From Phytoseiulus persimilis (Eukaryota; Arthropoda; Arachnida; Mesostigmata; Phytoseiidae), in contig CM075101.1 in NCBI GenBank assembly GCA_037576195.1, forward strand, positions 2,852,001 to 2,916,000: a stretch of DNA of 64,000 nt, written 5' to 3'. The position numbers were made by a program, and so were the translations under genes. Below the pieces are notes generated by a model. It was not told the origin of the DNA. It saw nothing but the letters and a program-made list of their open reading frames with translations, and made no database searches. Of this stretch, positions 1-64,000 are shown one piece after another. Position 1 is the first letter of the stretch. Every line of letters starts with the position of its first letter.

Positions 1-329
1 CTTGTGGCGATTCCTGCGGGGTTGGGTATCGTCGTGCGGATTGTGGTTATCCGTGTTGTAGGTGTTGCCTCTGGTAGGTCGATGGCAATGCGGGTTAGGT
101 GTGACGGGGGGAGTTCAGTTGGTACTGCTGCTCCGTTGTTGTCGATCATCTCTAGTGGTCCGCTCTTTCTCGGTGTGTTTCGGTTTACGAACCGCTAGAA
201 CATCCTGGGGTATTTTTCGGTAAGGCGGGTTTCGAAGGAAAACAACAAACCACGAAACGCCGGCCTGCCGAGTTGGCGAGTGGGAGAGGGAAATGAGAGA
301 GGAGAAACTCGAAAGAGACTTACCAGGCA
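1..329. other. No gene recognised
   Basis: No family is recognised on either strand. A minus-strand frame stays open through 115-462 but resembles nothing I know and overlaps the 3' end of the Merlin transposase, so it is not called. Confidence 0.4.
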
Positions 330-1220
330 CTAGATCTGAAGACAATAAGTATGATCCTCCAGCGCGGTGATGGGGGACCTGGTGGAAGAAGTGGGATGGC
401 ACGCAGCGATCGCTGCCAACAATGCCTCGAAAGGTTCGAGTCCGTCCGAAGTTTGCCTCCACACAAATTCCACTGAATAGCTATCCAGCCTGGTGCGTGC
501 TGTTCCACATTGCATCTTGTTCCTCCACTTAGCAGTCCTCCACATGCGCACGACCGTCTGGGTGTGAACCCCGGTCACTGGGTCCACGAAATGGTACTTG
601 TGGTTGACAGTCAGATGACTGTAGCCGTGTGCTTTCAGGAAAGCAGATTGATATCCGCTCCAACAATCGCTGTGAATGATGGAGCCAGGTTCGATGTGGC
701 TCTGGATCGCCCGGAGCAGGGTCGGGGCTGTTCGATCGGGCACGGCTGTCACGAAACACCGTTTGCTCACGCGACAGATTCCACCGAATACCCATTGTTG
801 GGGGAGAATCCGGCCCGCGTGATTCTTCCGTTTGGAGAAAAGGCTCTCATCGATTTCTACGATGTGACCTGGGCCGCCGATCCTGCCTCGGTCTTGACGT
901 CGAAGATGATGGAAGCAGAGCTCGCGCGAAGATGCGCTCCACTGATGGTGGGCATCGGCCTGCATTCCCAACTGTGTCGAGCACCAGTTCACAGATGTCA
1001 TCTCATTCGCCCAGGCATGCAGGAAACGCACAATCTTCAAGAATGGCAAGCGGGTTCCCTCCAACCAACTGCCCACACGTAATCCCAGTTTCTTCCGACA
1101 CACATCACACCACCAGAATGTACGATCACTGTAGCACTTTAAAGAAAGTTCGTGTTCCTCGCTGCATTTCGGCTTCCTCGAATGAATGGCTTTTTCTTGA
1201 GGAAAGCTATAGCAGCGGCT
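330..1220 (-). pseudogene. Merlin / ISXO2-like DDE transposase, 5' incomplete
   Basis: Cut-and-paste transposase of the IS1016/Merlin group. The frame is open from about 1220 down to the stop at 330. It begins with a zinc-ribbon-like part (WWCDVCRKK after an earlier Cys), then GSWLEGTRLPF. The catalytic core follows: first Asp in VEIDESLFSKRK, second Asp in HSDCWSGYQ, then the family signature VNHKYHFVDPVTGVHTQT. At the third catalytic position, where the family has Glu (T-I-E-x-x-W), this copy reads T-V-V-R-M-W, one base from a Glu codon, so the protein is probably dead. A TGA at 1221-1223 closes the frame upstream. No upstream exon or terminal inverted repeats were found. Family assignment is confident; loss of activity is inference from the missing Glu. 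Confidence 0.82.
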
Positions 1221-1880
1221 TCAGAATGAGGTAAATTGAAGATTGACATGATGAGACGCATGCGAGGGAACTCTCAGAAATAAAAACATCTTGAGTGCGT
1301 TGTAGTTATAGCATATTCCGGTTTATTTCAAATTGGCGGCGGCGGCAGCGCCGCAGTTCGGTCATAAACTGCTGCTGGTGCTGCTTGCTGTCAGTCTGCT
1401 CGCATCGCTCCGCTCGCTCGCCGAAAACCTAACCTAACCTCACCCAATCCCCTCGCATGGCCATCAGGCCATTTGCTGTCAGTCTGTTTGCTTGGCTTCG
1501 CGCGCTCGCCAGTTCGAGCCCCTTGACTCGCTTTCCGCGACGCCAGCGGGCCGCTTTCGTCTGCTACGGCCAGCAGTAACTCGCTACCCACCTAACCGAC
1601 ATGAACCCATCCTGGCCCTCTCGTTTCTCGGGGTGGGGAGAATTTCATCCAGCGTTTTAGAGTCTCCCCTGTGTGTTTCCCTCTCGACCTCCTCTCTCAC
1701 GCCTTGCTGGGCTGCTGGGTGACGATCACAGTCCCGGAGCAAGGCTGATGGACGCATTCTTTTGGGAGGGAGAGAGAGCGCGCCAGCTATGAATTCCGAC
1801 GGTTCTGTAGTACGGACCGGCCAGGCACCTTCGGGGCAGGCAGAGTACTTCGGCTAAGCGCCTACGGGCCCGGCGAAGTA

Positions 1881-3080
1881 CTTTCAACACGCACTGTCCA
1901 CGGTGAGCGCCTTCTGAGCTCCTATAGTGCTGAGCATAATGCGCTCGTTCTAACGACCGCTAGCTCGCTTCAGCTGCTTAACGACGCTGTGATGATGCAC
2001 GCGGACGCCACCTACAAAGTTGTTCCCAGGAATTTGTGTTCGCAGTTATTCACCATCCATGGGAACTGGCAGGGTCACGTCGGGATGGTGGCTTGTGCTC
2101 TCATGAATTCCGCGTCGGCCCCTGCCTACAGGTGGGTGTTCGGGTGTTTGAAAGCAGCCAGTCCAGGTTTGGCTGTCCAGCAGTTCATGAGTGATTGGGA
2201 TAGTTCGATCAGGGCCGCAGCCCAATCGGAATTCCCTCATGCTCTAGAACGAGGCTGTCTGTTCCATTACGCGCAAAGCGTAATTCGAATGGCCAGGTCT
2301 CCTATAATCGGTTTGGCTGCGGAGCCTCGTGGTCCGGGGGAAGTACAGTAACACGTTCTGCGCTTCTGTGCTCTGCCCCTCCTGCCTTCCGCCCAGATCA
2401 GGCCTGCCTTCGAAGACTGTGCAGCTGCGGCGGCGGAACTTGCGCATCCGCAACTCGAGATACTCGCGAACTACGTGCGTACCTTTTGGTTAACTCGGGT
2501 CGGGCCCGACGATCTCTCAGTTTACAGGATAATCGCACGCCCAAAAAACGCCGTGGAATCAAACAAAGCTGCAGTGCGACGCCGTTTGGGTACACACGCC
2601 GCAGTTTGAAATTTGATTTCACTGATCCTGGAGATGGCGGCAGACATAATCATCGACCAGAAGATCCATCGCGGCGGGACCATGCACATCAGATCGAGGC
2701 CGAGTCGGGCAACAAGACTCAACGAACTCAACAGTTCGCAGTCTTGGAATTTATTGGATGCCGAGCAAATCTCTCCACTACAATTTATTAATCGGGTCAA
2801 GTTCAGAGTTGGAGCCTCCTCCGCGCGTCACGGACTCTTCCAAATCACGGGTGACGACGCCGGTATTGGGAACCCCGAAGATCCCGCGAGTCAAGCACCT
2901 GATGATTTGGACATACCGGAAGAGGAGCCCGAGCCTCCTGCAGTATTAGCAGACAGCGAAGAGGAACACGCATTCCGGATTTGGAGCACTGGCTCGTGGA
3001 AAACGACCACGTGTACGAAGGATTCCCTGGCGACCATTCCTACGCAGCTCGACCTCTTTGAATCTGCAGTTTACCATTAA
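1881..3080 (+). pseudogene. MULE (Mutator-like) transposase relic
   Basis: One reading frame runs through the region, broken only by TAA at 2349-2351 and TGA at 2607-2609. It is open back to 1749, but recognisable sequence starts near 1930. Landmarks are DATYKVVP (first catalytic Asp), TIHGNWQGHVGMVACALMN, FMSDWDSSIR (second Asp), GCLFHYAQSVIRM, LPLLPSAQIRPAFED, NYVRTFW and NAVESNKAAVRRR. The Glu in the last is a plausible third catalytic residue. The order and spacing match animal MULE transposases. The TGA falls where the family has Trp (TGG), a one-base change. Downstream coding continues acidic (PEEEPEPPAVLADSEEE) to a stop at 3080. No start codon, zinc finger or TIRs were identified, so the 5' end is missing or unrecognised. 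Confidence 0.78.
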
Positions 3081-4639
3081 TTTCTAGGTCTCGCAGGTCT
3101 CATATCCAGATTAGCGTTCAATGTTTTTGTTTTTCAGAGTTCATGGGCTGAGTAGCATATTTTATCGATTGTGGGTCCCTTTCACAGACTCGCAGCCAAT
3201 TTCTTCGTTTACCAGGGTCCAGAGGTTGTGGAGAATCATTTACCATTCGCGGGTTCCTCTTACAGACAGGCGGCGAATTTTTGAATTTTAGAGTTCACGG
3301 GTTGGGAGCATGCTTTATCGCTCGCGGGTTCCTCTTACAGACCAGCGGGGAATGTTTGCTGCGGGAAATCTATACGTCATCCAAAAATGAAATCATCGAA
3401 CTATGGAAGGTGCACTCTACAGACTCGAATCCAATGTTCTCCTCCACGGTCCGTTTGTTCCGCCGGGGTCCACTACTCTGCATTTCCTGATTCTATGTCT
3501 TCAACTGTCTTTATCTTTACTCTAATCTCTAATTCTCTATCAAGTCAAAATGTAACACTCAAGAGGAAAGCTCCACGAGAAACTCATTCCGAGCAATGAT
3601 GAAGAAGATGTTCTTACACCTAGCTGAGCCATCTCAGCGGTGGGGTGCAGCCATCTGTCCTGAGCAGAGAAATTCGAGGCGCTCTGAAGCTGCTTCCTTT
3701 TCCGTATGATCTGAAATCCGAACTGAGCATGGAGAAAGAAAGCTTCTGCCCCTGATAGAAATGCCTTACAGTGACCGCGATATAGATCATTTCCATCCGG
3801 CGGACTGAGTTATAATTCGAGCTGCCATGAGATAGGGAGATCACTCTCTACCTGCAGTTTCCGTCAAGCATATCGCTCCCACAATCTCGAAGTCCGAGTA
3901 CGAATGTTTCTCTTCCTATTCTATTCAGGATAGACCGAACTCGATGAAAATTGTTAGACTTCGCCAATTTTCGAAGTACAAATGCTGTTCCCAGCGTTCC
4001 GTTCACAGCACGGTCGACTCTGGCGTCCAACAAGTGAGGACAATCTCCAAGGAACGATCCAGGTCTTCGAGCTGTCTTGGCGCTCGCTGACGGAATGTTC
4101 ACGTTCGAAAGGACTCCTGTACTCTTTACTCCAGATATTCCATGAATCCCATTCGACAAAAAGTCCGCGTGGGCCAGACTCAGAGTCCAGGCTGATGGAC
4201 GCTTAGCGGCGAGCGGCCGGTTCTCATTGAGGGGAGCTTGGTTGTATTCCTCGCCTACAAGGATGAGGCAGCTCTCGGCGCGCGTTTCTCCCGACGTCAC
4301 GGCTTTCACACTCGAATGCAACCGAGATGCAGCAAATTCGCAGGCGGGGCGAATCGAGTGTCTGAAACGGGGCCCAAACTTCCAAGTTTCTCAGTATTCC
4401 ATCGGATTCGGATCTCCAAGGGATTTAGCGGTGTAGAAAGTCTCCGAAACATGGGACGGATGCATCCAATGTCCATTTGTGGCCCACGGATGAATTTCGT
4501 CCTCGTCACTTGACTCCCGGTATGAACATGATGGCGACACTCGGCGAATGAGTGGGTGTCTCACAGAACCCTCCGAAATTCGGATTCAGCGCGCTCAGTT
4601 TCCGTCTGCAGGAATGCATTCATTAGCTGATCGCCGGGA
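3081..4639. other. Unassigned interval between MULE and LINE-A copy 1
   Basis: Apart from the tandem repeat, nothing is recognised. A 157-codon minus-strand frame at 3848-4321 is open but has no domain I recognise, and neither of its ends shows a promoter or poly(A) signal; it is as likely chance as gene. Confidence 0.35.
3160..3430 (+). repeat. Diverged tandem repeat, about 77-bp period
   Basis: The phrase GGGTTCCTCTTACAGAC recurs at about 3253 and 3330, with a diverged first copy (GGGTCCCTTTCACAGAC) near 3172. Each is followed by a related GCGGxGAATTT block, giving about three units of 75-80 bp. No coding potential is seen. Confidence 0.5.
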
Positions 4640-5689
4640 CTGTGATACGGACCCGGGCTGCTCGGTAGTCTATCTCGGCGTTGATCTTGTCGGGTTCGGA
4701 TTGAGACGCGCGGGCTGCTCTCCATTGTCTGTTTTTGATTTTTCGGATCTTTACAAGTTCGGAGATGCGTTCAGAGTATACCATTGGTCGGTCTCTGACT
4801 TTTATTGTGCGACTGGTACATTGCATGCTGTCGTGAATGGATTTACGCAGTTGATCGTTAGTGGTTTCTGCCTGCTCGCGTTTTTGTTGGAGTTCTTCGC
4901 AGATTTGTATGCTTGCTCTTTTGGGGTCAGTCAGCGTCACTTTGCGGGGCTGAGTTGAAAGAGCTGTTCGGTTTATGTTGATCTGTACTCTGAGCAGGTT
5001 ATGGTCACTTATTGTTGTGATTTCTCTACGTTCATCGATATGCATCCAGTTGACTTTCTCAAGCGCGTTGGCGTTGACTATGATTATGTCGATTGCAGAC
5101 TTGCCCCTTGTTAGACGTCCCTCACACTTTCGTGTAGTAAGGAGGGTGGTGTATCCAACTTCGGTGGTGAAGCCTTCTAAGAGTTTGCCTCTGTGTTTGT
5201 TGACGCTGCCAAGTTGCTGGAGGTGCGCGTCTGCATCGCCGCCGAGAAGCACACAGTCGGTGTCCGTGCATCTCTGCTTAATAAAGTCTTTCAGTGAGTC
5301 GAAGATTTTTTTTCCTTCAACTTTGCTTCGGTGGGCTATGTAATATGAGATGATTATCGATCTATTAGATCCCACTTGTGTTGCTCGTGCCACCAAGTCA
5401 TCCCCTTTATCGACCCATAGTTGACACAGGTTGTTGGATGTCAGGATTCCGACCACCTCGTGTGGGTAGATTCGGTGGCTGCCTTTGCGGTTGCTGAAGC
5501 TGTACTGGTATCCCTGCATGGGTGGGCACGACTCGTTGTTCATTAGGCGTGTTTCGGATAGAAGCATTATGCTAATGTTTCTATCTGTTAGAACGTCTCT
5601 TTCTAGTGAGGCCCATTTGGCTCCATTGAATTCAGTACCATTAATGTTTAGTATTCCAAATGTACATACTTTATTCTTGAATTCGGATC
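4624..5689 (-). pseudogene. LINE-A ORF2 endonuclease domain
   Basis: Endonuclease/exonuclease/phosphatase-fold domain that nicks target DNA for target-primed reverse transcription. The frame is open back past the first internal Met, up to the foldback insertion at 5690. It shows TFGILNINGTEFNGAKWASL (start of the fold), IMLLSETRL (Glu), VLLGGDADAH (the GDxNxH motif, with Asp for Asn) and TISDHNLL (terminal SDH motif). The basic linker that normally leads to RT follows, ending at DYRAARVRI, after which the family sequence stops. The GDADAH variant contrasts with GGDANAH in copy 2. Confidence 0.82.
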
Positions 5690-6633
5690 TACAGGGTGGC
5701 TTTCTTTAGTCGGGAATTCTCGAGCCCGATTTTGTTTTGGCCATAACATCGTCAATTTTTGGAAATTTTTTGGAAATTCAAAAATCAAACAGTGATCGAT
5801 AGAGGATATCGAGGCGGTCATTTTGATACAAAATTCAAGAGGATCCGGTAAAAATCCCGGTCAGGAGATGGTTTTGAAAATGACCCTTCCTTTTTTTTCG
5901 AGGTCTTCCTAAAAGTTATCGTAAAAACGTCAATATTCATCGGATCGGACTCGTGGGGGTAGCATTCGACGCGAAAAAGGAAGCCCGTCATTCGCCGGAA
6001 AACCGAGCGAAGTTATCTCATTTCCCCGAAGAATGGCGAGCGATCGTATCAACCCCTTTTTCAAGGCCTTGCCCATTGGCTAATTTCGTTTTCCTCGCTT
6101 TTCCCCGCATTTCTTCTCGTAACTCCTCAACGAGGCAGAATCGGAGGTATCTCCCCCGGTGGAAATTACTCAGAAATGGGTGAATCATGCGAACATTAAG
6201 CTGCGAGGTCGATCCGATGATTTTTGATTTTCACCGGAAATCACCCATGCTCAGGATTCCGCCCTCGGTTGCCAAAATCACCCTCGACACCAAAGGAATT
6301 CTCGATACGATCGGTTGCCATTTTTCGGAGACACGAGATAACTTCAATCGGTTTTGTGGCGAATGACCGGCTTCCTTTTGGGCGTCGGATGCGACCCGCA
6401 CGAGTCCGATCCGATAAATATTAACGTTTTTACGATAACTTTTAAGAAGACCTCGAAAAAAAAAAGGGTCATTTTCAAAACCATCTCCTGACCGGGATTT
6501 TTACCGGATCCTCCTGAATTTTGTATCAAAATGACCGCCTCGATATCCTCTATCGATCACTCTTTGATTTTTGAAGTTATGGCCAAAACAAGATCGGGCT
6601 CGAAAATTCCCGACTAAAAAAAGCCACCCTGTA
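5690..6633. mobile_element. Foldback (long-TIR) mariner-type MITE, copy 1
   Basis: Element of 940 bp starting CAGGGTGGCTTTCTTTAGTC and ending in the inverse, AAAGCCACCCTG. It is flanked by TA on both sides (5690-5691 and 6632-6633), as for Tc1/mariner-type insertion. The two arms are inverted copies for about 350 bp each around a unique centre of about 200 bp, so the single strand would form a very long hairpin. No transposase is encoded. A second copy of the same structure is at 46164-47087. It interrupts LINE-A copy 1 just 5' of the endonuclease. Confidence 0.88.
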
Positions 6634-6801
6634 GTATTAGTAGGTACACCGGTAGAGTGTGTGGGCCTGACTCCCTGTCATCGTGCTATCTTCGGTCTCA
6701 CCGCTTTGTGTGCAGGATCCGCTCCGCTTCGATGATCGCCTCCCGGGGGCTTGGGTGCTTGGTTCCCTTGCCTGTCCGTGGGTCGGGGGGGTTGTCGCTG
6801 C

Positions 6802-7882
6802 CAGTGGCGTAGCCAGGATTCTCTCTGGGGAGGGGCTGAATTTTTTTCCAGTGGACTGCGGTTCCTGCCCGAGGGGCACCCTTCCCCTCTTCATATGGTC
6901 AGCATCATTTCTGAAGTTATCTCCCGCTTATCGGTACATGCTGTCAATTTTCCGTGAAGCAGTTTGCGCTACACTGATCAAACATTTTGACTGCGATCAA
7001 GCAATATCGTCGCCTCTTGAAGAATGTCGTTGGCTGTCTCTGGAGTGTCCCTCGTTGGTTCTGCTACATGTCCGTTTTCACTTCAGCTCCACGAAATCCA
7101 CGTGGAATTTCACCTTCGGATGCTTCTGAAGCCCTTCTCGTGGATTGCGTATCATCTCCTCGAATCTGAATCTGTTTCGGGTCTAGCAGACGGTCCGCTA
7201 TGCGCTTGTAGACACTCGAAGACGGTCTTTTGGGTTCTTAAGGACGGTTTCGTAGACACCGGTATACATCAAAGCACCTCCTTAGACACAGAAGCGTACA
7301 GTCAGATCGATCTTGGAGTCACTCCCTTAGACTCCGAAGAGCATGGTCAGATCCTGAAATCAGCTCGTTAGACTCCGAGAAGGATGGTCGACGCCGGAAT
7401 CACCTCCTCAGACCCTAGAAAGTTAGGTAAGATCGGTCCCGAAATCACCTCCTTAGACCCAGGGAAATGAGGTCAGATCGATCCCGAGATCAGCTCCGTA
7501 AACTCCGAAAAGTATGGTCAGATCGACCCCATATTCACCGTGATAGACTCCAAAACGTTGATAATTTTGCACGATGAGTCAACTCTATAGTCTCAGAAAA
7601 GTTTGATCAGATCGATGCCGGAATCAGCTCTCTAGACTCCGAAAAGAGTGGTCGGATCAACCCCGGAATCCCCTCCTCAGACTCTGAAAAGCGTCGACAT
7701 ATCCACGCCGGACAGTTTAACAAAGTGACACACGAAGCGGAATATATATAGTAAGGATAATACTCGTTCTCTAAAGACTGGAGATCCAACATTCTATTCG
7801 GGAACTCGACTGAGATAGTATGAACTCGAAAGTTCTGGGGAGGGGCTAAAGCCTGCTCAGCCCCCCCCTGGCTACGCCACTG
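6802..7882. mobile_element. Non-autonomous hAT element (MITE) with 8-bp TSD
   Basis: Ends are CAGTGGCGTAGCCAGG and its exact inverse CCTGGCTACGCCACTG. Both ends are flanked by GTCGCTGC (6794-6801 and 7883-7890), a perfect 8-bp target duplication as expected for hAT. The 1081-bp interior has no transposase. About 450 bp of it is a degenerate array related to the 45-bp minisatellite. Subterminal GGGGAGGGGCT occurs near both ends. It lies inside LINE-A ORF1. Confidence 0.92.
7240..7690. repeat. Degenerate ~45-60 bp minisatellite-like array inside the hAT MITE
   Basis: Repeated phrases of the type 'GGTCAGATCGaTCCcGgAATCACcTCcttAGACTCcgaAAa' recur about eight times. They resemble, in inverted orientation, the unit GATTCCGGGACCAATCTGA...CCAACTCTGGAGG of the arrays at 20557-20952 and 27612-28107, suggesting common origin. 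Confidence 0.6.
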
Positions 7883-9734
7883 GTCGCTGCTGACGTTGTT
7901 GGCCGCCGGAGGGACCCGCTCTGTGGGTTTCGGCTCTGTCGTCATCCCCGCCCCTCGGCCAGTAGTCATACCACTGTTCTGGCGAGTGTGGTCGTAAGGT
8001 AATTCGCTGCCTCTCAGCAGCGTTTTCACCCGACCATCTCGGTGGTCGGTGTGTGCCTCTTTGCATCGCAGGAGTGAACTGCGGTTGTCTGTCTCGGGTT
8101 CGGTCCGGGACAGACGCCGGTCCTGGTTGATCTCTCGATCCCTTTGCGGGACTGGGATCGTTGTTGCTGCTGCTGCTGTTGCACCGTGGGCACTTGGCTC
8201 GGCCAACTTTTGCAATGGCTTCTCCGAGTGCCTCCTGTTTCTGGTTGGCGAGCTCAAGTGCCTTTTTGCGGTCTTCAGATTTGTTCTGAAAACTCCGTTA
8301 ACACTCTTGGCGCTTTGCACAGAGCAGTTCTCGGTCCGCTTCTGTTAGGCTAAGCGCCTCTTCGATGAATCGTTTCATTCGAATGAAACAGATTCTGAGA
8401 CCTATCGTCTTGTATCGGATCTCGGTAGGGTCGTCGGGCACGAGGATGGTGACGTTACGCGGGTCGCCCGATATCAGCCTCAGATCGATCGGCGTAACGC
8501 TCGCGTCCCTGACGGTTGGTGAGGCCAGGATCTGTGAGTTAACAGCAGCGACATTCGGAGTCGTGCTGTGCTCTAGCATGGTGCACCACGCCACGGAAAG
8601 TACCCCTGGCAGGTTCTTGGCTGTTCCCAGCGGCGTGATGATGCTACTGGCTACCTCATCGATACTTGGACCGCTCTTTGCGAGCTCGACAAGATCGTTG
8701 ACACCGACATGACAGACAATGTGGACTTGTCTGCTGGGGTTTGCCATGAGGTATTTTCGAGCCTCGGCATTCGCTCGCGAGACATTCATGTCGCTCGTGC
8801 AGACGAATTGGCCGAACATGGATCGACCTGCGAACCCTGCGAATAGGTCGACGTCGGGGTGTCCGAACTTGAGCTTGGGAAACCTCTATCGCTGTATAGT
8901 AGTATACAGGCATCGCTGGTCTCCACAGTCTGCTCCGGCTCTTCTCCGCCGACATCCATGCGGCAGAGTGCAGTTGCAGCATCGTCTGCCGCCCTATCGA
9001 CTTCGTTGCTACTATGAGATTTTCGGGCTTCTCGAAGCTGAGTTCGTAGCGATTCTAGCTCGCGACGTTGTGCTTCCCCCTGTTCGGTTAGGGTTAGCAC
9101 TGTTTGTTCACTTTCAGCGAGAGCCTCGTAGGTGTGCTCAAGCTTGATGTGGGCGTCCAAGGCAGCCTGTTCGGAGGTCCCTCGGGCTTTGACCAGTTTG
9201 CCCAGTCTTGCCCTCAGTTTCCCGAGTGTGCAACAACCGTTTTCCGCCGCCATCGAAACAACGAATTCGGTGCAGGCCGCACACGCGCTGGGGTTAGTCA
9301 TTTCGGCGATCTGATTTTAGAGTTCGCGTTTCACCCCAGACAGCCACCTGATCGATTAATTGATATTTTGTCCACTTCTGAGAATATGAATGAATTACTG
9401 ATGGGGCATCCACAGCTTCATCTTTCACGTGTTCCAGTGTTCCACGGGCGCACAACGAGGGTGGATTCAAAGAGCCCTGTTCTACAAAGTATACATTTGG
9501 GACAGCATCAGTGGATGGCGGGAGTCTCCTGTGGCATTTTGACTCTCTCTCTCCTCTTTGCCTCTTTCCAGCCCGTCGAATAAGTGTGAATAGCTTTGCA
9601 AGTGGGTGAGGGGATTAATCGGTAAACTGGGCTTCGGCAAACTGAGTTTCGGTAAAGTGGGTCTCGGTGAAATGGATTTCAGTGAACCCGGTATACGCCG
9701 TCGGGGGAAATCCCTCCGCTGCCTGCATTTCGGA

Positions 9735-10395
9735 TTGATAAGACGGCTCCATTCACAATAACGGGGGACTTTGCAGGTCCAATTTACGTTAGGAACACTG
9801 AAGGTTCAAAAGTGAAAAGTTACATAGTCTTATCCGTGTGCGCAGTAACGAGAGGAGTTCACTTGGATTTGACTCCAGACTTGACGACATACGAATTCAT
9901 GCTATGTTTGAGAAAATTCATGAGTAGGTTCCCGTCAGTCTCAAAATTCGTGTCGGATAACGCAAGCACTTTCAAGAGGAAGAGCTGCGTTCCTTCATCT
10001 CTAATATATCGAAGCCAGAAGTTCAGATCCTGCTGGGGGAACATCACGCGGAATGGGAATTCATTGTCGATAGGGCTCCTGTACAGGAAGCTTGGTGGGA
10101 GCGTATCGTGCAATTGGTCAAAAGACCTCTTCGGAAGGTGCTGGGAAAAGCGATTCTGGAATTCCGAGAGCTTGAGTCGATTTTCGCGGAGATAGAATTA
10201 AGCATCAACTTACGATCAATCACTGCATTGCCACCAGAGCTTTGTGCAGTGAGGGCTTTCTGCCCTGGAGATTTGATTTGGGGCTATCATGCAAAATCAA
10301 GGTTTCCCGATTCGTCTAAAATAGCGGAATGTGGCTCGAGGGAAGAGGCGATTCTTTTGTCAAAAGCATGGCGGAGACGGTAAACGATTCTAAAC
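9735..10395 (+). pseudogene. BEL/Pao integrase fragment
   Basis: Readable as FRIDKTAPFTITGDFAGPIY (first catalytic Asp region), YIVLSVCAVTRGVHLDL, LTTYEFMLCLRKFMSRF and FVSDNASTF (second Asp region). After a frameshift near 10000-10110 it continues with VKRPLRKVLGKAILEFRELE, SINLRSIT and PGDLIWGY. This is the integrase core of BEL/Pao pol, matching the order at 24800-25450 but clearly diverged from it. No LTRs are attached. The next 265 bp to 10660 hold nothing recognised. Confidence 0.75.
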
Positions 10396-10671
10396 GGATT
10401 TTGGAAGCGATGTCAAATAGATTATTCACAACAACTTCGGTCCGCCCATGAACGTGAACAGAGAAAAGGGAATAGCCTGAAATCGGGAGACATCTGTTTA
10501 TTGAGCGACCCGAGCCCAAATAGAAGTTTCTGGCCTCTGTGCCGAATCGTGAATTTGTTTAGTGGAGAGCGTACAGATCTACGTCAACGTTCATGTATGA
10601 ATATCTTGTCTTTTTATTGCGCAAGTATCCAAATAATAGATAAATGGTTGGGATCCTAGAATTATCCGATG

Positions 10672-11535
10672 CCGGCCAAGTCGGGTCCGAACGGGAGCGT
10701 TCCCATAACTGCTGCACTTTTACCCCTTTGAATCTCGATTGACAGTCTTTGCAGAAGGAATTCTGACGCCCTTCTGTCCCCCGAAGTTGCCTCTATTCGG
10801 CGTCCGAGGTCTTTGGGGAAGGCCTCGGTGGACTTGCCCACAACGCCCAGGGTCTCGAAAGCGATAGGTTGAACAATGTAACGGCTCTCGAGCTCGCGGT
10901 ACTTCGTGAGTTTGCTGGTTCGGGCTAAGTCTGCGTTGGCGCCGGCCTCTCTGACTGCGGCTGCTCGGTGCGACGGAGCAAGGGTGTCCCACACAGTTGC
11001 GTCCCATACGAGCGACCTCTCCGCGGCCCATGATGACAGTGTAATGCCATCGGGACGGAGTGCCGAGTTCCCCGATAGGCCGGTGGCTTCAAGCTGGCTG
11101 GCGATCATTGCGGAACCGAGCGCACGAGAGATAACGGCGTTAAGAGCTCTGTGGCAAGGATGGCGGCCCGCCACAACAGCAGAGACCGTGGTCACCCAAC
11201 GCGGATACGGTGGAGCTGCACCTGGCACACAGATGAGGTGCGCACAGGGGAAGCCCCAGGCGGAGACCGGCATCGATGCCAAGTGTGGTGTTGTCCAGCA
11301 TCGTGCCAACCGAAGGTGAGGGAATGGCGAAGAGCCATTTGCCGCTGCTGGGGTGGAACGCCGCCTTGAGTCTTGCGCGCTCGATGTCTGCGGAGGTGAG
11401 CTCTGCCTCTCTGAACTGTACCACAATGCTGTCGAGCGCCGCCTTGGCCATCTTGTCCGGAGTCGTGAGCCACCGCTCCCGAAAAGTCTGCAGTTGGCCG
11501 TCGATCATCGCTCCGAGCTGTGCATCCACGGCCGT
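10672..11535 (-). pseudogene. R2-like C-terminal zinc finger and PD-(D/E)XK endonuclease
   Basis: After the G-run frameshift: IDAGLRLGLPLCAPHLCA and CSSTVSALGDHGLCC (the Cys-rich His-containing finger before the nuclease). After a further frameshift near 11170: RALNAVISRALGSA, then RPDGITLSSWAAERSLVWDA, which has the PD and the second Asp of the nuclease. KLTKYRELESRYIVQPIAFE and FLLQRLSIEIQRGKSAAV follow. This is the restriction-like endonuclease that R2-type elements use to cut target DNA. Confidence 0.75.
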
Positions 11536-11548
11536 CGGGGGGGGGGGG

Positions 11549-12475
11549 AGAAACGCGCTGTCAGCTCTCTGGACTGGAACAGGGAGGCCAAGTGAGCGGT
11601 GTCAGCACATCTCAAGACACAGAGTAGACGAAGAGCCGAGAGGCTGCAGCGAACGAGGAAGAGGGCTGGATGAGCGTCGAGGATAGGCAGCCTAAAGCAC
11701 CACAGCTCCATCAGCGATAACTTCTTGTCGTGGATCCCCGAGACAGACTGGCTGTTCAGGGGAGCTCCGAGCAGCTCAAGCTGCGAGTTCTCCAGGAGAC
11801 GGGCGTTGGGTAGTAAGTCACGCACAGCCCGGAGGCACTCGGAGCGCGCGTGGGTATCCTCGGAGAGAACCGCTACCTCGCACTTCGCATCGTTGAAACA
11901 CAAGCCCGAGACCTCGGCGAATGATCTGACTCTCTGGATGTCCGCCATAACGGATTCCATTGATCCACCGAGTGTGCCATCGTCGAGGAACCAGGGCCTG
12001 AATTCCGATTCCAGCGTGGACACGAGTTTCTGCAAAGCGGCGGAGAAGAGAGGGGGGCCCCAAGGATCTCCCTGCTGCACCCCACTTCTCGACAGAATGA
12101 TCTGGTCCTCCCAGAAAAGTTTGCTGGAGCTTCGGTAAGCCTGATGGATCATGGGATGGAGCGAACGAAAGTTTGACCGGATCGTTTCGAGTATGAAATC
12201 TTTGCGGAGAGAATTGAATGCATTCGCGAAGTGCAATTTGACGAGAATCTTGCCGGACCCCCTGTTCACCTCCAAGAAGCTGGTGGCAGCGTGTACGGCG
12301 GCCTCACAGCCACCCTCCACGGCGAAACCCAGCTGGGTGGGCGCAATGAACTCACGGATAGACTCTCGGAACTTTCTGACAGCAACCTTGGCTGCAAGGC
12401 GTCTCAGCGTGTTGCCGATAGCGATAGGCCGGATCCCGCCGTCCCTCTTGCGTAGCGCGGACAGATTTGCACCAT
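11549..12475 (-). pseudogene. R2-like reverse transcriptase domain
   Basis: RT palm and thumb: IRPIAIGNTLRRL, PTQLGFAVEGGCEAAVHA, GVQQGDPWGPPLFSAAL (motif B) and WFLDDGTLGG (motif C with the two Asp intact). In motif A the usual K-x-D-F-x-N-A-F reads KLHFANAFNS, so the catalytic Asp is replaced by His and the enzyme should be inactive. LLENSQLELLGAPL follows. The frame breaks at the 12-G run. Confidence 0.75.
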
Positions 12476-14523
12476 AAAACGTATCCCATAACGAAATCCG
12501 GAAGTCTTCCGTTGATCACCATCGTGCAGAATTTGGTGAGGGCTCCAACCAGAGGGCATGAGTCCTTAACGATGAGATCCTTGAGGTGACGCGGGCGGAT
12601 TCCATCCGGACCTCCATTCGAGCTGCTAGGGAAGCTAAGGATGGCTGCACGAATCTCAGGATCCGAGAGCCGTACCTCATCGACGGAAGAAGTTGGCCTA
12701 GGCGCCGAAGGAAACACCGCAGAGGGAGGAGAGTCAGGGTGCTTGGCCTCGAGGGTCTGCCGCGTCTCGTCGTCAGCGGGTGCGGTGACGTCGGTCGAGA
12801 GCAGCGTGCGGGCCGCAGCGGATACATCGCCCTGTGCGAGCTTTAGCTGGACAAGCCGGGGCAGCCGCGAGGGGCTCTCGATTTGGGAAGAAAGATCACT
12901 GGACGTGGAGGCGGGATGCAGTCGGGCAACGAGGGCGTAAGTTTCGTGAAATCTATTGAGGTTCTCGAGGATCAGCGACGAAAGTGTTCTGCCGCGAACC
13001 CTCTCGATGGGAACGGTGAGGACAGCGGACGTGAAAGAATACAGCGCAGACCAGGAGGCCAAGTCGTTGGCTGAGCAAACAGAATTGAGCACCTCCGTGA
13101 GCTCCGCGGCCACCGTGGCTCGGATACTGCGAGAGATGATGGAGATGAGCTTTGCGCTCTTTCTGTAGGTGTTTATGCGCTTGATGAGAACGTCGAGAGT
13201 CTCTGGCGCGGCCTGCGACGCAGAGGGAAGTGACGAGGGAGCGATAGATGACGTATATGGTTGACTAGAAGTCGTTGTGCGGTTGGGAGGATGCATGCGG
13301 CCCATGTGTACACGGAGACCGCGATAATTGACAGCGACGAAGGCGCACGACGAACAGAGAAACCCCGAGGAGGAAGGAGCAGATGCACCGCTCACACCTG
13401 TTTGTGAATCTCGGCTGGTCAGTTGCGCGTTGACCCCCGGCAGGGTTGTGACAACTGGAATGTTGTCTTCCGCCGCTGTGCTCGGGAGCAGCGCCGACCG
13501 TCGCCAGGACTCGAGGATCTTCAATCGGACGGGGCAAGCTCCGTATTTCGCAGAGTGCGAACCGGTGCAGTTGGCGCAGCGCTCCGGCTTGGAGCAGTTC
13601 TTCGACGAGTGGCCGCGCTCCGAACAACGACGACATACGGAAACGTCTGCTGGCACCTGGCAGTTCTTAGAAACATGTCCGAAAGCGTTACAGCGATAGC
13701 ACTGCAGCGGCTCAAAGTGTGCAACCACCGCATGTAGATTCAGACCGATGCAGACTTGCTCAGGGATTGATAACCCATCCGCGAACGTCAGCATCACTCG
13801 GTCCGTTTGAACGAGAGCTCCCAGGCGAGTATCACGAGCCTTGACGCGAACCGCTTCGGTGACGCCGACTCTCTTGAGAGACTCCAGTAGCACGGACTCC
13901 GGGAAGGACCGGTGAACACCATACACCATGCCCTTAGAGATGACCCTCGGCTTGGATTCCCTGGGGGTGACCGCCACTCCCGCAAGAGTCTGGAGTCCGG
14001 TGAGAGCCGCTACGTCCTCGGCGTTGTCCACTTCCACCACTAGCTCGCCGTTCGCAGTCATCCACGTCTCTGTCAGCTTGCCCTTCATGAGCTTAGCCGC
14101 AGCCAAAGAGGTCGCCGTAATGTCCTTTATGTCGCCGGAGAATATGATCGCTCGCTTTCTCTGAAGAAAACGGAGTTTCCGGCTCTTCGGGCACTCGAAT
14201 TCCCCGCCATCCGCCGTGTCGACGTGCATGTCACCGGTGTCGTCGGTGTCCTCTACAACGTCGTCGACCCGAGCATTCTTCGGCGGCGGCTTCGAGCCGC
14301 TATCGCCCGTGCTCGACGTCGCTGAGGCTGCAGACAACGAGCGCTTTTTCCCGCCAGTTTCAGAAACCGTATGCTCCAATGCGGCGAGATCGGATATCTT
14401 CGGTGGCTTTTGTGGATCAGAGAAATGAGAGGGAGAGGTGAGAGTAAACGTTAGGGTGCACTGAGGTCCGCTGGTTCGATGGCAGCGGTAACCGCGCGGG
14501 TTTAGATCCGAGAACTCGATCAA
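12476..14523 (-). pseudogene. R2-like polyprotein, N-terminal part (CCHC + C2H2 + start of RT)
   Basis: The first 680 or so codons are uninterrupted. After a Ser-rich basic region come three CCHC-type knuckles: CYRCNAFGHVSKNC, CRRCSERGHSSKNC and a third CANCTGSHSAKYGAC. A C2H2 finger (CSSCAFVAV...HMGRMH) follows, as in R2-type proteins. After about 250 residues comes the RT entry GGPDGIRPRHLKDL. The frame shifts near 12475; the next frame continues with GANLSALRKRDGGIRPIAIG. Gag-like tandem CCHC knuckles together with a C2H2 finger in one protein is less usual than the one to three C2H2 fingers of classical R2. Confidence 0.75.
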
Positions 14524-14529
14524 AACTCA

Positions 14530-15141
14530 ACTTCGCCGGCAGCTCTCACAAACGCGTGTGGTCACTACCGAAGTCGAACTTCGAACTTAAATTCATGTAT
14601 GATAAAATTAGGAAATGGGAAAGTGGTGAAAAGACCAATCTCGTCGTTATTTCCTCTGAGTTTCGAGTGAGGATTGAAAGCTAAGGTTTTCTCGGGAGAG
14701 AGAATCAGAAAGAAAAAAATAATGAAAAAAAAAGAAGATGAGAATGAAGCCCTGTCGGTGTGATCGCCGTACCCTTTTGAGAGCGCTGCCGTCCTGCGAG
14801 ATCGATACCGTCCCGAAGACTTGCTACGCCCTGAATAGTGACAGACCTCTTCGAGTACCCGGGGAGTGTGTGGCGGACAAGCCGCCACGGAAAGATTTCA
14901 TGTTTCCAGGCCTCTTGTAATTCTATACAATAACGAATAAATACCAACGTCCTCTTGGCGGAGTCCGACTGCCGGTCGGGGATGACGAATCTGACACGAG
15001 ATATATTCGGTCGGAATCGCCGTCACCAGCCAGCAGTCGACAGGTCATCCAACCAGTGGTCGATGCTCCGCTCAAGAGCTGTATCGTTTCAATCAGAATA
15101 ACGAAGTCATCATCAGGCTTTGGTGGTGACAATCCTATCGT
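14530..15141. other. Unassigned interval 5' of BEL fragment
   Basis: No recognisable gene. Ser/Pro-rich plus-strand coding-like sequence (15000-15140) leads directly into the BEL motif at 15142 and may be part of the same decayed polyprotein. Confidence 0.3.
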
Positions 15142-16050
15142 GGGAACGAACACCAAAAAGGTGGGGGGGGTTAGTTGCGATCGAAACCCTGTTCGGGTAT
15201 TTTCTTTGCGGAATGGGCCAACATCAGGAAATCAAGTTAAATCCAGCACTCTTGAAAGTGATCCAACAAAAGTGAAAGTCATGGAACGGCGGAGCGGAAA
15301 GCCAGCGAGGCGTCAGCGCGACGGTGTCTCTCGCGGCGACAGTTCGTTCGAAATACGATCCAGACGACATCTCGTTCCTGTGGGATACGGAGGTCCTCGG
15401 AGTCGAACCGTATTTCGAGGAAAATGGTGAAGTTCCTAACGAAGAGTTGACGGAATTCGTCCGTACAACCACCCAGAGAAAACCGGACGGCAGATATATT
15501 ATCCATTCACCGTTCGAACCGAACGAAGATACGTTGGGAGACAACCGCGAGCTGACGCTGCGGCGTCTGAAAAGTTTTTTTGGCTCAGACAAGAGGAAAT
15601 CAAGCGCTCTTAGAGGCAGTTGATGCCGAAACGGGGGACCTGTTGGATCAGGGTTTCATTGATTTCGCGGAATCCCCGAAATCGGGGGAACAATAACATT
15701 ATCCACCGCTGCTCGCGGTGATCAAAAAACAAGCTTCGGCGGAAGCCAAGATGAAAGTGAGAGTGGTGAACGATGCAAGTGCACGTTCGAGGAACGAAGC
15801 TGTCTTGAACGACGTGTTGTTTCAAGGCGAGAATCTCATCGCAGACATCGTCTCAGTCATACTCCAATCCCGGCAGCTTCCGATTGCGATTGCAGCTGAC
15901 ATAGAGAAAGCATACCTTCAGTTCGAGATAACTCCGGAACATAGGAAGTTTCTGAAATTCTTGTGGCCGTTGGGCATAAGTAAGAATCCGAGAGCCCCTC
16001 TCAGGGAAATGCAGTCGTGTGGGCTTTCTTTCGGGCCGGTCAGTGCGCCC
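15142..16050 (+). pseudogene. BEL/Pao pol fragment including start of reverse transcriptase
   Basis: Begins at NPIVGTNTKKVGG and continues with a near-identical relative of the pol region at 23300-23790: YDPDDISFLWDTEVLG, EELTEFVRTTTQRKPDGRY. After frameshifts and a stop near 15690 comes the RT core: VRVVNDASARSRNEAVLNDV, LPIAIAADIEKAYLQFEI (motif A Asp) and HRKFLKFLWP. This RT portion is absent from the complete BEL at 20953-27611, so the fragment shows what that copy has lost. It ends where a LINE tail begins. Confidence 0.8.
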
Positions 16051-16054
16051 TTAT

Positions 16055-16461
16055 GATAACAGTAGAGGCAGTCGACTGCTCGCGAATGCCAGAGCGGGAT
16101 GTCTACAGACTAGGAAATACCGGTCAAGATACATAGACATGCAAGCGACCTGCCAACGGTCCGGAAAGGAGGACGGAACTATGGAACATGTGCTTCTCGA
16201 ATGCGAAGAAATCCCAGATGCTGAGTGTACAATACAGAAAAGACTAGGACTATACGAAGAGAGCACACCAAGAATGATATTCGACACCAAGAGAATACTT
16301 GAGAGGTGGGAACGAAAAAAGGACCCAGACCGTATGGCCGGAAATAAGTAGAACCGCACCGTTGACCAGCTGAGTCATCGCCCCGTATCAAGGGTCTTCA
16401 GCTGTATTTGGAACGAAAATACAGCATGAAGATGGTCAATAAACAATCAATCAATCAATGA
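16055..16461 (+). pseudogene. LINE 3' end with (CAAT)n tail
   Basis: C-terminal Cys/His motif of a LINE ORF2: CQRSGKEDGTMEHVLLEC (C-x-n-H-x4-C type), then EIPDAECTIQKRLGLYEEST and a stop near 16350. About 100 bp of 3' UTR follows, ending in AATAAACAATCAATCAATCA at 16438-16457. A 5'-truncated copy with a short-repeat tail is what target-primed integration leaves. Confidence 0.72.
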
Positions 16462-16924
16462 ATCCGAAGCAATCTGCTGATCCTGGATGTGATCACGTCG
16501 AAGCGTGCCCCCCAATGAGAGCTCCCCGAAAATTCTATATCAGCGCTGTAGCACCAGCTTTTCTCGACATATGGCGATTTCAAGCCATGGCTCGATTCCG
16601 TCATTGCCGCCTAACGAGGGGTCAGGATTTGATACTTGCTGTGGTTGCTCCGCACGGGGTCCGACTAATTCGAAGGAATTCCCAGCGAAAGGAAGGACAT
16701 GGGCCAGCGGCCCCCTCCCCTCCTCTTGCCTCGCCATTCACCCCAACTGTGACCCCCTCCATAGTATTCCCGGTATGCGAATCCTGACGATAAGGTGCAC
16801 AGTGCACCGGCCCGGTTTGACGCCAGCTATACTCCTTGGCCTCTCTTCGAGGTCATGGGATACCCACCCCTTGCATATTGTGGAATGTTTCAAAAGTATG
16901 GACGGGGAGACTTTTTGGGCACAA

Positions 16925-17045
16925 TTAAGGTGCTTTCGGGACCGCTCTGACCATATTCTCAGAAGTCTAGGGAGGGGATCCCGGGGTCGATCTCACCACA
17001 CTTTCCGGACTCTAGGAAGGTGATTCCGGTATCGATATCACCTGT
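16925..17045. repeat. Degenerate 45-bp-family repeats
   Basis: Two to three units of the form 'GACCATATTctcAGAAGTCTAGGGAGGGGATCCCGGGGTCGATCT', related to the minisatellite at 20557-20952 by the order AGTCT-GGAGGGG-GATTCCGG-ATCTGA. Confidence 0.45.
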
Positions 17046-17239
17046 CGGGGTATTCGAAAGTGCCGCCGATGATGAGTAAACTACACACGGTCATGTAAGA
17101 CGCATCAAATCACCGCCCGTTTTGCCTCCATTGGGGACTGGCGCATGACGAATGATTCGTGAGGATTCTGGAGGATCGAACATCAAATGAGGGTATCAAT
17201 CACTCTAGCCTCGATGTCTGATGAGCAACGAAGTCCAAG

Positions 17240-17303
17240 CTTGGGAGTCTGTCGTGGGCCACGACAGACTCCCAAGCCGACGATTGGAGTCGGCGACTCC
17301 AAT
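17240..17303. repeat. Two adjacent hairpins
   Basis: 17240-17276 is a perfect inverted repeat with 18-bp arms (CTTGGGAGTCTGTCGTGG) and a 1-base centre. It is followed at 17283-17303 by a second one (ATTGGAGTCG / GCGACTCCAAT). Function unknown; see findings. Confidence 0.8.
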
Positions 17304-18480
17304 GTTACGACTCGTGGCCGTTAGGCTCAATGCCATTCTTCGTCGAGTGTCGGTACCCAGGGCCTAGCTCAACCACGACGTATTCCGTCGTGGATTTGTT
17401 ATCAGTGAGGGGCTTGGAGAGCGCGAACGGAGTATGATTTTCTTTGGTACAAATCTTTGGAGTTTTTTTTCGTGACTCACATATGCTCCGTCGAATATGA
17501 GTGCTAGCCCGGTGCCCAGCCATCAGCATATAATCGACGAGCAGGGACCATGTAGTTGATAACATAAAGCATGCCCGCCTGGGATGAAGTGATCACAACT
17601 GATGTGCCAGCCGTTGGGAACTGGTATCCTACGGTGGCTGCTGCGCCAGTCCCCATTTCATGCGAAACAGGCGGTCATCTTGATCGACGGTTGTACGTAT
17701 TCCCGACTCACATTCCTGGAACTCGGAGCACGTGAGTGGGGGTCGCGAAAATCCACGAGTCCGAGTCTGCGACCCCTACTCGTGAGCATTCAGAAACATT
17801 TGGGGTTGCGGTGGAATGTTTCCGCAGGTTTTCTGTGAATTTTGAAATGTGGTGAAGCCTCGTTTCGCGATTCTCAGCTCAATGGGCTGTCGAGCGGATT
17901 CAGGCATCCCAGATTCCTCCGAGTGCGGCATTTCACCGTGCCAGTCGTGTATTTCCGGACACAGCGTCAGGGAACCTCACGGAATGCGATGCATCGGCCA
18001 TGGCTTCGGAGGATTCGCAGTTCCCGAGGTGTTCCCAGTGTTTCTGTGGCGCAAGACAGTGTTGTGTCAAATTTTTCGCAAGAAACGGAACATTCCCGCA
18101 ATAAAATCTGTCGATGAGGATGAGTATATGCTTGCGCTCAAACCGGCTCATTACGGGAAGAGAGTGCGGAAGCTGTTGGGATTATGATCCATGGACAGGC
18201 GTTCATTGGTATCCTCCAAGCTGAGTTATTGTAGTTCGAGCTGAACTGTAGTCGCGGTTATGAGCTATGTAGAAACCTCAATGGCTGCCCATCAGACGAC
18301 CAGGGGGCGCCACCGCTGGCGAGAGCTCGAGTCCGGTGAGGGGTTCCTTAAGAGGGCTTTGAGTCTGGTTTATTAAGCGGTCTGAATCGAGTCTCAGGCT
18401 ACTTTCTGTGAGGTTTCACAGTGTGTGGATCGCGTCACTGGTTCTTTGTGTCTTCGAAACGGCTTCGTTACCCGTGCAAG

Positions 18481-20349
18481 ATGAATTTCATCGATCTCCC
18501 CGAAGACGTCCTGTATCTCATCGCCCGAGAGCTGGATATCGTGAGCCTGGCGACTTTCCAAAGGCTGCATCCACGCCTTCTTCAAGCGTCGAATGGTGTT
18601 CGGAAGCTTTCCGTCAAGGCGGAGACCATCTCAGACGCAGAACTGGACTCGCTCGACATGAACGGGGGCAGGGTGTGCTCGCTCGACCTCCAGAACTGCG
18701 GGTCGTCTGGTGACCTCATCCAGGAAGTCATCATTCAGTGCCCCAACGCGACAGAGCTGAATTTGGTGAATTCGACCCTGCAGTACTCGAGAATCCTCGA
18801 GGTTCTCGAGCCGCTCAAGGAGCTGACAACATTGAAGCTCACTTTGACGGCTTCCGAAGACATCGTTCTAAGTGAGAGTCAACGTGCACTATTCCGAAAT
18901 GTTCGGAAGCTCTACGTGGAAATCAGGCCGTATCATCCGCCGATGGCGCTCCTGATCGATCTCATGAATGTCAGTGACTCGCTCGAGGAGTGCCACATCA
19001 ACATCGTCGGCGAAGCCAACTTCCCACACTGGAATGACGCCTTACTGCCCGTCTTGGAGGCGAAGCGATGGAGAACCCTCCACACATTCATCTGCACCAG
19101 TTATCACTCGAAGAACGAACGAGCTCGCATGAAGCTCTTGGAGTGCGTGTTCAGTGAAAACTGGAGTGAGGCAGTGGAGACATGGTTGCGCAGTGCGAAA
19201 AAATGCTTCATCTTCGAACGCGGGAACTTCAACGGGATTCCTGCCCGTTCTCAACCAGACGCCCACAGGAAACTCCAAGCTTTGAGCCGACACCTCGAGG
19301 TCGAGCTTACCGAAGAAAATGGTCGGGCGACCCTCTTCGAGTCCGAATGGGGGAAGCCCACTTCACTGCGCCTCGTCGACCCCACTCGTGCAGAGAACAT
19401 CCTTCGTTATCACGACTTGAATCGGTGCTTGTCGACAGCGCTGATCGAACTCGACTTCAGCAATTGCCACTGCGAGTTCAAGGACTCAACGAAGTTGGAC
19501 CTGGCAAATCTGGCTCCCTGCCTCGAAACACTGGCGGTTCCACAGTGTTTCCTCTTCCCGACTTGGCTGTCGGACGAGATTCGACGGCGGCCCGATTCAC
19601 CGAAACTATTTCCGAACACGCTGTCGGGTCTCAACAAATTGAGAAAGTTTATCGTAAAGGCGGAACAGCATAGGCCCGGCTGCGACACCATGGATTGCAG
19701 TTGTGATTCGGATTGGTATGCGTCAAAATGTTCGGGCTGCCGTGCGGCGCTCACTTCGATCAGGTTCCCCGTGTTGGAGCCTCTTGAGAGTCTCGAGGAG
19801 CTCACGCTAGACAACGTCTGGGCGACGAAATGCTTGTACCGAAGCTTGGCACATTCCAAGGTACATACTGTACGCTTAGGTTTGCGGGACTACAGCGAGG
19901 TGGAGGGCTTGCGGGGCTTCTTGAATGCCTGCTCAAGCTTGAAGAAACTCAAGCTCAGAGTTGGTGAGACTGTTACTCTCAGGACGGGACTTCCACACGA
20001 CTTCTGGAGGGATCTTGCTGAAGGACCCCACTTGAACCAGCTGTGCGTGGAAGCCGAACGCCCGAGGAGTCTTGCGGTGCCTGTTTTCGAGAGCTATATA
20101 GGGCGCATTCTCGAGAAGTCGGAGCTTTTCCACCTCCACAACCCTCGTCGAGGTGTGAGGGATTCGCTGGTGAGACGCTTCGTAAGCCTGAGGCCGCTGG
20201 AGGAACACGGGCGAAGGGTTCTCGTCGCGGAGAAATGCTCAACCGAAGGAGATCTGGGGGGTCGATTCGCGAACGGGCGTTTCCCCGGACGCGCCCTCTG
20301 TTCTGGCGAACCTCTCGTCGGCTATGTTAAACCGAGCGCATGGGAATGA
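18481..20349 (+). CDS. F-box protein with diverged leucine-rich repeats
   Basis: Intact single-exon gene of 622 codons. The frame is open from 18421, but the first ATG (18481) directly precedes the F-box, FIDLPEDVLYLIARELDIVS, so it is chosen as start. F-box proteins recruit substrates to SCF (Skp1-Cullin1) ubiquitin ligases. The F-box spans residues about 2-45. The rest alternates short hydrophobic strands and charged segments typical of irregular LRRs (LEELTLDNVWA, LKKLKLRVGETV, TELNLVNSTL). A Cys-rich insertion (CDTMDCSCDSDW...CSGC) lies near residues 400-425. No stop or frameshift breaks it, unlike everything around it, and codon use is orderly. No AATAAA is seen within 200 bp downstream. 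The substrate is unknown. It could be a member of an expanded lineage-specific F-box family. Confidence 0.85.
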   Translation: MNFIDLPEDVLYLIARELDIVSLATFQRLHPRLLQASNGVRKLSVKAETISDAELDSLDMNGGRVCSLDLQNCGSSGDLIQEVIIQCPNATELNLVNSTLQYSRILEVLEPLKELTTLKLTLTASEDIVLSESQRALFRNVRKLYVEIRPYHPPMALLIDLMNVSDSLEECHINIVGEANFPHWNDALLPVLEAKRWRTLHTFICTSYHSKNERARMKLLECVFSENWSEAVETWLRSAKKCFIFERGNFNGIPARSQPDAHRKLQALSRHLEVELTEENGRATLFESEWGKPTSLRLVDPTRAENILRYHDLNRCLSTALIELDFSNCHCEFKDSTKLDLANLAPCLETLAVPQCFLFPTWLSDEIRRRPDSPKLFPNTLSGLNKLRKFIVKAEQHRPGCDTMDCSCDSDWYASKCSGCRAALTSIRFPVLEPLESLEELTLDNVWATKCLYRSLAHSKVHTVRLGLRDYSEVEGLRGFLNACSSLKKLKLRVGETVTLRTGLPHDFWRDLAEGPHLNQLCVEAERPRSLAVPVFESYIGRILEKSELFHLHNPRRGVRDSLVRRFVSLRPLEEHGRRVLVAEKCSTEGDLGGRFANGRFPGRALCSGEPLVGYVKPSAWE

Positions 20350-20556
20350 TTCTGCTTCTGATAGGTATCCCTGGATATACATATATTGTATTTATAGGGA
20401 TGTTGTTTCGAACTGCGGCAATGAAGAATGAATATGAAATATCATGAAAACTACAATGAAAATTATTTATTTTAGCATGTACAGTGTTTATTCGTCGATG
20501 ATTGATGGTTCTAGTCTCAAACTACATCGGGTTATTCAGCTATAAGAGGTTTATGA

Positions 20557-20952
20557 GATGTTAAGATTCCGGGACCAATCTGGCCATTACTTTCCAACTC
20601 TGGAGGAGTGATTCCGAGACCAATCTGATCATCACCTTCCAACTCTGGAGGAGTGATTCCGGGACCAATCTGGCCATTACTTTCCAACTCTGGAGGAGTG
20701 ATTCCGGGACCAATCTGAGCATACTTTCCAACTCTGGAGGAGTGATTCCGGGACCAATCTGATCATTACTTTCCAACTCTGGAGGAGTGATTCCGGGACC
20801 AATCTGAGAATTACTTTCCAACTCTGGAGGAGTGATTCCGGGACCAATCTGAGCATTACTTTCCAACTCTGGAGGAGTGATTCCGGGACCAATCTGAGAA
20901 TTACTTTCCAACTCTGGAGGGGTGATTCCGGGACCAATCTGATCATTACTTC
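20557..20952. repeat. 45-bp minisatellite, left part of array
   Basis: About 8.8 head-to-tail copies of a 45-bp unit (GATTCCGGGACCAATCTGA, then KCATTACTTTCCAACTCTGG, then AGGAGT). CCAACTCTGG starts at 20594, 20639, 20684, 20728, 20773, 20818, 20863 and 20908. Because 45 is a multiple of 3, open frames run through it; they are not genes. The array is cut by the BEL insertion and resumes at 27612. Confidence 0.95.
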
Positions 20953-21304
20953 TGTTGCGGAATCTTCCAAGGTCTCTCCGGAGACTGTGGAGTTTCGGCA
21001 AGCTCAGAGTTTCTAGCGTTCCAGAAACGCTACTAGAGTATTATTACGGCCAGTGGATAGAGGGCCGAGAGTGCATATCTGTCCATCCGAAATAAACGAG
21101 CCAACGTTGCGGTGTGGTCGACTGTCTGCGAACAGCCGACAACACACAAGTTGCAACCCGACCGTGAGCGACACGCACACGGTGCGAGCGATACGCTTGC
21201 AAATCTCTTACCAAGTTCGCTTTGCGGAGTCCGGACAGGCGGCTGCGGCCAGTAGACCAACAACCAGTGTCTTTCCTCAAGGATCCCGAGCGGGTTTGGC
21301 AACA
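20953..21304 (+). repeat. BEL 5' LTR
   Basis: 352 bp, begins TGTTGCGGAATC and ends GGTTTGGCAACA. Compared with the 3' LTR it lacks two segments (about 21 and 29 bp) and differs by a few substitutions. Confidence 0.93.
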
Positions 21305-21305
21305 G

Positions 21306-21319
21306 TGGTGTCAGAATTG
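21306..21319 (+). promoter_or_regulatory. BEL primer-binding site
   Basis: TGGTGTCAGAATTG starts one base after the 5' LTR, where the 3' end (CCA) of a tRNA primer should pair. The tRNA was not identified. Confidence 0.6.
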
Positions 21320-21421
21320 TAGAAGAAGAACCCACGCACGCCGGCACGCGACACGTGGTGCTGAGTCATCAACTGAAGTCAAGCGGTTTGAAACCGACAC
21401 TGCGGTGTTTCCCCTTCCGAC

Positions 21422-22590
21422 ATGGCCAGCAAACAGGAGGCTGGAGCGGAGGTGACGCCCGAAGATACGAGGATCGTATTGCGTCGACGGGAGTTGACTT
21501 TGGCGAGACAGTTGACTACAAGGGCGTGCACGCGAGTACGAGAAGTACTAGCACGTGATGTATCCGAGCGAACCGTTGCGGGAGTTCGCGCGGCGATGGA
21601 TGGCTTGCAGGAGCAAGCAACACGGCTCTCGGTTGCGACCAGAGCCGTGGTGGAAGCTGGAAACATGACTTCAGATCAATTGGAGGCTGAGCTAGCCAAG
21701 GAGATCGAGTACGAGGCTAAGGTGGTCGATCTGAAATTCTGCGGGAGAATGACCCGGAGGCCTACCGGGAGGAGAGATCGCGAGGCAACTCGATTTCGAT
21801 TCAGCATCAAAGCTCACTCGTCGAACCTCAAATCTCGGACACGAGGCGACCAGAGGCTCCGAAAATGCCCACGTTTCTTCGCACCTCGTGGGACGAGGTG
21901 ATTAGAAGGGTTCCGAAGTTCGACGGAGATCCGGTAAAATTCAAGAACTGGCAGAATGCGTTCCGCCTGTACGTAGACTCAACCGACATCGATCCTCTCG
22001 AGAAGTTTCATCTGCTGAAGGAGACCATTGGAAGAGACGTGGTCAGTTGCATTGCCAGTCTGGAGCTGAATTGCGACAACTACTAAATAGCACGGAACAC
22101 AGTCTACAAACTCTTCGGGCAGACTGCGGTGGCAGAGGACCGTCTAGTCGATAACGTGGTCGAGGCGTGCAACAGAAGAAACCTCAACGACGGCGCGAAT
22201 TTCGTGAAATTCGTGACGGATGTCACACAGAGTATCCAGTCTCTCATCGCACTTGGATACAGCCATGAAGGTCTGTCCCCCTTCCCTACTAGAATAATTA
22301 TGAAAGCGTTGCCGTATGATCGCAGGCGAAGATTCGATGACGCAGTAGGTTGGCAAGATGAGGATGAGAGAAGGTGTAGGTTAAAAGAATTGCTGGATTT
22401 TCTGGAAGTTGAACAGTTTCAAGTGAGAAAGTTGTCACCGTCTGTGTTCAGAACACACTCGAGTCCTGTTCCGAGCAACGGAATGGGAAGAGCTAGGGTT
22501 GATGCGTCACCTAGAATGCCATCACAGCAAAGTCAGTTCAGCCGAAAGATCAAGCCCAGGTTCAGCCTTGCGGGGCCGCAGGTTCAATAA
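21422..22590 (+). pseudogene. BEL gag
   Basis: Starts at ATG 21422 (MASKQEAGAEVTPEDTRIVL), with an N-terminal helical region. A frameshift near 21740 leads into the conserved BEL Gag block: RVPKFDGDPVKFKNWQNAFR, DPLEKFHLLKETIG, NLNDGANFVKFVTDVTQSIQ and ALPYDRRRRFDDAVG (DUF1759-like). TAA at 22084-22086 interrupts it in frame. A further frameshift after 22560 separates it from the zinc knuckles. Confidence 0.82.
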
Positions 22591-22688
22591 GCAATCAACA
22601 TGCTTTTGCGGTCACTAAGTCTTCGTCCGCGGATCATTCGTGTATCTTTTGCTCAGGACAGCATATTAGTGGTAACTGTAGGAAGCCG

Positions 22689-25600
22689 ATGTCTCCGGAA
22701 GAGCGGAGAAAGTGCGCGACGACAAAGAATGCTCGTTTCAAATGTCTGGATCGGAACCACAGAGTCGATAAATGCAAGGCAGAGGGTTGCGCGAAGTGTG
22801 GCAAGGGTCACCATAAGTTACTCTGCGTGATGCCGGCTGGGGTTGCGGTAGCGGCGCCAGCGGGAAGTCGAGCGGACGTTTCCAGCGTGAATTCGATGAA
22901 GATCACTAACATTTCGGAGAAGAGATTGCCTACGGGTTACGTCGAGGTAGTTTCGGACGAATGCGTGGCAGTAGGTAGAATCGTTCTGGATACGGGGCCT
23001 CAGAAAACTCTCATCTCCAATCGGTTTGCGAACTTGTTGGGAGCGAAGGAGGTTGGCTCCGAAAACTTTTATCTGCAGTCAGCAGGTCAGGCGCACCCTA
23101 AGAAGTGCAAAGGGAGGATCGTAGAGATCACGCTGAAGAGTAGATTCTCGGACAACCACATGGTCATTTACGCGACAGCGTTGCCGAACGTGGTGGAGGG
23201 TACTCTTCCGGAGGCTAACTTCGCGGGAAACTTAGAGCCGATTGCGGATCGTAATGAGGGAGCGTGGTCGGCAGAGATCTTTATGTTGGTCGGGGTAGAC
23301 TACTTATATCCCATCGTGGGAACGAACACCTAAAAGGTAGGGGGTTTCGTTGCGATCGAAACCCTGTTCGGGTATTTTCTATGCGGAACGGGCCAACATC
23401 AGGAAATTAAATTGAACCCAGCTCTCGTGAAAGTGATCCAACAAAAGAGGAAGGCATGGAACGGCAGAGCGGAAAGCCAGCGAGGCGGCAGCGCGACGGT
23501 GTCTCTCGCGGCGACAGTTCGTTCGAAATATGATCCAGAGGACATCTCGTTCCTGTGGGATACGGAGGTCCTCGGGATCGAACCGTATTTCAAGGAAAAT
23601 GATGAAGTGCCTAATGAAGAGTTGACGGAATTCGTTCGTACAACTACTCAAAGAAAATCCGATGGGAGGTATATTATTCATTTGCCGTTCAAACCGAACA
23701 AAGATACGTTGGGAGACAACCACGAGCTGACGCTGCGGCGTCTGAAAGTTTTTTGGCTCAGACAAAAAAGAATCAAGCGCTCTTAGAGGCAGTTGATGCC
23801 GAAATGGTGGACCTGTTGGATCAGGGTTTCATTGAGCTTGCGGATTCTCCAAAACCGGGTGAACAATGCCATTATTTACCGTTGCTCGCGGTAATAAAAA
23901 AACAATGCATGCGTGCTAGCTTGGATTCGCGACAAGCCAGAAAGATGGAAGGCGTTTGTCGAAAACCGGGTGAATGAAATTCAAGCGTCGTCCGAGTCGA
24001 GTCAGTGGAGCTATGTGCGTTCGGAGGAAAACAGTTGCGACTTGCTTTCCAGAAACTCAGCGCTGGATTCAAATGAGCTTCGGAATTTTTGGTTTTACGG
24101 TCCAGCATGGTTAAAATCCGGCAGGAAACCGGAGGATCATAGCTTGAATCCGAGCGAATATGAGTTCGAAGTCGCGAACGAGAAACGGTCTCAATGTTTC
24201 GTAGGATCTGTCGCGGTGAAACAGGACCCAATCGACATTAAGCCCATGTCATCGTGGGCAAAGACAGTCAGGGTTGTCGCGTATTTGCGGCGCTGGAGGC
24301 TATTCAGGCGGGAGTTGAAACCGCAGTGGCTGGCGGCGATCGCCACGAAAGAATACACCAACGCCGAGACAATTATCTTGAAGAACATTCAAGCTCAGCA
24401 CTTCCATGCGGAGTTGGAAGCCGGGTTCGAGAATTTGTCGAAGCGAAGTCAACTACATCAATACAATCCATTCGTGGACAAGCAGGGCCTGATTAGGTGC
24501 CGCTCCAGGTTGAACAATCTCAAAAATGTTGACTTCGAGACGACGAACCCGATAATACTGCCTGGGGAAGATGCTCTGGTTGATCTGTACGTTCGTTGGA
24601 CTCACGAGAAAGTGTGCATGCATGCGGGCAGCATACCGGGTGGTATGCAGCGGATCAGAAGGCGCTTTTTGATTCTGCGGGGTCGGCGCGCGGCGAAAAA
24701 AGCAATCAGTCGATGCAAAGTGTGCGCGAAGTTCAGAGCTCAGCCAGCTGCGGAGTCTACTCCGGATTTGCCAAAATTCAGAGTCGAGACAGTTCCAGCT
24801 TTCAGCACTACGGGGGTGGACGCGGCAGGTCCGATCTGGATAAAAGATCATAATGGCAAGAAAGCCACGGCGGTCATCATGTTGTTCTGCTGCTCGGTTT
24901 CGAGAGCGGTCAGAATGGAGCTGGTCGAGAACCTGTCGACGTACGAATTTCTTTTGGCAATGAGGAGGTTCTACAATCGGAATCCAACGGTGGTTTGCTT
25001 CTTTTCGGATAATGCGTCATCCTTCCGAAGGGCGGCGAAAGAAATCAAACTTTTGTTCGACTTGGCGAGATCTGAGGAGACTCAGAGTTTTCTTGCAAAG
25101 CATAGGATAGATTGGAAGTTCAATACGGAAAGAGCACCATGGAGAAACGGGTTCGTAGAAAGACTCTTCGGGACGATAAAAAAACCTTTGCGGGAGGTTC
25201 TAGGGAAGAATTTACCATCTTTCAGAGAGCTCGAAACAATTCTCACGGATATCGAAAAATCGTGAATGATCGACCGTTGGGATGCGTCAGCAACGATCCG
25301 AATGAAACTTTGCCAGTGACTCCGGCAGATTTGCTGTATGGCAACACAACGCGTCCAGCGTTGCCGGAGCTGAACGAGATCTTAGAAACATCGGAATCGG
25401 CGACAGCCACAATCTTGTCCGAACGATGGAAATTCCAGCAAAATATCCTGAATGCGTTCTGGAATAGGTTTCGCCGGGAGTATCTATTGCAACTCAAGTC
25501 CAACCTAGGATCTAAACCGATTCGTAGCAGATCAATCGAGGTCGGAGACGTAGTGCTGCTTGACGATCCAGCGCCATCAAGAAGCTATTGGCCGGTCGCT

Positions 25601-25732
25601 AGAGTGCAGTCTCTATGCGCGGGTAGCGGAGGAGACGGCAAGATGCGAACGTGTATAGTCAGATTGCCCAGTGGGAGAACTTTGAAAAGACCCATTCAAC
25701 TTCTGTACAAACTCGACCTAGCTCAATATTAA
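22689..25732 (+). pseudogene. BEL pol (zinc knuckles, protease, RT remnant, integrase)
   Basis: Knuckles: FKCLDRNHRVDKCKAEGCAK and CGKGHHKLLC. Protease: GRIVLDTGPQKTLISNRFAN (active-site D-T-G). TAA at 23331 falls in frame between GTNT and KVGGF. The pre-RT block YDPEDISFLWDTEVLGIEPY is followed by a frameshift near 23755. At 23905 the sequence LLAVIKKQ jumps straight to WIRDKPERWKAFVENRVNEI. The RT palm, including its Asp motifs, and most of RNase H are therefore deleted. The integrase is complete: the zinc-binding H/C region around RCKVCAKF, GVDAAGPI, FFSDNASSF and ERAPWRNGFVERLFG (D, D, E). One frameshift near 25257 precedes the C-terminal IEVGDVVLLDDPAPSRSYWP domain; stop at 25730-25732. 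Confidence 0.85.
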
Positions 25733-25787
25733 AAGTATCTAGCGGGTAGGAAGTAGGCAGACCAAGTAAAATTGTACAAAAAGGATG

Positions 25788-25793
25788 TTTATT
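25788..25793 (-). terminator. Poly(A) signal of antisense gene in BEL
   Basis: AATAAA on the minus strand, 15 nt beyond the stop codon of the antisense gene, and about 55 nt from the convergent pol stop. Confidence 0.7.
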
Positions 25794-25808
25794 AACAGTG
25801 GGCCAACG

Positions 25809-26784
25809 CTAGGCTAGCCGCATTGATCGGATGGTGCCGTCCGGGAGTCGGACTTTGTAGTAGGGCCCGTCGGCAGGTAGAGCGGCGGGTGCGGCTGATG
25901 GGGTGGTCCGTGCGCGGACTGCTGGGGCGGCGGCGGCTGATGCGGCGGCGGCTGATGCGTCGGCGGGGGCGGCTGTTGGTACGGATGGGGCGGCCGGGGC
26001 GGCCGGGGCTGCGCTGGTGGTCCGCGGACGGACTGCGGGGCCGGCTGATGCGTCGGCTGGGGCGGTGTCGGAAGCGTGTTGGTGAAGGCGGGCCTCGGCG
26101 GCGGCGGCGGCGCGGAGACGCATCTCCCTGGAGCGGGCTTCGGTCTCGGGTCGAGGTGGTTCGGCAGGCATGAGGGCTTCGTGTTGACGGGGTGACGCGG
26201 TGGCGGTCCGCGACTCACGCATGAGCCGTTCTCGTTCCTCGTTCGTCTCATTCTGGAGCCAGGCGGCGTCGTTCCGGCGGCGGTCCGCGACTCACGCATG
26301 AGCCGTTATCGTTCCTCGTTCGGCGCACCGCTTCCTCGCGGAATGTGCGGCGGGACCGGCAGGCGTCGGCGACGGAGGGGAGCGGAAGATGTCGCCCACA
26401 CAACGCCAGTGCATTGATGGCGGCAACGGCGGCGTCGGGGCAGCCCGTGCCCCGCAGAGCAAGGGTTGTGTCGCGCAGGATCCCTTGTTGCGCCGGGGTG
26501 AGCGACTCGTTGAAGTAGTACGCCACCAGCTGGGCACGGTCGGCGGCGGGAAGGGTCCGGAACTCTTCGGACGTGGCGAACCACAGAGCGGCCAGCACTC
26601 CGCAGGGTGAGGTCCGGTACTGCTGCTGGCGGTACCGCGGGATTTCTTGGTGGAGGTGTGCCGCGAACGAGACACCGTCGGTGGGGTCAGCTGGGGTGAG
26701 CTCCAGGTCGTCTTCGGTAACGACGAACTCAGGCGCACTGAGTGAAGTCGGCGAGGCACGGTGCGGATGCGATTCAGCCATCAT
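25809..26784 (-). CDS. Antisense accessory gene of BEL element, Ala/Pro-rich C-terminus, probably spliced
   Basis: Convergent with pol and inside the LTRs. Start: the first of two tandem ATGs (26784), about 86 nt downstream of a TATAAAA box. The first exon (163 codons) is strongly GC-rich at third positions and contains SPCGVLAALWFATSEEFRTL, LPAADRAQLVAYYFNESL and TPAQQGILRDTTLALRG, a compact helical-looking region. A candidate intron, GTGAGT (26295) to CTCCAG (26253), only 43 bp, joins it in frame to a second exon. That exon has a charged helix (NETNEERERLMRESRTA), a long Ala/Pro/Thr-rich stretch and the end YYKVRLPDGTIRSMRL. About 310 codons in total, no stops. The splice region contains a 77-bp tandem duplication. 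I recognise no family. The local GC-rich composition is unlike gag-pol, suggesting capture from elsewhere. A frameshift instead of an intron is the main alternative. Confidence 0.6.
26253..26295 (-). other. Candidate 43-bp intron
   Basis: GTGAGT donor and CTCCAG acceptor. Removal keeps the reading frame exactly (codon TGC followed by AAT). It is shorter than most animal introns, so RNA evidence would be decisive. Confidence 0.45.
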
Positions 26785-26869
26785 GCAGGAAGCGTGCGGA
26801 GCGAGGTTAGGATGCGTTCGTCTCGATGAGCCGGAGAACAAGCAGGTCTCAGAGGTCTGCGGACCTAGG

Positions 26870-26876
26870 TTTTATA
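26870..26876 (-). promoter_or_regulatory. TATA box of antisense gene in BEL
   Basis: TATAAAA on the minus strand in the context AAAGTATAAAACCTAGG. A start site near 26840-26845 would give a 5' leader of about 55-60 nt. Confidence 0.6.
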
Positions 26877-27208
26877 CTTTTCCAAGGGGGAGAAAACTTC
26901 CGAAAGGCGGGTCCATTGGAATCTCAGAGAACTATGCGTGGTTCTGATTTGTCACTGAAAATCGCGCGCTCAACTCGGCTGACTTGCATAAGTGGGTCTC
27001 GTGTTTCCGAAACAGGCTCGCGTTTCTCACAGGCGTTCTCGGTCGTCGATCTCAAGAAATGGTAACGCGAATTTAGAAGGTCATCCATCCCGAAGCAAGA
27101 ATGAAATATGCCAACCAATGTGAACTCGAAGAGAGACGTCCGATGTATACACGACGAAGTGGTCCCATAGGCTAACAGGGTAAGAACCGCTGCGGCGGTT
27201 GCCGGGAG

Positions 27209-27611
27209 TGTTGCGGGATCTTCCAAGGTCTCTCCGGAGACTGTGGAGTTTCGGCAAGCTCCAGAGCACCGCTCTGGAGCTCGGCGTTTCTAGCGTTCCA
27301 GAAACGCTACTAGAGTATTATTACGGCCAGTGGATAGAGGGCCGAGAGTGCATATCTGTCTATCCGAAATAAACGAGCCAACGTTGCACGTCGGCTCCGT
27401 GAAGCGAACATCACTGCGGTGTGGTCGACTGTCTGCGAACAGCCGACAACACACAAGTTGCAACCCGACCGTGGGCGACACGCACACGGTGCGAGCGATA
27501 CGCTTGCAAATCTCTAACCAAGTTCGCTTTGCGGAGTCCGGACAGGCGGCTGCGGCCAGTAGACCAACAACCAGTGTCTTTCCTCAAGGATCCCGAGCGG
27601 GTTTGGCAACA
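27209..27611 (+). repeat. BEL 3' LTR
   Basis: 403 bp, TGTTGCGGGATC...GGTTTGGCAACA. It contains a short palindrome (CTCCAGAGC-ACC-GCTCTGGAG, about 27260-27282) and a ~29-bp block near 27385 that are missing from the 5' LTR. Confidence 0.93.
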
Positions 27612-28107
27612 ACTTCCCAAGCCTGGAGGGGTGATTCCAGGACCAATCTGATCATTACTTCCTAAGCCTGGAGGGGTGATTCCAGGACCAATCTGATCAT
27701 CACCTTCCAACTCTGGAGGAGTGATTCCGGGACCAGTCTGGCCATTACTTTCCAACTCTGGAGGAGTGATTCCGGGACCAATCTGGCCATTACTTTCCAA
27801 CTCTGTAGGGGTGATTCTGGGACCAATCTGAGCACTATTTCCCAAGTCTGGAGGGGTGATTCCGGGACCAATCTGAGCATTTTTTTCCAACTCTGAAGGG
27901 TTGATTCCGGGGCCAATCTGAGCATTACTTCCCAACTCTGGAGGGGTGATTCCGGTGTCAATCTGAGCATTACTCTCCAACTCTGGAGGGGTGATTCCGT
28001 GACCAATCTGAGCATTACTTTCCAACTCTGGAGGGGTGATTCCGAGACCAATCTGAGCATTACTTCCCAACTCCGGAGGGGTGATTCCGGGGTCAATCTG
28101 ACCATAT
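27612..28107. repeat. 45-bp minisatellite, right part of array
   Basis: About 11 further units, more diverged than the left part (CTCTGGAGGGGTGATTCCGG, GCCTGGAGGGGTGATTCCAG variants), continuing the array split by BEL. Just beyond it, at 28189-28208, lies a perfect palindrome CGGCCGACT-CC-AGTCGGCCG. Confidence 0.93.
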
Positions 28108-28214
28108 TTTTCAAAATCAGAATGCTGACCCAGTGAAGGGAGAAAAGTGCCTCGATGGCAGGGAGCGCCGTCCAACCGCGCGCAGCGCGGCCGACTCCAG
28201 TCGGCCGAGGGCCG

Positions 28215-28860
28215 GCTGGTCTTTCTATATAGCACATGGAAGTATAGACAAGAACAAACATACTTTCGATTGCATGGGAAGCCTCATGTATGGAGAATGC
28301 AAGGCTGACGATTGCATAATTTGAGGAGGAGACGCGAACGCACACGTAGAGGAACTCGATGGTAGGAGAGATCAGAAAGATGCGAAGGACGATACACGAG
28401 GAAAATGTCAGCGATCGACTACATCCTGGTGAACAACCGCGCCCTCGAGAAGGTCTGCTGGATGCAAATAGACGAGACAAGGGAGATCACGGCGATGAGT
28501 GACCATAACCTCAGAACTCTGAAATGCAGCAGCCCCTTCCAAAGAACAGCAGGCATAGTGAAGAAGATAACCCGATATCAGGCCGGAAGAGTAGGGCAGC
28601 TGATATCAGCAGAACTGGAAAGTAAAAAGGCGATAGGATGCGTAACATACGATGACCTCAAAGCCACCATTGAGCGTGGGTTGCGACTCAGCAGTCAACC
28701 CAAGCAAATAACCGATAGACACAGGTGTATGGTACTCCAGACGGATATCGGAACTCGAGAAGGTTCGCAAAGAAAAAAACAAACAATACAGATCGGCTCG
28801 TCGATCAGAGTCGGATGTAAACATTGAGTCTGCCAAGGCGGAATACAGAACCGCCCAACA
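28215..28860 (+). pseudogene. LINE-A copy 2 endonuclease end and linker
   Basis: Matches copy 1: ADDCII, stop, GGDANAHVEELDGRRD (GDxNxH motif intact), an internal deletion and frameshift, then SAIDYILVNNRALEKVCWMQ and AMSDHNL. The linker VYSRRISELEK...KNKQYRSARRSESD (frameshifted near 28735) corresponds to VYSERISELVKIRKIKNRQW of copy 1. Confidence 0.78.
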
Positions 28861-28864
28861 AGCC

Positions 28865-29735
28865 TTGAGAGAAGAAGTGGAGAGGGAGATCTATTCCCGA
28901 GATAGTCGCGCGCTGAGAGAAATCCTGTCCGCACCAAAAAGAGAACGATGCGAACGCTTTTGGAAGCTGGTAAACAAAGCAAAACCAATACCAAGGCAAG
29001 AGGCAAGGATACATTGTGTTCCTACGGAACGTAACACACGTCTCGACAAGCCATCCATCATAAAAACCAACAGAGAGGGAAACAAAAGGGTACTCAGCGG
29101 AGTTAAGACGAACTCCAGCCGGGGACTCGACAAGATACCGGCAGGTGTACTCAAGGAACTGGATGAAGCCGGCCTCGAGTACATCGCAGAAACAATAAAC
29201 AACATAACCAGCGAAAGGAAAACCATTCCCCTGGACTGGCAACAGAACAGAGTAACCATGATCGAGAAACCAAACTCAAAAAAGGGCAGACTGAATACAT
29301 ACCGCCCGGTCACGGTCTTGTCCATCATGTACCGTATATTTGCCAAGATCTTAGTAGCCAGAATCCAAGAGTGGACACAAAGAGAAGAAATTCTCGGCGA
29401 GGCGCGAAACGGATTCAGGCCTAATAGAAGAGGGGACGATAACTTATTCATTCTCACTTCGGCCATCGAAATCTCGAGAAAACAAACAACAGGACTAATC
29501 TGTTCTTTCCTGGATGCAACCAAAGCATACGATAGAATCGATCGAGAGAAGCTCTTGAAACGCTGCGAAATCAAGAAATGGACCCAGGTTGGATCGAGCT
29601 GCTCCAAGCCCTATAATCCTCAAACAAGATGAAAATCATCGAAAGAGGAATCGAATCACAATGGGTAACCAACCACAGAAGGCTGAAGCAGGTATGCCCT
29701 CTATCGAGCGTCCTATTTACACTCTACACAGCTCT
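28865..29735 (+). pseudogene. LINE-A copy 2 reverse transcriptase, fingers to motif B
   Basis: RT landmarks in order: SSRGLDKIPAGVLKEL, LNTYRPVTVLSIMYRIFAKI, NGFRPNRRGDDNLFILTSAI and CSFLDATKAYDRIDREKL (motif A Asp intact). A frameshift near 29580 and a TAA follow, then RRLKQVCPLSSVLFTLYT (motif B; the usual Q-G-C reads Q-V-C). It is cut at about 29735 by the hAT fragment. Confidence 0.85.
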
Positions 29736-29737
29736 TG

Positions 29738-30270
29738 AATTTATTGAGCGGCGACGTGACCGATGCACCGAACGTTTGACAGCCTCCTCGTTCAGAGTGT
29801 TTTCGTGCGAACAGCACGCATACTCTACAGAATGCTCCGCCTACCTGGCTGTAGGATAGCCATTTCCAGTTGCTTAGGTAGCTGAACTGAAAGCATGTAG
29901 CTCGTCCGCCCTGTAAGACCTTTGGGAACTCATAGTTTTCTCCGGGTTCCCAAGTTGACGTGAGATTTCTGTACTTCTCATCGTCTTTGAGCTTTGCGGT
30001 AGATCCCACGAACCTGCCGATATCGGTCGCTTGGACTGTCGGCTTGAATCTTTCCGGTTCACTTTTAGAATCGAGCCTTCCGTCCTCATCCTGTTGGCGG
30101 AGTGGCTCTTGAGGAACTTCGGCTACTGCACCATCCGCCGATTTTCTTTCGAAAATTGAAGTCAATGCGGCCTGCTGTTCCTTCATAGCTCTGTTGATAC
30201 CAGACGCCGATGCCAAAAAGACACCTCGAAGGATAAAAGGGAGGTCACAGATATCAAAGGATAATCTCAA
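29738..30270 (-). pseudogene. hAT transposase N-terminus (TTF/ZMYM-type zinc finger)
   Basis: Acidic/basic N-terminal region, then the TTF-type finger typical of DUF4371-like hAT proteins: LTSTWEPGENYEFPKVLQGG, RATCFQFSYLSNWKWLSYSQ, GAFCRVCVLFARKHSERG, VTSPLNKFKS. The RNase H-like catalytic domain that should follow is missing. Confidence 0.8.
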
Positions 30271-31601
30271 GCATTACAAGGAGCAAATGAAATTGTTGCA
30301 TGACAAATGGAGCACTCTGATTTTTCAATCATACCCTCGCTCTCCGCCGATCGTCTGCCATCAAACCCGTTAAGCCTCGTCGAATTATAATTTCAGACAT
30401 TTCGTAACGAGCCGGATTTTTGTCTGAATCGGGAAGAGACACTCCGTGAACATCGTAATATGACAAACACTGATTCGGAGAGACGGGAATTCATGGGACC
30501 GGGGATGAAAGGCGTCCTTCCGAGCACACTAACTGAGCTATATCTCACGTCGCTCGTCGGCTGGAATTGAAACCTCGCTGGAGACGAGCGCCAACAAGCA
30601 GCGGATTCCGCTGGTCAGTTTCCTTGAGCAGCCTCGCGGTGCACTTCAATGATGGTGCTTCAACTCATTCCACCAACTATACGTGCTCAATAAGTGTATG
30701 TGGTGATTTCGCAGAGCCCTGACGGATTGTGCGTGACCGGTTCGAGTGAACCGTTTCCTCCGAAAACTCATTGTCCAGGCATTTATTCAAAACACCCATC
30801 GCTCGGCGCCGACGAACTGCGAGTTGGGAGGTTTGATGGACATTTTGCAAGATTTCTCATCTATTTCGAAACGATGTTTTCCCGAGACCTCAGTGGCAAA
30901 TAACTGCAAACCATTCATAAAGTGATCTTGGGCATGGCTAGGATATTTTGCAAAGAGTTTCGCAGCGATAACGTCCGGAACCAGCTGCTTTCATGGGCAT
31001 AGAACCGACAACTCAGTTTCTCGCAGCCCCATCCCATATCTTTGACACAATTTCATAATCTAGATATACAGATTCTTCGACGTCCTGATTCTCTCGTTCT
31101 TCATTGGGAACCAGTCTCAAACTGTCAATGCAATCCTTGATGTCCTCCCTCGAGCTGCTTCCACTTTTCGCTGACCCAAGTCGCTGCTTTCGGCTCTGAG
31201 ATCATCGTTGCCAGTGGATTAGAGATCTCCGTCTTATTGAGGGATCCCATCACGATTCTTCAATAGATGCCTCAACATGCGGGTGCGACGCCCATTGTAG
31301 CTACTTCCACTGTGCTTGGTCTCTTGATCTTACCGGATGCGTAGAGCTTCCGTCTTGGAGATTGAGTCCACCGCTGAGGCTGAGTAAGTGGTGGAATTTC
31401 CGGAAATTCGAATGTAGCGAGCTTTTCGTGATGCAATCAACGTAGTTTTCGAACTCGTGGAGATGTTTCTGATGAGACTGGATCGTTGCGGTATACTTTT
31501 ATCCATCAAAGTAGAATATAATCCATCTTTTCGGTATAATTGAGGAGTTTTTGGGGGAGCATGGCCCCCTTGCCCCTCCCCCCCCCCTGGGTACGCCACT
31601 G
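29738..31601 (-). mobile_element. hAT transposon fragment (5' half)
   Basis: Right end is CCTGGGTACGCCACTG (31586-31601), the hAT-type terminus CAGTGGCGTACCCAGG read from the minus strand, directly abutting LINE RT sequence. The left end has no matching terminus: the element is cut inside its transposase. About 1.3 kb of leader (30271-31585) holds no gene I recognise. Confidence 0.78.
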
Positions 31602-32480
31602 AACGGATGAGTTCAGAACAGGAACGATAGCCATGTTCGCTGATGATATTATCATCCTGCACGGAAACCGGCCACATTTACAAAAGATGCTGGAAATCGT
31701 CGGTGAACATCTCGAAGATGAGGGGCTGCGTGTGAACCCGGCGAAACCCATGGTCATGAATCTGAGAAGGGGAGGACCTCTAAGTAAGCACGATCGAATA
31801 ACATGGAAAGGGGAACCACTCGAGTTCGTCACCAGCGCGAAATACCTAGGAATTCGACTGCAAACAATTGGCACTTGTTTCACGAACCACATTGAAGAAG
31901 TGTGCTGTAAAACCACTACAGCGATGCACATTGAAATCGGCGACCCATACCTTCTGTCCGTGGATACGGCACTTTTATATGAAGGCGCCGTCAAAAATCA
32001 GCTTTGGGCTGGGAAGGCTCTGGGGCCATCTCACAGCGAGAAACTTTCACACGCTCGAGAAATGCTTCTGTTCGTACCTCAAGAGAGTTTTCAAAGTCTC
32101 AAAAACCTCACTCAATGGATATGTATATGTTCTGGCCAACATCGATTCACCATTCGTAGGACTCATGAGAATCTACGTGGAAGCACGCGCAATACCAGCC
32201 CAGCAGGAATTCATGGACGAGTGGAGATTGAAGCTAGCGGAAGCCAAGGAAGTGCTCGAGGGCGACCCGATTACGAACAAGAGGGACTGGTGGAGCGGAC
32301 CAATGTTCCCACGAAGGCACATCTACACGCGTTATCTGATACACGGATACCACCATCGATTATGCGGCACCCCCGGCCGACATACACCGATCGACACATG
32401 TGTCTGCCTTCTTTGTGGACAAGGCTGCCCGCGCTACCACGCTCTATTATGTGAATCAGAACCGAGGTTCGAAGACCTCG
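31602..32480 (+). pseudogene. LINE-A copy 2 RT motif C to C-terminal zinc finger
   Basis: TDEFRTGTIAMFADDIIILH carries the catalytic F-A-D-D of motif C. LRVNPAKPMVMNLRR and FVTSAKYLGIRL follow. A frameshift near 32070 moves the frame to KRVFKVSKTSLNGYVYVLAN and WRLKLAEAKEVLEGDPITNK. The end carries CVCLLCGQGCPRYHALLC, a CCHC-like finger common at LINE C-termini. Gypsy-1 inserts 10 codons later. Confidence 0.83.
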
Positions 32481-32646
32481 TGTTATGATCCTAAGTTCGG
32501 AAACTCGCACCACAAATTATATTGTGATCTCGCGGAACCATTCTGCTTTACGCTCGACAGCTTCTTAATAATAAACAACAGGGAGTCTAGCAGTAGCGTC
32601 AGTGACGGACGACTCCTAATTTCTTGGCGACGAAGAGGTCACTTCA
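32481..32646 (+). repeat. Gypsy-1 5' LTR
   Basis: Shares about 140 bp of strong identity with 49191-49350, from TGTTATGATC through CTTCTTAATAATAA to AGTGACGRACGRCTCCT. The last ~20 bp align less well, so the 3' edge is approximate. Confidence 0.75.
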
Positions 32647-32849
32647 AGAACCTATCCACTCCGGTGTTTCTCGCAACGTATAGGGAAGTAAAGTTCGAAT
32701 TCGATTGTGCTACAAGTGGTCAGGAGACTTTAGGCCTAACTGAGCACCGTACACCATGCCGGATACCGACAAGCAGTTCCAGGTGTTTCCTGCTTTTGTT
32801 ACCGAGGATTAGTAATGGAAGACTTGGATTTCAAGGTTAGAAAACCCGA

Positions 32850-33400
32850 TTAACGCAGACTTTCGAACCGGAAGAGAATCTGTTCGCCTCGCGGATAGCA
32901 TTTCGTAAGTTCTCACAATCCCAAAGTGAAACACTGACGGAATTCGAGGCCCGGCTTCGAAAGGCGTGCACCAATTGCGCTTGGAAAGGAGATGAACTCC
33001 AATTCAGCCTGATGGGACAGTTCATCGCAGGATTGAACAACAGGCAGATGAAGCAAGCAGTTCTCATCAAGAGTGCCAAGCTCAAGAAATTCAGCGACTT
33101 GTTCGATTTCGCTTCCAGCGTGGAAATGGCTCGCAAAACGGTCTCTTCATCAGATGCTGCGTCATCCGACAGTTCGATAGTGACCTTTGTGAAGGATCAC
33201 TCATTCAAACAGAAGAAATTCGTGCACAAACCCCAGATGAACCATCGAGGAAAGCAGATAGCGTGCAATCACATTTGGCACCGAGCTGCACGCACAATTC
33301 TTCAAAATGTGATATTTGTGGTAAAATCGGGAATCTATCGGAGGTCTGCAGCAAGGCTCAACGCCAAAACTTCTTACGGGAGATTCCATTCTATTTCGTT
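32850..33400 (+). pseudogene. Gypsy-1 gag
   Basis: FRKFSQSQSETLTEFEARLR, GDELQFSLMGQFIAGLNNRQ and FSDLFDFASSVEMARKT are the typical second half of Gypsy Gag. A frameshift near 33260 puts the degenerate CCHC (CDICGKIGNLSEVC, with Asn in place of His) in the next frame. The start of gag is not identified; 32650-32850 shows no clear ATG frame. Confidence 0.75.
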
Positions 33401-34258
33401 GAAAGAGACGTTCCGATTGAGGTCACTATGCAGATCAACGGCCATGCTGTAAAAATGCAAGCGGACTCGGGAAGTGGAATCTCTACAATGCCGCTGTCAG
33501 AATTCAAGAAAATGCTGCCGAATCATCAACTCTACCCAACGGACATTCGCTTGCGCAGCGCAACCGGAGAATCCTTCATGCCGCATGCTCACGCTGTTGA
33601 TGTCGACCATGCTGACGTAAATGCGCAATTACGTCTCTATCTAATCAAGCAGCCTGACTTCCCGAAACTCATAGGAAGAAAGTGGTTGAGGCAAATGAAG
33701 ATCGATATGAACCGCCTTCTGCAAAGCCAGATTAATCAGATCCGGACTTCAAGTTCAGAGATTGACTACAAAACCAAGGCGAAGGAGGTTCTGAAACGCT
33801 ACAAAAATTTGCTGAAGGAAGGCATGGGTTGTATTCCCAACGTCGAGGCCAAACTCGAGTTGACAACGAAAATTCCTCATCCCGTCCAAAGGCGAGCGCG
33901 CCAAGTCGCTCACTCCCTCATCCAGATGACAAACTCCGAACTCGACTACCTGGAAAAGAGCAAGGTCATACAGACGCTCGATGTCAGTGAATGGTCACAT
34001 TCGATAGTGGTTGTCCCCCGCGCGATGGGCGAGAAAGTCGGAATCTGTGGTGATTTCAAAGTTGGAATCAACAGATACCTAAAGTTTGACGATCACCCAC
34101 TCAAAAACATCCGACAAGCTCTAGACAACATCGGAAACGGCCTGCGGTTTTCAAAACTGGACATCTCTAATGCTTTCTTACCCATGCCGGTACGCGAATC
34201 TGACAGAAAGTACCTGGTTGTCAACACGCATCGAGGCCTCTATCAATTCAACAGGATG
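33263..34258 (+). pseudogene. Gypsy-1 protease and first half of reverse transcriptase
   Basis: Protease KMQADSGSGISTMPLSEFKK with D-S-G active site. Then SLIQMTNSELDYLEKSKVI, WSHSIVVVPRAMGEKVGICG and GLRFSKLDISNAFLPMPVRE (RT motif A; Leu-Asp kept), up to GLYQFNRM, where Copia-1 inserts. The frame resumes exactly at 42107 with SNGLSNASDIWQ. Confidence 0.87.
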
Positions 34259-34634
34259 TGTTGAGTAATTGATGTTTCACCCAGAGCAGTCGTCGGCACT
34301 ATCTGAATAGTCAGGGTTGTTCACGGACAATGAGGCGAAACGTCAGTGAACTGGGAGCGTAATTATTGTGCGCCAGCGGTTACCATAAATTACTTGAGAA
34401 AAACTGGGACGTCTGAAGACTGACGTTGGACGCCGGTAATTGCTGTGAATCCCTTCCCCGTCAGTGACTATAAAAGCTAGAATAAAACTTCAGTGTGTTG
34501 GGGGAGCCAAACATTCTGTCCACCAGAATTCTCGTCTTCATTCAGTAGCCGTCCTCTCTAGGCAATCTTGTACGCGCCACCGGTCTTCTCATCCAGCCGC
34601 AAAGAAGCTAGAGCCAGGCCTCAAAGGCTTATCA
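34259..34634 (+). repeat. Copia-1 5' LTR
   Basis: TGTTGAGTAATTG...AGGCTTATCA. It contains TATAAAAG (34469-34476), a likely promoter with RNA start about 30 bp downstream. Confidence 0.93.
34469..34476 (+). promoter_or_regulatory. Copia-1 LTR TATA box
   Basis: GACTATAAAAGCTAG in the 5' LTR; the same motif is present in the 3' LTR at about 41935. Confidence 0.65.
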
Positions 34635-34722
34635 GCGTTATCAGCAAGACACACTCAGGATGAGCGGGTCGGTGGCGTAAGTATACATCGGTGAACCAAG
34701 GAAGTCACAGTTCAGCATCACG

Positions 34723-35814
34723 ATGTCAAGACAGCAATCCGCCAGAGACGCCCAAGGCCCCCACGGCTTCGTTCACTACGGAATGGACGGTCTCGAAGTT
34801 GATCCAGAACCCAGCTCCAGCACATCCGGAGATCCCATCGTGTGTGGACCAAGACCACGAGTCGCAACCAACATCATCCTAGCACTCGACGGCAAGAACT
34901 ACATACCATGGCGCACAGTCATGCCAACCGTACTAGATGGAGAACCGTATGCCTGGCCTGTAACCATCGGGAAACTCAACCCACCAGCTCCAGATCAAGC
35001 GAACACACCAGAGGGCAAAACGCAAATGAAGAACTACACCATCGGAAACAGAGCTGGGAGGTACGTGCTGATCAATTCGATACACCCGAATCTCGCCACA
35101 TCATTATTCCTCGACAGTGCAGATAAAATAGCGGCACAGGAGATATGGCGCCGAATCAAGAACAAGTTCACGCGCGCAACAGGCACAAGGAAGGGCCTGG
35201 CATTGTCGAAGTTCATGACCTTCGAATACCAGCCAGGACTATCCGTCGGCGATAACCTCCTCGCTTACAAGAAAGTCATCTTCGAGCACAACACAGTTGG
35301 AATCAACATGCCAGACGATGTCTAGTGCTCCAAACTTCTAGAGGCGCTGCCAAGTTCATGGGAGCCGTTCCGACAGGGATGGAGCACCCGACTGGACTCG
35401 GACAAACATCTGGACACACTGACGGATCTAATCGAAGGAAAAGCCATTCGAAGGAACCAAAGTGACGTCAACGAGATCACAGCGATGTTCTCCCGATTCA
35501 ACCCCTCAAGGAATCAACACTTCAGGAGAAGAAACTTCGCCAGAAGATCCAACTACCGACGAACATCTGTGCAATCATCCGAAGTGATATGTTACAATTG
35601 CAATCAACGAGGTCACATGCAGTCAGCCTGCAGACTTCCCCGACAAGGCGGGAATCAACGCAGGGGCGGATTTGGAGGCAGAGGAAGAGGCAGGGGACAA
35701 TCAAGAACACTACCGCCGCAAGCCAACATTGCTGAAGCCCTGATCGTAGAGTGCCAGCAAGCCGAAGTCAATCAGGCAAGTGCTGAAGAGATTTTCGCTG
35801 TTGATAGCGGCTAA
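34723..35814 (+). pseudogene. Copia-1 gag with zinc knuckle and protease start
   Basis: ATG at 34723. LALDGKNYIPWRTVMPTVLD is the Copia Gag entry, followed by AAQEIWRRIKNKFTRATGTR and YKKVIFEHNTVGINMPDDV. TAG at 35323 interrupts the frame, then LLEALPSSWEPFRQGW. The CCHC knuckle is CYNCNQRGHMQSAC, followed by an Arg/Gly-rich RNA-binding tail. It ends at EIFAVDSG (protease D-S-G), where TAA at 35812 and a small indel shift the frame into the pol frame. Confidence 0.87.
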
Positions 35815-35819
35815 AATGG

Positions 35820-38800
35820 ATGACGGACTACAAGCCGTTCGAAGACAACCAAGTGGTCGCACTCGGCGGATCCAACACCCTAAGTGCACAGGGGTCAGGA
35901 ACCGCAATCGTGCCAGTGAACAACGACAACAAGACCACAACGCTATGTCTGAAGGACGCTCTGTACGTACCCAGGCTTCGTAGAAATCTAATCTCAGTTT
36001 CGAAGCTACTAAACGAGAAGTTTCGCATTTTGGTAACTGAGGAGGCCATCATCATACTCCGAGACAACGATGAAGTTCGAGCTGAGCAACAAAATGGATT
36101 GTTCGTGTTCCATGCAAGTGAACCAGTGGAGGGAAACGTTGCGGGACTGAAGAAGAGAGTAAGTCTGAAAGCGGTACATGAAATGTTCGCTCACATCAAC
36201 GTTAAGACCCTCAGGAAAATGCTGAACCGCGGAGGATACGAGATAATCAATGACTTCGTGAAATGTGACGTATTTACCCAAGGTAAGATGCATCGTTCGA
36301 GCAACAGGCCGAAAACCGGGAAAGTGGTAGCTCCAAGACCAGGGTACATACACGCGGACACCTGCGCTATGCGTAAGAGATCTCTTGGAGGAGCGAATCT
36401 GTTTCTCACGCTGACTGACGACATGACACGGTTTCGAAAAGTGTACTTCTTGAAATCAAAGGATCAAGTGCCTGACCACATCGCGGAGTTCGTCAAATGG
36501 TCCCAGAATCAAAGCGGTTTCACCGTGTATCATCTCCACTCAGATGAAGGAACTGAGTTCAAAAATCAGAGAGTGAAGGGGATCATGAGTGCCATCGGAG
36601 CTGATGTAAGTTACTCCCCTCCTTTTACCCCCGAACTTAATGGTATAAGTGAGCGTTTAAATCAATCGTTGCTTGACCTGGCAAGGACCATGCTCATCGA
36701 CAGTGGCCTTCCCAAGTACCTTTGGGCGGAAGCCGTGAGCTTTTCCGCTCATTCGACGAATTGCGTGAAGTTTGTCGAATCAACCGGGAAGACACCGTAC
36801 GAGATGATCATGAGGAGAAAACCATACATCAGTCTCATCAGAGCATTTGGCACGGAGTGCAAGTTTCACAACCGCGCCCCGCAGAGGGACAAGTTGGACA
36901 CCAGAGGATTCCCAGACTACATTGTCGGGATCGACGAAGATGGACTCAGCTATCGTGTGTGGTATCCCGAGACCAGACAGATCGTCAGGACAAAGGACGT
37001 GAAAGTGAGCACCCCCAGTCCACTGGATGAAGGAATCGTCTCAGAGAATGCCGCCGAAGCAGAAGCGCCTGAAGGCAACGGCGAAGAGCAGATCGAAGAA
37101 GCCAATCCGTCAACGGATACCAGAGAGAACGCATCAGCAAGAGAAGAGGCAGCATCCGCGGGCCCAGTGCCGGGAAGAGAATCCTCGAATGAAGGACATG
37201 GCGCCGCAGGAGCGGCTGCCCCAAGTGAAAAACGCAACGAACGGCGCGGGAGATACGAGCTACGAGATCGATCCAAGTTGCGTCCTCCGGAGAGGTACCA
37301 GGCCGGCAGCGCACACGTTGCGATGTGTGTCAGCGAAACAGTAAGCACCGGTGTAAATAATTTGGTTGACGAACCAACATGTATAGAAGATGTTTATAAG
37401 TCCAATGACAGCCAACAGTGGCTTAGTGCAATGGCAGAGGAGATAGCGTCGCTCGATTTCCACAAGGTTTGGGAGCTCACCGAACTCCCGAAAGGCAGGC
37501 GCACAGTCGGGAATCGATGGATCTTCAAGGCAAAAAAAGACGCCCTAGGTAACGTCGAAAGGCTCCGTGCAAGATGGGTCATTCAAGGATTCAGCCAACG
37601 TCCAGGTATAGACTTCACAGAGCTCTACTCGCCTGTAGCTAGGTTCGATACCATCAAAACAATTCTATCAATAGCTGCCAGGGAGAAACTGAAGCTATAC
37701 CAATTCGACGTTAAGACAGCATTTCTGCACTCGGAACTATCGGAAGAAATCTATACGAACCAACCAAAAGGGTTCGAAGATGGAACAAATCGAGTCTGCA
37801 AACTCTTGAAGGCGGTCTACGGCCTTCGTCAGGCACCAAGGGCTTGGAACCTGAAGATCGACCAGGTTCTGACAGGACTTGGACTCACACAGAGCCAAGC
37901 TGATCCTTGCGTGTACTTCACAATTGGCCCAAAACGAATTTTGGTTGCCTTGTACGTTGACGATGGATTGACGGCGAGATCAGACCAAGAGGTCGTGCAG
38001 GAGTTTCTCGAGAGCCTCGGTAAGGAGTTCGAAATCACTTCCAGGAAGTTAGAGTTCTTTCTCGGTCTACATATCGAATCATCAGATGACAACTCCGTCA
38101 TTCGTGTTCACCAATCAAAGTATATCCAAGAGCTGCTAGACAGATTCCAGATGTCAAAATGCAAGGAAACAGCAGTCCCAATGGACAACAGCTACAAGTC
38201 GAATCCCAATGACGAAGTCGAGCCAGAACTGCCGTATCGTTCGATTGTTGGTGGTTTGATGTACCTCACGATTGCGACACGTTTTGACCTCGGTTACGTG
38301 GTGGGATACCTGTCAAGGTTCCTGGATCGTCCCACCAGACGTCTTTGGGATCTCGCATTGAAAGTACTGCGCTACCTCGAAGGTACCAAGACTTTCGGTC
38401 TCCGGTACACGGGAGCGGTCCAGAGCTGCTCGAGTGTTTCAGCGATGCGGATTTCGCTGGCGACGAGCAAACGAGACGGAGCACCACCGGATCACTGATT
38501 CGGTTCGGGGGCGGAGTCATCTCCTGGACAAGCAACCGTCAAGCGTCCGTGACGCTCTCTTCTATGGAGGCGGAGCTTGTGGCCCTTTCTGAAACGCTCA
38601 AGACCGCGATTTGGACTTCGCGTCTACTCGCAGAGCTTGGACATCCAGTCGTGCCGAAGTCGCTCGTTGACAACTAGTCGACGATCGCTCTTGCTGAAAA
38701 CCCATCCTTTCATAAGCGCTCAAAGCACATCGAGGTGAGACACTTCTATTGTCGAGAGAAACTTCAGCGTGGAGAAATTACAATTCATTATTGCCCGACA

Positions 38801-38863
38801 GCACAGAACATTGCTGACATTCTGACGAAGTGCCTGCCTAGAGAAACATTCCAAAGACTTTGA
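35820..38863 (+). pseudogene. Copia-1 pol (protease end, integrase, RT, RNase H)
   Basis: Nearly intact: 890 codons open from 35820. Integrase zinc and core: KCDVFTQGKMHRSS, PGYIHADTC, HLHSDEGTEF and FTPELNGISERLNQSL (D, D, E). RT: LYQFDVKTAFLHSELSEEIY (Asp), KAVYGLRQAPRAWNL and RILVALYVDDGLTARSDQ (Y-V-D-D). A frameshift near 38430 moves to RNase H, LLECFSDADFAGDEQTRRST and SSMEAELVALSET. TAG at 38675 follows, then HKRSKHIEVRHFYCREKLQR, IADILTKCLPRETFQRL and the TGA at 38861. Only three lesions in more than 1000 codons imply recent activity. Confidence 0.92.
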
Positions 38864-38873
38864 TCACTTGCAG

Positions 38874-39380
38874 ATGGAAACCGTCAAGATGACGATCGCA
38901 TTCATCACAGTATACGTGATGGCCAGTAGCGCGTCGGAGTACTTCACATACTCCGACTGTGACACTGATTGCCAGAAGATAAACTGGCCATGCACGATCT
39001 CCCAAACAAATGTGAACAACTTTCCATGCGACTGTGTGGAGCTCGAAGCGAGCTGTCTCAGATTGGCATCAAGAGAAGTTGTATGCCTGATCATAAACAG
39101 GACTGCCGTAGGAGGAGAAGATATTTGGATTCCATACTTCAACCACACACACCCATCAACACCATCGCCCCCAGTGCCCGATCCTGATCGGAGAGATGGA
39201 TATTGGTTCAAATTTTTATCATTATATTTCGTGGTCACAAATGTGATTTCGGTGCTCGCCGGTTTGGTCGTCCTCATAAGATGGATCGGGCGGATTCGAG
39301 CGCGTTCGTACTCTCGCATGCCTGATCCGCCTCTCGAACAGGAGGACGGACCATACCGGTCGACTACCGAGGAGATTTGA
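38874..39380 (+). CDS. Copia-1 envelope-like, Cys-rich single-pass membrane protein
   Basis: Intact gene of 168 codons, 10 nt after the pol stop. ATG 38874 immediately follows TTGCAG, a possible 3' splice site for a subgenomic mRNA. Predicted parts: signal peptide (residues 1-20, KMTIAFITVYVMASSASEY); ectodomain with 7 Cys and N-glycosylation sites (INRT, FNHT); a Pro-rich hinge (THPSTPSPPVP); a transmembrane helix near 115-138 (VVTNVISVLAGLVVLI); and a short basic/acidic cytoplasmic tail. The ectodomain motif GEDIWIPYFNHTHP recurs almost unchanged in Copia-2 (50100-50537), with six aligned Cys. Envelope-like genes after pol are known in plant Sirevirus Copia elements and in errantiviruses, but this protein resembles neither in any motif I can see. 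Role in entry is unproven; a host-derived membrane protein is possible. Confidence 0.78.
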   Translation: METVKMTIAFITVYVMASSASEYFTYSDCDTDCQKINWPCTISQTNVNNFPCDCVELEASCLRLASREVVCLIINRTAVGGEDIWIPYFNHTHPSTPSPPVPDPDRRDGYWFKFLSLYFVVTNVISVLAGLVVLIRWIGRIRARSYSRMPDPPLEQEDGPYRSTTEEI

Positions 39381-39418
39381 TATGAAATTATTTTCTGTCA
39401 GTCTCTATTTTCTCAAGC

Positions 39419-39424
39419 AATAAA
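39419..39424 (+). terminator. Sense poly(A) signal after envelope-like gene
   Basis: AATAAA about 39 nt after the envelope-like stop. It is internal to Copia-1 and upstream of the 3' LTR, so it could end a separate sense mRNA. It lies 41 nt from the convergent antisense signal. Confidence 0.55.
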
Positions 39425-39464
39425 ACGCACGTCTTTACAAGAAAAAAAACTGTAATTTGAACCT

Positions 39465-39470
39465 TTATTC
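39465..39470 (-). terminator. Poly(A) signal of antisense mucin-like gene
   Basis: AATAAA on the minus strand, about 5 nt beyond the stop at 39476, facing the sense AATAAA at 39419-39424. Confidence 0.6.
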
Positions 39471-39475
39471 TGTGG

Positions 39476-40602
39476 TCAAGCGGAAAAAATCGAGTAGTTG
39501 GAACAAAGTTTTTGTATCTCGGATACATCATGCCCAAATGCTGCGAAACTACTTGGATCATAGTCTCGAGCTGACAAATGATCCGGAGTCGGGATGTGTA
39601 GAGGAATGACGACACAGCGTCGATCCCTGCGGTAGATACAGGTCCGCACGTACGACATCTGGTAACAATGATATCTACGGATATCCAACTCGAATCGCCT
39701 GGGTGGCAAAGTCGACGAAATCGATTTGGTGTTCATTTCCGAAATCGAACTCGAGGAACTCGAGATGGGAACAGCGTCAGTTGTCACCGAATGCTCGGTT
39801 GACTTTGGAGAAGTGAAACGCGCGGTTGTGAAAGTAAAGGGAGGAGTCCGAGATGTTGTGGAAACAGGCAGATTCGAAGTAACAACACCCTCGGCGGTAG
39901 TCAAAAAGGACCGAGTGGTAGTTGTGATCAAGACCGTGGGAACGGGCGTCGTCGGACGCCGCGTAGTCACCCTCGAAGATGTTGTTGGATGAGAAGGTGA
40001 TCGAGTCGGTCCGAAATACGATCTATGGCTGGCCGTGCCAATGATGAGTCGTTGTCGTTGAAGAGCGGAGGTGCCTTGGAGTTGTAGAACTCGGCACCCA
40101 ACGACGAGTCGTCGTGTGACGACGCTCCTCATATCTGGAAGCGCGAGTGGTCGTGGCTGGAGAATGACCCTTAGCGGTCTGATCGGTAATAAACCGATAA
40201 GTGGGTGTCGTCAAAGTCGGTCCCACAGTCGTAATCGGGTTTGGCGTCGCAGCCGGTGTCGGAAATCCGACCGACTGCAGACTCGCGGAATTTCGAGAAC
40301 GCACGGCCTCGCGAACCATGCGTTCCCCCTTCGTGGAAGTTGAGCTGAAGAGGAAAACTGTAGGATAGTAACGGAAAATTGGAATTCAGCTCACACGGAA
40401 ACGTGGTCAAGATATGCAACGACGTCTGAAACGTACCCGAGTAGATTAGGATTCCGAGAACGACCAACAACACAGAAATCACGAACAACAAATATCTCGC
40501 CACTCCACGGGCCGCGCGCAGGTTTAGAGCCATCGATCGAACACTTGTTCCGCTGTTTCGATTCAAAGTGGAATACTCAAGATCAAGCTCTTGGAGTTCC
40601 AT
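39476..40602 (-). pseudogene. Antisense mucin-like type II membrane protein gene in Copia-1
   Basis: Starts ATG 40602. A cytoplasmic N-terminus of ~36 residues is followed by one hydrophobic helix (YLLFVISVLLVVLGILIYSG) and a lumenal/extracellular part. After a frame change near 40340-40390 this becomes a Thr/Ser/Pro-rich mucin-like stalk (PTPAATPNPITTVGPTLTTP, HSPATTTRAS). Another frame change near 40035-40060 leads to more Thr-rich sequence (RVTTRRPTTPVPTVLITTTT) and a Cys-containing C-terminal domain (RRYHCYQMSYVRTCIYRRDR). The first frame change could be a very short intron (GTGAGC...CTACAG, 37 bp); the second looks like a true indel. A weak A/T-rich TATA-like stretch (40715-40730) precedes it. 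No family recognised. Confidence 0.5.
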
Positions 40603-40840
40603 CGTGGAGAGCGCGGATCAAGAGGAAGTGACTCTCGAGGCAGAGAAAGGCTTGGAAGTGGCGCTCGATGTGTCAATGCTCATCGAGAGATGTCAAGACT
40701 CCCACTCCCCTTCCAATATTTTTTTTTTATCAAGCCCTGAGAGAATGCTTGAATCTGGGCCATGTAACACCCTAGTCGAACCAACCTCGAAAAGCGAAAC
40801 CCATCAAATTACTGTCAAGAAGGTACATGAAAAATTTTCT

Positions 40841-40846
40841 TTTATT
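40841..40846 (-). terminator. Poly(A) signal overlapping the stop codon
   Basis: AATAAA on the minus strand contains the TAA stop of the antisense gene at 40842-41368. Confidence 0.7.
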
Positions 40847-41368
40847 CCAAACATAGATATACTTGAAACTCGCCGCATACACTCACGAACATCCGTAGCG
40901 CCTGCCGCTGGATGCGACATACGGCCACTGCGGGTACAGGGACCTCCGTCCTCAGTACCAGGCATCGCCTTGTTGCGGATGACAGGCACACCCAATGTTG
41001 CCCGAGTCTCTCGCAAAGAAACTGGGCGAGGTCTACTCTTTCTCTCAGGACCTCCTCGAGGTGCACAAGCCTTGGCAATGCGCGACTGTCTGAATAGAGA
41101 GTATAATGATTGATGAGACAAAGAAAAGGAAGGGAGAGAGAGCAAAAAAAAATGAATGGCACCAAATTGACCAACGAATCTACTCACCAAGGACAATCCA
41201 AAGTAGCACGCATATGCCACTCACGATCATGATCAGATAGGGCCTTCCCCCACTGATTCTACGTAGCGCTCGCAAAGCGCGTACAAGTCCCCTCGGCAGG
41301 GTCGCGACAATGACTTCATCTCCATCAAGGGAGGTCGGCACCAATCGTTGTTCACGGGATGGAGGCAT
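40842..41368 (-). CDS. Antisense spliced gene for small Cys-rich membrane protein in Copia-1
   Basis: Complete transcription unit. A TATAAAAGGGG box (41420-41426) precedes ATG 41368. Exon 1 (60 codons plus one base) encodes a basic N-terminus and a transmembrane helix (YLIMIVSGICVLLWIVL). The intron runs from GTGAGT (41187) to a pyrimidine-rich tract ending in CAG (41090), 98 bp. Exon 2 (41089-40842) continues in frame for 82 more codons, with seven Cys and many Arg/Leu residues (RALPRLVHLEEVLRERVDLA). The TAA stop sits inside AATAAA. About 142 residues in all, no lesion. Topology is probably type II (N-terminus inside). No homology recognised. Promoter, splice sites, open frame and poly(A) signal agree, so the unit is well supported even without expression data. 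Confidence 0.75.
41090..41187 (-). other. Intron of antisense membrane-protein gene
   Basis: 98 bp, GTGAGTAG donor, T/C-rich 3' half (TTTCTCTCCCTCCTTCC) and ATTCAG acceptor. Removal joins the two open frames with no shift. Confidence 0.72.
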
Positions 41369-41419
41369 CGTGAAGCAACACTCGGGAGGGTTGGCAATTG
41401 AGTGCTCGAGAGCACCCCC

Positions 41420-41426
41420 TTTTATA
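41420..41426 (-). promoter_or_regulatory. TATA box of antisense membrane-protein gene
   Basis: TATAAAA followed by GGGGGTGC on the minus strand, 51 nt upstream of the ATG. Confidence 0.72.
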
Positions 41427-41712
41427 CGATTTTGGCGAGAGTTCGTTTCGAGATATGGTCGTATGTCAGTTCGAAATCAGAAACATCCTTGCGACAAAAG
41501 ACGTCCAGACAGACATCAGCTTGGAGCTTCCCTATAGAATTCGAACCACTGAACTGATATAGTATCAAGTGAAGTCTCTGCAGATTGCATGCTAGATAAG
41601 CACTTCCGCAAACGGAGATCTGTAATCACGGAACCGCGCACTCGAACAATGTCGCATGCAAAGTTCCCCACATCGGGAGATTCTGGCTGCGATCCGCGAA
41701 CGACTGTTCTGT

Positions 41713-41724
41713 GTGGGAGGGAGT
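41713..41724 (+). promoter_or_regulatory. Copia-1 polypurine tract
   Basis: TGGGAGGGAGT directly before the 3' LTR, the expected primer for plus-strand DNA synthesis. Confidence 0.7.
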
Positions 41725-42101
41725 TGTTGAGTAATTGATGTTTTACCGAGAGCAGTCGTCGGCACTATCTGAATAGTCAGGGTTGTTCACGGACAATGAG
41801 GCGAAACGTCAGTGAACTGGGAGCGTAATTATTGTGCGCCAGCGGTTACCATAAATTACTAGAGAAAAACTGGGACGTTTGAAGACTGACGTTAGACGCC
41901 GGTAATTGCTGTGAATCCCTTCCCCGTCAGTGACTATAAAAGCTAGAATAAAACTTCGGTGTGTTGGGGGAGCCAAACATTCTGTCCACCAGAATTCTCG
42001 TCTTCATTCAGTAGCCGTCCTCTCTAGGCAAGTCTCGTACGCGCCACCGATCTTCTCATCCAGCCGCAAAGAAGCTAGAGCCAGGCCTCTAAGGCTTATC
42101 A
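41725..42101 (+). repeat. Copia-1 3' LTR
   Basis: 377 bp, TGTTGAGTAATTG...AGGCTTATCA; about ten differences from the 5' LTR. Confidence 0.93.
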
Positions 42102-43364
42102 GGATGTCAAATGGTCTTTCAAATGCATCGGATATATGGCAGAGATTCATTGAAAGCATACTGGCCGGAATCGACGGTGTGGAATGCGTCATAAACGACA
42201 TGATCGTCACAGCGGAAACTGATGACGAACACATGAGACGACTTGAGGAGGTTCTCATCAAGATTGGACAACACGATATCCGCCTGAACCCGGACAAATG
42301 TGTGTTCTTCGAAGATTCGGTTCCTTCTGCGGGTTTCAGCTGAGGCATCAGCAGACTTTCAAATGCGAAGACAAGATCGAGGCAATTCGAGAAGCGCCCT
42401 TTCCTACAATCGTCTCCGAAGTGAATTCGTTTCTCGGGATGACTCAGTTTCTACGCAACGTTCGCACCAAAACTGGCGGATTTGGCTCATCCAATGTACG
42501 CTCTCCTAAAAGACAACGCAAAGTTTGTGTGGACAAAAAAACGCTGACGACGCGTTCCAGGCAATTAAGAACGAATTGTGTTCTCCAAGCGTGCTCACCC
42601 CCTTCGATCCGTCGAAGCCGCTACTGTTGGCAACCGATGCCAACCCGTATGGCATTTCTGCAGTCTTATCGCACCAATTTCCCGACATAGTGAACGTCCG
42701 ATCGCATATTACTCTAGAAGCTTAACAGCAACCGAGAAGAAATATGCTCAGATTAACAAGGAAGCGCTCGGAATACGCTGCGGAGTTGAGAGATTCTTCT
42801 ACTACCTGTTTGATCGAAGATTCACACTGATCACGGATTCGAAACCCCTCGTTCAGATCTTCTCACCTCAGCGAGCCCTTCCTCCCTTGTCAGCGACCAG
42901 GATGCAACATTACTCCATACATCTCATGAACTTCAATTTCGACATCCTCTACCGATCGACACACAACCACGGAAATGCGGATGCATTGTCGCGGCTGCCG
43001 CTCAGAAGCGAAGACCTACCTGAGATGAGCACAATCGATCTTTTCCTGTTGCAACATGCCCAGGATTTGCCTCTAAATATCGATGATATTTCCCGAGTAA
43101 CGGAAAGATCTCATGAGCTGAGTCCGCTTCTGGAAATCCTGAAAAGGACGCCGAGCGAGCAACAAAACCTCGAAGATTTTCGGCATCGACCTAATCAAGT
43201 TCAGCTTGCTTGACAAGTCGGTCATACTGCGGGGTACAGGGTTGTGGTCCCGGAAACATGCAGCCGTCAAGTGCTCACTGAACTTAATGAGGGTCACTAT
43301 GGTGTTCAGAAGATGAGGCCTGGCAAGACAACACGTTTGGTGGCCGACGCTGGACAAGTACCTA
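42102..43364 (+). pseudogene. Gypsy-1 RT end, RNase H and start of integrase
   Basis: Continues the frame cut by Copia-1: DIWQRFIESILAGIDGVECV, INDMIVTAETDDEHMRRLEE (motif C normally Y/F-x-D-D reads I-N-D-M) and IRLNPDKCVFF. A frameshift leads to VNSFLGMTQFLRNV and, after another, FDPSKPLLLATDANPYGISA (RNase H). Then EKKYAQINKEALGIRCGVER and FFYYLFDRRFTLITDSKPLV. Integrase begins at VVPETCSRQVLTELNEGHYG and is cut at 43364 by the mariner. Confidence 0.83.
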
Positions 43365-43493
43365 TTGGGTGGATGCAAAAGTTCTGGGCCCCTAATTTCA
43401 ATCAATCATAACTCCGCTCGCAGGAGGCGCAGAAAGCTAATTAAATATACGAAATGGGCGGGATTCAGTCGGCTTTCAGATGGAATCAACATA

Positions 43494-45729
43494 CAGTCGA
43501 ACCTCGACTTACGTCGGTATTTGGTGCCCACGGGAGCGACGTAAGTCGAAAACCGACGTAAGTAGAAATTCTGGTTCTCCCATATCATCAATGGGGTCCA
43601 GGATACATGAACCGGGCCGTTGTTCACCCTCTGGCAACGTGCCTCATAGAAAAGAGTCGTCCCAGCGAGGAAGAAATCGGGGATAAATGGGAAATCAACA
43701 TCAACATTTATTCTTGCGAACGGAAGAAGCTGTCTATCCTCGTTTGTACTGTCTGCTTTTTCTTCTGTTCCATAATTATATGGTATGGGGTGAGTGCGTC
43801 AGTCACTGCGCCGAATATCTTCAAGAAACGTTGACTCTCGGGATCCATAGCTTCGAAAATGGATAGAGCTCGATCCATCAGGAGAAACCTTCTTGCATCT
43901 TTCTCAAACTGGAGCGCCGTGGTCGACTTTCCTCCTCCTCGTCCGTGCTGTCGCGCATGCCTTCTTGGTTGCGCGGATTAGTCAACTCCTCGTTGAAGGG
44001 AGATCCTCAGTGAGGTCATAGAAAGACACGAAATCCTCCTCTTCCAGCTCCAAATCAAGGTCTTTGCTCAGTATGACCAGCTCTGCGCTGATTGTATCCT
44101 CGCCGCGAGGTGCTTCGGTGAATATCACGAACTCAGGGCACAGCCTGAGCCAGGCCCGGTTGAGGCACCGCACTGATACTTCGTTCCAAGCTCGATCGAT
44201 GTTGCACACAGCTATGAAGATATCGAAGTCCTTCCAGAATTCGCGCAGGCCGACACACTCCGTTGAGTCGTAAGCGGCCACTGCTTGCTTGAAGGTGCAG
44301 CGTAAATAAAGCTTCTTGAAATTGGCTATCACCTCTTGGTCCATTGGCTGCAGGAGTGAGGTGGTGTTCGGAGGCAGGTAAACCACAGTGACAGCCTCGT
44401 GAAGATCATTGAGGTTCTTGGGATGTCCAGGTGCATTGTCCAGAAGCAGCAAAATTTTAAAGGGTATCCCTTCGTGGCACATTACCCCCTGACTGCTGGA
44501 ATGAATTGATCGGAGAACCATGATTCGAAGATCGAGCAGGTCACCCAGGCTTTCGGGTTTGATGCCCACACGACAGGAAGACTCGCCTTGGGTTTCTTCC
44601 TGATCGCTCTTGGATTTTGAGATCGGTATACTAATAGGGGTTTCAGTTTGAAATCACCACTGCAGTTTGCTCCGAATAACAGAGTCAGTCGGTCTTTGGC
44701 GGATTTGAAACCTGGCATCGCTTTCTCCTCACGAGCGATGAATGATCAGGCACTCTCGCCTTGAATCTTCACATTATGTAGGCCACGTCGCTCTTTGAAG
44801 TTCATGAACCACCCACAACTTCCGGAGAAATGAGTATTAGATTCTTCCTCATATTTCCGCTTGAGGTCTTCAAATGGGGAAACCAGTTTTTCCTGGATGA
44901 GGGCGGTGTTCAGAGGCACACGGTTGCGGAACGCCGTTTGCATCCATAGATACAGAAGATCTTCCATTTCATCGAAAATTGGCCCGCGTTTCTTGCTGAT
45001 GATACACTGATTCAGGACAGGCGTGTTTCGTTCCAGGTGGTTCAATATACGCTCTTTGTCATGTACGATTGTAGAGACAGTCGTTCGACTGATTTTGAGC
45101 GAGGAGGCGATAGCTGCAACTTTCTCGCCCTTGTAATGCCGCTTCAGTATGGCAAGTTTCTCCTTCAGGTTTATCGTTTGCCTCTTTCTGGGAGCTCTCG
45201 AGGTTGCACCAACTCCCGGCTGGGCAGATGCCATTCTTGACATTTTCTAATTATTCACCTTTTTTCCACTCCAACTGCACTTTCGTTCACATCCCGAAAC
45301 AGATGTTCTGAATCGTTGTCTTGACACAATCAAAGACCAGTGCGATAAATCCGCGCTCGATCAGAGTTCACCATGATTTTAAATTTGACCCTTTCCCAAA
45401 ATCGACCGTTAAGGCGCGTTACGCGAGTTCAACCGCGGAGAAAGTTCCACCATCCAGGATACGTAGTAGTAGGAACTGCAGCGGCCTGGCGATGTCGACG
45501 ATAGTCCTTGACGCTCCACGGACTCGAAATGGACGGTGGAGCCAGTTGAACCTCTCGGTTGAACCTATGCTAACGCGCCTTCAGGATACTGGGAGCTGAC
45601 TGAAGGTTCTTATCAGCGTCTGGTCAACTCAGATTTGATCCCGGGAAGTCAGAAACACCCGAGCCGAAAAAAATGCTCGAAAATAAAACCGACGTAAGTC
45701 CGGAAACGACGTAAGTCGAGGTTCGACTG
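43494..45729 (-). mobile_element. Tigger (pogo-type) DNA transposon
   Basis: 2236 bp, ends CAGTCGAACCTCGACTTACG and the inverse CGTAAGTCGAGGTTCGACTG, TA target duplication (43492-43493, 45730-45731). Subterminal GACGTAAGTCG motifs repeat at both ends. It carries one transposase gene on the minus strand. Confidence 0.93.
43982..45243 (-). pseudogene. Tigger transposase (CENP-B-type HTH, DDE), internally deleted
   Basis: Starts near 45243. Helix-turn-helix: RKRQTINLKEKLAILKRHYK and ISRTTVSTIVHDKERIL, then the CENP-B-type second HTH (LYLWMQTAFRNRVPLNTALI). After GLHNVKIQGESA and an in-frame TGA the sequence jumps to SFIAREEKAMPGFKSAKDRL, so the stretch with the first catalytic Asp is deleted. 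The second Asp is kept in LLLLDNAPGHPKNLNDL, after a frameshift near 44480. TTSLLQPMDQEVIANFKKLY follows, then an acidic C-terminus. Non-functional by the deletion. Confidence 0.9.
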
Positions 45730-46163
45730 TATTTCAAAAAGCACCCTGCTCACAGCATCGATTTCCCTGAAAGGGTCGAAATTCGAAAAATCGCGATTTT
45801 GCAGTTCCGGCGAAACTAAGATTATGACCCCCTGTTTTCTCTCCAGAAACATGAAGTTCGTCGAGAAATAAGCGGTTCCAAAAAACAAATTGAGCATTTT
45901 GGCCACGGCAAGCGGAGATAGCGCTCCCGAAGATTCGGTTTTTTCGTGATTCTTTGGTGACCTTTTCTCCGCCAATTGAACTTTTCTTGGATGGGATACG
46001 CTGATATTCCCCTGGAAACACTCAGAAGCCTCTTGGAAACGTCCTCTCAACGCTTTTCATCAATGTTCGGCTCGCAAGAAGAGACCTTAGAATCAGAGTC
46101 GGATTCAGTTTCAGATCTCTCCATTCATGAATAAAGGTTTGTACGAGTTTGGCTTTCTTGAAA

Positions 46164-47087
46164 TACAGGGTGGCTTTTTTTAGTCGGGAATTTTCGAGCC
46201 CGATCTTGTTTTGGCCATAACTTCGTCAATTTTTGGAACTTCTCCAAAAAATCGAACAGTGATCGATAGAGGATATCGAGGCGATCATTTTGATACAAAA
46301 TTCAGGAGGATCCGGTCAGGGGATGGTTTTGAAAATGACCCTTCCTTTTTTTTCGAGGTCTTCCTAAAAGTTATCGTAAAAACGTAAATATTTATCGGAT
46401 CGGACTCGTGGGGGTAGCATTCGACGCGCAAAAGGAAGCCCGTCATTCGCCGAGCGAAGTTATCTCATTTCCCCGAAGAATGGCAAGCGATCGTATAAAC
46501 CCCTTTTTCAAGGCCTTGCCCATTGGCTAATTTCGTTTTCCTCGCTTTTCCCCGCATTTCTTCTCGTAACTCCTCAACGAGACAGAATCGGAAGTATCTC
46601 CCCCGGTGAAAATTACTCAGAAATGGGTGAATCATGCGAACATTGAGCTGCGAGGTCGATCCGATGATTTTTGATTTTCACCGGAAATCACCCATGCTCA
46701 GGATTCCGCCCTCGGTTGCCAAAATCACCCTCGACACCAAAGGAATTCTCGATACGATCGGTTGCCATTTTTCGGAGAAACGAGATAACTTCAATCGGTT
46801 TTCTGGCGAATGACCGGCTTCCTTTTGCGTGTCGGATGCGACCCGCACGAGTCCGATCCGATAAATATTGACGTTTTTACGATACCTTTAGGAAGACCTC
46901 GAAAAAAAGGAAGGGTCATTTTCAAAACCATCTCCTGACCGGATCCTCCTGAATTTTGTATCAAAATGATCGCCTCGATATCCTCTATCGATCACTGTTC
47001 GATTTTGGAAAAGTTCCAAAAATTGACGAAGTTATGGCCAAAACAAGATCGGGCTCGAAAATTCCCGACTAAAAAAGCCACCCTGTA
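46164..47087. mobile_element. Foldback (long-TIR) mariner-type MITE, copy 2
   Basis: 920 bp, CAGGGTGGCTTTTTTTAGTC...AAAGCCACCCTG, TA flanks. Same arms and centre as 5690-6633, with small indels (for example, the phrase 'TAAAAATCCCGG' is absent in the left arm). It abuts a LINE fragment on its right. Confidence 0.9.
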
Positions 47088-47430
47088 CGCCATGAGTACA
47101 GGTTATTGACTCTGTCGGAGCGTGCGATACACTTTGACTTCAGGTGTATACCCGATCTCCTGTTGTTTGACGTAACTTCAAAATATTGGTGAAGTTTATC
47201 GGTGCGTATGATTTTCTTGAGCATGTTGATGTCAGCGTTTTCATGAAGATTCACAATTCGAGGTAGGTCGATTGAGTCTTGGGAGACACCACACCGTCTG
47301 GCAAGGCGTTTAACAAATTTGTCTCGGACGGAGTCAAGAAGGCGTAAATCACGCGCTAGAAAGGGAGCCCAAATCGTGCTACAATACAGAAGTTTAGGAA
47401 TGACTAAGGCTTTGTACAAGTTTACATAGT
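47088..47430 (-). pseudogene. LINE ORF2 C-terminal fragment
   Basis: MYKALVIPKLLYCSTIWAPF and LLDSVRDKFVKRLARRCGVS are the conserved post-RT region of jockey/CR1-type LINEs. About 110 codons remain, ending at the foldback element. Confidence 0.75.
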
Positions 47431-47439
47431 AGTCCGGAC

Positions 47440-47815
47440 TCCGGATGCGAGATGGAGAAACACCTTAGGCCTCAGATTGCGAATCATTTTCGTCTTCTCC
47501 AGCGACGGGAGAGTCATTTCATCACCGCGACCCATGCATCGGGTATTTACTCGCCGGTTGTTATCGACGGATTCTCGTTGAGGAAGGCAACCAAGTCGTC
47601 GTCACTCAGTTCGACAGGTCGGCCTGATTGTGGCTCATCGTTCAGGTGTGGTTGCTGTCTTGGAACTTGGCGAACCACCTCTTCACTGTGTAAAGAGACG
47701 AAGTGGCTTCACGGAACACATGTTTCAATTGCTTCGTCTCGGCCGCTGAATTCCCCTTGAGGAACTCTTAGAGCATTGCGCTCCGGATCAGTTGATCTCG
47801 GTTGGCCATCCCGAG
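47440..47815 (-). pseudogene. Mariner transposase N-terminal HTH, degraded
   Basis: ANRDQLIRSAML, EFLKGNSAAETKQLKHVF and LYTVKRWFAKFQD match the SETMAR-like HTH of mariner transposases. Several stops and frameshifts follow and no catalytic core is recognisable. It belongs to the mariner at 43365-48226. Confidence 0.65.
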
Positions 47816-48228
47816 GTGATGGCTGGAGTTTTTGAAACTTTCACGAACTTCCAGCGTATCCCATCAATGGGACCGTTCAACTGGCGGAAAAAGGGTCATC
47901 GAAAAATACAAAAATATTGCATCTTCGGAAGCCGATAGCTCCGCTTTGCCGTAGCCGAAATGCCCAATTTCTTTCTTGAAACCGCTCATTTTTTGACGAA
48001 CTTCATGATTCCGAAGAGAAAACAGGGGTAATAATCTTAGTGTCGTCGGAACCGCAAAATCGCGATTTTTCGAATTTCGACCCTTTCAGTAAAATCGGTC
48101 CTGTGAGCACGGTGCTTTTCAAAAAATGTCGACTGAATTCCGCACATTTCGTATATTTTATTATCTTTCTGCGCCACCTGGGAGCGGAGCTATGAGCGAG
48201 GGCCCAGAACTTTTGCATCCACCCGATA

Positions 48229-49190
48229 CATGCGCTTACGTTACAGTGCATCCCCTGCCTAACGCATTCTCGAAACCCACCAAAACTTCAGCCGTCAGTA
48301 CTGGTAACTGACAACGATCCTTAGTTCGTTTCTCAGCCGAAGAAATCCTTTTGTGCGAAGAACGGCATCACTCACAAAACAGTCCACCTTTTCATCCAGC
48401 AAGCAATGGACATGTTGAAGGATACGTCGCGACTACGAAGACAGCTCTCAAGGGATTGTCGGCTGAGGGGAGTGATATGCAGGAAAACCTGCAAATATTC
48501 CTGTTCAGACAGCATTTGGTTATCAGTTCCACGGGCCACTCGCCGTCGTCGCTCATGCTCAAATGAGAGCTGCGCTCAAGTTTCGATATCATGAAAGAGA
48601 AGCTCAGAGCAACGAAGTCAAAGGACTACTCACCAAGGATCTCAGGTTCCGACCTGGTGAAATCGTAATGGTTAAAGATTACCGTGGAAGAAAACCCACT
48701 GGGTCGTTGGAAGGATGAAGTGTCCTCATTGGTCCAACAATGTGCATAGTCGAAACCTCCGATGTTACATGGAAAAAAGCATTTCAATCCAATGCGAAGG
48801 TGATCGCAAAACCTATCAACGCATCCACGAATAGGAGAGGAGGAGACTGAAGACAATCTTGCTTCCGTACTCGCGTCTTTGTAAAGTCCAGCATCATCCG
48901 AATGCTCAGCTCCTGCGCCGGAGGGATCTTTTCACGGCATACACGATGAGGTGTGTAGGGAAGCTGAAGACGAATCTCAAGTCGGCAACCGACCAAGTGC
49001 AGAGCCAGATAAGATCGTGATAACTAATCAGGAAGACAACACATCGCCGATCCCAACAATTAGACGATCTCAGAGATCAACGAAGGGAGTTCGCCCCGTC
49101 AAGTTCGAGGCCTAGTCAGATAACCATAACTGTTATTCTGTGACATTGTTACATCACATGGAGTATTCAAAAATCTTGTAAGGGGAAAGT
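48229..49190 (+). pseudogene. Gypsy-1 integrase core and tail
   Basis: After the mariner: VTDN and an interrupted Q-F-V (second catalytic Asp region), then HSQNSPPFHPASNGHVEGYV (Glu region) and HLVISSTGHSPSSLMLK. Broken frames continue to about 49130. The first catalytic Asp region is not found, presumably lost at the mariner insertion. Confidence 0.68.
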
Positions 49191-49350
49191 TGTTATGATC
49201 CCAAGTTCGAACACTCGCACCAGAAATTATATTTTGATCTCGCGGAACCATTCTGCTTTACGCTCGACAGCTTCTTAATAATAACAACAGTGAGTCCAGC
49301 AGTAGCGTCAGTGACGAACGGCTCCTCATTCCCTGGAAGACGAACTTACA
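49191..49350 (+). repeat. Gypsy-1 3' LTR
   Basis: Starts TGTTATGATC right after the polypurine stretch AGGGGAAAGT. Confidence 0.8.
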
Positions 49351-49445
49351 ACTCGAAACCGGAATTCCACAGTCCGTCACCTACCAAGACGGAACACCTC
49401 GGATGAACGGGAGTTCTATCATGTAACACACATGCAATAAATTAT

Positions 49446-49721
49446 GGTAAACGGCCAATGGGATCGCAAGCAATGTAGCAGAACGTATACATTTTCGAGA
49501 GAGAGGAGGAGCCGACACCCACGGCAGTCGGAAGAGGGAGCGAGCCCGATTCAAATAACCGAGGGCTCGTTGAGGATATCGGCCGGTCCAAGAAGACCAC
49601 CTGGAGTAGGATCATCGCATACGTTATATTCTAGGTGCTGGTTTCATATGCCCGATTTCAGCCCGAATCAGAGTCTCTTTTCTGAGACCGATCGCTGAAT
49701 GTACAACCGAGAATTTGGTGC
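49446..49721. other. Unassigned; expected site of Copia-2 3' LTR
   Basis: No copy of the putative Copia-2 LTR start (TGTTGAAATATC or its complement) was found here, so the 3' LTR is missing or too diverged to see. Confidence 0.35.
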
Positions 49722-50057
49722 TCAGTCATTCAACGGATGAACCATGTCGGTTTTGTTTCCCCAAGGTGAGAGGTCTTCGATTGGAATATCTACGCGCATG
49801 CCCCATCTTCCGGCTTGATTAGCGATGGCATCGACTTGGGAAATCCACGAAGATGAGAATGTGATGATTTTCGGATCATCCATGCCCATTCCTTCGGGCA
49901 TTGCCTCCAGCAGCATCGTCTGAAGACCTCGCATTCCGCGATGAATCGCGGTTTCCAGAGCCTGTCCGAGCGCCAACGCCCTCAAAGAACCCCCCTTGAT
50001 TTGAATAGTGCGCGACTCCTCCACCAGTGCATCGGATGTCGTCTTACCCTTTCCCTC
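49722..50057 (-). CDS. Hypothetical ORF downstream of Copia-2 envelope-like gene
   Basis: Frame open upstream to about 50057 and ending at 49722, containing IQIKGGSLRALALGQALETA, GLQTMLLEAMPEGMGM and ITFSSSWISQVDAIANQAGR. There is no ATG at the apparent 5' end. Composition looks coding-like, but no family is recognised. By position it could be a further accessory gene of Copia-2, in sense orientation. Confidence 0.3.
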   Translation of the reverse strand, partial: EGKGKTTSDALVEESRTIQIKGGSLRALALGQALETAIHRGMRGLQTMLLEAMPEGMGMDDPKIITFSSSWISQVDAIANQAGRWGMRVDIPIEDLSPWGNKTDMVHPLND

Positions 50058-50099
50058 GAATCCGTCTGCTACACTAAAGATTGTTTGCTACACTTTGGC

Positions 50100-50537
50100 C
50101 TACAGCCGATTTCCTATACCCGTTGGTAGCGTCTCCGACGCCATGTTTGGAGCACGCATCGGATGCAGCTCGTTGTGCCGTAAACAAGCAATAGTGTTGT
50201 TACGACTGCCGCGTAGATCTGGAGGGAAACTCGTTCCGTTGTGTGGAACAGGTGGCGGTGGTATCGGATGAGTGTAATTGTAGTATGCTATCCAAATATC
50301 TTCACCAGCAACAGTTGTTCTGTTTGGTAGTAGACACGCCACAGTTTGTGATGCACTTTCTATGCAGGTGGCCGTTGAATCGAAACAGTCGATTGGGAAA
50401 TGGACTGGGCTCAGTTCGGATATCATGCATGGTATTTTCTGTTGGATACACCACGGCAAACAATCAGTGCCGTATTGGAAGAACGCGGCGGTTGTTGCCG
50501 CCAGCAGGAGGATACCGATGACTTGTACCTGTAGCAT
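50100..50537 (-). pseudogene. Copia-2 envelope-like, Cys-rich membrane protein (one frameshift)
   Basis: ATG 50537 overlaps the end of pol. Signal peptide (LQVQVIGILLLAATTAAF), then an ectodomain whose six Cys, two glycosylation sites (PNRT, YNYT) and motif GEDIWIAYYNYTHP align with Copia-1's protein. A Pro-rich hinge (IPPPPVPHN) follows. After N-G the open frame runs off into unrelated sequence. The adjacent frame, from about 50240, gives the expected membrane helix (IYAAVVTTLLLVY) and a basic tail with RRRR, stopping near 50125. The gene therefore had the same layout as in Copia-1 and has since shifted frame. Confidence 0.75.
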
Positions 50538-51066
50538 GATTCAGGATGCCAGCTAAGGATCGTAAACGAACAAAGTGAATTTCTGCCAGTGCCTTCGTAC
50601 CAAGATCAGAGATATTTTTACCAGAAGGGCAATGTTCTATTTTGAAATCACCGTTCTCTATCTTCTCCTTGAGCCAAAAATGCCTAGCCTCAATATGCTT
50701 TGATCGTTTTGTTACCTGAGCTTCAGTGAAGAGCTGGATACAACCAGTGTTGTCGATATGCAGTACGGGCCTCACAGGGTATCCGACTTCATGGAGTAGT
50801 CTGGTAACCCAGAGGCAAGACTTTGCCATTTCACTGCACGCGACTATTTCACTCTCCATGCTACTGAGGGTTACACAACTTTGGCGTTGTGATGACCAGA
50901 TTACGATTGCTCCGCCGAAAAGAATGGCTGAGCCGCTTGTACTCCCACGCGTTGTTTTGCAACCTGCCCAGTCCGCATCACAGTATGCGTCGAGTCGGTC
51001 GTGGGTTTCACCAAGATATGTCGGACCAAAGTTTCTTGTACCGGAAAGGTATCGTAATACTTTCAA
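50530..51066 (-). pseudogene. Copia-2 RNase H
   Basis: HDRLDAYCDADWAGCKTTRG, SSMESEIVACSEMAKSCLWV, SKHIEARHFWLKEKIENGDF and NISDLGTKALAEIHFVRL. This is the classical Copia RNase H with its D-A-D-W-A and M-E-S-E motifs. The preceding frame (51008-51364) shifts near 51060. Confidence 0.88.
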
Positions 51067-52141
51067 AACCGGTATTCCAAAGATGACGTGTTGGCTTGTC
51101 CAAATATCTTGAAAGGAAACCGACCGAATAGCTGATATCTCCGCGGCTTGCTATAGAGGCAAACATCAGGCCCCCACAAAGCTCTCGATACTTCAGATTC
51201 AAGTCTATTTCTCCCTCAAATGCTGACTTAGATGTAGCATCAATTGATATAGGTGATACCTTACAGTCAGTCATTTTGAAACGTTCTAGAATCTCAGCTA
51301 TGTATTCGGCTTGATTGATTTGAATCCTCCCTCGGTCTGGTGAGATGTTGACTCTCAGTCCCAAGAAGAATTCTAGAGGCTTGAACGTGAGTTCGAATGT
51401 TTTCTGGAGTTCTTGGAGTATTGCCTTGGTCAGTTGTTAGTCATGTGAACCAATCAGGCAGTCATCCACATAGATTAGGATGAAAACTCTTCGAGGGGGA
51501 TTTGAGAAGTACAGGCATGGATCCTGCTTGCTTCTTTCCAATTCTATTGTCCTCAAAACTCAGCAGAGTGTCGCTCAGCTTCTCATTGAAGCATTTAGGA
51601 GCTTGGACGGTCCCGTAGACCGCTTTCAAAAGCTCACAAACTCTTTTGCTACCGTCCTCAAAGCCGGCTGGCTGCCGCATGTAAAGTTTCCTGTCCAAAG
51701 GAGCTGAGAGGAATGCGGTGCAGACATCTGCCTGAGTGAGAAAGAGATGTTCCCTGGCTGCTACTAGAGAGTACGAGTCGTATCGTCTCAAATCTAGCTA
51801 CAGGGCTGAATGAACTCTCGTAGTCCGAGACCTGGTCGCTGGGCACAGCCACGAACTACAAGTCTCGCTTTTCTTTTGATGATGTTCGCATCCTTGTCAT
51901 TCTTCAAGGTGAACACCCATCGTTCGACAGGACATGCTGTCCTGGAGCCGGCTCAACCAGCTTATGAGCCTGGTTGGATCGGAACGATTCTAGTTCCAAA
52001 GCCATCGCTGCTAACCATTCACTCTTATGTTTTGATCTTTCAACATCTCCTAGACTAACGGGTACGTCTACCTGAGTGTTGGAACTGCCTAGATGTTGGC
52101 TAGTCTGAGAGGTCGTATAACTACACGAGGCATGGTCGGCC
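51008..52141 (-). pseudogene. Copia-2 reverse transcriptase
   Basis: Pieces in order: KHKSEWLAAMALELESF, YESSFSPVARFETIRLVLSS, LTQADVCTAFLSAPLDRKLY (motif A), LLKAVYGTVQAPKCFNEKL, a frameshift near 51480 with the Y-V-D-D region degraded (VDDCLIG in a shifted frame), LGLRVNISPDRGRIQINQAE and IASRGDISYSVGFLSRYLDK. Multiple frameshifts and stops. Confidence 0.85.
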
Positions 52142-53348
52142 CTAACCTGCCCCGTAGCGATCTGGCTTCTTAAGAGTACTCCTATCACGTAGATTATACT
52201 TGCGTCCCTCGACTTTGTCCTCCGTCCTTGCCGGTGCAGGATTCCTCTTGGCGTGTCCGCGCGGACTTGTGGCAGGCGGGGAGGGGTTGCTGGATTCATG
52301 ATCGACAGCTACCCCTAATTCTTCATCCACATTCCTTTCTCCGCTCCATTCTTCATCTCCTACAGTGCCCGAATCGTTTGAGTCTCCGGGAGTTGTTTCA
52401 CTGAGATCTTCTATTGTTGGATCACTGTCTTCTTCGGACTGCGAAGGTTTGTTGATGTCTGATGATCCTGGCACTTCCGGTGGTGGCGGGAGTTTGTTAG
52501 CGTCTTCAGGTAAAGGTTAGGGTTCCTTCACTGTGATGTCACGGATGCGATGGATGTTTCTTGTCCCTAATTCAAGGACTCTGTAGCTTAGTCCATCGTC
52601 ATCGATGCCAACAACTGCTCCAGCGATTGCTTGTTGGTCTAGCTTGTCCTTCGGTGGTTGGATGTTGTGAAACCAACATCTTGTGCCAAATCTTCGAATG
52701 CGTCCGAGGTATGGTTTCTCGCCCGTGATCATCTCAAATGGAGTTTTACCAACCAGATCATTGAACTTCGTGATGTTAAGGCAGTGCGTCGCGAAATTCA
52801 CAGCCTCAGCCCAAACAGGCTTTCGTGACTCACTGTCAATGATCATAGTTCCAGCAAGGTTCAGCAACGTTCGATTTGATCTCTCCGAAATCTAATTATG
52901 CTGCGGGGTCCTCGGAGCCGAATACGAATAGTCACAGCCTGTCGACCTCAGGAGTGACTGTACTCTGCTGTTCTTGAATTCAGAACCCCCATCAGAGTGG
53001 GAATGATAAACGTGCTGTCCCGTTCTAAGTTTGAACCATTTGAGAAAATCACGGATGCGTTCGGAGACTTCTGATTATTATGGAGGAAAGTACGTTTTTC
53101 GGAAATGGCTTTTGCTATCTGAAAATGTGAGAAAGGCTGTATGTCATCCGTAAGAAGGTGTGCTTACGAAGCAGACATCACTGCTGATCCACCCGATTGC
53201 GAGGGGCAAGTGAATTGCTAGGCTTCTGTCGATAGCTAGCTCGATGCATCTTTCCTTTGATACAGCTCTCACAGCTGACCAAATCGGGGATCACTTCATA
53301 GCCTTCTCTCTCTAAACATTGGCTTGAGTCATCCTTGATGTGGCAAAA
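52142..53348 (-). pseudogene. Copia-2 integrase and Pro/Ser-rich linker
   Basis: Integrase start abutting the foldback: CLEREGYEVIPDLVSCESCI (zinc C-x2-C). Decayed catalytic region (FHSDGGSEFKN-like, near 52990). Then ISERSNRTLLNLAGTMIIDS (Glu region), KPVWAEAVNFATHCLNITKF, NDLVGKTPFEMITGEKPYLG and WFHNIQPPKDKLDQQAIAGA. The acidic linker to RT includes KYNLRDRSTLKKPDRYGAG. Confidence 0.82.
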
Positions 53349-54335
53349 GGGCCTGCCGGGATAACATGGAAGGAATCGGCCCCCATCAAAAAAAATAGAT
53401 TTTTGGAAACTTAAATTCTCATATCTCGAGAACCAGAGGAGCTACAGCGCCGATAATAAAAAAACGTTGTGAAGCTCTTTCCAAGGGCTATCGAACGCTG
53501 TAGGCAGCGGGTCCGGAAAAACACTTTTCTAGTCGAGGAAAATGAAAAAGTTGGTTGGTCCTATCCATGGTCAGCTCGCAGGGCAAGTTCCATCCTGATC
53601 CGAGTTTGCGGGGCCGAGATATCAACAGTTGAACATCGGCGATGAAGCGGTTTTTTCCCCAGATCGTTCCCGGCATCACCCCTCCCAGACTCGGAAAAGT
53701 GTGCTCAGATTGGTCGCTGACCATACTGACTCACTGACCATACTTCCTGAGGGTCGATCGGAGTGATTTCGGGACCAATCTGATCAGACTTTTCCAAGTC
53801 TGGTAAGGTGACTCTGGGACCAATCTGAGCACACTTTTCCATGTCTGGAAGGGTGATCCTGGACCAATCTGAGCATACTTTGACGAGTCTGGGAGGGTCA
53901 TTTCGATCGATCTGACCATGATTCCAGAAAGATGACTTGATTCGATGACTTCTATCCATTTTATGCTGGGTTTCAAGCGAGTTCTAGGGGGGAAACCGCT
54001 TCATCGTCGATGTTCAACTGTTGATATCTCGGTCCCGCAAACTCGGATCGGGATGAAACTTGCCCTGCGAGTAGACCGACGGATAGGAGTACTTTTAGCG
54101 ATATCTGAGAAAGTGGTCAGCCTTCTCCTCCCGGGTAATCCAACCAACTTTTTCATTTCCCTCGACTAGAAAAGTGTCTTCCGGGACCCGCTGCTACAGC
54201 GTTCGATAGCCCTTGAAAATAGCTTCACAACGGTTTTTTCATCGGCGCTGTAGCTCCACTGGTTCTCGAGATATGAGCATTTTAAGTTTCCAAAAATCGA
54301 TTTTTTCTAGTGGGGGCGCTTATCCCGGCAGCCCC
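53349..54335. mobile_element. Foldback element of a second type, with minisatellite centre
   Basis: About 987 bp with ends GGGCCTGCCGGGATAA and, inverted, TTATCCCGGCAGCCCC. Arms of roughly 320 bp (53349-53665 and about 53975-54335) are inverted copies; both contain AGCTACAGCGCCGATRA and the AACTGTTGATATC block. The centre (53690-53935) is a degenerate run of the 45-bp minisatellite. No transposase and no clear target duplication were seen. It splits the Copia-2 integrase. Confidence 0.8.
53690..53935. repeat. Degenerate 45-bp minisatellite inside foldback element
   Basis: Four to five units with GGGACCAATCTGAKCA and CTTTTCCAAGTCTGG phrases, the same order as in the large array at 20557-28107. 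Confidence 0.8.
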
Positions 54336-54690
54336 TTTCGGTGAACTTCTAGTAGGCTGACCTTCTTTTTATCTTCGGCCTGGTTTCCCTCCGCGATGTA
54401 GTTTGCGGAGATGATGTAAAGACCATTCTTGCGCTCGGCAGAAATGCTGTGTCCGTCGCGGGAGATCTCTCAGGTTTGATACTGATATCAAAAACCGTCA
54501 TCTCGCGAGTTTGGAAGCCGACAGAGGTCGTTGCGTAGCCTTGGAAAGTACAGCACCTCTTTCAGCACTATGGTGCATGGAATTCCATTCACCATGAGAC
54601 CGAGACCAACAGTTCCATAGCCTGGTGAGCTTAGGGTCCTGGAACCGCCTAGTCTGATCTCCCGTAGCTGAGGCGTGTAGTTGGTCATAT
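54336..54690 (-). pseudogene. Copia-2 protease/integrase junction
   Basis: MTNYTPQLREIRLGGSRTLS, GIPCTIVLKEVLYFPRLRND and then a degraded stretch. This aligns with the Copia-1 region GGSNTLSAQGSG...KDALYVPRLRRNL. It begins right at the Gypsy-2 LTR. Confidence 0.78.
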
Positions 54691-55100
54691 TGTAACGAGG
54701 TTTCCGCTATCTGCTAAAGCTCGTCCGCATGGGCGTCCTAGCGACCTGGGGGATGGATAGGCCGTCGCTCCTAGAGTAAGTAGGCGAACTTACTCGGACA
54801 CAATTCGGGGACGCGGAAGGGCGAGGTCGGATGGGTCTTGGGACGCTGTCAGGGTCAAAGATGGGACGCTGGGTCTCTTCACGACAATTCTCCGAGCGGA
54901 GCTGACTCTCCAACTCTGGACGTCTCTTCTTATTCATTTCCTCCTTACAAGAACTCTTTCCTCATGAATCCCGGCTCTGTCTCTCATTGGACGGGGTGTC
55001 GGCGCTCTTCCTCTTTGATCTCTAGCCTCGCGCCTGCACTCTCGAATGTGATGTCGGTCTCGCCGTCCGCACATGTTGCACATGTATCTACTCTGTTCGG
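54691..55100 (-). repeat. Gypsy-2 3' LTR
   Basis: Nearly identical to 60194-60604. In element orientation it ends CCTCGTTACA. It also encodes the last ~55 codons of the integrase frame. Confidence 0.88.
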
Positions 55101-56440
55101 ACTCTTCTGATGGGGTCTCTGGTCGAAACTGTTTCAGGCGGTCGATGTGTACAATTTCTCGATGCCTGGTCCTTCCCGCCAGTACCGCCGAGTCTTTAGG
55201 TTCTATTTCTACGTCTACCTGGCCTAACTTCCTAGTTACAATGTAAGGTCCAAACCACCTACGATCAGCTTGTCCGACAAGCCGGGTTTTCTCACGGGCG
55301 TGTACAGCATGACCTCGCTGCCCACCGGGAAGCTCTGGGTTTTCTCGTTGAAAGTTCTTGCGATGTTTTTCTCTTTCGCTTGGTCGGCCAGTTCTTTTGC
55401 GAGTTCCCTTGCCATTTTCACGCGTCCCAGCATTCGTTCTGTGTAGAGCGTCCTTGGGTCTTCCGTGGTATCCGCCAGTTGTGGCATTCCTACATCGAAT
55501 ATCGTTCGCGGTTCCCTTCCATGTACCAGCATGAAGGGTGAGTGCTTCGTCGACTCCTGAGGGCGGTATTGTACGCAAACACCACGTGAGGCAGAATCTG
55601 GTCCCAGTTGTCCTGATCTCTGTTCAGGTACTTGCTGATCATGTCTCGATTGTCCTGTGCGACCTTTCCGTTAGTCCGTTGGTCGCCGGGTGATAACCCG
55701 TTGTCCGTCGGTGTTCTAACCGGTAGACCGTGTTCACCTCTCGTAACAAGTGAGACATGAACGCTTGGCCTTGGTCGCTGATGAGGACTCTCGGGACACC
55801 ATGCTGCGAGAACACTCTGTTCACCAGGAAGTTGGCCACCTCTCTGGCTGTCCCATCTGGAAGCGGTTCGGCGATCAAGAATTTGTTAGATGGTCGATAG
55901 CCGTTACTACTACTCGGTTCCCTTGCTGAGACTGGTTGAACGAGATGAGGTCGATTCCAATGGTGTGGAACGGCTCGGTGGGCGTCGTGACGTGCTGCAA
56001 GTTCTGTTGGGGTCCGGTTTTTTGCGTTGCGGCGTTGGCACTCGAAACACGAATAGACAAATTCTTTCGTGTCCCGGTACATTCCTGGCAGAAGTAGCGG
56101 AGTGACAGTCGTCCGTATGTCTTCGCCAGGCCATGTGGCCGGATTGCAGGTGGTCGTGTGCCCCTGCGAGCGCTTCCTGTCTTAGTGGGAGTGGAAGTAC
56201 GATTAGTCTCTCTTCTCCGTTGGGGCCGAAGTTTCGTTTGTACAGGACGTCCTCGTGGATCTCGTATTGGTGGACTTTTCCGGCCAGGTCGAATAGGCGC
56301 CTCAGCCTTGGGTCTCCCCGCTGCAACCTTGCCAGGTCAGCCGGCTCGGCTCGACGCTCGGGGGCGTTTTTCTGGTCCGATGTGATCGCCGTGACTCTTT
56401 GCATCGGGTACCGGGACAGACAGTCAGCGGTCTGCATGCT
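54934..56440 (-). pseudogene. Gypsy-2 integrase with C-terminal CCHC-like extension
   Basis: H2C2 region: HDHLQSGHMAWRR (His) and YSCFECQRRNAKNR (C-x2-C). The catalytic part has LISDQGQAFMSHLL (Asp) and RTTGYHPATNGLTERSHRTI (Glu). The first Asp region (IGIDLISFNQS) is in another frame. C-terminal: REKTRLVGQADRRWFGPYIV and HIDRLKQFRPETPSEESEQ, then MCNMCGRRDRHHIREC, a C-x2-C-xn-H-x3-C motif that lies inside the LTR. At least three frameshifts (near 56400, 56050, 55600). Confidence 0.82.
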
Positions 56441-57680
56441 TTCTTCCTGCTTTGTAAACTATGTTGATGTCGAACTCCTGCAGCTTCAGGGCCCACCGCG
56501 CGAGTCTTCCCGAGAGATCTCTTGCCGACATGAGGTGGCATAGTGCGTTGTGGTCCGTGATTACCGTGATGGGGCGCCCGTACATATAAGGGCGGAATAC
56601 CTGCGTGCTCCACACGATGCCGAGACATTCCTTCTCCGACGTAGAGTAGTTCTGCTCGGCCTTCGTTAGTGTGCGGCTGGCGTATGTCACCACAGCTGTC
56701 GCGTTGTCCTTGTCACGTCGTTGTGTCAGAATAAGCCCGATTCCATATCCGCTGGCATCCGAATGCACCGTCACCGGTTTCTTGGGGTCGAAGGGCACCA
56801 GGAGTGGAGGTGAGATGAGCGCCTCCTGAGTCTCTCGAATGCTGAATTTGCGCCTCTCCCCACTCGAACGGGTCTCCTTCGTTGTGAGCGGCGTGCTGGG
56901 CCTAGCGATTTTGCGAAGTCTGGAATAATCGCCTGTAGAATGAGTCAAAGACCAACGAGAACTTCTCACTCCTTGAGGCTCTTGGGCAACCGGGAACGAC
57001 CTCACTGCCTCGATCTTCGCTGGGGTCTGGAAGCACGCCCTCGGTATTGATAGAGTGCCCAAGCAGCTGGAGTTTACCTTCCTTGCGAGATGGCATTTCT
57101 TGAGATTCAACGACAGATTCGCCTCGTCCAAGCATCCCAACACGTCTTCCAGCCGTTCGGTTGTGCTCTTTCCAGGTCGGCCGAACACGCAGACGTCGTC
57201 CAGGTAGACGAGGCAGGAGTACCATTTCCTGCCCCTGAGAACCGTATCCATCAGCCTCTCGAACGTCGCTGGGGCTTCCGGTCAATCCGAACGGCCAGTC
57301 GGTTGAACTCGTACAAACCCGTCGTTTGTGATGAATGCCGTCTTTTCTCTGTCCTGCTCCGCCACTGCGCACTGGTAGGTATCCTTGCTTGAGGTCGAGG
57401 GACGAGAAGAACTGGGCTCCGGAGAGACAGTCCAGGGCGTCGTCTATCTCGGGGTATTGCGTAGACGTCCTTCTTTGTTACCTTGTTCAGCTCCCGGTAG
57501 TCCACGCAGAATCTGTACTCCCCTGTCTTCTTTTTCACCAGCACAACCGGGGAGCACCACGGGCTGCTCGACTCGCGGATGATTCCCTCCCTTCAGAATC
57601 CGCTTCACCTCCGTCGCCATGGCCTCTCGCTCGATCGGGGCGTATCTTCGGTTGTACCTGCGGGACACCGGTGCGGACTC
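56424..57680 (-). pseudogene. Gypsy-2 reverse transcriptase and RNase H
   Basis: [40 protein letters not shown], a broken motif A region (57340-57470), [29 protein letters not shown] (Y-L-D-D) and LSLNLKKCHLARKV. After a frameshifted patch: PVTVHSDASGYGIGLILTQR and YSTSEKECLGIVWSTQVFRP (RNase H), then LQEFDINIVYKAGRKHADR. Confidence 0.87.
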
Positions 57681-59780
57681 GCCTGTTTGGATGCGGTGTA
57701 GTGCCTTCGTTGTCAGGCGGGGCGGCTCGTTTTCGGGCCGGGAGGAGGCCAGGGAATTTCAGGATGATGTTTTCGTATCTCCTGTCTCTGGGATTCCTGC
57801 AAGTTGTGTGTTGATTGCTCTCCTCGATTTGTTCTACAAGGTGGGCTTTGTTTACCTCGGCGCTGCGACTGGCGAGGGTGCACTGTTTCCCTTGTCGCCT
57901 TTCTTCCGGGCGCGTTCGCTTCAACGTGAACACTCGGGTGGCTGATGATGCTGGAACCCGTGTGCCACCGTCATGTCCTCTGGGATTGTCGCGCGGCTGT
58001 CTGAGACGTTGCTGATCCATATGTTCGCCCGTCCACTATCTTATATCTATTATACAGTTTGCCAAGCTGAGCTGCTGGCTTCTTCTGAGGGGACTCGCTT
58101 GCGGAGATGCTGTAGGACCGTCCGTTCGCGCAGCATCTCCCTTGATTATTCTTATTGGATTTTGGCACAAGAAGTTGGTGGGATGGCCACCGTCTGGCTT
58201 GCAATTAGTTTCCTTCCTGTGGACGCGTCTGTGAACGGTCGGGCTCTATTGTGCTCATAATTAGTGAATTCGAATCTAAATTCTCCGTCCTAAGGTTCAG
58301 CCTTGCTCCGTACGTTATGAGGAAAATCGGCTCCTAATTAATATCTACTGGCAAGCCTGGAACGACAACAAATTCATAGGGGCGGGAGTCGTATTTATTG
58401 GTGGCGACCTGCAGCATACACTTCGATTCCCTTTGAAGGCCGACTCCGTTCGCCGCTACTGGGCTTGGTCCGTCTTCTTCCGTGAGTCCGAAACGCACTT
58501 TTTTCGGGGCATTAGGTCGGCGTTGACACAAGACACGTCTGCTCCCAAGTCAAGGAGGGCCGTGCAAGTTCCGATACCTCGGACTGTCACCTCTGCCTGA
58601 TTCCGGTTGCGGATCGCCGATGTGCTCCTGTCCCTGCAACTTAGGACAGTCGGCGACCTTCGTTTCCCCTGTCTCGGGCTGGCTGGGCTGCGGTGTTCCC
58701 TGGGGATTCCGGGGCTCTGCGTCCTGCGGGGGTTGAAGTTTCGTGGCCTGGCTGACGGGATTCCGTTCGCCCTGTCGCGGCAGTGTTTCACAACATGGCC
58801 AATCCGGTCGCAGTAGTTGCAGATCGGCCTGTTGTCGAAGGTTCGCCGGTCCTCCTCAAAATTTCGACGGAACGGTGAGACGCTCTTGGTCGAACTGCGC
58901 CTGGGTGCTGGAGCCGCGTAGCGGTTTCCTTCCGTTCGGACGGGACTCTCGTGCGACGGGTGGTCGGCGGGCGTCTGGATCGCCGCAATTGCTTGGGCCG
59001 TGCGGGTGGGTCTGACGGTGCGTCCCGCGCGTGTTTGGAGGCGCACCCTCGAGGAACTTCCCGCAGTCGGTCCAGGTTGCGTGTTGCTCCCGCGGCGGCG
59101 ACAATCGGAGAACTCGGCCTCTGGGATCGAGTTGCTGAAATACGCGATGATTTCTTTCGTCGGGCATGCGGTTGTCGACCTGGAAACAGAGCCATTGGGA
59201 CGTGTTCGAGGTGGTCCAACAGCGGCTGTCTCGTCCCAGAGGGAGCGTCGTAGCTGAAGTTTCGCCTTGGCTGCCTTTCCGATGTCGAAGCGCCTCAGAA
59301 AGGCCCGCTTGAAGGTCCTTCCACGTGCCCACCGGCCCTGCATGTTCTCGGCCCACTGGAGGGCTACTCCGGTCATGTAGAGGTCCCACCGCCCGGGATC
59401 CGGAACGCCGTCGTCCCAACCGTTTCATGGCACTGCGGCGGTCTCGTACTGCCTTGAATCCCCTCGCGGGCAGTCGTCCGATGGCCGCGGTATTTTTCGG
59501 GTCCCGGGTCATCCTCACCTTGTGCGGTAGGGATGTTGATGAACGCGCGCTGTCGTTCCTCCGGGTCGTTGGTCTGTCCCCTGACGGCATCTGGGGGCGT
59601 GCGGTTGTCTGGACGGCTCCCACGAGGCTGGCTTGGCTGGACTGTGCACAATTCCCTGTCTGCGGGTTGGTAACTGTTCCGTCGGTAGCAGTCTGTGTTC
59701 CGCCAGGTGTCGTCTCTTAGGCTGTGCCGCGCCTCGGCCGGCGGTTGCGCTCCACTTTCCCGCCTGCGTGTGCTGGTCAT
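57681..59780 (-). pseudogene. Gypsy-2 gag and protease
   Basis: Arg/Pro-rich N-terminus from about 59780 (MTSTRRRESGAQPPAEA); Gag core TGVALQWAENMQGRWA and FKRAFLRRFDIGKAAKAKL. Knuckle CNYCDRIGHVVKHC. Protease-like CTALLDLGADVSCVNADLM, where the active-site triplet is D-L-G instead of D-T/S-G. A poorly conserved stretch (57700-58330) leads to RT. Frames overlap and shift repeatedly. Confidence 0.75.
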
Positions 59781-60193
59781 CTTTCGCGTTTGTTCGGGTC
59801 TCTAAGGGTCAATGTATGTTTGGGTCGGGCGTTAGGGTCGCTGAAAGGGTGGGGGGCGGTGCTGGGGCACTGTGGTTACTCTAGGGTCCTTCTAGGCTTG
59901 CCTTACATTTTGTCCTATCTTTTCTAATTTTAAGGAAATATCCGTTGTCTCTCGGTCCATAAGCAACAATTGTGCTTGGGGCACTGGATTGGGTAAGATT
60001 AGTGAGCTGCGCTGGCGCTCTATTGCGCTCCTCCCCGAGGGGTGACGCGGCAGTTTCACTCTTCGCAAAAGAAGTTTGTCTTCTGGCACGAAAGACCACG
60101 GGTATTGGGCTGTTGCTCTATCGATGCTCCTCCTAGCACGGTTTACACGTTATTTCGATCGACGTAGGGCGGATCGATCGCATCTCCACCAAC

Positions 60194-60604
60194 TGTAACG
60201 AGGTGTTCCGCTATCGGCTAAAGCTCGTCCGCAGGGCGTCCTAGCGACCTGGGATGGATAGGCCGTCGCTCCTAGAGTAAGTAGGCGAACTTACTCGGAC
60301 ACAATTCGGGGACGCGGAAGGGCGATGTCGGATGGGGTCTTGGGACGCTGTCGGGGTCAAAGATGGGACGCTGGGTCTCTTCACAACAATTCTCCGAGCG
60401 GAGCTGACTCTCCAACTCTGGATGTCTCTTTTTATTCATTTCCTCCTTACAAGAACTCTTTCCTCATGAATCCCGGCTCTGTCTCTCATTGGACGGGGTG
60501 TCGGCGCTCTTCCTCTTTGATCTCTAGCCTCTGCGCCTGCACTCTCGAATGTTGATGTCGGTCTCGCCGTCCGCACATGTTGCACATGTATCTACTCTGT
60601 TCGG
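60194..60604 (-). repeat. Gypsy-2 5' LTR
   Basis: Matches 54691-55100 over its whole length with a few indels. Confidence 0.88.
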
Positions 60605-60630
60605 CCTCTGGCTGCCAGTTCAAAAGTTAT

Positions 60631-61884
60631 CTAGCGTCTCCAGATGGTTCCGCCTTGCAGTGGTGCCGCCTGGTCGGGGGTTCCGCCAAACTCCGTGACA
60701 ATATTAACCCTGCTGTGGGTCATATGAAAGTTGGATCCGCTATCAACGGGATATTGGTTGTCGATGGTGACAGAGTGTGATTCTGCCACCGCTATCTCGC
60801 AGTTGAGGGCTTCGATGGCACGCACTAGGGTGTGGTTGGCACTTGCCTGACGTTGTTTTTTCGGCGGTTAAATGGTCGTCGTCCACCCTGGTTGGCTCTG
60901 GAGCGAGATGTTTGTCGTTGAGCCTGTCTGGGTTCTTGTTCTGCCGAGGAGCCCGACACTGAGCAATCAGATGACCTGATCGTCCGCAATTGTAACAGGT
61001 CCTCTCGGTGGTGCTCGTGGTGGTCCTATTGACGCTGGTCTTTCGGTGGTAGGTGTTCCGGCGTCGTCTTTCCATAGGAAGTATGGAGCCTTGGAGAACA
61101 GAGCCGTTATCTCATTCACGGTCGTGGTTGCCACGTCGGAGGGCTTCACTCTCGATGGCTGCCATGAGATGAGCAGAGATTTTCCTGAGTCCTCCCTGGC
61201 TGTGAACGCTTGTTTGAAAGGTTCCCATGATGACGGGAGGCTGGCCAGTAGTATGGTGATCTTCATATCCTGTGGGATCTTGTATCCCTAGTGTCGCGTT
61301 GTGTCCCGAAATCTGTTGAAGCGGAACAGGATGTCTCCGGCTGATTGTTTTTGTTGATATTCGTAGCCCATCAGTTTGGTGAGGGCCAACTGTTTCAGTC
61401 CTCCGCTGGTAACTTCGAACTTCTCAGTAATCAGTCTCCACATTCAGCGGCTCGATGTCGGAGAAACCGAGATACCGCCAGGGCCGTTTGGATTGATGCA
61501 AATGGGGTGCACCTTCCCGCTCGTATCCTGCCTCATACTTCTGTTGTTGTTGTGCCGCCTCCTTGGGGTCTGTTCCCGGTGGAGGTGGAATCAGCTTTCC
61601 GGTTGTTATTATACATCGAGGGCATACGGGTCTGCATCCAACGCTGCGTAAATCATTACTTTCCATGCTGTGAAGTTCGAGCCATCAAGTTTTAGAACGA
61701 CGAGTCTTGGTTCCGATGTTTTGTTCCGATGTTCGAGTGCGTTGAAGCCTACATCCTCCTTGTTGTTCTTCTTTCAGGCCGTCAGTGTATCTTCTTGAGG
61801 GTCCTTGCATGTCGTCACCTAAGTCACTATAGCCGTGGGAGCTGGTGAATCTTCCGGTACTCGGGGACTCTCCATTGGATCCAT
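60631..61884 (-). pseudogene. Copia-2 gag and protease start
   Basis: ATG 61884, in the context ATCGAAGATGGATCC. After frameshifts: KLDGSNFTAWKVMIYAALDA (Gag entry), ITILLASLPSSWEPFKQAFT, CYNCGRSGHLIAQC (CCHC) and NQYPVDSGSNFHMTHSRVN (protease D-S-G with the H-M-T motif). The frame is lost at the Gypsy-2 border. Confidence 0.8.
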
Positions 61885-61924
61885 CTTCGATGTTAGAGCG
61901 TTGCACTGATGAGACACCACACTA

Positions 61925-62354
61925 GAGAGTCACACACTTTCACAATATACTTTCCGAGACGTCGTGTCCGTAGATTCGATCGTGCTGATAACGAATGTTG
62001 GATTTCAGTCCTCGTGTGCTTAGTCGGTGGACACTCAATCTGGAAGTATAGTCTGTGTTCTGGAAGATCACGGCACGAAATAAAGAGACAGGGGTCTGTT
62101 CCTGGTACTCAGCTCCTCCTGGGCCTTGGCCTTTATTGTGTGTATGTATCCCAAAACAGGAGTGTGGGTTTTGCATGAGCCGAAGGCAGATGGCCTTCGG
62201 CTCAGGGTACTTATAATTATGAGATACTGCTGTACTGTATCTCCCAGTGAGGGCTTGTCAGCCCACGGTACTGTATTACCGCCCTGTATACCACTAAGAT
62301 GATCGTCTGAACTAAGAGTGTTTCAGATACCAGAAACGGAGTGATATTTCAACA
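61925..62354 (-). repeat. Probable Copia-2 5' LTR
   Basis: In element orientation it begins TGTTGAAATATCACTCC. It has TTATAAGTACC (62206-62216), followed immediately by a perfect hairpin (GAGCCGAAGGC-loop-GCCTTCGGCTC, 62177-62203), and AATAAA-type sequence (TTTATTTCGTG, near 62085). It ends before TGGTGTCTCATCAG, the likely primer site, about 35 bp upstream of the gag ATG. There is no second LTR to confirm the edges. Confidence 0.5.
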
Positions 62355-64000
62355 GGATGGAAAGTAAATCTATCCCAGAAAGATATAGGAAACACAAGAA
62401 GCGAAGAGGCACGATAGACTATATATGTATCACACTGCCTGATAGGGAAAACTTAACAAGGAAGCTGACAACTAGATTGGGATGAATCGAGGTCGTGGAT
62501 TCCGGAATCTGTCAACCGTTTCCTCGGATTCGCTCTAGTTTTTTCGTTATTCCGAGTTTTCAGGTTTTCGGAGATTTTTTCATGTTGGACTTTTCATCTC
62601 TGCTCCTGTCAGATCTGAATGAAAATTTGGGAGCACATGGACCCATAACTGAACTATCTCTGGTGGAAATTTCGTGCCATCCGGAGCCATGGCCCTGAGC
62701 TAGAAGAGATCAGAAGTCATATTTCGTCGTTGAGCACCGAAAAGTTGCCCCCACTTCGGCCGAAAACGAGAAAACCATAGCACCCACAGCCGAATTCCGT
62801 TGAGCTCTCTGATAGGGAATCCAATCATGAACATTTTAGGACAAATAATTTGGTCGACCAGAGCCAATGAACGCAAGGCATAGGCTTCTCGATGGTTCAT
62901 TGAGTCAATGAAAACAGGGTTGCCGGAGAGCTTTCGGATTTGAGGTCCATCTTAAAGAGTATAGGAACTTAGGAACTTTGCCCGTGGTGTTTACCACATG
63001 GACGCATCTTCAGAGGCTATACGACATTTGGACCAGGATCGAATGTGGATGAATGCATTCGGGCTGTCGGACGAGAAGGTTCTGTGACGCGCTGAATTGA
63101 AAAACTGTAGGGGGCTGAGCAGCGTTCCGTGGCACATGCGGCAAAGCGGAGATGGTTGGGTAGAACCACGGTAAGAATGAATACGTTGCATGGTGCACCA
63201 TGGAACACAAAAGACCTTACGCGCCACTGAAGCGAAGAAGACAGAATCTTGCAATTGTTGAATGCAGATGAACGGGGGAAAATGGGCGTTCTGAGTTGCC
63301 ATACATAGTTAGCAAGACGGAGTCTGGGTTTCACTAATTGTTGAGCTTGGCCCTCGGCGGACGGAACGAGAACCAGGATCACATGCGTTACCAAGCACTG
63401 TTTCGGAGGCTAACACAGTTTCTATTCGAGATACAGTCTTGCACTAAGAGAAAAATCTACGCGGCAAGGACGGAGTCGGTAGAAACGTAGTCAAGCATGA
63501 CAGGATCCGCAGTCGGCTTCCGCAAGGACGTCTGTGAACCAGTCGCCTAGTCGGGGGAATTCAACCGCTAGGCCGTCAGAAGCGGATTAGCAATGATCGA
63601 ATTTAGAAGTCTGTTGCCGCCATCTCGACAATACCGCGGTGACTGAGCGCTGCTCGCACCCTGCTGCTCTTCAATTTGGCGCATCGCAGCACCTTGTCGC
63701 TGACAGCCCCGAATGCATCCATGCACACTCAATCCTGGTCCAAATGTCGTATACCCATGCAGAGATGGATTTCAGAACAACGGAACAACGGCGTGCACTG
63801 CAACGTTATGGGCCTATGCTTCAGCATACGTTGTAACAACGTGTGCTGAGTCTATGGGAATTCCCGTGGTGGAAGAACGGGGGGTTGGGAATGAAAAAAA
63901 ACGAAGTTTTTCGACGCGAGAATGGAGACAACATTGACGATGATCTTTGCTGAAAGTATGAGCCGAATGTGAGCGCCCCATCTGCTTTTGAGGAGGGCGG
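62355..64000. other. Non-coding sequence with an inverted repeat
   Basis: No gene recognised. 62990-63140 and 63625-63760 are inverted copies of each other (GTATACGACATTTGGACCAG, GAATGCATTCGGG, GAGCAGCG), about 80% alike by eye, 490 bp apart. They may be the arms of another non-autonomous element. Confidence 0.45.

Follow-up and report, generated by a model that had tools for sequence, protein, structure and literature searches.

The window, by which the whole analysed stretch of 64,000 nucleotides is meant, contains a retrotransposon, Copia-1, whose LTRs end in TG...CA, share 97.4% identity over 378 aligned columns and are flanked on both sides by the 5-bp sequence GGATG. Its gag, pol and a third gene are read from the forward strand, an antisense gene with a predicted intron lies between the third gene and the 3' LTR, and parts of a second element, Copia-2, lie on the reverse strand. 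The features are listed below by position, strand and content, with the basis of the assignment in brackets.

34254..34258, no strand: 5' copy of the target-site duplication, GGATG (direct reading)
34259..34634, + strand: Copia-1 5' LTR, TG...CA (alignment to the 3' LTR; ends read)
34723..35811, + strand: Copia-1 gag, with an in-frame TAG at 35323-35325 (ORF list, frame map)
35808..38864, + strand: Copia-1 pol, with a frame change before 38498 and a TAG at 38675 (Pfam, frame map)
38874..39380, + strand: Copia-1 third gene, encoding a small putative type I membrane protein (ORF, homologues, structure prediction)
39419..39424, + strand: AATAAA, 38 nt past the third-gene stop and before the antisense gene (direct reading)
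39476..40357, - strand: antisense gene exon 2, Ser/Thr-rich stalk and C-terminal Cys domain (broken here, open in other copies)
40358..40436, - strand: predicted antisense intron of 79 nt, GTACGT ... CCTACAG, phase 1 (sequence reading)
40437..40602, - strand: antisense gene exon 1 of 166 nt, N-terminal tail and membrane anchor (ORF list, sequence reading)
41725..42101, + strand: Copia-1 3' LTR (LTR comparison, direct reading)
42102..42106, no strand: 3' copy of the target-site duplication, GGATG (direct reading)
50100..50537, - strand: Copia-2 third gene (signal and Cys domain present; membrane helix and tail out of frame)
50467..51150, - strand: end of Copia-2 pol (overlaps the third-gene start in another frame; pol broken in several frames)

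The Copia-1 pol ORF matches SH3_retrovirus (332-396), RVT_2 (549-788) and Pol_BBD above the Pfam cut-offs, while the integrase core rve (178-271, E 4.1e-5) falls under its curated cut-off, as does a match of gag to Retrotran_gag_2. Because the integrase precedes the RVT_2 reverse transcriptase (RT) in pol, the element belongs to Copia (Pseudoviridae). Its LTR has at least 40 matches in the genome (40 of 91 candidates scored). The window copy is damaged by the stop in gag at 35323, by the frame change and the stop at 38675 in pol, and by breaks in the antisense gene, and its third gene begins 10 nt past the pol stop. A 151-aa open frame also runs opposite the third gene (38864-39319, - strand), and it contains stops in other copies of the family to which Copia-1 belongs, designated family A below.

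A preliminary description of this DNA had proposed that Copia-1 encodes an envelope-like membrane protein after pol and that Copia-2 encodes a counterpart. The third ORF is indeed real and directly follows pol in Copia-1, and its 168-aa product has a hydrophobic, signal-like N-terminus, a Cys-rich ectodomain, a Pro-rich hinge, a membrane helix and a short tail, together with two N-glycosylation sequons. The Copia-2 protein aligns to it over the signal, six Cys and the G-E-D-I-W ... T-H-P motif, in agreement with the earlier claim, and groups by alignment with a second family, C. The RTs of the two elements are clearly diverged, as had also been stated, with 32% identity to Copia-1 for the broken Copia-2 copy of the window and 44-47% for better copies of its family (L021, L041 and L042). 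The same order of domains had been read in both elements, and here the result is divided: the window Copia-2 ORF leaves its family's reading frame past the hinge and has neither a membrane helix (best 19-residue hydropathy -0.2) nor the tail motif, but both are present in L021, a member of the same family.

Collecting copies genome-wide had been proposed as a check, and the third gene proves to be widespread. The genome searched comprises 181 Mb in 127 contigs, of which the four large contigs met measure 28-55 Mb. Searched with the 168-aa Copia-1 protein, it has at least 151 matches (150 of 223 candidates scored). A distantly related query, taken from family H, has at least 143 (150 of 158 scored) and recovered Copia-1 at E = 3.6e-15. 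Sixty-eight loci were read, eight from the search output and 60 chosen to span the match list, and an ORF of 160-170 aa is intact in 48 of them. When clustered at 80% identity, these 48 ORFs form eight families (A-H), with 21-54% identity between families. Same-strand Copia RT is found in the upstream DNA of 59 of the 68 loci. A large protein collection holds five relatives of the third protein, none of them named, and one of these (P0004) is, by eye, nearly identical to locus L066. The host genome has 23 matches to Wnt and 112 to the cuticle domain Chitin_bind_4, which identify the host as an arthropod, and the term animal Copia used in the preliminary description is therefore apt. A search of the whole genome for six consecutive exact TTAGG units or five of TTAGGC found neither, though the host is an arthropod. 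At one site (G000:C1:1924264-1940433), two family A elements stand in tandem and share the middle LTR (LTRs at 1924264, 1932159 and 1940056).

The anatomy of the third protein is well preserved among the 48 intact copies, with a hydrophobic N-terminus in all 48 and a membrane helix in 46, while the tail past the helix carries YxxPhi in 48 of 48 and P-Y-x-x-T near its end in 45 of 48. In an alignment of 11 sequences (one each from families A, B, C, F, G and H and the five outside relatives), the invariant residues are M1, F24, C29, C33, C40, F50, C54, C61, C71, G81, W85, Y161 and T164. The six-Cys ectodomain is compact (about 65 residues), about 85 residues extend from the signal-like segment to the helix, and three to seven Lys or Arg lie within 18 residues past the helix in the eight family representatives and five outside homologues. 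Conservation of both the Cys and the glycosylation sites had been claimed for the ectodomain; the six Cys are common to the families, but the sequons, present in 41 of the 48 intact copies, shift in position from family to family and occur in none of the four copies of G and H. AlphaFold2 models of seven sequences contain a compact ectodomain (pLDDT about 82-94 per block) with a helix at 31-36, strands at 40-43, 52-54 and 69-72, and helices at 58-64 and 85-90; the hinge and tail are of low confidence, and the whole-protein pTM is 0.44. Searches with the third protein gave no PDB or BFVD fold match at E <= 0.001 and no significant PDB-sequence match, and a scan of 15 members found no Pfam family above cut-off (the best, at E 0.0023, being a low-complexity repeat family). 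Neither the small protein nor five of the antisense proteins described below matched a curated glycoprotein family above the Pfam cut-off. With its topology read from hydropathy, we infer that the third protein has the make-up of a small type I membrane protein. Of the envelope-like character first attributed to it, a predicted small surface protein is what stands, and family, PDB-sequence and fold searches gave no match to fusion proteins.

Selection on the third gene is evident within families. In the seven families with two or more copies, pooled within-family pN/pS is 0.27 (A), 0.56 (B), 0.57 (C), 0.30 (D), 0.51 (E), 0.31 (F) and 0.36 (G). In 100 bootstrap resamples the upper limit stays under 1 for A, B, D and F but reaches or exceeds 1 for C, E and G. 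As a control, reading in the +1 and +2 frames gives 0.77-1.48 in A, B, D, E and F, and the two frames of family G give 0.46 and 3.2 on very few changes. The -1 frame gives 0.30-0.45 in A, B, D, E and F but contains stops, and its low values are those that codon mirroring predicts. RT in the same families has a pN/pS of 0.00-0.33 (2-8 loci each); constraint on the third gene is weaker than on RT, yet clear, and neutral evolution of the third gene is refuted. Most comparisons between families are close to saturation at synonymous sites or past it. Trees of RT and of the third gene, built from the same 19 loci with G and H set as outgroup in both (H being a single long-branched row), share the groups {G,H}, {A}, {F} and {B,C,D,E}; family A has support of 88/96 in the third-gene tree, and the branching order of A and F relative to {B,C,D,E} is weakly resolved. 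The preliminary description had argued for long-term selection across diverged elements, and the pN/pS values, the congruent trees and the synonymous saturation bear this out. It had also named absence of the ORF from the lineages, dN/dS near 1 and a single recent conversion as outcomes that would speak against the idea, and none of these appeared within this genome.

The position of the third gene is equally regular. In 23 of 26 copies examined, spanning all eight families, its start codon falls within pol, 10-71 nt before pol ends, and is read in a different frame; in the remaining three (the window copy, L022 and L033) pol is not open at the third-gene start. At least 14 copies from four families have the gene, whether intact or broken, between a pair of LTRs, with pairs of longer span left out of the count. 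Six belong to family A (the window copy, C2 6779023/6786572, C1 1924264/1932159, C1 1932159/1940056, C4 540502/550365 and C2 5447478/5464815; 40 of 91 candidates scored), four to B (C1 1949645/1959551 and C3 16519031/16528947, 16476631/16485897 and 23586500/23596439), three to D (C3 33992200/34002526, C2 6918125/6928777 and C3 16508198/16518554) and one to G (L059, with a 5-bp CGAGA duplication read by eye from its flanks). Among the pieces compared, no LTR pairs were found for E, F or H. One D copy (over 345 bp) and one G copy (over 235 bp) have LTRs that are 100% identical after rounding, and these copies have therefore moved recently. Taken together, the third gene is co-inherited with pol, is under purifying selection and lies within the LTRs.

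The larger finding, overlooked in the preliminary description, is that antisense genes for predicted membrane proteins lie beside the third gene. The stretch from the third gene to the 3' LTR measures 2.3 kb in the window element; in a B copy and a D copy it is about 4.7-5.0 kb. In the A-E copies that have the third-gene stop in place, the antisense gene converges on the third gene and ends 37-97 nt past this stop; its predicted product in these five families is rich in Ser and Thr, is anchored in the membrane near its N-terminus and ends in a conserved Cys domain. The 218-aa antisense part from the window, used as a query, has 50 genome matches including fragments, 17 of which are open over 324-326 codons. 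Families B, C and E have single antisense ORFs of 436, 502 and 536 aa, in which the strongest hydrophobic segment is near the N-terminus and Ser, Thr and Pro make up 37-38% of residues. In single comparisons, the C-terminal domain of B has 41% identity to that of E (E = 9e-22) and 41% to that of C (E = 2e-21), and the window domain has 24% identity to that of E (E = 4e-7). The family G antisense ORF is alike in place and kind only, with its stop 231-240 nt away. The downstream DNA examined, about 0.8 kb per locus and 3 kb at one locus of each family, showed no antisense ORF with the conserved domain in F (11 loci) or H (2 loci), and the sense/antisense pair is thus not universal. Antisense pN/pS is 0.32-0.52 in six families (A-E and G), with a shifted-frame control that is blurred by indels.

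In family A, the anchor and the stalk of the antisense protein are in different frames, split by a putative intron of 79-80 nt with GT(A/G)(T/C)GT on the donor side, a CCTACAG end and phase 1. This putative intron is found in seven of the eight family A loci with 1.5 kb of downstream DNA examined, the eighth (L002) having no exon 1 there. In the seven, exon 2 is open to its conserved end in four, meets no stop within the examined DNA in one and is broken in two, including the window copy. How antisense genes survive in an element that is copied through RNA is a question of some interest, and the antisense intron can persist because the sense genomic RNA should not lose it by splicing. Of nine copies examined for poly(A) signals, eight (all of those from A-E) have a sense AATAAA or ATTAAA 10-38 nt past the third gene, which the G copy lacks. 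On the antisense strand, a poly(A) signal is present in the copies from A, C, D and G and was seen neither in the two from B nor in the one from E.

Further ORFs are found in some families. A second antisense ORF in B, C and D (L069 173-940, + strand; L070; L071 132-752, + strand) has a hydrophobic segment at the C-terminus, which in D is weak (1.45), together with heptads like those of a coiled coil, whose observed score is reached by 1 (B), 10 (C) and 0 (D) of 200 shuffles. The B protein matches those of C and D at E 6.7e-9 to 1.3e-4 with 18-22% identity, values that the composition of a coiled coil may inflate, and the ORF lies within the LTRs in both B and D. Family B alone has a 229-aa sense ORF directly before the 3' LTR (L082 440-1126, - strand), with 24 matches including fragments. 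No Pfam family above cut-off was found for either the coiled-coil ORF or the 229-aa ORF.

Gypsy elements and plant Sireviruses are known to have envelope-like genes, as are BEL elements. To our knowledge, none has been described for an animal Copia element, and we know of no transmission system for the Copia superfamily in animals. Among the titles and abstract openings listed in searches of open-licence papers, none describes such a gene in animal Copia. Plant Sireviruses resemble the present elements in being Copia elements that often have an extra envelope-like gene, and they are called plant-specific by those who described them (PMC3599292).

In the Drosophila MDG1 group, the small membrane protein sORF2 is described as enabling capsids to move from somatic cells into the oocyte, and genes of the sORF2/FAST-like kind lie downstream of pol in 7 of 22 Lepidoptera consensus sequences (PMC11952523). 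Like sORF2 of this group (412, Stalker2), the third protein is a short LTR-element protein whose N-terminal part lies outside and is followed by a single membrane helix and then by basic residues; unlike sORF2, it is encoded by a third gene in Copia rather than Gypsy, and it has a signal-like N-terminus instead of the N-myristoylation motif found in many sORF2 proteins (PMC11952523). This motif, MGxxxS/T, was a search criterion of those authors and is present in four of their six MDG1 sORF2 proteins (PMC11952523), whereas an MG start occurs in the representatives of none of the eight families. FAST and sORF2 proteins have a total length of 63-107 aa and an ectodomain of about 30 aa (PMC11952523), roughly a third of the length of the third-protein ectodomain. 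Because it has no myristoylation motif and a longer ectodomain, the third protein, judged by its sequence, is not a member of the FAST/sORF2 group.

Other LTR elements have acquired surface genes of traceable origin, and the envelopes of errantiviruses, Anakin and bdelloid TelKA have been traced to baculoviruses, chuviruses and paramyxoviruses, that of TelKA being about 600 aa (PMC12440569, PMC5408684). The present elements are like these in having what may be an acquired surface gene, but the third protein is 168 aa long and has no recognisable viral source. Bdelloid Vesta4 has an ORF3 of 220-230 aa with membrane segments and Cys and with no env relation detectable according to the consulted part of its source (PMC5408684). 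It is similar in being a short third ORF, but differs in having two membrane regions, RXXR and a coiled coil, and Vesta is not described as Copia in that part of the source (PMC5408684). Antisense ORFs between pol and the 3' LTR are described for plant Retand, Grande and RIRE2; those of Retand mostly encode TRP28, a putative DNA-binding protein, and the sense ORFs of the region are described, in the part of the source used, as having no putative transmembrane region (PMC11963269). In contrast, the arthropod antisense genes encode predicted membrane proteins.

The conservation of an extra surface-protein gene with an antisense partner suggests that these elements may contact or pass between cells. 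As to function, the likeliest role of the third and antisense proteins is a two-component surface module that passes capsids between cells, a reading to which we would give a little less than an even chance. Both proteins would reach the cell surface and form the contact module. Extending to another cell and binding it would be the task of the mucin-like antisense protein, while the small sense protein would gather with capsids at the membrane and aid their transfer, for example from somatic cells to the oocyte, as sORF2 does. A shorter transcript, able to end at the poly(A) signal just past the gene, could serve to make the sense protein, and the antisense protein would have a transcript to itself, spliced in family A. 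The model is drawn from genome sequence, with the topology of both proteins taken from hydropathy, and neither protein has a sequence or fold match to any known fusion or attachment protein. If true, Copia evolved cell-surface contact independently, by means of two protein families without recognised relatives that are encoded as a convergent pair.

The same lack of a fusion-protein hallmark in family and fold searches would also fit a protein that acts within its cell of origin, taking Gag to membranes, promoting the budding of vesicles or blocking a second like element. On this view the protein would work through its tail, which has YxxPhi, PYxxT and basic residues, and the two motifs are among its best-kept features. 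However, the ectodomain Cys pattern, the G-x-x-x-W region and the hinge prolines are conserved about as strictly as the tail, which argues for a job outside the cell, and families A-E pair the protein with a second one bearing a long Ser/Thr-rich outer stalk. An activity confined to the producing cell seems rather unlikely, though it deserves serious weight.

Improbable, in our estimation, is a true entry glycoprotein, that is, a fusogen of a new class on infectious enveloped particles of a Copia virus. The retrovirus-like order of gag, pol and third gene, with a start overlapping pol, is what such a virus might have, and the type I topology suggested by sequence, the second, attachment-like protein and the recent movement of the D and G copies with identical LTRs point the same way. 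Yet class I-III fusion proteins are larger, and 168 aa is small beside them; the absence of a fold match and of a Pfam glycoprotein family above cut-off also speaks against it, although a new class might give none either.

A further reading, which we consider very improbable, is that the element took the extra genes from its host or merely carries them along with no function of their own in it. Neither protein has a recognised outside family, which leaves room for an origin from host genes, and LTR elements are known to take up extra ORFs in bdelloid rotifers (PMC5408684). Against this stand the purifying selection, the congruent trees, the conservation across synonymously saturated families and the linkage of 59 of the 68 loci to same-strand Copia RT, and the part of the proposal that denies a function is largely refuted. 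Finally, a chance ORF made common to Copia-1 and Copia-2 by recent gene conversion could be entertained when the two window copies alone were known, but it is refuted by the eight families, the saturated synonymous differences in most pairs and the agreement of the RT and third-gene trees, which together exclude a recent single conversion, and it keeps practically no weight.

Returning to the two-component surface module, a wider reading may be offered, with somewhat more reserve than the module itself: animal Copia elements may be complex retrovirus-like systems, as long as 10-11 kb, in which genes of both strands form a new machinery that moves capsids between cells. The sense strand would provide gag, pol and the small type I surface protein, and the antisense strand the mucin-like anchored protein, spliced in one family, and a coiled-coil membrane protein in three. 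With many intact and some recently moved copies in a small arthropod genome, these elements offer a system in which to study how retroelements lacking a classical envelope pass between cells.

The window holds other repeats beside the two Copia elements. DNA-transposon pieces with CENP-B_N, HTH_Tnp_Tc5 and DDE_1 matches lie at 43982-45243 (- strand) and are Pogo/Tigger-like, and a piece with RT_RNaseH and RT_RNaseH_2 matches at 56424-57251 (- strand) probably comes from a Gypsy element. An open frame at 27662-28261 (- strand) is built of a repeated 'PESPLQSWK'-like unit that resembles a dispersed tandem repeat, and it recurs downstream of Copia copies (L042 and L074).
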